This document shows, piece after piece, positions 1 to 38,699 of a stretch of DNA of 38,699 nt; the stretch's first letter is position 1; every line of letters starts with the position of its first letter. The position numbers and the translations under genes were made by a program. The notes below the pieces were generated by a model. That model was not told where the DNA came from. It did no database searches and saw only the letters and a program-made list of their open reading frames with translations. Origin of the DNA: Vulcanimicrobiota bacterium (lineage in GTDB: Bacteria > Vulcanimicrobiota > Vulcanimicrobiia > Vulcanimicrobiales > Vulcanimicrobiaceae); the NCBI GenBank assembly GCA_027306785.1, contig DAHUZB010000026.1, positions 1 through 38,699 of the forward strand, read 5' to 3'.

Positions 1-72
1 CAGGTTCCGGCACTCGACGAGCAGTTGAAATCGCTCGGCGAAAAACCGGTGACGATCACCCCGATTCACTAG
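1..72 (+). CDS. 3' end of an unidentified gene (partial)
   Basis: An open frame runs from base 1 to a TAG stop at 70-72 and encodes the last 23 residues of a protein that begins outside the window (ending VTITPIH). The piece is too short to assign to a family. It lies 30 bp before the start of the BNR-repeat protein on the same strand, so the two may be co-transcribed. Confidence 0.5.
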   Translation, partial: QVPALDEQLKSLGEKPVTITPIH

Positions 73-102
73 AAACGTCATAGTCGTGGAGGACTAGCAA
101 CG

Positions 103-3100
103 TTGAATCTACGCACGCGCGCGGTTGCTGCAGTTGCAGCAGCCGCGCTGCTGGCGCCCATTGCGGCGTCGGCAGCCGGCGCACCTTACGATCATCTGCA
201 GTGGCGCTCGATCGGTCCGGCGATTGCCGGCGGGCGCGTCGCTTCGGTCGCGGGAACCCCGCAGGACTCGAAGCTCTATTACATCGGCACCGCCGGCGGC
301 GGCGTATGGAAGAGCGATAACGGCGCCGCCACGTGGCAGCCCGTCTTCGTCGGCCAACCCGTCTCCGCGATCGGCGCGGTCGCGATCGATCCGACCAACG
401 AGAACGTCGTCTGGGCGGGTACGGGCGAGGCCAATCCTCGCAACGACGTCACCTACGGCGACGGACTCTACAAAACGACCGACGGCGCAAAGCATTGGAA
501 GCGCGTCGGTCTCGCGGGCGTGTGGAGCATCTCGCGCATCGCGATCGATCCCAAGAATCCCAATCACGTCGTCGTCGCGGCCTTCGGCGATCCGTACAAG
601 AACTCGACCGATCGCGGCGTCTACGTGACCTTCGACGGCGGCAAGACGTTCAGCAAGACGCTCTACATGGGGCCGATGACCGGCGCGAGCGATCTCGCGA
701 TGGATCCGCAGAACCCGAACGTCGTCTACGCGGGCATGTGGCAGTTCCGCCGCAAGCCGTGGACCTTCCGCAGCGGCGGACCCGAGGACGGCCTCTTCAA
801 ATCGACCGACGGCGGCAAGACGTGGAAGCGGCTTACCGGCAACGGGCTTCCGACCGGCTACACCGGTCGCATCGGCCTCGCCGTCGCGCCCAGCGATCCC
901 AAGCGCGTCTACGCCATCATCGAAGCCAAAGGCGGCATTTTGTGGCGCTCCGACGATGCGGGCGCGCACTGGAAGATGATGAGCAACGATACGCTCGTCG
1001 ATCAGCGTCCGTTTTACTTCACCCATATCAACGTCGATCCGAAGAATCCGAACCACGTCTACGCCGTCTCCGAGATGCTCGCCGAGAGCAAAGACGGCGG
1101 CAAGACGTTCAAGGAGATCGCGAAGGACGTGCACGTGGACTATCATGCGATGTGGATCGCGCCCAACGATCCGACGCGTATGATGACCGGCATGGACGGC
1201 GGCTACGCGCTTACGCTCGACGGCGGCAAGACCTGGAGCTTCTCGCAGAATCTGACGATCGGCGAGATCTATCACGTCGGGCTCACGAATCAGAATCCGT
1301 ATCAGGTCTGCGTCGCGCTGCAGGATAACAACGGCTTCTGCGGCCCGTCGAACTCGCTCGACTCCGACGGCATCATGAACCGTCACTGGCAGAACGTCGT
1401 CGGCGGCGACGGCGAGTGGACCGTACCCGATCCGACCGACCCGAATTACATTTGGGCCGATCTCGAGAACGGCGTGATCGTCGTCTTCAATCGCAAGACC
1501 GAATCGAGCCGCTTCGTGCGTCCCTACGATGCGTTTCCCGGGAGCTTCCTCGGGCCGTTCGACCTGAGCAAGGCGAAGTATCGCTTCAACTGGGATTCGC
1601 CGATCGCGTTCGCGCCGTGGGACGGCCACATCGGCTGGTTCGGCGGCAACGTCGTCTTCCAGTCGACCGATCGCGGCGAACACTGGAAAGTGATCAGCCC
1701 CGATCTCACCCGCAACATCAAGGCGCATCAGCAGCCCTCGGGCGGTCCGCTCGCCAAGGATGTTTCCGGTGCGGAGTATTCGGACACGATCCTCTACATC
1801 GAGGGGTCGCAACGCGACAGCGGCGAGATCTGGGTCGGTACCGACGACGGTCTCGTGCAGATGACGCGCGACGGCGGGGAGCACTGGCAGAACGTGACAC
1901 CGCCCGGCACGCCCGAGTACGCGCGCGTCGAGACGACCGCTCCGTCGCCGCTCGAATCGGGCACCGCATACGTCTCCGCCGACGATCATCGCATGGGCAA
2001 CTACGCGCCCTACGCGTTCGTCACGCACGACTACGGCAAGACGTGGAAGAAGATCGTCAACGGGCTACCGGCCAATCAGTACGTTCGTACGATTCGTCCC
2101 GACATCCACAATCCGAATCTGGTGTACGCCGGAACGGAAAACGGGCTCTGGATTTCGTACGACGGCGGCGCTCACTGGAAGAGCTTCCGCATGAACCTGC
2201 CGCAGGTCTCGGTGCGCGACATCCGCATTCAGCCGGAGTTCGACGACATCGTGCTTGCGACGCACGGCCGCGACGCGTGGATCCTCGACGATGCGAGCGC
2301 GATTCAGCAACTGCCGCAAGCCGAGAAGGCCGGGGCGATGCTCTTCGCACCGCGCACGTCGTACATGTACCACTATCACTCGAACGAGGATTACGGTACG
2401 TACACGAATTTCGCGGCGATGAATCCGCCGAACGGCGCGATCATCGACTTCTACCAAGCCAAACCGCAGAAGGGCGCGCCCTCGGCGCAGATCCTCGATG
2501 CGAGCGGCAAGGTGATTCGCACCATCGGCGGCACGCACAAAGTGAAAGGCAAAGAGGTCTCGCTGATTCCGAACAAGGCGGGCATCAACCGTTTCGTTTG
2601 GGACTTCCGCGAGAACGGCCCCGTCCAATGGATGGGGGCGGCGCGTAAGCAGTACCGCGGTCCGAAGACGGGCGTCGCGGTGGTGCCGGGGACCTACACC
2701 GTGCGCATGACGATCGACGGTAAGACGCTCGAGCAGCACTTCGAGGTGAAACCCGATCCGCGTGACGCCTGGACGCAAGCCCAGTACGAAGCCGGCTACG
2801 CATTCGCCGCGAAGTACGAGCGGGCGTTCGGGCAGATCGATACGGTGCTCAACAATCTCGATGCGATCAAGAAATCGCTCGCATCGGCGAAGACGAGCAA
2901 TGCCGGGCTGAAGGCGAAGCTCGACGCTGCGCAGACGCAGTGGCAGGGCGTGTTCTCGTCGTTCACCGCCGACTACCATAACGACGAAGACTCGATCCAG
3001 CGGCCCGGGTCGCTGCGCGAGTCGCTCCCGCGCACCGGCTTCGGTGCGCAACTGCCGCCGACCGCAGAGCAGCTCGACTACGCGTCGCGCTTCGATGCGG

Positions 3101-3219
3101 CCTACAACGCGGCGTTCGCGAAGTACAACGACTTCGTGAAGAGCCTGGGCGGACTCTCGGCCGCGATGCAGCACGCCGGGATGAAGCCGATCGCGGGAGC
3201 GAAAACGGTCGAACCGTAA
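103..3219 (+). CDS. Secreted BNR/VPS10-sortilin-type beta-propeller protein
   Basis: 1038 aa. The N-terminus is a typical Sec signal peptide (basic start, Ala-rich core, ending near ASAAG), so the mature protein is exported. The body holds many BNR/Asp-box-like repeats of the form S-x-D-G-G-x-T-W (for example KSTDGGKTWK, LTLDGGKTWS, SYDGGAHWK), which build sialidase- or sortilin-like propellers. The first 700 residues are propeller. The C-terminal part (from about residue 770) contains a beta-rich module and a helical tail. Proteins of this size and order are usually annotated as VPS10-domain or glycosyl hydrolase BNR-repeat proteins, and their substrate is generally unknown. The start is TTG at 103, supported by GGAGGA at 88-93. 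I see no catalytic set that proves hydrolase activity. Confidence 0.85.
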   Translation: MNLRTRAVAAVAAAALLAPIAASAAGAPYDHLQWRSIGPAIAGGRVASVAGTPQDSKLYYIGTAGGGVWKSDNGAATWQPVFVGQPVSAIGAVAIDPTNENVVWAGTGEANPRNDVTYGDGLYKTTDGAKHWKRVGLAGVWSISRIAIDPKNPNHVVVAAFGDPYKNSTDRGVYVTFDGGKTFSKTLYMGPMTGASDLAMDPQNPNVVYAGMWQFRRKPWTFRSGGPEDGLFKSTDGGKTWKRLTGNGLPTGYTGRIGLAVAPSDPKRVYAIIEAKGGILWRSDDAGAHWKMMSNDTLVDQRPFYFTHINVDPKNPNHVYAVSEMLAESKDGGKTFKEIAKDVHVDYHAMWIAPNDPTRMMTGMDGGYALTLDGGKTWSFSQNLTIGEIYHVGLTNQNPYQVCVALQDNNGFCGPSNSLDSDGIMNRHWQNVVGGDGEWTVPDPTDPNYIWADLENGVIVVFNRKTESSRFVRPYDAFPGSFLGPFDLSKAKYRFNWDSPIAFAPWDGHIGWFGGNVVFQSTDRGEHWKVISPDLTRNIKAHQQPSGGPLAKDVSGAEYSDTILYIEGSQRDSGEIWVGTDDGLVQMTRDGGEHWQNVTPPGTPEYARVETTAPSPLESGTAYVSADDHRMGNYAPYAFVTHDYGKTWKKIVNGLPANQYVRTIRPDIHNPNLVYAGTENGLWISYDGGAHWKSFRMNLPQVSVRDIRIQPEFDDIVLATHGRDAWILDDASAIQQLPQAEKAGAMLFAPRTSYMYHYHSNEDYGTYTNFAAMNPPNGAIIDFYQAKPQKGAPSAQILDASGKVIRTIGGTHKVKGKEVSLIPNKAGINRFVWDFRENGPVQWMGAARKQYRGPKTGVAVVPGTYTVRMTIDGKTLEQHFEVKPDPRDAWTQAQYEAGYAFAAKYERAFGQIDTVLNNLDAIKKSLASAKTSNAGLKAKLDAAQTQWQGVFSSFTADYHNDEDSIQRPGSLRESLPRTGFGAQLPPTAEQLDYASRFDAAYNAAFAKYNDFVKSLGGLSAAMQHAGMKPIAGAKTVEP

Positions 3220-3241
3220 GCGTTCCCCCGCGGTAACCGCA

Positions 3242-3278
3242 GTCAACGCGCGTCGGATCGTATCCGGCGCGCGTTGAC
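3242..3278. terminator. Strong hairpin, probable terminator after the BNR gene
   Basis: GTCAACGCGCG at 3242-3252 pairs perfectly with CGCGCGTTGAC at 3268-3278. An inner CGGAT/ATCCG stem and a 3-nt loop continue the helix across a T-G wobble. A short T-rich run (TTTCTC) follows on the plus strand, so the T-tract is weak. It lies 22 bp after the BNR stop codon and overlaps the longest possible start (TTG 3274) of the next gene. Confidence 0.65.
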
Positions 3279-3306
3279 GCTTTCTCTAGGCCTCGAACGC
3301 GGCCGC

Positions 3307-4404
3307 GTGGAAGCACGGCGCGTGCGTCGATGGTTCTCTGGATTGCTCCTCGCGATCGCGCTGACCGCCGCTCCGGCACGGGCGAATCGCATCGTGACCG
3401 TCGCGGTTCCGAGTGCGCGTCTGAGCTATTTCTGGAGCACGCCGATGACACTGCGCGCGGAGGTGCTGCTCCCCGCGTCGTACGATCGCCGGCCGACCCG
3501 GCGCTACCCGGTCATCTATTGGTTCTTCGGCTTCGGCGGAGACGATCGTGACGTGGCGGAACGCAGCGACGGCGCGTGGATGCGCGCGTTTGCGGCGGTG
3601 CATCGCGAGGCGATCGTGGTCGTCGCGGATCCCGTATTCGATGGTTACTACACCGAATTTGCCGACTCCGTGAACAACGGCCCGTGGGGCGCTGCGTTTA
3701 CCTCCGAGCTGGTTCCGGCAGTCGATGCGAGGTTCCGAACCGACGGACGGCGTTATCTCGCCGGACATTCTTCCGGCGGATGGGCGGCGCTCTGGCTCGA
3801 GGTGAACGATCCCGACGAGTTCGGGGGCGCGTGGGCGTACGCACCCGATCCGGTCGATTTTCACGATTTTCTCGGGCCGGATCTCACCGTCGCATCACCG
3901 GGAAATCTTTACTACGACGTCAAGCACACCGCATATCTCACCGATCGCGTCGGGATCCGCGATCAGGAGACGATCGCGGATCTGGTCAACGGACGTTACG
4001 GAACGCTTGGTCCGAAGCAGTATGCCTCGTTCGAGTCGGTATTCAGTCCGCGCGGAGCGAACGGCTTGCCCGCAAAACTCTTCGATCGGAAGACTGGTAC
4101 GATCGATCCTTCGGTCGCCGCCTACTGGGAGCGTCATTACGATCTGAACGCTATCGTTCGGCGGCGTTGGCCGAAGATCGGCAGCGCTCTCGTCGGAAAA
4201 CTCCACGTGACCGTCGGAACGGACGACACGTTTCATCTGGATGACCCGGTGCGGCTATTCGCAACGACGCTCGACGAATTCGGGGCGCACGCGGAGGTCA
4301 CGTACGTGAAGTACGGCAACCATTGGAATATCCTCGATTGGGACGGTGGGTACGCCCGCCATGTGGCGCGCGAAGCGCTGGAAATGGACGAGCATGTGCG
4401 TTAG
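3307..4404 (+). CDS. Secreted alpha/beta-hydrolase, putative esterase family
   Basis: About 365 aa from GTG 3307. An N-terminal signal peptide (RRWFSGLLLAIALTAAPARA) precedes an esterase-D/antigen-85-like fold: YPVIYWFFGFGGDD resembles the oxyanion-strand region, GHSSGG carries the nucleophile (Ser155 from this start), and a late GNHWNI segment probably supplies the catalytic His. The reaction is probably hydrolysis of carboxyl esters outside the cytoplasm; the substrate cannot be read. The frame stays open up to TTG 3274, but that codon lies in a long hairpin, so I chose the first start after it. No good Shine-Dalgarno site decides between GTG 3307 and GTG 3322. The stop overlaps the start of the following HD-domain gene by 11 bp, which indicates co-translation. 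Confidence 0.75.
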   Translation: MEARRVRRWFSGLLLAIALTAAPARANRIVTVAVPSARLSYFWSTPMTLRAEVLLPASYDRRPTRRYPVIYWFFGFGGDDRDVAERSDGAWMRAFAAVHREAIVVVADPVFDGYYTEFADSVNNGPWGAAFTSELVPAVDARFRTDGRRYLAGHSSGGWAALWLEVNDPDEFGGAWAYAPDPVDFHDFLGPDLTVASPGNLYYDVKHTAYLTDRVGIRDQETIADLVNGRYGTLGPKQYASFESVFSPRGANGLPAKLFDRKTGTIDPSVAAYWERHYDLNAIVRRRWPKIGSALVGKLHVTVGTDDTFHLDDPVRLFATTLDEFGAHAEVTYVKYGNHWNILDWDGGYARHVAREALEMDEHVR

Positions 4405-5536
4405 TCTTTCACGCGGAGCGCTGCTCTCGCGCACCGGGTTTCTCGGCGTCGTCGGTGCGGCGGCGCTGCCGTTGCTCGCGTCGCGCGCCGACGCGGGGCC
4501 GCTCCCGGCGCTGCACGTTCCGGACGGCCTCTCCGCGGCCAACGAGCGCGCCGCGCGGATCGCGGCGGCATCGCCGCTCGTCGCGCGCCTCTACGGCGAT
4601 ATTCGCGCGCTCGCGGGCTCCATCGGCGACGCGCGGCTACGCGAGAACGTGACGACCCTGCTCGAGCATCCCGAGCCGCACTACATGCGCCGCTATCCGA
4701 CGTACGAATCGCGCGTTGCCCTGCGCGATGCCCTCGCGCGCGAGGGTTTCGTCGCCGCGGACGCGCCGGTCGAAGGCATCTTTCCGCCGGTCGGCGCGCG
4801 CGGGATCGCGCAGCCGTTCTGGAGCGCGCCCGGATCCGATACCGACGGTCACCACAGCTATCCGGGCGGACTCTGCGCGCACGAACTCTTCAACGCGCGT
4901 ATGGGCGAGCAATTTTCGCAGACCTACGATCGGCAATATTTCGACGGGCGCCGCGAGGTCGATCGCGATATCGCGATCGGCGCGGCGCTCTATCACGACA
5001 TCATGAAGACGGTCGTCTTTCAGTTTCGCGAGGACGGAACGTTTTTCGACGAGCTTCCGATCGGCGCGACCGGCGGGCATCACTGTCTCTCGGGCGCCGA
5101 GGCGATCGCGCGCGGACACGATGCGCGCTTCGTCACCGTCCTGCTCTCGGCGCATGCGGCGCCCTCGCTCGGCGATCAGGCTAAGGTGGTGACGTGGTGT
5201 CGAGCCGCCGCGATGATCGCGGGCGTGGATCCGGTGGAGTACGGCTTGGTGAAGCGCACCGCCGACGGCTACGAGCTGGCCGCGCTCGCGCCGATCGAGG
5301 CGTTCGTGAACCACCTGAGCGATCATGATTACGTGCTTGCGATTCACGCGACGCACGAGGTTCGTCCGGCACTCGCGCAGCTCGCGCCGCGCTTCGGCAT
5401 CGATCCTACGAACGCGACGGCCCTGAACTGGTGGCGTTTGCGGATCTGCAGCGAGCGCTCGTCGATCGCACTCTACGGCGCCTTGACGCGCGGCGACGAC
5501 GCGTTCGCGGCGGAGGTTAGGAAAACCAGCGCTTGA
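4394..5536 (+). CDS. Secreted HD-domain (metal-dependent phosphohydrolase-like) protein
   Basis: 380 aa from ATG 4394, which overlaps the esterase stop. The first 33 residues look like an export signal (SRTGFLGVVGAAALPLLASRADA). HD-superfamily metal ligands can be followed in order: the HH pair at 153-154 and HE at 163-164 in the YPGGLCAHE segment, the diagnostic HD at 201-202 (ALYHDIMK), a further HH in GGHHCLSGAEAI, and a late AHAAPSLGD. HD proteins usually cleave phosphoester bonds with a bound metal; the substrate is unknown. An exported HD-domain protein is uncommon, because most HD enzymes act on cytoplasmic nucleotides. The gene converges on the next one and their 3' ends overlap by 20 bp. 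Confidence 0.7.
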   Translation: MCVSLSRGALLSRTGFLGVVGAAALPLLASRADAGPLPALHVPDGLSAANERAARIAAASPLVARLYGDIRALAGSIGDARLRENVTTLLEHPEPHYMRRYPTYESRVALRDALAREGFVAADAPVEGIFPPVGARGIAQPFWSAPGSDTDGHHSYPGGLCAHELFNARMGEQFSQTYDRQYFDGRREVDRDIAIGAALYHDIMKTVVFQFREDGTFFDELPIGATGGHHCLSGAEAIARGHDARFVTVLLSAHAAPSLGDQAKVVTWCRAAAMIAGVDPVEYGLVKRTADGYELAALAPIEAFVNHLSDHDYVLAIHATHEVRPALAQLAPRFGIDPTNATALNWWRLRICSERSSIALYGALTRGDDAFAAEVRKTSA

Positions 5537-6338
5537 GAAATGCGTCGTGCTTGTACGACGCGCTCGCGCCGAAGCGCACGATGACGAGTTCGTGCGAGGG
5601 AATCACGTACATCGCCTGCCCGCCCGAACCGCTCGCGTAGAAGCAGTCGGCCGGGGCACCCTCGGCGCCGAGCCACCAGCAGAGCCCGTAGCGCGGATTC
5701 GGCCGCGAGCCGACGAATGCGTCCGCGTACTCGTCGCGATGCTCAAGCACGAAGCGGCCGAACGCGAGCCAATCGCGTGCGGCGAGCGACGCACCGGTCG
5801 GGAGCGGATGCGTGCCGTCCTTGAGCACGCGCCACGTGCCGATGCGTACACGCGCGTGGGCGAGGATGCGCTCGCGCAGATACTCGTGCGGCGTGACGCC
5901 GCGCGCGGCGAGCGCCCGCGCGAAGTACGCACCGAAGATTTGGAGCGGAATGCCACCGTAGGTGAACGTGTCGCCGGGTGCGCGCTTGAGCGCGATCGTC
6001 AGCGCGCGGTCGTAGGTCGGCACCGCGCTGCCGAGACCGCCGAAGCCGTAGCCCGCGATCATCTGCAGCAGCATGCGCGGGGTGATCGCGCCGCGCTCGT
6101 CATCGCCGCACTCCGGCAGCTTCTCGGCGATCGATTCGTCGAGCGCGATGATGCCGTCGCGTTCGGCCGCGAGCGCGGTAATGCCCCAAAAACTCTTCGT
6201 TCCGCTATAGAGCGGATGTGGAGTCTCCGCATCGCCGCCGCCGTCGTAGGCTTCGTGGACGAGTTGTGCGCCGCGCGCGACGACGAGCGCGCGGGGAGCG
6301 TGTTTGGCCGCGTATGCGGCCGCCGATTCGAACGCCAT
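5517..6338 (-). CDS. Beta-lactamase-fold serine hydrolase (class C / esterase type)
   Basis: About 273 aa from ATG 6338; ATG 6356 and 6380 are in-frame alternatives. The SxxK motif of penicillin-binding and class C beta-lactamase relatives is seen in YSGTKSFWG near the N-terminus. The helical middle (LDESIAEKLPE, TPRMLLQMIAGYGFGG) and the late GSGGQAMYVIPSHELVIVRFG strand match the beta-lactamase-related serine hydrolase family, including a GGQ in place of the usual KTG triad. It probably hydrolyses esters or amides. No signal peptide is evident, so it may be cytoplasmic. A GGAG sits 12-13 nt before ATG 6338. Only 16 bp separate this start from that of the divergent sugar transporter, so the two transcripts must overlap. 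Confidence 0.75.
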   Translation of the reverse strand: MAFESAAAYAAKHAPRALVVARGAQLVHEAYDGGGDAETPHPLYSGTKSFWGITALAAERDGIIALDESIAEKLPECGDDERGAITPRMLLQMIAGYGFGGLGSAVPTYDRALTIALKRAPGDTFTYGGIPLQIFGAYFARALAARGVTPHEYLRERILAHARVRIGTWRVLKDGTHPLPTGASLAARDWLAFGRFVLEHRDEYADAFVGSRPNPRYGLCWWLGAEGAPADCFYASGSGGQAMYVIPSHELVIVRFGASASYKHDAFLKRWFS

Positions 6339-6354
6339 CGGGCGAGGATTCTCC

Positions 6355-7698
6355 ATGCGAAGCCGAAAGCGCTCGTGCATGAGACCGTTCGTGCTCCTGA
6401 TCGCTTCCGTCGCCGCGCTCGGCGGACTGCTTTTCGGCTACGATACCGGCGTGATCTCGGGCGCCGTGCTCTTCATCACGCGCGACTTTCACCTCTCTAC
6501 GGCGCTGCAAGCGTTTACGGTGAGCATCGTGCTCCTCGGCGCGATCGTCGGTTCGGCCGCGTCGGGGGCCATCGCGGACCGCATCGGGCGGCGGCGCACG
6601 CTGCTCGCGGCCGGGGCGATCTTCGGCGTCGGCGCGCTGTTCTCGGCGTTCGCGCCCTCGATCGGCGTGCTGCTCGGTGCGCGTTTGGTGGTGGGCGTCG
6701 CGATCGGTTTCAGTTCGGTCGTCGCGCCGCTCTACATCTCCGAAGTCGCGCCGCCGGGCGTGCGCGGCGCGCTCGTCTCGCTCTATCAATTCGCGATCAC
6801 GATCGGGATTCTCGCGGCCTTTTTGCTGGACTACGCGCTCGCGGCGAGCGGCGCGTGGCGCTGGATGCTCGGTCTTGCGATCGTGCCCTCGCTCATTCTG
6901 ATCGCGGGTATGCTGCCGCTGCCCGAGAGCCCGCGCTATCTCTTCAAGATCGGACGCGACGACGACGCGCGCGACGAATTGCGGCGCATCGGCGGAGAGG
7001 TCGTGGTCGGCGATGAGGAACGCTCCATTCGCGCGAGCCTCTCCGACAAACAGGGCGGCTTCGCCGCCCTCTTCGCGCCCTCGGCGCGCGCGGCGCTCGT
7101 CGTCGGCGTCACCCTCGCGGTGCTCCAACAAGTCACGGGCATCAATACCGTGATCTACTACGGCCCGCGCATCTTTCAACTCGCCGGGATCTCGTCGGCC
7201 CAGGCCTCGATTCTCGCAACGGCCGCGGTCGGCGTGGTGAACGTACTGCTGACGCTGGTCGCGATCTTCTACGTCGACGGCGTCGGACGCAAGCCGCTGC
7301 TCTATGCGGGATGCGCGGGCATGGGAGTCTCGCTCGGCGTCCTCGCGCTCGCGTTTGCGCAGCCCGAGCTGCACGGCTCGCTCGCCGGCATCGCGCTCGG
7401 GGCGACGATGCTCTACGTCGGATCGTTTGCCTATAGCTTGGGGCCGATCGTCTGGCTGCTGATCTCGGAGATCTTTCCGCTGCAGGCGCGCGGACTCGGG
7501 ATGAGCATCTGCACGCTCGCGAACTGGACCGCGAATTTCATCGTCTCGCAATTCTTCCTCACGATGCTCGAGCGTCTCGGGCGTCCGCTGACGTTCGGCA
7601 TCTACGCGGTGCTCTGCGCGGTGACGATTGCGTTCGTCGCTCGCTCGGTTCCCGAAACGAAGCGTGAGATGCTCGAAGAGATTCGCGTGAGCGCCTGA
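6355..7698 (+). CDS. MFS sugar:proton symporter (sugar porter family)
   Basis: About 447 aa with twelve hydrophobic segments expected. Sugar-porter signatures appear in order: GGLLFGYDTGVISGA in helix 1, ADRIGRRRTL in the loop between helices 2 and 3, PESPRYLF after helix 6, QQVTGINTVIYYGPRIF in helix 7, VDGVGRKPLL between helices 8 and 9, and PETK near the end. These define the XylE/GalP/AraE group, which imports pentoses or hexoses with protons. The exact sugar cannot be assigned. ATG 6355 has GAGGA at 6344-6348; ATG 6379 is a possible shorter start. It stands alone, divergent from the serine hydrolase. Confidence 0.9.
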   Translation: MRSRKRSCMRPFVLLIASVAALGGLLFGYDTGVISGAVLFITRDFHLSTALQAFTVSIVLLGAIVGSAASGAIADRIGRRRTLLAAGAIFGVGALFSAFAPSIGVLLGARLVVGVAIGFSSVVAPLYISEVAPPGVRGALVSLYQFAITIGILAAFLLDYALAASGAWRWMLGLAIVPSLILIAGMLPLPESPRYLFKIGRDDDARDELRRIGGEVVVGDEERSIRASLSDKQGGFAALFAPSARAALVVGVTLAVLQQVTGINTVIYYGPRIFQLAGISSAQASILATAAVGVVNVLLTLVAIFYVDGVGRKPLLYAGCAGMGVSLGVLALAFAQPELHGSLAGIALGATMLYVGSFAYSLGPIVWLLISEIFPLQARGLGMSICTLANWTANFIVSQFFLTMLERLGRPLTFGIYAVLCAVTIAFVARSVPETKREMLEEIRVSA

Positions 7699-7788
7699 AA
7701 TCTTCGCACCGCCTTCCCCGTTTCGCTCATGCGTCGCGCTACGCTCCTCGATGGAAACTACACACAGCGTCCGAGAGGAGAGGTTACG

Positions 7789-8223
7789 ATGCCACTACCC
7801 ACGATTCGCAGTTCCATTCGCGGCGATATCGATACGCTCTTCGATCGCTTCTGGAGCGATTGGAATCTACCGCTCGCGGTCGACTATCCCGCCGCACCGT
7901 CGCTCGATCTCTACGAGAAAGACGGCAAATTCTATCTGGAGATGGCCGTTCCGGGATACAAGAGCGACGACATCGAGATCGAAGCGAACAACGGGATCAT
8001 CACCGTGAGCGGAAAGTACGAGCAGAAGACCTCGGATCAAGACGTCAACTATCACCGGCGCGAGATACGCCGCGGCGGCTTCACGCGGGCGATCGCGCTG
8101 CCGCAGGAGATCGATCCGGGATCGGTGAGCGCGAAGGTGGAGAAGGGGATTCTCACCGTCACGGCCGTGCCGATGAAGCCGCTCGCCAACCGCAAGATCG
8201 CGGTGAGCGCCGGGCCGGGCTGA
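7789..8223 (+). CDS. Hsp20 / alpha-crystallin small heat-shock protein
   Basis: 144 aa. The alpha-crystallin domain spans about residues 40-130: LDLYEKDGKFYLEMAVPGYKSDDIEIE, then ITVSGKYE, the arginine-containing HRREIRRGGFTRAIALP and the closing VEKGILTVTAVP with the conserved A/GxLT-type motif. Such proteins form oligomers and hold unfolding proteins in the cytoplasm without ATP. ATG 7789 is fixed by a strong purine-rich site (GAGAGGAGAGG, 7773-7783). The N-terminal arm is short, as is usual in bacteria. It heads a same-strand cluster with the DUF302 gene (54 bp gap) and the GreA-like gene (ATGA overlap), probably a stress-response unit. Confidence 0.92.
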   Translation: MPLPTIRSSIRGDIDTLFDRFWSDWNLPLAVDYPAAPSLDLYEKDGKFYLEMAVPGYKSDDIEIEANNGIITVSGKYEQKTSDQDVNYHRREIRRGGFTRAIALPQEIDPGSVSAKVEKGILTVTAVPMKPLANRKIAVSAGPG

Positions 8224-8277
8224 GCGGCAGGGAACCCGTCGCCGGTGCCGGAGTGTTCCGGTAGGCAAAGGAGTACG

Positions 8278-8679
8278 ATGATGAAATACGGTTCGAAAAT
8301 CTCGACGGAACTGTCGTTCGATCAAGCAGTGGAGCGCGCCAAAGCGGCGCTCAAGGAGCAAGGCTTCGGTGTGCTCTGCGAGATCGACGTGGCAAAGACG
8401 ATGCGCGAGAAGATCGGCGCGGAGATGGAGCCGTACGTTATCCTCGGATCGTGCAATCCGAACTTCGCCTACCAGGCGCTCCGGCACGAACCGGAGCTCG
8501 GGTTGCTGCTCCCATGCAACGTCGTGGTTGCTCGGCGCGGAGATCGCACCGAGATCATGGCGATCGACGCGGGCGTGATGCTCGGCGTCACCGGGAACGA
8601 TGCGATCCAGCCGGTCGCCGCGGAGGTCGACGCGCGTCTGCGCGCGGTTCTCGCGGCGATCGACGCCGTCACCGCATGA
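8278..8679 (+). CDS. DUF302 family protein
   Basis: 133 aa. The sequence follows the DUF302 pattern: an opening helix (FDQAVERAKAALKEQGFGVLCEIDVAKTM), the conserved LGSCNPNFAYQAL segment and a closing LLLPCNVVVARRGDRTEIMAIDAGVM. These small alpha/beta proteins have no settled biochemical role; the conserved Cys residues (CNP and PCN) have led to suggestions of redox or metal roles. The start at ATG 8278 is backed by AAAGGAG just upstream (ATG 8281 is equally possible). Its stop overlaps the start of the next gene as ATGA, so the two are translationally coupled. Confidence 0.88.
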   Translation: MMKYGSKISTELSFDQAVERAKAALKEQGFGVLCEIDVAKTMREKIGAEMEPYVILGSCNPNFAYQALRHEPELGLLLPCNVVVARRGDRTEIMAIDAGVMLGVTGNDAIQPVAAEVDARLRAVLAAIDAVTA

Positions 8680-9116
8680 GCCGCGCGTTCGTCAAAGACG
8701 ACGACGGCGCACCCGAGCGGCCGATCGAGCGCCCGGTCAGCACCGCGCCCAATTACGTGACGCCGCGCGGGATGCGGTTGCTGCGCGAGGCGCTTGCCCG
8801 TGCCGAGCAGACGAGCGACGAACGAGAGCTGCGGTACTATCGCGAGCGCATCGCGAGCGCGATCGAAGTGCACCCCTCGGCCCGGACGCGCGGCATCGTG
8901 GAGTTCGGCGCGACCGTCGTCGCGCGCGATGCGCGGGGGCGCACACTCACCGTGCGCATCGTCGGCGAAGACGAGGCCGACCCCGTGAACGGCGCGATTA
9001 GCTGGGAGTCGCCCGTCGCGCAGGCGCTCGTCGATCATCGCGTGGGCGACCGGGTAACCGTGATGCGTCCGGCCGGGCCGATCGCCTACACGATCGACGA
9101 CATCCGCTACGAGTAG
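8676..9116 (+). CDS. GreA/GreB-like transcription elongation factor with shortened coiled coil
   Basis: 146 aa. The C-terminal half (about 75-146) matches the GreA/GreB FKBP-like RNA-polymerase-binding domain: FGATVVARDARG, IVGEDEADP, SWESPVAQALVDHRVGDRVTV and a closing AYTIDDIRYE. The N-terminal coiled coil, which in GreA is about 75 residues and carries an acidic tip reaching the polymerase active centre, is cut to roughly 45 residues, and I see no GDLSENAEY-like tip. It could therefore bind polymerase without stimulating cleavage, like Rnk or Gfh-type proteins. It is coupled to DUF302 by an ATGA overlap and ends 4 bp from the convergent neighbour. Confidence 0.82.
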   Translation: MSRAFVKDDDGAPERPIERPVSTAPNYVTPRGMRLLREALARAEQTSDERELRYYRERIASAIEVHPSARTRGIVEFGATVVARDARGRTLTVRIVGEDEADPVNGAISWESPVAQALVDHRVGDRVTVMRPAGPIAYTIDDIRYE

Positions 9117-9119
9117 CCG

Positions 9120-9563
9120 CTACCGGCGCGGAACGTCGCTCAGCGGATGCCCCGGGCGGCCCTGCTGCGCCTCGAACTCGTAGATGCGCCCGCGAATGAG
9201 CGCGCTTCCCGCCATCGTCTCCCCGTAGAGCGTGCCTTGGAACGCGACGACGTTCCCGATGTTCAAATGGATCCCGCTCTCGGTGGATCCGCCGGTTACG
9301 CGCACGTTCCGACGATTCGCGAGCGGGCCGCCCGGCTTAACCGAGTCGTCGGTGTAGGTGCCGCTGATGATGCCGTTGTCGAACGTGAGCAGCATCGTCC
9401 CGGTGAAGGGCACCGACATGGAGTTGATCGGCCGGAAGGCGACGACGTACGGAACGTCGCGCACGACGCCCTTGCTGCTGATCGCATCCGCGCGGCCGAC
9501 GATCGCCGCCGCCGCCGCGACCGCGAGCAGCAGCAGTCCGAGTGATCCAAGCAATCTCTTCAT
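9120..9563 (-). CDS. Small secreted protein of unknown function
   Basis: 147 aa. I do not recognise the family. The first 27 residues form a clear Sec signal peptide (MKRLLGSLGLLLLAVAAAAA, cleavage likely after GRADA). The mature part is beta-rich and Gly/Thr-rich (PFTGTMLLTFDNGIISGTYTDDS, IHLNIGNVVAFQGTLYGE), which suggests a small beta-barrel or sandwich outside the cytoplasm. No Cys is present in the mature part. The gene is divergent from the diguanylate cyclase gene, with about 114 bp between them, and converges on the GreA-like gene. Confidence 0.7.
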   Translation of the reverse strand: MKRLLGSLGLLLLAVAAAAAIVGRADAISSKGVVRDVPYVVAFRPINSMSVPFTGTMLLTFDNGIISGTYTDDSVKPGGPLANRRNVRVTGGSTESGIHLNIGNVVAFQGTLYGETMAGSALIRGRIYEFEAQQGRPGHPLSDVPRR

Positions 9564-9677
9564 ATCGAATCAAGACCGGGTCACGGAGCGCGGCGGATGC
9601 ATGCCCGCGTATGGGCCTTGCGGGCACCTCGAGGGGCCAACTGCTTCTGGTGCGCCCGGCGTATGATGGAAGAGAGT

Positions 9678-10547
9678 ATGCGCAAGCTATGGGTCTTGGG
9701 CGCCGCGTATGCTACGCTCGCCGCACTCGGTGCGCTCTTTACGATCCACGGCTACACCCGGATCGGAGCGCTGGCCGTGATTCCGCTGCTCGTAATCTCG
9801 TATTACGCGCCGCTGTGGCTTGCCTTCGCCACCGGCGTGGTAGCCGGAGTCGCGTTCGCCTACTTGGATCAACTTCCGCAGCACATGCGGATGTTCGTGT
9901 TTCCGACCGACGCGGCGGTGTTGGGCGGCTCGTACGTGGCGGTCGTGATCGCTTCGGAGCTGCTGCGGCGGCGCGACGCGCAGCGCGTGTTGCTGGAGCA
10001 GCGCCTTCGCCAGGCCGAAGAGGTGGCCAGTCGTGACACGCTCACCGATATGCCGAACCGCCGCTACTTCGTCGATGCGCTGCGCGCGGCGATTGCGAAC
10101 GGACGCGCCACCGGAGCGCGTTTCGCGGTGCTCTACTGCGATCTCGACGGATTCAAGGAGATCAACGATCTGCACGGGCACGCGATCGGCGATCGAACGC
10201 TCGCGGTGGCATCGAAGCGACTCACGCACGCACTGCGTCCCGACGACATCGTGGCGCGCATCGGCGGCGACGAGTTCGGGATCATCGTCCGACGGATCGA
10301 GGATCGAAGCGACGTGCGGCGGATCCAGGAGAGCATCGAGCGCGCGTTCGGAGAGCCGCTGACGATCGACCGTCTTCGGCTCGCGGTGGGGATCACGGTC
10401 GGTTTCGCGCTCTTCCCCGATTCCGGGACGGCGGAAGACGCGCTGCTGAACTGCGCCGACGAAGCGATGTATCGCCGCAAGCGCGCGAAGAAGATTCGCC
10501 TCACCACGAAAGGCACGACGGAGGGCGCGCGCACGCCGAAGCCGTAA
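9678..10547 (+). CDS. Membrane diguanylate cyclase (GGDEF), paralog 1
   Basis: 289 aa from ATG 9678; ATG 9663 or 9666 would add five or four residues. The first 105 residues hold three or four hydrophobic segments without a recognisable ligand-binding domain. A short coiled coil (LLEQRLRQAEEVASRD) leads into the GGDEF domain (about 125-280). The active-site loop GGDEF is intact at 196-200, and the product-inhibition site RxxD (RPDD, 187-190) lies exactly five residues before it. The enzyme should therefore make cyclic di-GMP from two GTP and be feedback inhibited. The same architecture and motif numbering recur in the gene at 12253. The peptide-binding lipoprotein gene begins 26 bp downstream, so an operon is likely. 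Confidence 0.9.
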   Translation: MRKLWVLGAAYATLAALGALFTIHGYTRIGALAVIPLLVISYYAPLWLAFATGVVAGVAFAYLDQLPQHMRMFVFPTDAAVLGGSYVAVVIASELLRRRDAQRVLLEQRLRQAEEVASRDTLTDMPNRRYFVDALRAAIANGRATGARFAVLYCDLDGFKEINDLHGHAIGDRTLAVASKRLTHALRPDDIVARIGGDEFGIIVRRIEDRSDVRRIQESIERAFGEPLTIDRLRLAVGITVGFALFPDSGTAEDALLNCADEAMYRRKRAKKIRLTTKGTTEGARTPKP

Positions 10548-10573
10548 CCGACTCGTCGTTACGGAGGTATCGC

Positions 10574-12217
10574 ATGCTCTCGTTTGCGCGCTCGTTCCGC
10601 TCGTTCGCGGCCGCCGTTCTCGCGCTCGCCGCCGCAGCCGCGTTTGCCGGCTGCTCCAAGCCCGGTTCCGTGCATCCCGCGAATTCGCTCACGATCGCGC
10701 TCCCGATCGCGCCGAACACGCTCAATCCGATCTTCAGCACGTCGTCGACCGAGGCGTTTCTCAACGAGCTCTTCTTTCCGGAGCTTACCTCGCACGATGC
10801 CGAGCACCACGAGATTCCGATGCTCGCGACCGAGGTGCCGTCGCTTGCGAATCACGGTATCAGCCGCGACGGATTGACGATCACCTATCATCTTCGCCCG
10901 AACGCGGTCTGGTCGGACGGCGTGCCGATCACGAGCCGCGACGTGAAGTACAGCTACCAACAAGTGATGAATCCGGCCAATAACGTGATCTCGCGTCACG
11001 GTTACAACGTGATCGCGTCGATCTCCACGCCGAATGCACATACGGTCGTGCTGCACCTCAAGCACCCGTTTCCGCCGCTGATCGAACAGTTCTTCGGCGA
11101 AGGCGACAACGTGTACGGCATTCTCCCCGAGCACGTGCTGGCCAAGTATCCGAGCCTCAATAACGTGCCGTTCAACGGTGAACCCACCGTGACCGGCGGT
11201 CCGTACCGTTTCGGCGAGTGGGTGCGCGGCGATCACATTACCGCGATCGCGAACCCGACCTACTATCTCGGCGCGCCGAAGATCGGCAAACTCGTCATCA
11301 AGCTCATCGCCGACGTCAATACGACCACCTCCGAGCTTCGCACCGGCGAGGTTCAAGCGGCGATCGAACTCACCGGGCCCGCCTATCACGATCTCGCAAA
11401 CGACCCGCACGTCGCGCGACTCGCCGTCGATGCGCCGGTCTACGATTCCATGATGTTCAACGTCACGCACGCGCCGCTCGACGATCGCAACGTGCGCGTG
11501 GCGCTCGCGTATGCGACCGATCGCGCCACGATCATGCGCGACAACGAATTCGGCGACGCGACGCTCGGCGTCGCCGACCTTTCGCCGTTCTACTGGGCCT
11601 TCGATCCCTCGATTGCGGCCCAGCCCTACGACCCGGCGCGCGCGCGTGCGCTCTTGCAGGCGGCAGGCTGGACGCCCGGTCCGGGCGGCATCCGCGAAAA
11701 GAACGGAAAGCGCCTTTCATTGCTGCTCGTCTACGGGCAGGGCAGTGACATCGCGCGCAACGTGGTGGTGCAGATCCAGCAGATGTGGCGTGCCGTCGGT
11801 GTGGACGTGCAGCCGAAGGCCTATCCCTACGCGCAGCTCTACGCTCCCGCGGCAAGCGGCGGCGTCTTCTACGGCGGCAAGTTCGACGTGGGCTTCTACG
11901 CATGGATAGCGGGCGGCGACCCCGACGATTCGTCGCAGTGGCTCAGCACAGCGGTTCCGCCTGCGGGCAACAACGTGGCGCGTTACGATTCGCCCGCCAT
12001 GGACGCGGCCCAGCACGAGGCGCTCTCCACCTTCGATCGCACCGTGCGTAAGCGCGCCTACGCGAAGATCGAGCGCCTGGTGGTCGACGACGTGCCCGCC
12101 ATCTTCCTCTTCTATCCGAAACAGCGCTACGCGTTCAGCCCCGAGTTGCGCAACTTCCACCCGAACGGCATCGTCGAGTCGTGGAACGCTCAGGATTGGA
12201 GCTGGGCGAACCCGTAG
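10574..12217 (+). CDS. Peptide/nickel-type ABC transporter substrate-binding lipoprotein (SBP family 5)
   Basis: 547 aa. The signal peptide ends in a lipobox (FAGC, Cys27), so the protein is a lipoprotein. The body matches the OppA/DppA family 5 solute-binding fold: LTIALPIAPNTLNPIF near the mature N-terminus, LTITYHLRPNAVWSDGVPITSRDVKYSYQQVMNP, a long hinge region and the late FDVGFYAWIAGGDPDDSSQWL. Family members bind oligopeptides, dipeptides, nickel or opines; peptides are favoured here because a POT transporter and a secreted protease follow. GGAGG at 10562-10566 sets the start. No ABC permease or ATPase gene is adjacent, so it is an orphan binding protein or uses components encoded elsewhere. 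Confidence 0.9.
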   Translation: MLSFARSFRSFAAAVLALAAAAAFAGCSKPGSVHPANSLTIALPIAPNTLNPIFSTSSTEAFLNELFFPELTSHDAEHHEIPMLATEVPSLANHGISRDGLTITYHLRPNAVWSDGVPITSRDVKYSYQQVMNPANNVISRHGYNVIASISTPNAHTVVLHLKHPFPPLIEQFFGEGDNVYGILPEHVLAKYPSLNNVPFNGEPTVTGGPYRFGEWVRGDHITAIANPTYYLGAPKIGKLVIKLIADVNTTTSELRTGEVQAAIELTGPAYHDLANDPHVARLAVDAPVYDSMMFNVTHAPLDDRNVRVALAYATDRATIMRDNEFGDATLGVADLSPFYWAFDPSIAAQPYDPARARALLQAAGWTPGPGGIREKNGKRLSLLLVYGQGSDIARNVVVQIQQMWRAVGVDVQPKAYPYAQLYAPAASGGVFYGGKFDVGFYAWIAGGDPDDSSQWLSTAVPPAGNNVARYDSPAMDAAQHEALSTFDRTVRKRAYAKIERLVVDDVPAIFLFYPKQRYAFSPELRNFHPNGIVESWNAQDWSWANP

Positions 12218-12252
12218 CTTGATTTTCCGTTGCGGCCATGCTTAGGTGAAGC

Positions 12253-13092
12253 ATGGCCGCTCGAGGCTGGTGGCTCTTCGCCGCCTATCTTTGGCTCGCG
12301 CTCGTCGCCGTACTGGCCTACTTTGCGGGCAACTTTCACTTTGCGGCGCTTGCGTTGCCCGCGCTGATCCTGATCGCGTACTACGCGCGGCCCGCGATCG
12401 CGATCGTGACCGCGCTGATTGCGGCATTCGTGTTGCCGTATCTCGATGAAGTCGTGCCACCGCGGGTCATGCTCGATAAGCGGTTCGAGCCGCTCGTCCT
12501 CTCGCTCGTTTTCATCGCCGTCGTCTATGTGACCGATCAGTTACGGCGCCGCACCGCCGAGGCCGCCGTCCTGCGCGACCGCACGGAGCGCGCGGAACAC
12601 GCCGCCCTGATGGATCACCTCACCGGCCTGGCCAATCGTGCCGCCGTCCTGGAGCACCTCGAGCGTGCGATTGCGCGCCGTCGCGAGAGCGAACACATCG
12701 GCGTGCTCTTCGCCGACCTCGACGGGTTCAAGGGCGTCAACGATACCCACGGTCACTCCGTCGGCGATGAGATTTTGGCGCTTGCCGCGCAGCGTCTCGC
12801 GCACGCGCTGCGCGCGGAGGATCTGATCGGACGCGTCGGCGGCGATGAGTTCGCCGTGATTCTCCATCGGGTGAAGTCGCGCGTCGAGGTGCAGGCGATC
12901 GCCGACGAGGTAGAGCGCGCCTTCGCGGAGCCCTTTTCGCTCGATACGATCGGCGCGGAACTCGGCGTGACGGTCGGGCTTGCGGTCGCACCCGACGACG
13001 GCGACGACGCGGCGACTCTGCTGGACCGTGCGGATGCCGCCATGTACGCGCGCAAGCGCGCGAAGCGACAGGTTCCGCGCAGCGTCTCGTAG
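12253..13092 (+). CDS. Membrane diguanylate cyclase (GGDEF), paralog 2
   Basis: 279 aa. About 100 residues of hydrophobic segments are followed by a GGDEF domain. GGDEF is again at 196-200 and the inhibitory RxxD (RAED) again five residues before it, so it should be an active, feedback-inhibited cyclic di-GMP synthase. Layout, loop numbering and the run-in (LMDHLTGLANRAAVLEHL versus DTLTDMPNRRYFVDAL) show it is a diverged duplicate of the cyclase at 9678. It starts 35 bp after the peptide-binding protein. TTGATT (12219) and TTAGGT (12242) with a 17-bp spacer could form its own promoter ending only 5 nt before ATG; AGGTGA at the same place could alternatively be a ribosome-binding site. Confidence 0.9.
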   Translation: MAARGWWLFAAYLWLALVAVLAYFAGNFHFAALALPALILIAYYARPAIAIVTALIAAFVLPYLDEVVPPRVMLDKRFEPLVLSLVFIAVVYVTDQLRRRTAEAAVLRDRTERAEHAALMDHLTGLANRAAVLEHLERAIARRRESEHIGVLFADLDGFKGVNDTHGHSVGDEILALAAQRLAHALRAEDLIGRVGGDEFAVILHRVKSRVEVQAIADEVERAFAEPFSLDTIGAELGVTVGLAVAPDDGDDAATLLDRADAAMYARKRAKRQVPRSVS

Positions 13093-13099
13093 TGAAGCG

Positions 13100-14359
13100 T
13101 TACGTCCGCGCGGGCTTGAGGATGCGGTCGTAGAGGAAGAGCAGCAGCGTGGTGAGGACGCCGGTGCCGACGACAGTCATCCAAATCATCGACGGTTGAT
13201 GCGCGAAGTGCGAGAGCAGCGATCCGCCGTAGACGCCGCCGACGAGCGAACCGATGCCGATCGGGAGAAACGCGAAGCCCATGTAGGTGCCTTGTTGGCC
13301 CGGCGGCGCGAGACGCGAGATGTATTCGTAGTAGCGCGGCGACTGCACGATCTCGCCGATGGCGAGCACGGCGAGCGCGACGACGGCCATCGGCACGCTC
13401 GGCTTCAGTACGAGCGCGAGCCAACTGATCGAGGTGATCAGCGTCCCGAGCGTGAGCGCCGGAAAGGACGGAATGCGCCGCGTGAGCGCATTGACCGCGA
13501 CGGTCAGGGTGATCACAATCAGCGGATCCGTGATGAGGATCATCGCCGTGTTCGCATTCGGATCGACATGGTCGTGCAGATAGAGGGGCAGGATCAGGTA
13601 CTGCTGCCAGTAGACGATCCAGTAGCCCGAGAAGATCAGCAGAAAGAGCAGAAAGCGCCAATTGAGGACGACGGTGAGAAAGTTGCGCGCGGTCTGCAGC
13701 AGCGTGACGTTCGGTGCGCCAGCGTGCGCGTCGGTGCGCGGCTCGCGAAAAAAGATCAACACGACGAAGAACATGAGCAGCACGCTCGCCGCGGCGATCG
13801 TGAAGACACCCTGAGCCGGAAGCACCGCGTGCAGGTAGCCCGCGAGGAACGGCCCGAGCGTACTGCCGATATTGACCATCGTGTAGTAGATCGAATAGCC
13901 GATCGATCGCACGTCTTCGCGCGACGCGCGCGCGGTGGTCCCGACGACCGAGGGCTTCACGAGCGCGACGCCGAGCGCGGGCAAGAACAAGATGATGCCC
14001 GCGAGCAGACCGAGCGGTACGACCGCGCGCACGGGTGCGAGCCACGGCGCGCCGATCGAGCCGACCATGAAGTACGCGAGGGTGAGGATGAAGTATGCCG
14101 TCGAGAGCGCGCGGCGGAAGCCGACCCGATCGGCGAGCGCACCGCCGAAGATCGCCATCACCCATACCGCGCCGCCGAAGAGGCCGCTCAGCGCGGCGGC
14201 CTGCGAACTCGGAAAGCCGAGCGTCTGATTCAGGTAGAGCGCGAGCGTGGAGAAGACGGCATAGTATGACAGCCGTTCGAAGATCTCGGTGAGGTTTGCA
14301 ACCCAAAACGGGCGCTCGAATCCGCGGAGCGTCTCTGCAATCTTCATCGGGAGCGGCAT
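13100..14359 (-). CDS. POT/PTR-family proton-coupled oligopeptide transporter
   Basis: 419 aa, about twelve hydrophobic segments. The first helix carries the ExxER signature of proton-dependent oligopeptide transporters (NLTEIFERLSYYAVFSTLALYL), and the next loop has the MFS motif GGALADRVGFRRAL. Helix 11-12 residues (GTYMGFAFLPIGIGSLVGG) also fit. POT members import di- and tripeptides with protons across the inner membrane. It lies convergent to the cyclase and divergent from the zinc metalloprotease, so secreted protease, peptide importer and peptide-binding protein form one peptide-use neighbourhood. ATG 14347 is an alternative start; neither has a clear ribosome-binding site. Confidence 0.8.
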   Translation of the reverse strand: MPLPMKIAETLRGFERPFWVANLTEIFERLSYYAVFSTLALYLNQTLGFPSSQAAALSGLFGGAVWVMAIFGGALADRVGFRRALSTAYFILTLAYFMVGSIGAPWLAPVRAVVPLGLLAGIILFLPALGVALVKPSVVGTTARASREDVRSIGYSIYYTMVNIGSTLGPFLAGYLHAVLPAQGVFTIAAASVLLMFFVVLIFFREPRTDAHAGAPNVTLLQTARNFLTVVLNWRFLLFLLIFSGYWIVYWQQYLILPLYLHDHVDPNANTAMILITDPLIVITLTVAVNALTRRIPSFPALTLGTLITSISWLALVLKPSVPMAVVALAVLAIGEIVQSPRYYEYISRLAPPGQQGTYMGFAFLPIGIGSLVGGVYGGSLLSHFAHQPSMIWMTVVGTGVLTTLLLFLYDRILKPART

Positions 14360-14428
14360 ACGCCGCGGGGCTTCGAGTTCCCGTTCCCGCTAGGGGCGCG
14401 AGACCTCGCGGTCCAAGAGCGCGATATC

Positions 14429-16918
14429 ATGATACGGCGCATTTCTCTGGCGGCGCTCGTCGTTTTTGCCGCCCTGTCCTTTGCCCCGCCCGCACGCGCG
14501 GCGACGGCATCCTATGCGAGCTTCACGGCGGGCGCGACCGAGCAGCACGGCCTCTTCGGGATCATCCGTAAGGACGGCCATGTCTACATCGATCTCGCGA
14601 CGTCGCAGCTCGATACCGACTATCTCGAGACGATCGTCCCCGGCAACGGGATCGGCGGCGATTTCATCGTCTGGGGTAACACCGATCATCTGCCCGCGAT
14701 GCTGGTGCGCTTCGAGCGCGCCGATGACGGCATCGCGATCGTCTGGCCGAACTCGTCGTTCATCGCACCCGGCAGCGCGTCGGGTTCACTCGCGGTGAAG
14801 TACAATTTCCCGAACTCGGTCGTCGGCGTCGGCAAGATCGCGGCGGAAGGCGACGGACATATCGTCTTCGACGCCTCGCCGCTCTTCCGCGATGTGCTCG
14901 ACATGGATCACATCATCAACGGCTCGCTCGGCACCAAACCCGCCACGGCCTATCATCTCGATCCGTCGCGCACCTATTTCGGTAAGACGAAAGCGTTCCC
15001 GCAGAACGTCGTAATCGACGTCAATCAGCTCTGGGCGACGCAGGCTCCGCACGTTGCGCCGGATACGGCGCCGGATGCGCGTAGTCTGCAGATGCGGGTC
15101 GTGTACAACTTCGTGCAGCTCCCGCACGATACATATCGTCCGCGCTTCGCCGACGACCGGGTCGGCCTCTACGACGATATCTACATGAGCTTCGCCTCGA
15201 AGCAGGACACCGCGCGCAATCGCTACCTGCGCTATCTGGTGCGCTGGAACTTCGCGCCCGCCGATCCCGGCAAGCCGTCGCGGGCGACGCATCCGATGGT
15301 CTTTTACATGAGCAATACCGTGCCGCCCGCGTTCCGTAAACCGATCGCCGATGCGGTGCTGCGTTGGAATCAAGCGCTTGCGAAAGTCGGCATCCTCGAT
15401 GCGATTCAAGTGAAGCCGCAGCCGAACGACCCGAATTGGGATCCCGACGACGTGCGCTACAACGTGTTGCGGTGGGTGACCGAGGCGCAACCGAGCTTCG
15501 GTGCGGATTCGCAGACGCTCTTCGATCCGCGCACGGGCGAGGAGTTTCGCACCGGTATCCTGATTTCGGCCGACAGTGCGGCCTTCACCGCGAACGCGTG
15601 GCGCAATGTGGTCGATCCGGTTCGCTACGGTCGCAACACCGATCCGGTTCCCGAGAAGTTCATCTACGACGCGTTTCAGGCCGAGATCATGCACGAGACC
15701 GGACACAATCTCGGCATGCAGCACAATTTCATCGGTCACGACGCCTACACGGCGAAGGATCTGCAGAACCCGGCCTTTACCGCGAAGAACGGCATCGCGA
15801 CGACCGTGATGGAGTACGCGCCGCTCAATATCTGGCCCAAGGGTTACGGGCAGGGCGACTACTATCAGACCGTCCTCGGTCCGTACGATTACTACGCGAT
15901 GCGCTATGCCTACGGATTCATTCCCGGCGCGGCGACGCCCGAAGCCGAGCTTCCGACGCTTCGGCGCTGGGCATCGGCCTGGTCGAATCCGCTCTATCGC
16001 TACGCATCCGATGAAGACGTGGCCTGGGCGAGCGGTCACGCGGCCGATCCGCGCGTCGAGCAAGGAGAGCTCACGAACGATCAGCTCGGCTGGACGGTCG
16101 TGCAACTGAATCTCTATCGGAACCTCATGGATCGCGACACGCGGATGCTGCCCTTTCCGGGAGCCGCATATCAAGAAGCGACCGACGCGTTTCGCGGGAG
16201 TTTCTATCGCTACCTAACCGACGTGACCAAAGTGGCGCACTGGATCGGCGGACAGTATCTCTCGCGCGCCCATCGCGGCGACGCGGGTGCGCAGCCGCCG
16301 ATCGTGCCCGTTCCGCTCGCAATGCAGCAGCGAGCCTTCTCGATTCTCAACGACTATCTGTTCTCCGACCGTCACTTGAGCTTCTCGCCGACGGTGCTGA
16401 ATCGCCTCGGCTACTCGGAGTGGGCGGGCTACGGATACGTGGGTTGGGAAGGGTACGGGAATCTGCCGGTGTGGGCGTACGATCCGCCGCATCGCCACGA
16501 TTTTCCGGTCGTCGACGATATCGGCAACGCTCAGCGCACCACGCTCGCGTTCCTTTTCTCGCCCTCGGTGCTCGCACGGCTCGAGCAGAATCCGCTCGAA
16601 TCGACGGGAGCGACGCTGACGATCGACCGTCTCTTCGGGATGACGAGCGGAGCGATCTTCAGCGAACTGCACGGCAACGCGCACGATATCTCGCTGCTGC
16701 GCCGCAATCTGCAGTCCATCTACGAAGCGCAGTTGATCGCGCTTGCGACCAAACCCGCCAAGGGTGCGCCGCAAGACGCGCAATCGCTCGCGCGCGCGCA
16801 ACTCGCGTCGCTCGCATCCGCCGCGCAGGCGCGACTGCACCGCGGCGGACTCGACGACGTCTCGCGCGCCCACGTCGAGGAGCTGCAAGCCCGCGCCGCC
16901 GCCGCGCTCAAGATGTAG
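14429..16918 (+). CDS. Secreted zinc-dependent metalloprotease (DUF5117/DUF4953 type metzincin)
   Basis: 829 aa with a signal peptide ending at PARA (residues 1-24). The N-terminal 170 residues match the DUF5117/5118 pattern (KDGHVYIDLATSQLDTDYLETIVPGNG). The catalytic region holds the long metzincin zinc site HETGHNLGMQH (His422, Glu423, His426, His432) followed by NF and, about 40 residues later, a Met-turn-like TTVMEYAP. These show an exported zinc endopeptidase. The C-terminal third is helical and fits the DUF4953 module. Family members are large secreted proteases of uncertain substrate. It is divergent from the POT peptide transporter (69 bp apart), and its products could feed that importer. 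No ribosome-binding site is obvious before ATG 14429. Confidence 0.85.
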   Translation: MIRRISLAALVVFAALSFAPPARAATASYASFTAGATEQHGLFGIIRKDGHVYIDLATSQLDTDYLETIVPGNGIGGDFIVWGNTDHLPAMLVRFERADDGIAIVWPNSSFIAPGSASGSLAVKYNFPNSVVGVGKIAAEGDGHIVFDASPLFRDVLDMDHIINGSLGTKPATAYHLDPSRTYFGKTKAFPQNVVIDVNQLWATQAPHVAPDTAPDARSLQMRVVYNFVQLPHDTYRPRFADDRVGLYDDIYMSFASKQDTARNRYLRYLVRWNFAPADPGKPSRATHPMVFYMSNTVPPAFRKPIADAVLRWNQALAKVGILDAIQVKPQPNDPNWDPDDVRYNVLRWVTEAQPSFGADSQTLFDPRTGEEFRTGILISADSAAFTANAWRNVVDPVRYGRNTDPVPEKFIYDAFQAEIMHETGHNLGMQHNFIGHDAYTAKDLQNPAFTAKNGIATTVMEYAPLNIWPKGYGQGDYYQTVLGPYDYYAMRYAYGFIPGAATPEAELPTLRRWASAWSNPLYRYASDEDVAWASGHAADPRVEQGELTNDQLGWTVVQLNLYRNLMDRDTRMLPFPGAAYQEATDAFRGSFYRYLTDVTKVAHWIGGQYLSRAHRGDAGAQPPIVPVPLAMQQRAFSILNDYLFSDRHLSFSPTVLNRLGYSEWAGYGYVGWEGYGNLPVWAYDPPHRHDFPVVDDIGNAQRTTLAFLFSPSVLARLEQNPLESTGATLTIDRLFGMTSGAIFSELHGNAHDISLLRRNLQSIYEAQLIALATKPAKGAPQDAQSLARAQLASLASAAQARLHRGGLDDVSRAHVEELQARAAAALKM

Positions 16919-16936
16919 CGTCGATCGCGGCACGCA

Positions 16937-16979
16937 ACGAAGAAGCGCCCGTCGGGATTCCCGGCGGGCGCTTCTTCGT
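16937..16979. terminator. Long bidirectional hairpin between convergent genes
   Basis: A nearly perfect 43-nt inverted repeat (ACGAAGAAGCGCCCG on the left arm, CGGGCGCTTCTTCGT on the right, continued inward by CGGGA/TCCCG with one wobble) sits 18 bp after the metalloprotease stop and 12 bp before the SDR stop. It probably ends transcription from both sides, although no strong T-run follows. Confidence 0.75.
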
Positions 16980-16991
16980 GCATCGCGGCAC

Positions 16992-17708
16992 TTACCAGCC
17001 GACGACGCCCTCTTCGTCGAAGAAGCCGCCGTTCGGACCGTCGTCGTCGAGGGTCGCGAGGCGTACGATCACGCGTGCCGCCTGCTCCGTGGTGCGCGGA
17101 CCGCTGAAGCCGTTCAGCGCGGTCGATGTATAGCCCGGATCGGCCGCATTGATCTTGAATCCGCGCTCGCCGAGTTCTTTGGCAAAGCACAGCGTCACGG
17201 CGTTTAACGCCGATTTCGACGTCTGGTAGGCGAGAGCGTTGATCGCCGCGGAAGAATACGACGGATCGGTACGGTTCGCGAACGAGCCGAGCCCGCTCGA
17301 GACGTTGACGATGCGCGGATGCGCCGAGCCGTACATGAGCGGGAGCAGCATCTGCGTGACGGTGATCGCGGCGAAGACGTTGGTTTCGTACGTGGCGCGC
17401 ACGAGTTCGAGCGGAAGCGCGCTCGGTGGCGCGCAATCGAGGAGAATGCCCGCATTATTGACGAGGACGTCGAGGGTGACGTTCCGGGCTTGGAGCGCGC
17501 GCACCACGCGCGCGACCGATGCGGGATCGCAAACGTCGAGCGCGTGCGGTTCGATGCCGTCGTGCCGTGAGGCGAGAGCGGTGAGGTCGGCTGCGGTGCG
17601 GGCGCAGGCGATGACGCGGTAGCCGCGCGCGGCGAGGGTAAGCGCAACTTCGGCGCCGATGCCCTTGCCGGCACCGGTGACGAGCGCGGTGGTTGGAGTG
17701 GTCTGCAT
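16992..17708 (-). CDS. Short-chain dehydrogenase/reductase (SDR)
   Basis: 238 aa. Classical SDR features: nucleotide-binding TGAGKGIG near the N-terminus, NNAG (VLVNNAGI) after the fourth strand, a catalytic Ser in VNVSSG and the YxxxK pair in AYQTSK. It should oxidise or reduce a carbonyl/alcohol with NAD(P)(H) in the cytoplasm; the residues do not show the substrate. Start ATG 17708 is chosen because a MerR-type promoter (TTGACT, 19-bp spacer, TAGCCT) ends 7 nt before it. There is no ribosome-binding site, so the message may be leaderless. It is divergent from the merR gene and very probably its target, as in the aldehyde-responsive AdhR-type regulators that control neighbouring dehydrogenases. 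Confidence 0.88.
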   Translation of the reverse strand: MQTTPTTALVTGAGKGIGAEVALTLAARGYRVIACARTAADLTALASRHDGIEPHALDVCDPASVARVVRALQARNVTLDVLVNNAGILLDCAPPSALPLELVRATYETNVFAAITVTQMLLPLMYGSAHPRIVNVSSGLGSFANRTDPSYSSAAINALAYQTSKSALNAVTLCFAKELGERGFKINAADPGYTSTALNGFSGPRTTEQAARVIVRLATLDDDGPNGGFFDEEGVVGW

Positions 17709-17715
17709 GTGCGTG

Positions 17716-17746
17716 AGGCTACGACATGGAGTGAACTCGAAGTCAA
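17716..17746 (-). promoter_or_regulatory. MerR-type promoter for the SDR gene
   Basis: Minus-strand TTGACT (17746-17741) and TAGCCT (17721-17716) are separated by 19 bp, the long spacer typical of MerR-activated promoters. The spacer holds an imperfect dyad (GAGTTCACTC). The -10 ends 7 nt before ATG 17708, so the transcript would start at or beside the start codon. Confidence 0.7.
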
Positions 17747-17750
17747 GCGC

Positions 17751-17781
17751 TTGACTTGGAGCGCGCTCCAGGTGGTAGACT
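17751..17781 (+). promoter_or_regulatory. MerR-type autoregulated promoter of the merR gene
   Basis: TTGACT (17751-17756) and TAGACT (17776-17781) are separated by 19 bp. The spacer contains the perfect palindrome GGAGCGCGCTCC (17758-17769), which resembles operators of AdhR/NmlR-type MerR proteins. The -35 shares an 18-bp perfect palindrome, AAGTCAAGCGCTTGACTT (17740-17757), with the opposite promoter. The ATG follows the -10 by 6 nt with no room for a ribosome-binding site. Confidence 0.8.
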
Positions 17782-17787
17782 GCGCGC

Positions 17788-18204
17788 ATGAGCGCGGATT
17801 TGAAGACGATCGGCGAGGCCGCCGATGTGACCGGCGTCACCGAAGATACGCTTCGTTTCTACGAAAAGATCGGCGTGCTGCTCGAGGTCGAGCGTAACGA
17901 GAGCGGCCATCGGCGATATTCCGATCGAGCGCTCGCCTGGATCGCTTTGGTCGTGCGGCTTCGCTCGACGGGGATGACGCTCGAGTCGATTCAAGCGTAC
18001 GCCGAGCTCGCGCGCCGCGGAAGCGAGACGATTCCGCAGCGGCGCGAGATTTTGATCGAGCACCGCGATCAGATCGCGGCCGAGGCGAGACGCCTGAGCG
18101 AGATCGTCGCGCTGATCGATCGCAAAGTTGCGGGTTACGACGAGATCCTGCGCTCGGGTATCATACCGCAGGTCTCGCCGTGCGAAGTCGCGCCGCCCGC
18201 ATAG
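17788..18204 (+). CDS. MerR-family transcriptional regulator (AdhR-like)
   Basis: 138 aa. The N-terminal winged helix (about 5-75) has the family hallmarks TIGEAADVTGVTEDTLRFYEKIGVL and RRYSDRALAWIALVVRLRSTGMTLESIQAY, and a dimerising helix follows (ILIEHRDQIAAEARRLSEIVALIDRKVAGY). The short C-terminus has one Cys (PQVSPCEVAPPA), a possible electrophile sensor, but no metal-binding Cys cluster. MerR proteins twist promoters that have a 19-bp spacer, and both promoters in this intergenic region have one. It probably activates the divergent SDR gene and regulates itself. Confidence 0.9.
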   Translation: MSADLKTIGEAADVTGVTEDTLRFYEKIGVLLEVERNESGHRRYSDRALAWIALVVRLRSTGMTLESIQAYAELARRGSETIPQRREILIEHRDQIAAEARRLSEIVALIDRKVAGYDEILRSGIIPQVSPCEVAPPA

Positions 18205-18232
18205 CGTCTGCGGTGTCGGCGCGCGATTCGCG

Positions 18233-19315
18233 TTAAGGCACGTGCGTGGAGACCGGCGTGCCTTTGAAGCACGCGACGGTGTACGGGAAATCGTAGGTGG
18301 AGACGTAGTGGTAGATGGTGGTGAGCTTGCCGTCCCACATCACGGCGCTCGTGGTGCCGTGACACTCGTCGAGATCGGCGCTCGTGAGCAGCTTGCCCTG
18401 ATACCACGGTCCGTAGATGCCGAACCCGTCGCTCGCGTAGCCGAGCAGGCCGGAGTTCTGCGTGGCGGACCCGACATCGGTGACGCAAGCCTGCAGCCAT
18501 CCGTGGTAGTGGTAGACGTCGGATTGATCGGGATGTCCGTGACACGAATCTTGGATCTCGCGCGCGACCGCGTCGTTGCCTTGCGCGTCGAACGCGTTGT
18601 AGATCATGGCGCCGTCTAACGCCACGCCGATCGGACCGCCCGAGGTACAACTCGGCTGCGCTGCCGCAGTGGGATTCGCCGGTACGGTGAAGCTGAATGC
18701 GTGCGCGGCGATCGCGTTAGGATTGCGATCGTACTGGAAGGCCGGATCGCTCGGCGAGATCGGAAAGGTTCCGGCGGTGACCGGAGCGATCGGTTCGGCG
18801 TTTCCGCTGATCGTGCGCGTGGTGCCGTTCGACGATTCGCTGAACTGACCGGCGAACGCGTTGCTGCCCTGCACGGCGAGTTTGCCGTTCGCATCGGTGC
18901 TGCCGTCCCACGTCTTCGTCGTGGTGTCGATCCACGGCCCCGTTGTGCTCGTGCCCGTGCCGTTCGGAGCGCTGCATTCGTACACGTAGCCCATCTGAGG
19001 ACCCGCGGTGGAGTATTTTTGGTCGCCGAGCGGGAGCGCCGCGCAGTTGAGCGTGCCGGAGTCGGTGGGCGCTCCGTTCGGACACGTCTGCGGCGTGGCG
19101 TTGCCGTAGCCGCTCGACGCGGTGGAGGTCGGCGTCGGCGTTGATTGGGGCGTACTGGTGCTCGTCGGCGAGCTGGTCGCGGTCGGCGCGCTGGTGCTCG
19201 TGCCGCCGCCCGTCGTCGGGATGCTGCTACCGCCGCCCCCGCCGCCGCCGCCGCATGCGGCGAGCGTGAGCGAGGCGAGGAGCAGAGCTGCTGCGAGTGG
19301 GCGAACGATTTTCAT
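18233..19315 (-). CDS. YHYH-domain surface lipoprotein
   Basis: 360 aa. The signal peptide ends in a lipobox (LTLAAC, Cys21). A Gly run is followed by a Ser/Thr/Pro-rich low-complexity linker (about 35-68), a usual spacer for cell-surface lipoproteins. The C-terminal half contains the YHYH domain, with the naming motif in DVYHYHGWLQAC and GPIGVALDGAMIYNAFDAQG, SDGFGIYG and DECHGTTSAVMWDG around it. The domain is found in secreted proteins of unknown function; its His residues and paired Cys suggest metal binding and disulphides. Start ATG 19315 is the one that gives the lipoprotein signal. It converges on merR with 28 bp between stops. Confidence 0.85.
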   Translation of the reverse strand: MKIVRPLAAALLLASLTLAACGGGGGGGGSSIPTTGGGTSTSAPTATSSPTSTSTPQSTPTPTSTASSGYGNATPQTCPNGAPTDSGTLNCAALPLGDQKYSTAGPQMGYVYECSAPNGTGTSTTGPWIDTTTKTWDGSTDANGKLAVQGSNAFAGQFSESSNGTTRTISGNAEPIAPVTAGTFPISPSDPAFQYDRNPNAIAAHAFSFTVPANPTAAAQPSCTSGGPIGVALDGAMIYNAFDAQGNDAVAREIQDSCHGHPDQSDVYHYHGWLQACVTDVGSATQNSGLLGYASDGFGIYGPWYQGKLLTSADLDECHGTTSAVMWDGKLTTIYHYVSTYDFPYTVACFKGTPVSTHVP

Positions 19316-19379
19316 GAGCACATCATCGCGAGCGCACCCTGAGCACGGCTTGGGGCGATTCACAGATTCACCTAAGCCG

Positions 19380-19479
19380 CCCTTCGACAAGCTCAGGGTG
19401 ACACCCGAAATGGGAAGCTCAGGGTGACACCCGAAATCGGAGGCTCAGGGTGTCCTTCGACAGGCTCAGGATGACACGG
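19380..19479. repeat. Cluster of dispersed CCCTTCGACAAGCTCAGGG-type repeats
   Basis: A full unit (CCCTTCGACAAGCTCAGGG then TGACA) occupies 19380-19403. Two partial units ending AGCTCAGGGTGACAC / GGCTCAGGGTG and a further unit CCTTCGACAGGCTCAGGATGACA follow. The same core recurs at 38144-38239 and in tandem at 38555-38699, so it is a genome-dispersed intergenic element. Here it lies between the YHYH lipoprotein and the aldo/keto reductase stop. Confidence 0.85.
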
Positions 19480-19484
19480 GATGC

Positions 19485-20465
<981 letters not shown>

Positions 20466-20511
20466 GCACCCAAACGACCGGAACGCACCGTCGAGGGTTG
20501 CGTACCGACGC

Positions 20512-20535
20512 GGGCAAGGGAACTCTCCCTTGCCC
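20512..20535. promoter_or_regulatory. Perfect 10-bp hairpin between divergent genes
   Basis: GGGCAAGGGA and TCCCTTGCCC form a perfect stem with an ACTC loop. It sits between the divergent aldo/keto reductase and the first small secreted protein gene. No T-run follows on either strand, so it is probably an operator or 5'-leader structure and not a terminator. Confidence 0.4.
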
Positions 20536-20584
20536 ACTAACGTTTCCCGGGTAGGTTTTCAAGCGCTATCGTGGAGGTTTTATC

Positions 20585-21040
20585 ATGAGGCGGATCTACG
20601 CGTTCCTTGCCTGTGCCATGTTCATGGCTTGTGCCGCGCTCCCGGGCAGTGCGTACAATGCGGCAAACGGCGAGCTCGTTACGTATAACCCGACGCAGTA
20701 CCAGGTGTGGATCACGATCTACAACGGCTTCCGACATCAGATGGGCTCTCGTTGGCTGCAGCCGTATCAAACGGACTATTGGAATAACTGCTGCTATGCG
20801 GCGGGCTCGATTTATTACGTGCGCGCCGAGGTGAAGAAGACCGAGAACGGCCACATGTCGCAGATCGCCGATACGACGATTCAGGTGGTCCCGCGTCTCT
20901 GCAATCAACCGGCCGGACAGGGAAAGACGGGCGATCCGTACGGATATGGGCGCGTTGTGTTGCGGCACAGCGGCGGCAATCATTTCTATTGGGATCGCGA
21001 CGACCTCGTGCGAAACCCCGGAAACACGTGCTTGTTCTAA
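20585..21040 (+). CDS. Small secreted protein of unknown function, tandem copy 1
   Basis: 151 aa. I do not recognise the family. A signal peptide (MRRIYAFLACAMFMACAALPGSA) precedes a mature domain of about 128 residues with four Cys (adjacent pair in NNCCYA, then RLCN and a Cys near the end) and many aromatic residues (YQVWITIYNGFRHQMGSRW, GSIYYVRAEVKKTENG, NHFYWDRDD). The pattern suggests a disulphide-bonded beta-sandwich outside the cytoplasm. GGAGG at 20573-20577 sets the start. A second copy starts exactly 480 bp downstream. Confidence 0.8.
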   Translation: MRRIYAFLACAMFMACAALPGSAYNAANGELVTYNPTQYQVWITIYNGFRHQMGSRWLQPYQTDYWNNCCYAAGSIYYVRAEVKKTENGHMSQIADTTIQVVPRLCNQPAGQGKTGDPYGYGRVVLRHSGGNHFYWDRDDLVRNPGNTCLF

Positions 21041-21064
21041 ACGATGAGGCATGGAGGTTTTATC

Positions 21065-21526
21065 ATGAAGCGAATCTACGCGATCCTTGCCTGTGCCGTG
21101 TTCGTGGCCTGTGCCGCGCTCCCGGGCAGCGCCTACAATCCCGCGAACGGCCAACTCGTAACGTACAATCCGACGAACTACCAGGTGTGGATCACGATTT
21201 ACAACGGATTCCGTCATCAGATGGGGTCGCGTTGGCTTCAGGCACATCAGGTCGACCTTTGGAATAATTGCTGCTACGCCGCAGGTTCGATCTACTACGT
21301 GCGTGCCGAAGTGAAGAAGACCGAGAACGGGCACATGTCGCAGATTGCCGACACGACGATTAAGGTGGTCCCGCGTCTCTGCAACATGCCCACGGAGCCC
21401 GGAAAGACGGGCGATCCGTACGGATACGGGCGCGTCGTGTTGCGCCACAGCGGCGGCAACCATTTCTATTGGGACCGCGACGATCTCGTGCGAGAACCCG
21501 GAAACCGCTGCATCAGTAATCGGTGA
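21065..21526 (+). CDS. Small secreted protein of unknown function, tandem copy 2
   Basis: 153 aa, a close paralog of the preceding gene. Signal peptide, Cys positions and nearly all mature residues are shared (for example EVKKTENGHMSQIADTTI and RVVLRHSGGNHFYWDRDD are the same). Differences concentrate in PYQTDY/AHQVDL, QPAGQ/MPTEP and the last six residues. The shared leader (GGAGGTTTTATC before ATG) shows that the duplication included the ribosome-binding site. ATG 21065 is chosen for that reason over the upstream in-frame ATG 21044. Only 24 bp separate it from copy 1, so both are probably on one message. Confidence 0.8.
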   Translation: MKRIYAILACAVFVACAALPGSAYNPANGQLVTYNPTNYQVWITIYNGFRHQMGSRWLQAHQVDLWNNCCYAAGSIYYVRAEVKKTENGHMSQIADTTIKVVPRLCNMPTEPGKTGDPYGYGRVVLRHSGGNHFYWDRDDLVREPGNRCISNR

Positions 21527-21533
21527 AGCAGGC

Positions 21534-22307
21534 TTAGGCCAAGAGTTGTGCGCGGCTCCAGAGTGTGACTGCAGCCGCGCACGCGATCGCGCCGAGCGCG
21601 AAGAGCATACCGATCGCGAGATTCGGGGTGAGCCAGTGCAGCGATGCTCCCAAACGATCCGGTGCGAAGCCGTTGATCTTTACGTGCAGTCCGGGCGCCT
21701 TCGCCGAATGCGTGATCAGCGCAACCGGATTGAGCGGAGCGAGCATGCGCAATACACCCGAAGCGGGATCCTGCGCGAGCATCGTCCAGATTACGCCGAT
21801 CGGCACGACCGCGATGCCCGCAAAGGCTGCGCGCCGCAGGAGCATGCCGAGCAGCGCGCTATAGCCGTAGACCGCGAACGGGAACGCGAGCGCGAAGAGC
21901 AGCGCGTGCACATCGAATTGCGAGAGCATTGCGCCGATCTGCGCAGGCCCGATGACGGGGAGTTGCGGCAGGTACGTGACGACGATCAGCGCGCCGCAGG
22001 CCACGAGGATGCCTCCGAGGTCCACCAGCATGGCGAGTGCCGCACTGCGTCGGCGGTCCGTCGGCAACACCCAGAGCGTCTGCGCGGCCTCGCGCGACGT
22101 ACCCGCAAATGCCGCACCGTAGATCGATGCGAAGAGCGCGAGCGACCATCCGATCAACGTGATGAGCGCGAAACTGAGCGGCGAATCGAAGCGATCCGAG
22201 CCGTGCAGCGAGATGTTCGAATAGGCGAAGATGAGGCTCGGAATCAGCGTGACGATCGTCAGCACGACGATGGCTTTGCGCATGACGAGAAATTGCCGGT
22301 ACATCAT
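21534..22307 (-). CDS. ABC-2-type transporter permease
   Basis: 257 aa, six hydrophobic segments expected. The start (MMYRQFLVMRKAIVVLTIVTLIP) and alternating loops fit the ABC-2 permease class encoded beside YtrB-like ATPases. It has no signature that reveals the substrate. It overlaps the ATPase gene by 4 bp (ATGA) and is the last gene of the GntR-ATPase-permease operon. In Firmicutes, YtrA-regulated transporters of this form respond to cell-wall-active compounds; a similar role here is only inferred. Confidence 0.8.
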   Translation of the reverse strand: MMYRQFLVMRKAIVVLTIVTLIPSLIFAYSNISLHGSDRFDSPLSFALITLIGWSLALFASIYGAAFAGTSREAAQTLWVLPTDRRRSAALAMLVDLGGILVACGALIVVTYLPQLPVIGPAQIGAMLSQFDVHALLFALAFPFAVYGYSALLGMLLRRAAFAGIAVVPIGVIWTMLAQDPASGVLRMLAPLNPVALITHSAKAPGLHVKINGFAPDRLGASLHWLTPNLAIGMLFALGAIACAAAVTLWSRAQLLA

Positions 22308-23188
22308 TTCAAGATCTCCTCGCGATCGCCGACCGCTTCGAAAAAGACGTCTTCCAAGGTCATCTCGTGCTCGCGAATATCGAGCGGTTCGAGCGTTGCG
22401 AGCGCGGCGCGAATGACCGGAGCGTTCCCGTCGGTGTAGACGCGGATGACGCCGTCCTCAACCAGGTACGGCGCGGGAATGCGCTCGCGCAGACGCACCG
22501 CGTCGGGCGGCGCGGCGAGCGTTGCTTCGAGAATTGCTTTGCTGCGGCGAACCTCTTCCAAGTCGCCGCTCAGGGCGAGCGTACCGCGTTTGAGGATCGC
22601 GAAGCGTTCGACCGTGCGTTCGATATCGCCGATCTGATGCGAACTGAAGATGACGGTGCGTCCGTCGGCGCCCGCCTGCACGATGAGTTCCAGCAGCAGA
22701 CGCTGCGCGACCGGGTCGAGCCCGGACGCGGGTTCATCGAGCATCAAGAGATCGGCGCCCTGCGCGAAGACGAGCGCGAGCGCGAGAGCTTGCTGCTGCC
22801 CTTTGGAGAGGCTGCGCACGCGTCGCGAGAGATCGATCTCGAATCGTTCGACGAGTTCGGCGAAGCGCAGGCGATCGAACGAGCGAAAGGCGCTCGCGCG
22901 CAGATGCGCATGCTCGCGACCCGTCATGAAGCCTTCGAGCGCCGTGCCTTCCGGAAGATAGGCGATGCGTTCGAAGAGCGCGGGCGTGCGCTGCTGCCCG
23001 AAGATCGAAATCTTGCCCGCACTCGGCGCGATCAACCCGAGTACGCAGTTGATCGTCGTGCTCTTCCCGGCGCCGTTGCGGCCGAGCAGCCCGAAGATGC
23101 AGCCTTCGGGAACGGTGAGACTGAGATCGCGCAGGGCATGGCGGTCGCGATACCGTTTGGAGAGGCGGCTGAGTTCGAGTGCGGTCAT
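22304..23188 (-). CDS. ABC transporter ATP-binding protein
   Basis: 294 aa. The nucleotide-binding domain has Walker A GRNGAGKST, a signature region that reads VRSLSKGQQQALALALVFAQG (LSKGQ in place of LSGGQ), Walker B LLMLDEPASGLDP and the switch His in VIFSSHQ. After residue 220 a domain typical of ABC-2 exporters follows (APPDAVRLRERIPAPYLVEDGVIRVYTDG). It should power the adjacent permease for export. It overlaps the GntR gene (ATGA at 23185-23188) and the permease, so all three are translationally coupled. Confidence 0.92.
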   Translation of the reverse strand: MTALELSRLSKRYRDRHALRDLSLTVPEGCIFGLLGRNGAGKSTTINCVLGLIAPSAGKISIFGQQRTPALFERIAYLPEGTALEGFMTGREHAHLRASAFRSFDRLRFAELVERFEIDLSRRVRSLSKGQQQALALALVFAQGADLLMLDEPASGLDPVAQRLLLELIVQAGADGRTVIFSSHQIGDIERTVERFAILKRGTLALSGDLEEVRRSKAILEATLAAPPDAVRLRERIPAPYLVEDGVIRVYTDGNAPVIRAALATLEPLDIREHEMTLEDVFFEAVGDREEILK

Positions 23189-23598
23189 GTCTCCTCGGCC
23201 TGCCGTTCCTCATCGTCGTACCAGCGCGCGAGCGCGTCGTGTAGCGCATCCCGAAGGCGCGATGCCGGTACGTTCAGCGCACGCGCTTCACGAACCGCGG
23301 CATCGATCTGTTCCGCGACGACGTCCTGGTGGGCGCTCGTCGCCGTTGCTCCGTCGGTCCCGGTCACAAACGCGCCGCGGCCGGGCAGGCTGCGGACGAG
23401 GCCGAGGTGTTCGAGCTCGCGGATCGCCCGCGAGACCGTCGCCGGATTGACGATGAGCTCGGTCGAGAGCTGCTTCACGGTGGGAAGCTGCTCGCCCGGC
23501 TTGAGGATGCCGATCCCGATAGCGCGCCGGATCTGCTCCACCAGCTGGAGATAGACCGGGTAGCCGTTGCGGGGGTTGATGCGAAGATAGAGCGGCAT
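23185..23598 (-). CDS. GntR-family regulator, YtrA subfamily
   Basis: 137 aa, short as in the YtrA subfamily. The winged helix covers about 10-75 (PVYLQLVEQIRRAIGIGILKPGEQLPTVKQLSTELIVNPATVSRAIRELEHLGLVRSLPGRGAFV). The remaining 60 residues form a dimerising helical tail with no ligand-binding domain. It is the first gene of the ABC operon and is expected to repress it. Start ATG 23598 lies 10 bp from an 18-bp perfect palindrome that fits YtrA operators, and there is no ribosome-binding site, so the message may be leaderless. Confidence 0.92.
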   Translation of the reverse strand: MPLYLRINPRNGYPVYLQLVEQIRRAIGIGILKPGEQLPTVKQLSTELIVNPATVSRAIRELEHLGLVRSLPGRGAFVTGTDGATATSAHQDVVAEQIDAAVREARALNVPASRLRDALHDALARWYDDEERQAEET

Positions 23599-23603
23599 AT
23601 TGG

Positions 23604-23631
23604 TATAGTAATGTACTAGTACATTAGTATA
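23604..23631 (-). promoter_or_regulatory. YtrA-type operator overlapping the GntR-ABC promoter
   Basis: TAATGTACTAGTACATTA (23609-23626) is a perfect 18-bp palindrome, and AT-rich flanks extend it to 28 bp with one mismatch pair. A TACTAT hexamer on the minus strand (23610-23605) lies 6 nt before ATG 23598 and may be the -10. A TTGACA occurs upstream on the minus strand (23650-23645), but its spacing does not suit that -10. Binding here would block RNA polymerase and give autorepression. Confidence 0.75.
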
Positions 23632-23732
23632 TCGAGATGCGGGGTGTCAAGCCCGGGGCTGCGGGCTGGCTTCGGCAGCCCGAACGCAAGATTCGGAATG
23701 CCGTGATGCGGTCGATGATCTAGGATGGCGGC

Positions 23733-24203
23733 ATGGCAGTCTTTCGTATCTCGGGCTTGGAGCCGTCGCTCTTTCGCAGTCTGTTCGGCGCATCCGACGA
23801 GGAGCTCGCCGCGCGCGGCGCGCAGCGCATGATCGTCGATGATGAACCGGGTTTCCCCGATCGCATCGAACTGCGCGATCTTTCCGTCGGTGAATCCGTG
23901 ATTCTCACAAACTATACGCATCTCGATGCGGCGTCGCCGTACCGCTCCTCGCACGCGCTCTTCGTGCGGGAGGGTGCAACGCGCGCCTACGATGCGTTCG
24001 ATGAGGTGCCCGCCGTGCTGCTCCGGCGGCTGCTCAGCGTGCGCGTCTTCGACGCCGCGGCCATGATGGTGGATGCCGCTGTGCTCGACGGCGAGCTGCT
24101 CTTCGATTGGATCGCGGATCGCTTTGACGACGACCGCGCGGACTTCATCGACGTGCACAGCGCGAAGCGCGGCTGCTTTCTCGCGCGCGTGAAGCGACCG
24201 TGA
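23733..24203 (+). CDS. DUF1203 family protein
   Basis: 156 aa. The sequence runs FRISGLEPSLFRSLFGASDEELAARGA, then RIELRDLSVGESVILTNYTHLDAASPYRSSHALFVRE and a closing FIDVHSAKRGCFLARV, the pattern of DUF1203, a family with no known activity. The conserved HALFVRE and HSAKRGC segments could form an active or binding site. It overlaps the Ada-like gene (GTGA at 24200-24203), so the two are translated together. An AGGA lies 7 nt before ATG 23733; a TAGGAT there could instead be a -10 hexamer. Confidence 0.85.
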   Translation: MAVFRISGLEPSLFRSLFGASDEELAARGAQRMIVDDEPGFPDRIELRDLSVGESVILTNYTHLDAASPYRSSHALFVREGATRAYDAFDEVPAVLLRRLLSVRVFDAAAMMVDAAVLDGELLFDWIADRFDDDRADFIDVHSAKRGCFLARVKRP

Positions 24204-25018
24204 TCGACGACTTTCGGCGCGTGGCCGACGCGATCTCGTACATCATCGCGCATCGGGCCGAACAGCCGTCGCTCGCGGCGGTCGCATCGCACGTCGGGCT
24301 AAGCCCGCATCATTTTCAGCGCGAGTTCAAGCGGCTTGCGGGAATCACGCCCAAGCAGTTTCTGGCCGCGGCGACACTCGAGTACGCGAAACCGCTGCTC
24401 GCGGAGGGCGCAAGCGTGCTCGATGCATCGCTCGACGCCGGGCTATCGAGCCCCGCGCGGCTGCACGATCATTTCGTCACGATCGAAGCGCTCACGCCCG
24501 GCGAGTACAAACAAGGCGGCGCCGGAATGCGCGCGACGTACGGATTCGCGCGGACGGTGTTCGGCACGATGCGTGTGGTGCAGACGGAGCGCGGCATCAT
24601 GATGCTCGACTTCATGGAAGGCGAGGATGCACTCGATCCCGCGGAGACCCCGATTCCGCTCGCGCATTTCGCGCGTGACGACCGCGCGGCGGAATCCGTA
24701 GCTCGCGCCGCGCTCGGCGATAAGCGCGCCCCGCTGCGCGTAACGGTGCGCGGCACGAACTTCCAACTGCGCGTGTGGCGCGCAGTGCTCGCGCTCGAGC
24801 CCGGCGACCGTATCGCGTATCATGAACTCGCCCGAGCGATCGGTGCTTCGAGCGCCGCACGTGCCGTGGGCAACGCGCTCGCCGCAAACCCGGTCGGCGT
24901 GCTGATCCCGTGTCACCGCGTCATCGCCGCGAGCGGAGCCATCGGTAACTACCGCTGGGGCAACGAGCGCAAGCGCGCCCTGCTCGCATGGGAAAGCTCT
25001 CGACGCGACGCCACGTAG
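24200..25018 (+). CDS. Ada-like AraC-type HTH fused to O6-methylguanine-DNA methyltransferase
   Basis: 272 aa from GTG 24200, which overlaps the DUF1203 stop. An AraC-type DNA-binding domain (about 5-105; LAAVASHVGLSPHHFQREFKRLAGITPKQFL) is joined to a methyltransferase domain. The latter ends in the acceptor motif IPCHRV (Cys238) with the downstream GNYRWGNERKRALL. The protein should repair O6-alkylguanine by transferring the alkyl group to Cys238 and may act as a regulator. The N-terminal zinc/Cys domain that senses methylphosphotriesters in E. coli Ada is absent, so induction through that route is not expected. The same two-domain form is common outside enterobacteria. Confidence 0.9.
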   Translation: MIDDFRRVADAISYIIAHRAEQPSLAAVASHVGLSPHHFQREFKRLAGITPKQFLAAATLEYAKPLLAEGASVLDASLDAGLSSPARLHDHFVTIEALTPGEYKQGGAGMRATYGFARTVFGTMRVVQTERGIMMLDFMEGEDALDPAETPIPLAHFARDDRAAESVARAALGDKRAPLRVTVRGTNFQLRVWRAVLALEPGDRIAYHELARAIGASSAARAVGNALAANPVGVLIPCHRVIAASGAIGNYRWGNERKRALLAWESSRRDAT

Positions 25019-25026
25019 CGCAGTCG

Positions 25027-25377
25027 CTACTGGGGAAAGACGACGACGAACAGGTACGAGCCGGGAACGGGTTTGCACTCGATGAGCTCGGGCGTGTATT
25101 TAACGCCTCGCGCCGCTTTCAAAGCGGCGAGATCCAGTTCGTGATTACCCGTGCTCTCCACGAAATCGTAGCCGGTGAGTTCGCCCGTATCGGACAGATG
25201 CACGCGAATTACGACGGTGCCGTGCACGGGCGACCGTGAGAGCGCCGGAAAATGAATCGTCGGCACTTCGGTAATGCCCGCGGCTTTGTTCGGTTCGGGA
25301 CACGTTTGCGCGGAGACCGGTAGCGCCAAGGCGGCGGAGAGTACGAACGTGCAAGCGGGTAGCGTGAAACGGTTCAT
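25027..25377 (-). CDS. Secreted TonB C-terminal-like protein
   Basis: 116 aa. A signal peptide ending PVSA (about 1-23) is followed by one domain similar to the TonB C-terminal fold: VHGTVVIRVHLSDTGELTGYDFVESTGNHELDLAALKAARGVKYTPELIECKPVPG. The usual TonB membrane anchor and Pro-rich spacer are missing, so it cannot transmit proton-motive force as TonB does; a free periplasmic binding role is possible. Two Cys (QTCPEP and IECKP) could form a disulphide. It converges on the Ada-like gene with 8 bp between stops. The island-like region starts just upstream of it. Confidence 0.75.
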   Translation of the reverse strand: MNRFTLPACTFVLSAALALPVSAQTCPEPNKAAGITEVPTIHFPALSRSPVHGTVVIRVHLSDTGELTGYDFVESTGNHELDLAALKAARGVKYTPELIECKPVPGSYLFVVVFPQ

Positions 25378-25456
25378 GGATCCCTCCCTTGCTGACGAGG
25401 AGCCCCAGTATGCGTGATGCGCGGGAAGAGTCCGTGAACGCGCGGCTAGCGGGCCA

Positions 25457-25564
25457 ATGCGTAGAAAGCGGACCTGATTATACGCATATCAAGCGTAGAA
25501 TCCTGGACGGATGCGTAGAATCCATGCTATATTACACGCACCTCATGCGTAAAACGTGGATATG
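25457..25564 (+). promoter_or_regulatory. Duplicated three-half-site operator and promoter of the fic gene
   Basis: Half-sites with consensus ATGCGTAnAA occur at 25457 (plus), 25487 (minus), 25491 (plus), 25511 (plus), 25541 (minus) and 25545 (plus). They form two 54-bp units with identical internal spacing (0, +30 inverted, +34). The last half-site contains the fic start codon. A possible promoter, TGGACG (25504-25509), 18 bp, TATATT (25528-25533), lies inside the second unit, so a bound regulator would cover it. A more diverged ATGCGTGATG lies at 25410. Confidence 0.65.
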
Positions 25565-26708
25565 GGAAGATCCGACCTGGCCGAGCTATACCTACGACGG
25601 CTCCCGGCTCCTCACGCCGATGGCTATCTCAACCCAGCTCTACGGCAGGCTCACCGGCCTACTAGCTAACGCAAGCGCAGACAACAAGCGGGAAGCCGAG
25701 ATTCAAGCTCTTGTGGCCGACGCCGTAGACACGTCTGCGATCGAGGGCGAGAAACTTGACCCGGCCACGGTACGAGACTCTATTGTGCGACGGCTCTCAC
25801 TTCCGGGAGCCGGCATTCGCCGTGCAGATGACCGTACCGAAGGCGTCGTCGACGTTACACTCGACGCACTCGACTACGAAGCACCCGTGACGCATGAGCG
25901 CCTCTTTATGTGGCATTCGCAGCTCTTCCCGATTGTCAGAAATGACAGACCATTACGCAACATCGGTCAATATCGAGATGACGCAAACGGGCCCATGACG
26001 ATACAAACGAGCCGTGGGTATGGTAGAAGCGCCATCGTTCACTATGAAGCGCCGCCTGCGGAGCGCGTATATGACGAAGTTTCGAAGCTTTTAGCGTATA
26101 TTAACGACAATCAAAGCGACGATAGAATGATCCGCGCGGGTATCGCCCACGTGTGGTTCGAGCAAATCCATCCCTTTGAGGATGGGAACGGTAGAATCGG
26201 CCGAGCCTTAGCGGATCTCTTACTCTCGCGTGCTCGCGGTCCGGAAAACCGTTATATCAGCCTTTCCCGACAAATCCTAAAAGAACAAAAAGAATACTAC
26301 GCTGCGCTCGAGGGCGCTCAAACGTTTGAATCGCAAGACCTAACGAATTGGCTGACGTGGTTCCTAACGTGCTACGGCCATGCAGCAGAGAGTACGATCG
26401 CGATCGTCGATGATGTTCTTCGTGCAACGAAGTTCTTTGCGATGTTTTCGGACGTCACGATGAATGAGCGGCAGAAAAAGATTGTCCAAAGGCTTCTCGA
26501 TGGATTCGACGGCAAAATGAACGCCGGGAGATATTCGCGCATGACGGGCGTGTCGCATGATACTGCAAATCGCGATCTCCACGACCTCGTTGCCAAAGGC
26601 ATCCTCACGAGAGAAGGCGGCTCGAAAAATACCAGCTACCAACTCGTTAGCCTCACCTCGATCGTGTCCCCCACCGCGTGGTATACGAGCAGTGGCTCGG
26701 CGAGGTAG
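25545..26708 (+). CDS. Fic-domain protein (AMP transferase type) with N-terminal inhibitory motif and C-terminal winged helix
   Basis: 387 aa from ATG 25545. The N-terminal region (WIWEDPTWPSYTYD) fits the DUF4172 domain found in this Fic subclass. TSAIEG at 63-68 matches the (S/T)xxxE(G/N) inhibitory helix, with Glu67 as the blocking residue, making it a class II, self-inhibited Fic. The catalytic loop HPFEDGNGRIGR at 209-220 is complete (His209 base, DGN for Mg, Arg for phosphate), so it should attach AMP to hydroxyl side chains. A winged helix follows (about 305-370, RYSRMTGVSHDTANRDLHDLVAKGILTR) and may bind DNA, possibly the TGCGTA repeats at its own promoter. The frame is open to 25389, but the upstream part is the operator. 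Codon use is less GC-biased than in neighbouring core genes. Confidence 0.9.
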   Translation: MRKTWIWEDPTWPSYTYDGSRLLTPMAISTQLYGRLTGLLANASADNKREAEIQALVADAVDTSAIEGEKLDPATVRDSIVRRLSLPGAGIRRADDRTEGVVDVTLDALDYEAPVTHERLFMWHSQLFPIVRNDRPLRNIGQYRDDANGPMTIQTSRGYGRSAIVHYEAPPAERVYDEVSKLLAYINDNQSDDRMIRAGIAHVWFEQIHPFEDGNGRIGRALADLLLSRARGPENRYISLSRQILKEQKEYYAALEGAQTFESQDLTNWLTWFLTCYGHAAESTIAIVDDVLRATKFFAMFSDVTMNERQKKIVQRLLDGFDGKMNAGRYSRMTGVSHDTANRDLHDLVAKGILTREGGSKNTSYQLVSLTSIVSPTAWYTSSGSAR

Positions 26709-27042
26709 CGCTAAACCGTTGGATGGCAGCGGCGGCCTGCATGTCGGAGACGGCGCGGCCCGGGCCCTCGCCGTAGGGCAAGGCGCAACGACGCCGCTGC
26801 CGCGCGTCTGAGCCGTCTTGACGTGCACCAGCTCAAGTTATAAAGCTTTCGCTGATTGCATCCACGTGGTGCTCGATGCCGTATTTCGTGCCTTCGCGAT
26901 TGCGCAACCACTCTCGCGCGTCGTCGTCGGCGGCTTCATCGCGGCTGAATGGGAGAGGTGGCCCTTCGCGTGTCCGCCTACCGCCCCAGTGCTTGGTTAG
27001 CCAAATACCGGTTTGTCACGTTTGTCACAGCCGTGTCGGTAA

Positions 27043-27189
27043 TCAAGGCAAGCGTCTGAGTCTCCTCAAACGATTGTGACGCGATCGTTCCTTGAGTATC
27101 TGGGCAGTGTTGCTCACGATCGTCGCCGGAGCTGCGCTCGAGAAAAAGGGTGGTACCGCGGCCGAAGTCGCGGTGCTTTCGCTGGACAT
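27043..27189 (-). CDS. Possible small protein, unknown
   Basis: 48 aa from ATG 27189, with GGAGG 4 nt upstream. The product begins MSSESTATSAAVPPFFSS and ends in a basic tail (KERSRHNRLRRLRRLP) that could bind nucleic acid. Only the good ribosome-binding site supports it. It lies just downstream of two minus-strand terminators, so it would need its own promoter or read-through. It may not be a gene. Confidence 0.2.
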   Translation of the reverse strand: MSSESTATSAAVPPFFSSAAPATIVSNTAQILKERSRHNRLRRLRRLP

Positions 27190-27200
27190 GAGGCCTCCGA

Positions 27201-27239
27201 AAAGAAAAGCGGCCCCGTGCAAATCGCAAGAGACCGCTT
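27201..27239 (-). terminator. Minus-strand rho-independent terminator, distal
   Basis: Read on the minus strand, AAGCGGTCTC and GGGGCCGCTT form a 10-bp stem with two G-U pairs and a 13-nt loop that can add a TGC/GCA helix. TTCTTTTC follows. It is the second of two terminators in tandem on this strand. Confidence 0.6.
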
Positions 27240-27277
27240 CGACATTTTCTTCCCCCCGTAGTGCATGACGCGGGTGG

Positions 27278-27312
27278 AAAAAACTAGGCCGCACCTGGAA
27301 GCAGGTACGGCC
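27278..27312 (-). terminator. Minus-strand rho-independent terminator after the Cys-rich unknown gene
   Basis: GGCCGTACCT and AGGTGCGGCC form a 10-bp stem with one mismatch around a 6-nt GC(T/A)-rich loop, and six T follow after TAG on the minus strand. It lies 65 bp beyond the stop of the 27377-28216 gene and supports that gene being transcribed. Confidence 0.75.
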
Positions 27313-27376
27313 CGTTTAGGCAAAATGATACAGACGCAATTATCTGCGATTTTTCATGAGCGCGTCAAGGGCTGCA

Positions 27377-28216
27377 TCACAGCCGTATTCGCGGAGCTCG
27401 CGGGCGTTCAGTGGCGTCGAGCTTCAGGAACCTTCGCACATCCTCAAGTAGCTGCGCTTCGTTTCGAGCCCCGACCCTTAGCCAGCGCGGTTCTATGTCG
27501 GTCAATCCAGCGCACCAAGGGCATCCGTTTGCTGCGAGAGTCTTTACAGCGTCTATTTCAGTGCGGGATGTCTGGATGCGGGATTCACCGACTTGAAAGT
27601 TTGGTTGCGTCATCTGATGATACAGAGCGTAACTCTCATAAACTTTGACCGCCCAAGCGACAAAGCGCGATCGTGAATATCGCCCGAACTGGGAGCTGTT
27701 GCTCTTGTTTGCTCGGCCAACGTGATCGATGCGCTCAAGTAACCGTACTGGAACAAGTCGATCGCAGCGTTTAGAGTCGGTTGGCCTGAGTTGCGCGAGG
27801 AATTCCAAGTCACGATTCGACCTGTCGTCGGCGTCGAAAATGCCATTGCGCTCGCGTTCGCGATCCAGCGCAGTGTAAGGCTGTTCACGCTCTTCACCAT
27901 CTGAGTCTACGATCGTTGTGGATCTGACTTGCCCCATTGATGGAACGTGCTTCCTCCAACACTTCGCTGCCGGGCTTTCTACTACGGCCTCTAGGATGTC
28001 ACCGAGCCTAAGACGTGAGTCGTCGAGAAACCTAATGAAGTGCTCGGGGATGTATACTCTCGCCGGCGCGGTCGGTTCCGCATTCTTTGGGCGGCCTGGC
28101 AATGGCCGGTGAATGCACTTTGTCAGCTCGATATTGCACGTCGGGCAGATTGTTGTGCCGCGGGCCTTTTTGGTGTGACCGCGCTTTCTCTCGCCCCTGC
28201 GCCGCCCGATCGGCAC
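27377..28216 (-). CDS. Cys-containing protein of unknown function in the island
   Basis: 279 aa from GTG 28216 (start uncertain; no ribosome-binding site seen). I do not recognise the family. A basic N-terminus (GRRRGERKRGHTKK) precedes CPTCNIELTKC, and a second CPWC lies about 60 residues from the C-terminus, so two CxxC pairs could build one zinc ribbon. The middle is charged (YTALDRERERNGIFDADDRSNRDLEFLAQL) and includes an aromatic helix (FVAWAVKVYESYALYHQM). The basic and zinc-ribbon-like features suggest nucleic-acid binding. A terminator 65 bp after the stop supports it as a real gene. A second minus-strand frame at 27610-27900 also looks partly protein-like, so a frameshift or relic cannot be excluded. 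Confidence 0.5.
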   Translation of the reverse strand: MPIGRRRGERKRGHTKKARGTTICPTCNIELTKCIHRPLPGRPKNAEPTAPARVYIPEHFIRFLDDSRLRLGDILEAVVESPAAKCWRKHVPSMGQVRSTTIVDSDGEEREQPYTALDRERERNGIFDADDRSNRDLEFLAQLRPTDSKRCDRLVPVRLLERIDHVGRANKSNSSQFGRYSRSRFVAWAVKVYESYALYHQMTQPNFQVGESRIQTSRTEIDAVKTLAANGCPWCAGLTDIEPRWLRVGARNEAQLLEDVRRFLKLDATERPRAPRIRL

Positions 28217-28359
28217 ACTTGGGACTATGAGCGATCGAGCGCTCTCATACCCGTCGCGAAGCGCGAGAAGTTCGCCGTGCTGGTTCGCGGCAACGCGCTT
28301 CGCCTGATCGATGGGAGTCTCTGTGGGATCTCCCGGAATTGCTTCTGGCGCGTCATTTC

Positions 28360-29643
28360 CTAGTCACCGGTATCTGTTAGAGTGTTGCCCCTAAACGTCG
28401 AACCGGTGTGCTCGGTGGAGTATGTCTTGCCGTCTGCTTTTGTCTCGTATGTCCAGTACGTCCCCGTGAATACGCCATCTTTGAGCTCGTGAACCTCGCC
28501 GGCGTTTTGCGCCAGACAGACCGCCGCATTTTCAACGATTGAGTGGTCGTTGTGGTCGCAGAATATCTGTGAATCAGCAAGGCGAGCCCTGTAGCTGTAA
28601 GGGAACCTGACTGACTTAACGAAGTCAGTTGCAGATCGTGCTTGTTCATCTCGCTGCTGAAAAGCCCCATATTTCTTCATGCACTCGTCGAGGATGCGTG
28701 CCGGGCCGTCGATTCTGAACTCACTGACGATGTGCGCGGCTGCTACGAGCGCAAAACCGATCGCGCGCATTAATAGTACGTTTGCCATTATCCCAAACGG
28801 CACTTCCTTTACGATCGGCGATCGAACGTCTGTGCCGCGCGTGGCAAGGTTCGTTGATACCTGCACGAGCGCATAAATATCGCCGTGGGCCCGTTTGCTC
28901 CACATCGCCCATTCAAGCTCATTGAGAAGGTTGTCGCGTTCGATAATTTCGGCTTTTGCTTGTTTGAAGGCCGGCGTCTTCTCGAGAGCTTGCATGTCTT
29001 TCTCGCTCTTATCGAGCTCGTTTTTGAACTGCGCGATCGAGATATGTTTCCTTACGAACCGTTCCCAAGATGGCGCCCAGGACTGGTATAGCGCTAGTGC
29101 GAGATCACGATGTTCTCGGCTTAACACGATGCGAATCGTGAGCTCACCGAGTGCCCGTAGATGAACGCACGCCGGGCCTTCCAAATCGCAGGCTATGAGC
29201 GTGAGAAATGCCTCAGCCTCGGAGGCGGCAAGGGCGGCGTTAGCGATGACGAGCTGGTGCACAGCATGTTCTGTCTCGCTCTGGGCAGATGCGCGCTGCG
29301 CGCTGCCCGTGCATGAGTAGAGCAACGCCACGAGCTGCGCGAGCAGTTCGCGTCGATCGCGATCGCCGTTGGTACCTTGTGGAAGCGTGTAGCCACCAAT
29401 AACATCGGGGGAATGACGACCTGTGCTGCCCCAGGGACCCGACGGGCGAAGTATTTCGGCAACAGTGCCGTCCGGTCTTTGAACGAGTAGGCGCCCGCCA
29501 GTGGCCGTTGCTTCGCGATACATATCCTCAAGCGCAAGCGCATCGCGAATGACATCAGCCTTGCCCTGGTCGTCGCCAGCGAGGCGCTCCAGGCGCTCTG
29601 CTGAGCGGGGGTCGAACGAGACGGAGAGTCGGGGTGCGGCCAT
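28360..29643 (-). CDS. Ribbon-helix-helix protein with a DUF5677-like helical body
   Basis: 427 aa. The first 45 residues match a ribbon-helix-helix DNA-binding unit (RLSVSFDPRSAERLERLAGDDQGKADVIRDALALEDMY), of the kind used by CopG/Arc-type antitoxins. The long helical middle (about 110-330; IACDLEGPACVHLRALGELTIRIVLSREHRDLALALYQSW) resembles DUF5677, a family of unknown activity seen in accessory regions. The C-terminus turns beta-rich (GEVHELKDGVFTGTYWTYETKADGKTY). ATG 29643 has GAGGG 7 nt upstream and an extended -10 promoter. The two-part build suggests a self-regulating accessory protein. It lies between the Cys-rich unknown and the HEPN-like gene, all on the minus strand. Confidence 0.65.
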   Translation of the reverse strand: MAAPRLSVSFDPRSAERLERLAGDDQGKADVIRDALALEDMYREATATGGRLLVQRPDGTVAEILRPSGPWGSTGRHSPDVIGGYTLPQGTNGDRDRRELLAQLVALLYSCTGSAQRASAQSETEHAVHQLVIANAALAASEAEAFLTLIACDLEGPACVHLRALGELTIRIVLSREHRDLALALYQSWAPSWERFVRKHISIAQFKNELDKSEKDMQALEKTPAFKQAKAEIIERDNLLNELEWAMWSKRAHGDIYALVQVSTNLATRGTDVRSPIVKEVPFGIMANVLLMRAIGFALVAAAHIVSEFRIDGPARILDECMKKYGAFQQRDEQARSATDFVKSVRFPYSYRARLADSQIFCDHNDHSIVENAAVCLAQNAGEVHELKDGVFTGTYWTYETKADGKTYSTEHTGSTFRGNTLTDTGD

Positions 29644-29681
29644 GGCGATGCCCTCACGTGGTGCGGTGTCTTATTTGCACC

Positions 29682-29690
29682 ATTATATCA
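29682..29690 (-). promoter_or_regulatory. Extended -10 promoter of the RHH/DUF5677-like gene
   Basis: Minus-strand TGATATAAT is a perfect extended -10 element (TGnTATAAT). The -35 position is a poor match (TGGCCC), as expected for extended -10 promoters. Transcription would begin near 29675 and leave a leader of about 30 nt with GAGGG before ATG 29643. Confidence 0.7.
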
Positions 29691-29753
29691 CCGCGCGCGA
29701 TTTGGGGCCACCCCTGGGGCGCGAAGTCTTCGGAAGGCTAGGCGGCTACATCC

Positions 29754-30497
29754 CTAGCGCGCCTTCGCGGGCTTGTAGTCGGCGTGGATATGTACGTCGG
29801 GGCGCCCTTCGCCGGGTCCTGGACGCTGACGTTCACGCAAAGGCGGCAGCAACACGTAGTTATTTATGACGTGGGCGAGGGCGCCAATTCCAACGCGGAG
29901 CTTCCAGCGGAGTTCGGTCATTGGTGGGTTCAGCTTCGTTGCTGCCTCGGGCATCGGTCCGGTGAACACGCTGCTAGGCCAGAGGTCTTCGAGATCCGCA
30001 AGAAACTGCGCGATCAATCCGTCGTCGGCAAGTACCTCGGTGTGCGTGTGGGTGAGTGGATTCCGAATGCGCGCGAGAGCACGGAGAACCACGGACGTCT
30101 TGGGCCCGATTTCACCTAATGCTTGAGCCCACTTAACCTTTGCATCAAACGACAGTGATCCAGGCTTCACTAGGTCGGGCTGTTCGAGGTTTCGATGGAT
30201 CAGCTCCATTAGCAAGTCCTCAAGGTATGCCATGCCCCGGCTTGTTGCTTGTGCATCTTCCGCATCATTTACGCCCGCGTGGAACGCGAGGCGTTTGATC
30301 AGGCGGGGGTCCATGCCATTCGCCTTAAGTGTACTTACATAGTTAGTGAAACTGTATGGTTGCTGTTCGCTCTCATCCATGCCAGCAGATTCACCGCAGC
30401 TTTCAAAAAGCTCTTTGGCCAGATTCGCAAGATGAGTGGGCTCGCGATCGTCGCGCGAGCGCGCATGAGCGCGACTGATCGTCAAATTGGCGGTCAA
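29754..30497 (-). CDS. HEPN/MltR-like protein
   Basis: 247 aa from TTG 30497; ATG 30380 would give about 208 aa, and neither has a clear ribosome-binding site. The core (about 85-155) reads YLEDLLMELIHRNL, LSFDAKVKWAQALGEIGP and LRALARIRNPLTHTHTE. This matches MltR/DUF4145 proteins of the HEPN superfamily, including the R-N-x3-H motif (RNPLTH), which is the RNase active site in HEPN toxins. In MltR-type members the motif is structural, so RNase activity is only possible. The C-terminus is Pro/Arg-rich and disordered-looking. Its position beside an RHH-bearing gene in an island next to a tRNA suggests a toxin-antitoxin or defence role. An inverted repeat (CAAATTG/CAATTTG, 30483-30508) overlaps the longest start. 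Confidence 0.6.
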   Translation of the reverse strand: MTANLTISRAHARSRDDREPTHLANLAKELFESCGESAGMDESEQQPYSFTNYVSTLKANGMDPRLIKRLAFHAGVNDAEDAQATSRGMAYLEDLLMELIHRNLEQPDLVKPGSLSFDAKVKWAQALGEIGPKTSVVLRALARIRNPLTHTHTEVLADDGLIAQFLADLEDLWPSSVFTGPMPEAATKLNPPMTELRWKLRVGIGALAHVINNYVLLPPLRERQRPGPGEGRPDVHIHADYKPAKAR

Positions 30498-30540
30498 CGC
30501 GCAATTTGCGCTACTTCTAATGACGTACCAGTGAAAAGAA

Positions 30541-30563
30541 AAAGCCCGAAAGCATCGGGCTTT
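30541..30563. terminator. Terminator after tRNA-Ala
   Basis: AAAGCCCGA and TCGGGCTTT form a 9-bp stem around AAGCA. On the minus strand it follows the tRNA 3' end by 5 nt and is followed by TTCTTTTC. Because both arms are A/T-flanked, it could also work in the other direction. Confidence 0.8.
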
Positions 30564-30568
30564 TGAAT

Positions 30569-30644
30569 TGGTGGAGATGAGGAGACTCGAACTCCTGACC
30601 CCTTACATGCGAAGCAAGTGCTCTACCAGCTGAGCTACATCCCC
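30569..30644 (-). tRNA. tRNA-Ala(CGC)
   Basis: A complete 76-nt cloverleaf with encoded CCA. Acceptor stem GGGGATG/CATCTCC includes the G3-U70 wobble that identifies alanine tRNAs. The D arm is GCTC/GAGC, the anticodon arm CTTGC/GTAAG with loop TTCGCAT gives anticodon CGC, which reads GCG, and the T arm is AGGAG-TTCGAGT-CTCCT. A consensus promoter lies upstream and a terminator follows directly. Its 3' end faces the island-like region. Confidence 0.97.
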
Positions 30645-30684
30645 ACGACGTTTTCTCGCCTGCTCCGCGGGGGCAACGCGTGAG

Positions 30685-30714
30685 ATTATACGCGGCGGGT
30701 GCTTCACCTGTCAA
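30685..30714 (-). promoter_or_regulatory. Consensus sigma-70 promoter of tRNA-Ala
   Basis: On the minus strand TTGACA (30714-30709) and TATAAT (30690-30685) are both perfect consensus hexamers with an 18-bp spacer. Transcription would start near 30678, about 34 nt before the mature tRNA 5' end. Confidence 0.9.
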
Positions 30715-30763
30715 AGGGCAAAAGCGGCAGGCCGCGCGCATCGCGGCGAGCAAGGTGGCCCCG

Positions 30764-31333
30764 ATGTTCGTCGCTTTCATCTTTACCGCCGCGCTCGGCG
30801 GATCGCCCGTCGTCGTGGCCGCCGCGCCCGAGCGCTGCAACGGCAACGTGGCGCAGGCGCTCACCGCGCGTGCGAGCGCGATGGAGGCGCATCCTGTCTC
30901 CGCTGCGGAGAGCGGCAAGCGCATCGACGCGGCACAGGGCCTGCTCGCCGACATCGGCCAGGAGAGCGAGATCGATCGCGCCGCCTGCGCCACCGACGAG
31001 ACGTTGGCCCCGGTCATGCGGCAGCTCCACGCCGCCGCCGCCCTCGCCTACGCGGCGCAGGCCGACGCGGCGATGGCCAAGTTCTCCAAAGACTGCCCCG
31101 CGGGCGCCGCGCGCATCGGCGCGGCCTTCGTCGCGGGGGCCTGGCTCGAGCTCGCGCAGGGCGTCGGCGCCGATGGCCGGGTGCCGGGCGTGCTGAGCCC
31201 GATCGTGCCCAAGATCCGGGCGCGGGCGGCGGCGGTGAAGCTGACCCTGCCCGATTGGGCCGACACCTCGAACTATTGGAAGACCACCATCCAAGAGCAG
31301 GGCCACCAGGCGATTCTCGACTGCCGGAAATGA
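30764..31333 (+). CDS. Secreted Ala-rich protein of unknown function
   Basis: 189 aa from ATG 30764, which has AAGGTGG 5 nt upstream (the frame is open to GTG 30680). A signal peptide (MFVAFIFTAALGGSPVVVAAA) precedes an Ala-rich helical body (VAQALTARASAMEAHPVSAAESGKRIDAAQGLLADIGQE, LHAAAALAYAAQADAAMAKF). Four Cys (ERCNG, AACATD, KDCPAG and DCRK at the end) could form two disulphides. I do not recognise the family. Its stop codon is 1 bp from the Zur operator, so it lies directly before the zinc operon, and a periplasmic role linked to metal supply is conceivable but not shown. Confidence 0.7.
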   Translation: MFVAFIFTAALGGSPVVVAAAPERCNGNVAQALTARASAMEAHPVSAAESGKRIDAAQGLLADIGQESEIDRAACATDETLAPVMRQLHAAAALAYAAQADAAMAKFSKDCPAGAARIGAAFVAGAWLELAQGVGADGRVPGVLSPIVPKIRARAAAVKLTLPDWADTSNYWKTTIQEQGHQAILDCRK

Positions 31334-31334
31334 T

Positions 31335-31353
31335 TTTGCGAATAATTCGCAAA
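31335..31353 (+). promoter_or_regulatory. Fur/Zur-family operator of the zinc uptake operon
   Basis: TTTGCGAATAATTCGCAAA is a 19-bp palindrome with only the central base asymmetric, in the form bound by Fur/Zur dimers. It ends 11 bp before ATG 31365. AATAAT inside it (31342-31347) with TCGACT 18 bp upstream (31318-31323) is a possible promoter, so binding would block transcription when zinc is plentiful. Confidence 0.8.
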
Positions 31354-31364
31354 TAGAGCCCGCC

Positions 31365-31757
31365 ATGGGCACACGATCCGCCTACGTCACCAAGCCGAGG
31401 GAGCAGATCACGGCGCTACTGCGCGCCGAGCCGCGCTTCTTTTCGGCCGCCGAAATCCATCGCCGCTTGGAAGACGAGGCGAGCAAAGTTTCGCTCTCCA
31501 CCGTCTACCGCACGCTCGAACATCTGCTCGAGCGCGGCGAGATCGCCGCGCGCGTGGACGAGTCGGGCGAATCCACCTACACGATGTGTGCGCCCGAACG
31601 CCATCACCATCACGCTATCTGCCGCGTCTGCGGCCGCGTCGAAGACGTCACCTGCTCCACCATGGATCAGTTGGCCGAATCGCTGCGGCAGCTTCACGGC
31701 TTTGAATTGGACGACCACAAAATGGAATTTTCCGGAAGGTGCCGCGCATGTCGCTGA
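31365..31757 (+). CDS. zur: Fur-family zinc uptake regulator (Zur)
   Basis: 130 aa. The winged helix is in the first 80 residues (RFFSAAEIHRRLEDEASKVSLSTVYRTLEHLLERGEIAAR). The dimer domain carries the metal-site segment ERHHHHAICRVCG and two CxxC pairs (Cys86/Cys89 and Cys126/Cys129) that make the structural zinc site. Fur, Zur, Mur and PerR share this layout; Zur is favoured because the gene is fused by overlaps to a ZnuACB-type transporter. It heads the operon, and a palindromic operator precedes it, so autorepression is expected. The stop overlaps the binding-protein start by 10 bp. Confidence 0.85.
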   Translation: MGTRSAYVTKPREQITALLRAEPRFFSAAEIHRRLEDEASKVSLSTVYRTLEHLLERGEIAARVDESGESTYTMCAPERHHHHAICRVCGRVEDVTCSTMDQLAESLRQLHGFELDDHKMEFSGRCRACR

Positions 31758-32637
31758 AACGTCTCTCCGCGCTCGTCTGCGCGCTCCTCATCTCGGCGTG
31801 CTCGTCGCACGCTCCCGCGCCTTCGTCGTCGGCCGCGCCGGCCGCGAGCGGCAAGATCAACGTGCTCACCACCATCTCCACGTTCAATTCGTTCGTGAGC
31901 GCGGTGGGCGGCGATCGCGTCGACGTTTCGAGCCTCGTGCCGATCGGCGCCTCGCCTGAAACCTATCAGCCCACGCCGCAAGATGCCGCGCGGCTCGCGC
32001 AGGCGCAACTGCTCGTGGAGAACGGCGCCGGGCTCGAAACCTGGCTCGCGCGCACGATCAAGAGCATCGGCTCTTCGAATCTCAAGATCGTCGTCGGCAG
32101 TGCGGGCCTACCCGTGGTCGGCGGCAACCCGCATCTGTGGATGGATCCGCAGTACGCCAAACACTACGTCGCCGCGATTCGCGACGGCCTGATCGCGATC
32201 GATCCCGCCCATGCCGAAGAATACCGCGCGAACGCCGTGAAGTACGATACGCAGCTCGATATGCTCACCACGCGCATCGCGGCGAAGTATGCCGCCATTC
32301 CCAAGGCGCGGCGCATGATGATCGTGTATCACCCCGCCTTTCAGTACTACGACGCGCGCTTCGGCATTCAGTCGCTCGGCGTGATCGAAATCAGCCCCGG
32401 CCAAGAGCCGAACCCGCAGCAGATCGCGCACCTGATCGATCTCGCCAAAGCGCACGACGTGCACGCGATCTTCAGCGAGCCCGAATACAGCCCGAAGCTC
32501 GCGCATCAGATCGCGGGCAGCGCGAATATCTCGATCGTCGATAATCTGTACGACGATTCGCTCGGCACCAAACCCGAGGTCGCCGACTACATTTCGATGC
32601 TCGAATACGATACCGACATCATCGCGAGGTCGATGAA

Positions 32638-32641
<4 letters not shown>
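31748..32641 (+). CDS. znuA: Metal (zinc/manganese) ABC transporter substrate-binding lipoprotein
   Basis: 297 aa from ATG 31748 with GGAAGG upstream. Lipobox LISAC gives Cys18. The cluster 9 metal-binding fold is clear: GGDRVDVSSLVPIGASPETYQPTPQD, NPHLWMDP (His129), VYHPAFQYY (His195), FSEPEYS and DNLYDDSLG near the end. It should capture a divalent metal in the periplasm for the membrane transporter. The first metal ligand, normally His in the PHxYxPTP-type motif, is Glu71 here (SPETYQPTP), and there is no His-rich loop, so metal choice may differ from E. coli ZnuA. Zinc is inferred from the Zur-like regulator. The stop overlaps the ATPase start (ATGA). Confidence 0.88.
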
Positions 32642-33431
<790 letters not shown>

Positions 33432-33435
<4 letters not shown>

Positions 33436-34265
33436 GCGCGCTCCTCGCGCCCTTTCACTACGAGTTCATGCAGCGCGCCTTTCTCGCGGCGCTCGCCGTG
33501 GGGCTGCTCTGCTCCACGATGGGCACTTACGTGGTGCTGCGGCGCCTCTCGTTCATCGGCGACGGAATCGCGCACGCGTCGTTCGCAGGCATCGTGATCG
33601 CGTATCTGAAAAACTTCGACTACTATGTCGGTGCGGCGATCGTGGCGGTGATCACCGCGCTCGGCATCGGGTTCGTGCATCGGCGCGGGCGGCTCTCGCT
33701 CGATACCACGATCGGCGTGCTCTTTACCGGCGCGTTCGCGCTCGGCGTCTTTCTCATGAGTCGCCAGCGCAGCTACGCGATCGATCTGCAGAGTTTTCTC
33801 TTCGGCGATATCTTGGGCGTGAGCAAAGGCGATCTCTGGCTGATCCTCGGGCTCTCGATCGCGCTCGCGATCGGCGTCATCGTGCTCTTTCGCGCGCTGC
33901 TCTACACCACGTTCGATCCGGTCGTGGCCGAAGCGAGCGGCGTGCGCGCCGGGGCGGTGGAGTACGTGCTGCTCGTGATGCTGGCGCTCACGATCATCGT
34001 CTCGCTGCAAGCGGTCGGGATCGTGCTCGTCGCGGCGCTGCTCGTCACGCCCGCGGCCGCGGCGTATCAGTTGACCGCGCGCTTCATGCCGATGCTGCTG
34101 ATCGCCGCGACCTTCGGCACGATCAGTACCGTCGGCGGTCTCTACCTCTCGTACTTCTTTCAGAGCTCGAGCGGCGCCACGATCGTGCTGCTCGCAACGG
34201 TCCTCTTCTTCGCGGCGATCGGCGCCAAATTCGTGCGGCTGCGTTTCGTGCGCGCCGCCTCATAG
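33432..34265 (+). CDS. znuB: Metal ABC transporter permease
   Basis: 277 aa with eight or nine hydrophobic segments. Family 3 features include MGTYVVLRRLSFIGDGIAHASFAGI near the N-terminus, LDTTIGVLFTGAFALGVFLM in the middle and VGIVLVAALLVTPAAAAYQLT, which holds the conserved Pro and Ala residues of the coupling/translocation region. It moves zinc or manganese through the inner membrane with the two preceding proteins. The start overlaps the ATPase stop (ATGA). The 3' end overlaps the convergent SDR gene by 6 bp. Confidence 0.93.
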
Positions 34266-35336
34266 CGGGGCGCGCAGCACCGTCCAGCGTTCCTCGCCGC
34301 TCGCCTCGAGAAAGCCCGCCTGCGCGAGCGCGTCGAGCACCTCGTGCAGCGCGGCACGCTCGTTTTTATTCGGCATTCCGGCCCAACGCATCGCGGCATC
34401 GTGCAGCGCGATCGTGCCGCCCGGAACGAGCAGATCACGCACGAACGACGCGGGCAGCTTCACGCGCTCCATCCGCCGCTGCAGTGGCTCGAGCGCCGCA
34501 TCGAACGATGCCGGTTCCGGCGCGGCTTCGGCAACAGGGGCGGGCGCGGTCGGCTCGGCGGGCGCATCGGCGGGATGCGCGGGCGGTACCACCATGCTGC
34601 GCATCGCGCGCTCCGCGAGCCCGGGCAGCCATTCGCCGAGCACGGTGCCCGCCGTTTGCCACGGCACCGCGTTCACGCGGTCGGCGCGACGTTCGATTCC
34701 GGCGAGAATGCGTTCCGCGACGCGCTCGGGGCGCGCGTGCCACGCTTGCGGGCGATGCTCCATCCCCGATGCGATCGAAAACTCGGTCGCCACCACGCCC
34801 GGATCGACATAGGTAACAAAGATGCCGCGGGGCCGAAGTTCGCGCCGCAACTGAATCGCGGCGGCGCGGATCGCGGCCTTTGCCGGCGCATACGCGCCGT
34901 ACGCCGGTGCGGGCACGCGCGCGAGTCCCGATCCGATGAAGGTGAAGCCGCCGCCGTTGCGCTCTACTTCGGGAAGTGCGGCGCGCGCGATACGCAGGGG
35001 CGCCGCGACGTGCAGTTGCCATTGCGCGTCGATTGCGGCATCGCTTTGAGCGAGCAGATGACCGGGGCGCGCGTTCCCCGCGTTGTTCACCACCACGTCG
35101 ATGCGCCCGAACGCACGCATCGCGTGCGCGACGATGTGCCGCGGCGCATCGGCGGCGGTGACGTCGGACTGCAGCGTCTCGCAACGTCCGCCGTGCGCGG
35201 CGATCTCGCGCGCGTGATCGGCTAAGCGATCGGCGCGGCGCGCGACGAGCAGCACCGCCCAGCCGCGCGCGGCGGCGAGACGAGCGAGGGAGGCGCCGAT
35301 GCCGGAGCTAGCGCCGGTAATCACGATAGAGCGCAT
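34260..35336 (-). CDS. SDR oxidoreductase with an extra C-terminal domain
   Basis: 358 aa from ATG 35336, with AAGGA 5 nt upstream. The first 240 residues are a classical [21 protein letters not shown], a Ser in TFIGSG and the catalytic AYAPAK. A Pro/Ala-rich linker (about 258-285) then leads to about 75 residues not found in normal SDRs, which look helical and winged-helix-like (ERAALHEVLDALAQAGFLEASGEERWTVLRAPL). The substrate is unknown. The start overlaps the 3' end of the glycoside hydrolase by 29 bp, so the two are co-transcribed. Confidence 0.8.
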   Translation of the reverse strand: MRSIVITGASSGIGASLARLAAARGWAVLLVARRADRLADHAREIAAHGGRCETLQSDVTAADAPRHIVAHAMRAFGRIDVVVNNAGNARPGHLLAQSDAAIDAQWQLHVAAPLRIARAALPEVERNGGGFTFIGSGLARVPAPAYGAYAPAKAAIRAAAIQLRRELRPRGIFVTYVDPGVVATEFSIASGMEHRPQAWHARPERVAERILAGIERRADRVNAVPWQTAGTVLGEWLPGLAERAMRSMVVPPAHPADAPAEPTAPAPVAEAAPEPASFDAALEPLQRRMERVKLPASFVRDLLVPGGTIALHDAAMRWAGMPNKNERAALHEVLDALAQAGFLEASGEERWTVLRAPL

Positions 35337-36465
35337 GGATTCCTTGCGGGAGCGAAGCGTAAAAAGCGTCCTCGCCGATGATCGGCGGTGGCTCGGGAAG
35401 CACCTGCCGATTCTCGGCCGCGAACGCGGCGAGCGCGCGCGCGACCGGCTTTTCACTGCCGTCGGCGCGGATCATGCCGAAACGCAGTTCGTGCGGCGCC
35501 CGATCGAACGGCGGCAGATCGGCAAGCGATGGATCGTAGTCGCTCCAACACCACCACAGCGCGCCGATGGTGCCCGCGCGATGCAAGCGTTCGAGCACGC
35601 CGCGGCAGTACGTCGCCATTTCGTCTTCATCTAAACACGCGAACGCGCCCACGCGCTGCGCGTTCGGCGGACACGCCGGGTTGCCGAACTCGCTGAAGAG
35701 TAGCGGCTTCCCGCTAAGCGCCTGCATCAGCCGTGCGTAGAACGGCACCACGTCTTCGTCGAGGCGATCGCGCGCGAACACGGCGTAGGTGGAGTAGCCG
35801 TGCATCGTGGCGATGTCCCACGGCGCGGCGAGGCTCGACGGACGCAGATGCCGATCGCGCTCCACGTCCTCACCGTGCGTTCCGCCGGTTACATCGCCGT
35901 GTGACGTGCTGGTCAGCGCGTCGGTCAGGAGCGCACTCCAGCGCGCCGCATCGCGCGGTGCGCGCGGCTCGCGCAGGTTGGAGAACTCGTTGCCGAGATC
36001 CCAGGCGTAGAGGGCGGGATGGTCGCGCACGCGCTCGCCGACCCCGAGCGCGAAGTGCAACTGCGCCTGCAGCAGCCGCTCGTCGGCATAAAAGTCGCCG
36101 ATGCCGTACGGCTGCTCGCGGCCGCCCGAGATCGTGCGGAAGCGGCCGTGCGGGGTGGCCGCATCGAGCGACCAAGCGGGTAGCCAGTTCACGCCGCTCA
36201 TGTGCCCGCAAAAGAGCGTCGGCATGGCGCGCAGTCCCGCGTCGGCGATCGTTTGCATCATCGCGTCGAAGCGGCGCAGCATCGCATCGTCAAGCGTGTC
36301 GGGCGCGGGTTGAAAATCATCCCAGCGCAAGAAGAAGCGCACGACGTGCAGCCCGAGGCCGCGGATGCGCGCCATATCCTCGCGGATTTCGCCCAGATCG
36401 AAGCGCTGCCACATATACATCGCGCTGCGGCGCGGCCAGTAGTTCACGCCCAGGAGAAACTGCAT
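35308..36465 (-). CDS. TIM-barrel glycoside hydrolase (GH5/GH42-like)
   Basis: 385 aa from ATG 36465. Early strands read [50 protein letters not shown], typical of clan GH-A enzymes. The acid/base Glu160 lies in [13 protein letters not shown] (the NE motif) and the nucleophile Glu259 in [10 protein letters not shown]. Such enzymes hydrolyse beta-glycosides such as mannans, glucans or galactosides with retention. No signal peptide is visible, so it probably acts in the cytoplasm on oligosaccharides. The exact family cannot be fixed by eye. It leads a two-gene unit with the SDR and is divergent from purE with 42 bp between starts. Confidence 0.82.
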
Positions 36466-36507
36466 CGCTGTAGGTTGTCCGCTCCGAGGACTCGAAGCGC
36501 CTGCACG

Positions 36508-36999
36508 ATGGCGCAAGCAAGCAAGAATCCCCTCGTCGGTATCATCATGGGCAGTCGCTCCGATTGGGAGACGATGGCGCCCGCTCAAGCAACGCTGCAG
36601 GAGCTCGGCATCGCGTGCGAGGCGCGCGTGGTCTCGGCGCATCGGATGCCCGACGAGATGTTCGCGTACGCTGAAAGCGCGCGCGCGCGCGGCTTGCAGG
36701 TCATCATCGCGGGCGCGGGCGGCGCCGCGCATCTGCCCGGCATGACCGCCGCCAAGACCAACGTGCCGGTGATCGGCGTACCGGTGCAATCGAAGGCGCT
36801 CAAAGGCATGGATTCGCTGCTCTCGATCGTGCAGATGCCGCCGGGTGTGCCGGTCGCGACGATGGCGATCAACGGCGCCGTCAACGCCGCCCTCTTCGCC
36901 GCGCGCATCATCGCGCTGCACGACGCCGACGTGGCCGCGAAGCTCGATGCGTACGTCACGCAGATGCACGACGCCGCCGCGGCGAGCAGCCCGGAATGA
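36508..36999 (+). CDS. purE: N5-carboxyaminoimidazole ribonucleotide mutase
   Basis: 163 aa. Class I PurE motifs: [14 protein letters not shown] for the phosphate and substrate loop, [12 protein letters not shown] with the catalytic His, [14 protein letters not shown] and GVPVQSK with [12 protein letters not shown] near the end. It converts N5-CAIR to CAIR in purine synthesis as an octamer in the cytoplasm. The stop overlaps the purK start as ATGA, the usual purEK order. ATG 36508 starts the conserved first strand a few residues later; no strong ribosome-binding site is near. Confidence 0.96.
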
Positions 37000-38126
37000 T
37001 CCGTACGATCGGCGTGATCGGCGGCGGCCAACTCGGCCGTATGTTCGCGCTCGATGCCAAGCGCATGGGCTATGACGTGATCACCCTCGACCCGCAAGAG
37101 CATTCGCCGTGCGGACAAGTTGCCGACGAGCAGATCGTCGCGAGCTACGACGATCTCGCCGCAATCGAAGATCTCGGCCGTCGCACCGATGTCGTCACCT
37201 ACGAATTCGAGAACATCGCGATCGCCTCGGTGCAGCACTTGGAGCAGAAGGGCTACAAGGTAATGCCCGCGAGCGACGTACTGCGCGTCACGCAGAACCG
37301 GTTGTTCGAAAAACGATTTGCGCGCGAATGCGGTATTCCCACCGCCGATTTCGCCGAGATCGATCGCGTCGACGATCTCGCGCGCGCCGCTGCGGAGATC
37401 GGCTTTCCGGCGATTCTGAAGACGGTGCGCGGCGGCTACGACGGCAAAGGCCAATGGCGCGTCGAATCGCTCGAGGCCGCGCACGCGGCGTTCGCGCAGG
37501 CCAAGGGCGCGCAGTTGATTTGGGAGCGCATGATTCCGTTCGTGCGAGAGGTCAGCGTGATCGCGACGCGGGGCGCCGACGACAGCGTCGTTACGTACCC
37601 GGTGGCCGAAAATACGCACGAAAGCGGCATCTTGGCGATGACGATCGCGCCCGCCCGCGTGAGCGAGGACGTCTCCACCCGCGCGCGCGGCATGGCGAGC
37701 ATCCTCGGCCGCCGTTTGGGCATCGTGGGCACCTACTGCGTGGAGTTCTTCGTCACGGCCGACGACGAGTTGCTGATGAACGAGATGGCGCCCCGCCCGC
37801 ACAACAGCGGCCACTACACGATCGACGTCACGCAATGTTCGCAATACGAGCAGCATGTGCGAGCGATCTGCGGCCTACCGCTCGCGCAGCCGCATCTCTT
37901 TGCAAACGCGATCATGATGAACATCCTGGGCGAAGGCAAAGGCGATCATCTCGGCGGCGTGGAGCAACTCCTCGCCGATCCGACGATCGTGCTGCACATG
38001 TACGGCAAACATCACGCCGTCGCACGCCGAAAAATGGGCCACTTCACGATGGTCGTCAACGGCCCAATCGACGCCCCCGCCATCGAACGCGCCCGCGCCG
38101 CCCACGCAACGCTCCACTGGCAATAA
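36996..38126 (+). CDS. purK: N5-carboxyaminoimidazole ribonucleotide synthase
   Basis: 376 aa. The N-terminal [22 protein letters not shown] and the ATP-grasp core are clear: [41 protein letters not shown] and the substrate/metal site [29 protein letters not shown]. It makes N5-CAIR from AIR, ATP and bicarbonate, the substrate of PurE. It overlaps purE by 4 bp. The length is normal. A repeat-rich intergenic region begins 17 bp after the stop. Confidence 0.96.
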
Positions 38127-38143
38127 CCCGCGGCCCCCAGCCG

Positions 38144-38239
38144 TGTCACCCTGACCCATTGTGTCACCCTGACCCTTCGACGCGCTTCGCTTGCTCAGGA
38201 CTAAAGGCCCAACTGTGTCACCCTGAGCCTGTCGAAGGG
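38144..38239. repeat. Dispersed repeat cluster, left side of the GIY-YIG gene
   Basis: Two partial units beginning TGTCACCCTGACCC (38144 and 38162 region), a decayed stretch, and a full unit TGTCACCCTGAGCCTG then TCGAAGGG (38216-38239). They are in the opposite orientation to the copies at 38555-38699. The full unit overlaps the 3' end of the GIY-YIG gene and supplies its stop codon. Confidence 0.85.
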
Positions 38240-38514
38240 CCGCGCGCAAGGGCTCGTATCGCTCCCCAATCGCCGCGAATCAGTGCCTCTTTTTTCGCGC
38301 GTCGCCATCCCTTAAGCTGCTTCTCCCACGCGATTGCCTGCAGGATCTGGTTAAACGCCGATGCATGCACGAGCGTAACGGGACGCCGCGTGTGCGTGTA
38401 CGACGTTGCTGCGATTCCAAGATTATGCTCGGCTACGCGACGTTCGAGATCGTTCGTAACGCCGACATAGAACGAGCCGTCGGCGCAGCGCAGCATATAC
38501 ACGTAATACGGCAC
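38218..38514 (-). CDS. GIY-YIG nuclease family protein
   Basis: 98 aa from GTG 38514. The catalytic module is complete for the small UvrC-like group: YYVYMLRCADGSFYVGVTNDLERRVAEHN contains the YVY..YVG variant of GIY-YIG and the conserved Arg. AFNQILQAIAWEKQLKGWRRAKKEALI carries the metal-binding Glu (E in AIAWEKQLKGW). Such single-domain proteins cleave DNA in a metal-dependent way; their role is poorly known. The last eight residues (RGPSTGSG) and the stop are encoded by the dispersed repeat, so the natural end has been replaced or extended. Inverted copies of that repeat lie on both sides. Confidence 0.88.
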   Translation of the reverse strand: MPYYVYMLRCADGSFYVGVTNDLERRVAEHNLGIAATSYTHTRRPVTLVHASAFNQILQAIAWEKQLKGWRRAKKEALIRGDWGAIRALARGPSTGSG

Positions 38515-38554
38515 ACTTCGCTTCTGCGCGAAGCGTGATCAAACGCAAGATGCG

Positions 38555-38699
38555 CCCTTCGACAAGCTCAGGGTGACACACGGGTGTGGCGGCCCTTCGA
38601 CAAGCTCAGGGTGACACACGGGTGTGGCGCGCCCTTCGACAGGCTCAGGGTGACACACGGGTGTGGCGCGCCCTTCGACAGGCTCAGGGTGACACACGG
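38555..38699 (+). repeat. Tandem array of the dispersed repeat (four copies, 38-39 bp period)
   Basis: Units start at 38555, 38593, 38632 and 38671. Each has the core CCCTTCGACA(A/G)GCTCAGGG followed by TGACACACGGGTGTGGCG(C/G). The fourth runs off the window, so the true copy number is unknown. The spacing sequence ACACGGGTGT is itself palindromic. The spacers are near-identical, so it is a tandem repeat, not CRISPR. Confidence 0.9.

Follow-up and report, generated by a model that had tools for sequence, protein, structure and literature searches.

A probable double MerR-type promoter in the gap between divergent merR and SDR oxidoreductase genes of a Vulcanimicrobiota bacterium

The window considered here is a stretch of 38,699 nucleotides from a Vulcanimicrobiota bacterium (assembly GCA_027306785.1, contig DAHUZB010000026.1). 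It encodes a regulator of the MerR family and an SDR oxidoreductase in genes that point apart, and the 79-bp gap between them, read directly, holds two promoters placed back to back (Table 1). Their -35 hexamers stand 4 bp apart inside a perfect 18-bp palindrome, which is the element common to both promoters. Both directions have the geometry of a MerR-type promoter (a 19-20 bp spacer with an internal dyad): the spacer measures 19 bp on each side, and the dyad pairs at 9 of 10 positions on the merR side, around the core GGAGCGCGCTCC (17758-17769), and at 7 of 10 on the SDR side, which is the weaker of the two in its dyad and in its -10 hexamer, TAGCCT. The two predicted 20-bp operators are separated by 10 bp, and their centres lie 30 bp apart. 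An earlier sequence-only reading of this DNA, all of whose coordinates agree with the sequence base for base, had described a TTGACT on each strand, the 19-bp spacers, the two -10 hexamers and an imperfect dyad on the SDR side, and all of this is borne out; it had also taken the operators to overlap, which has to be corrected, as they are adjacent and the promoters lie back to back.

Table 1. Coordinates of the genes, promoter hexamers and predicted operators at the merR/SDR locus (positions in the window).
Feature	Position	Strand	Basis
merR gene, 138-aa MerR-family regulator	17788..18204	+	PF13411, PF00376, PF09278
SDR oxidoreductase gene, 238 aa, divergent partner	16992..17708	-	PF00106 1.5e-40
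Perfect 18-bp palindrome AAGTCAAGCGCTTGACTT, contains both -35 hexamers	17740..17757	.	direct reading
merR promoter -35 TTGACT	17751..17756	+	direct reading
merR promoter -10 TAGACT	17776..17781	+	19 bp past -35, 6 nt ahead of ATG 17788
Predicted merR-side operator ACTTGGAGCG/CGCTCCAGGT	17754..17773	+	centre 17763.5, 9/10 pairs; predicted from dyad
SDR promoter -35 TTGACT	17741..17746	-	direct reading
SDR promoter -10 TAGCCT	17716..17721	-	19 bp past -35, 7 nt ahead of ATG 17708
Predicted SDR-side operator ACTTCGAGTT/CACTCCATGT	17724..17743	-	centre 17733.5, 7/10 pairs; predicted from dyad

Several other features lie near these genes. In brief, these include: a strong inverted repeat (GAAGAAGCGCCCG...CGGGCGCTTCTTC, 16938-16982), likely a two-way terminator, between the SDR gene and a convergent metalloprotease-like gene; a CTTCGACAAGCTCAGGGTGACAC-like repeat, present several times in an intergenic segment (19376-19480); and a tandem pair of closely similar genes (20618-21040 and 21065-21526) coding for small, secreted-looking proteins.

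The regulator carries the winged-helix DNA-binding domain of the MerR family (PF13411, 6.2e-19; PF00376, 1e-15; PF09278, 1.5e-7), and the solved structures nearest to it belong to the same family, among them that of Haemophilus influenzae HI_0186, the NmlR protein. NmlR is also the best-scoring NCBIfam model, at 85.9 bits against a cut-off of 175. The sensing cysteine of the NmlR/AdhR clade (Cys54/Cys52) is absolutely conserved (PMC4776306), and Arg57 aligns to it in the present protein; membership of that clade was rejected on this replacement and on the score. The metal-sensing members (CueR, ZntR, CadR, MerR) were rejected as well, since the protein stays far under the NCBIfam cut-offs (CueR 57 of 147 bits, ZntR 53 of 168, MerR 48 of 151) and Cys132 is its sole cysteine, which falls short of a metal-binding set. 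A search of genome contigs with the MerR protein returned distant relatives only. The GC3 of the merR gene is 0.78 against a mean of 0.84 (SD 0.035), a difference that is suggestive at most.

The double promoter is real, beyond what chance would produce. When the 79-bp gap was dinucleotide-shuffled 100,000 times, the pattern TTGACN-N18-20-TANNNT arose on some strand in 141 cases and on both strands in one. Furthermore, the merR-side and SDR-side spacers are identical at 13 of 19 positions (P 2e-5), a likeness of the operators that, with the 19-bp spacing, agrees with the proposal of the earlier reading that both promoters are of the MerR kind. A degenerate consensus of both operators, searched with up to three mismatches through the 3.14-Mb genome, found only these two sites (reversed-pattern control, 0); as the consensus was built from both, this result speaks to extra copies and not to the sites themselves.

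The mirrored layout was then sought elsewhere as two outward CTTGAC hexamers 0-12 bp apart, each with a long-spacer -10. This compact pattern occurs on both strands at one place in 3 of 149 genomes of the phylum (that of the window, G092 and G129), each time adjoining a merR gene. It was absent from 400 genomes of Chloroflexota, the phylum of Ktedonosporobacter, and from 299 of Pseudomonadota, the phylum of Caballeronia, with single-strand matches at a low level in both. A wider gap (13-40 bp) adds merR loci in G091 and G094 and also matches two non-MerR places (in G107 and G018). At the one in G018 (G018:C124:15275-15377; L164, L179), mirrored promoters with 18-bp spacers carry GTGAGTGAGCACTCAC-like dyads that are not of the MerR operator type. 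A match in G128 to a pattern specific for the operator pair lies inside a coding sequence and was set aside as chance. Because a strict dyad filter (at least 8/10 pairs) loses the weaker half of most mirrored pairs, its class counts were not treated as a census.

Together with a locus in Nonomuraea, a mirrored pair is thus found at five other merR loci (G129, G092, G091, G094 and Nonomuraea). Between the 5' ends of the two TTGAC motifs lie 4 bases in the window and G129, 5 in Nonomuraea, 9 in G092, 15 in G091 and 19 in G094. The genes facing merR, read by eye, code for a YHS-domain-like protein in G129 and for metal-ATPase-like proteins in G091, G092 and G094. Most of the divergent MerR loci examined have one operator. 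The layout is thus unusual, as the earlier reading had it, in so far as one operator prevails, and less so in view of the five other mirrored loci; it belongs to a minority two-operator layout among MerR divergons. Literature searches found no description of two-operator or leaderless MerR divergons. The merR/SDR pair itself was sought in relatives, including two genomes of the same genus, and was found in none, which leaves no orthologous spacer to compare; the best relatives of the SDR protein elsewhere have no merR nearby. The lack of the pair in both genomes of the genus makes the locus look accessory. The closest merR of the same family (42% identical; L074, 4646-6025, in G053) has a leaderless-like start and a single operator, and directly precedes an aldo/keto reductase-like gene similar to that at 19485-20465 of the window.

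These comparisons bear on the strongest competing explanation, according to which the MerR protein binds one dyad only, activates the promoter that holds it and blocks or ignores the other in the manner of SoxR, the second dyad being a decayed or chance copy. MerR divergons are described as following this rule (PMC12825309, PMC1526738), a single operator is present in the related oxidoreductase-merR divergons of actinomycetes and Priestia, and the SDR-side dyad is the weaker one, at 7 of 10 pairs. However, the likeness of the two spacers (13/19), the exact 19-bp geometry of both promoters and the recurrence of mirrored pairs beside other merR genes argue against it, and the stronger dyad would serve the regulator gene and not its SDR partner, which inverts the classical layout. 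On balance, a single functional operator is unlikely here.

The position of the -10 hexamers relative to the start codons was considered within the genome as a whole, using gene calls from a simple codon model over 715 kb and the 309 genes that were likely first in their transcript. A TANNNT motif about 12 bp ahead of the start is an accepted mark of leaderless genes (PMC3160421). Upstream of the 309 genes, the first T of TANNNT falls at -13/-12 in 15 cases against 3.5 expected from the other upstream positions (P 4e-6), and in 13 when the two genes of the window are left out (P 7e-5); this peak supplies evidence for a class of leaderless genes in this genome. It is a minority mode, since Shine-Dalgarno tetramers, present at 68 of 309 genes against 26 in the control interval, serve more genes than the leaderless signals do. 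The two genes studied here lie on the peak (first T at -12 for merR and at -13 for SDR) and combine TANNNT about 12 bp upstream with no Shine-Dalgarno at the usual distance. Furthermore, the -10 and the start are again 6-7 nt apart at related MerR promoters: (i) on both sides in G129 and Nonomuraea, (ii) on the merR side in G053, Ktedonosporobacter (L114), Tsukamurella and Actinomyces, (iii) on one side only in G091 and G092, and (iv) on the oxidoreductase side in Streptomyces, Embleya and Rhodococcus. The claim of the earlier reading that both messages are probably leaderless gains from the genome-wide peak and from this recurrence, and the prediction of leaderless merR and SDR messages is well supported on sequence grounds.

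A second alternative keeps the promoters as described and lets the messages start further upstream, or a few bases before the ATG with some other signal. A candidate for the latter is the AGGTGG at 17770-17775, 12 nt ahead of the merR ATG, which a longer message could use as a poor ribosome-binding site. In favour of leaders are the greater frequency of Shine-Dalgarno tetramers in the genome and the leaders of 10-34 nt present at some other related merR genes. Against them, the -10 hexamers sit exactly on the leaderless peak, the 6-7 nt spacing is found at many related promoters, and the upstream space is occupied by the divergent promoter, so that leadered messages appear distinctly improbable.

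As separate observations, two further places show similar elements. A gene for a GntR-family regulator (PF00392; 23185-23626 of the window), next to one for an ABC transporter, shows a leaderless-like promoter. Some 10 bp upstream of the regulator's start lies another perfect 18-bp palindrome, TAATGTACTAGTACATTA, which is probably its own operator. At locus L103 (G000:C9:97361-97377), divergent genes (95753-97360 and 97378-98007) lie 17 bp apart with a TANNNT 5-8 nt ahead of each ATG, which places two opposed -10 hexamers in the same short space.

The palindrome of the merR/SDR gap is by itself weak evidence, because the window contains three perfect 18-bp palindromes (0.15 expected), and it is largely a by-product of two outward-facing copies of CTTGACTT. 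That it is the operator of another regulator, with the likeness to two MerR promoters incidental, would suit a perfect palindrome centred between genes, which is a common repressor site, but two TTGACTT copies account for 14 of its 18 bases, and the bases between the TTGAC motifs vary in number and sequence at the other mirrored loci, so that it is not conserved as such, and this explanation was rejected as scarcely credible.

The preferred reading, with a probability of about two in three, is therefore that the gap is a double MerR-controlled divergent promoter, in which both operators are bound, both genes are switched, the polymerases exclude each other and the messages are leaderless. The encoded MerR protein would bind both operators, most likely as separate dimers; in the absence of its signal it would keep both over-long spacers inactive, and with the signal it would untwist each spacer and thereby activate both genes. 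This scheme is drawn from established MerR biochemistry, in which a long MerR-type spacer is inactive until the bound activator realigns it (PMC9909328). The merR side, having the stronger dyad, may be the more highly occupied of the two. The signal may be guessed to be a reactive carbonyl, an electrophile or a similar small molecule, given the oxidoreductase partner and the regulator's nearest relatives.

RNA polymerase usually covers about -55 to +20. Polymerases starting at 17788 and 17708 would have footprints overlapping by some 30 bp, so that only one direction could be loaded at a time, with the regulator gene and its target in competition for transcription. The two messages would begin at or beside the ATG and be translated without a leader. 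By the described rule, regulators of this family act from a single operator, switching on the target and either repressing their own gene or leaving it unaffected, whereas here a full MerR promoter is found in both directions. It is accordingly tempting, though at somewhat less than even odds, to see in this layout a distinct class of MerR bidirectional switch, with one regulator, two mirrored operators, activation in both directions and back-to-back -35 hexamers that make the polymerases alternate. If so, the output of regulator and target would be coupled through polymerase competition, and such a switch would break the published rule for MerR-family proteins at bidirectional promoters, namely that one direction is always blocked. 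The mirrored layout recurs with unrelated regulators in more than one phylum and with differing partners (SDR, aldo-keto reductase-like, YHS-domain-like and P-type ATPase-like), and the locus offers a compact natural system for testing two-way activation by one MerR protein and alternating back-to-back polymerases.

Compared with known systems, the gap departs from the classical divergons with a single operator (mer, soxRS, cad) by its two operator-like dyads, one per promoter, as far as these can be judged from the DNA. The merR-merT region of Tn501/Tn21 also has a divergent merR, a long spacer with a dyad and a regulator that touches both promoters (PMC11049809, PMC1526738), but it has one operator and partly overlapping promoters, and its merR lacks a MerR-type promoter. 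In Escherichia coli soxS-soxR, a MerR-family regulator is likewise divergent from its target across a common promoter region; SoxR has one site there, from which soxS is activated and soxR always blocked (PMC12825309), whereas the window has a MerR-type operator for each direction. In CadR divergons, such a promoter is found at the transporter gene only, and the regulator is unregulated or merely repressed (PMC1526738). The NmlR/AdhR system (nmlR-adhC) shares with the window a short MerR protein that lacks a large sensor domain, the nearest solved structures and a divergent dehydrogenase gene, and differs in that the present regulator scores far under the NmlR cut-off, has Arg57 in place of the cysteine and faces an SDR gene instead of adhC.

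Closer in architecture are the loci of Streptomyces, Embleya and Rhodococcus, with a related regulator, an oxidoreductase partner, a 19-bp spacer with a dyad and a target start 7 nt past the -10, although their single operator lies only in the promoter of the oxidoreductase gene, as does that of the SDR/merR divergon of Priestia. The most similar arrangement is that of Nonomuraea gerenzanensis (L187), where a related merR (39% identical) and an aldo-keto reductase-like gene point away from each other: two operators of the type seen in the window (TGGAGTGCACTCCA and TGGAGTGCGCTCCA, with TGGAGTGCACTCCA as the core) stand in mirror image 31 bp apart with their -35 hexamers back to back, and both starts are 7 nt past the -10. 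It differs from the window in the distance between the TTGAC motifs (5 bp, not 4), in its partner (aldo-keto reductase-like, not SDR) and in its -10 hexamers (CAGCAT and GATTCT). The back-to-back pair is thus an uncommon variant of the well-known MerR switch, present also in a few unrelated bacteria, and not wholly new.
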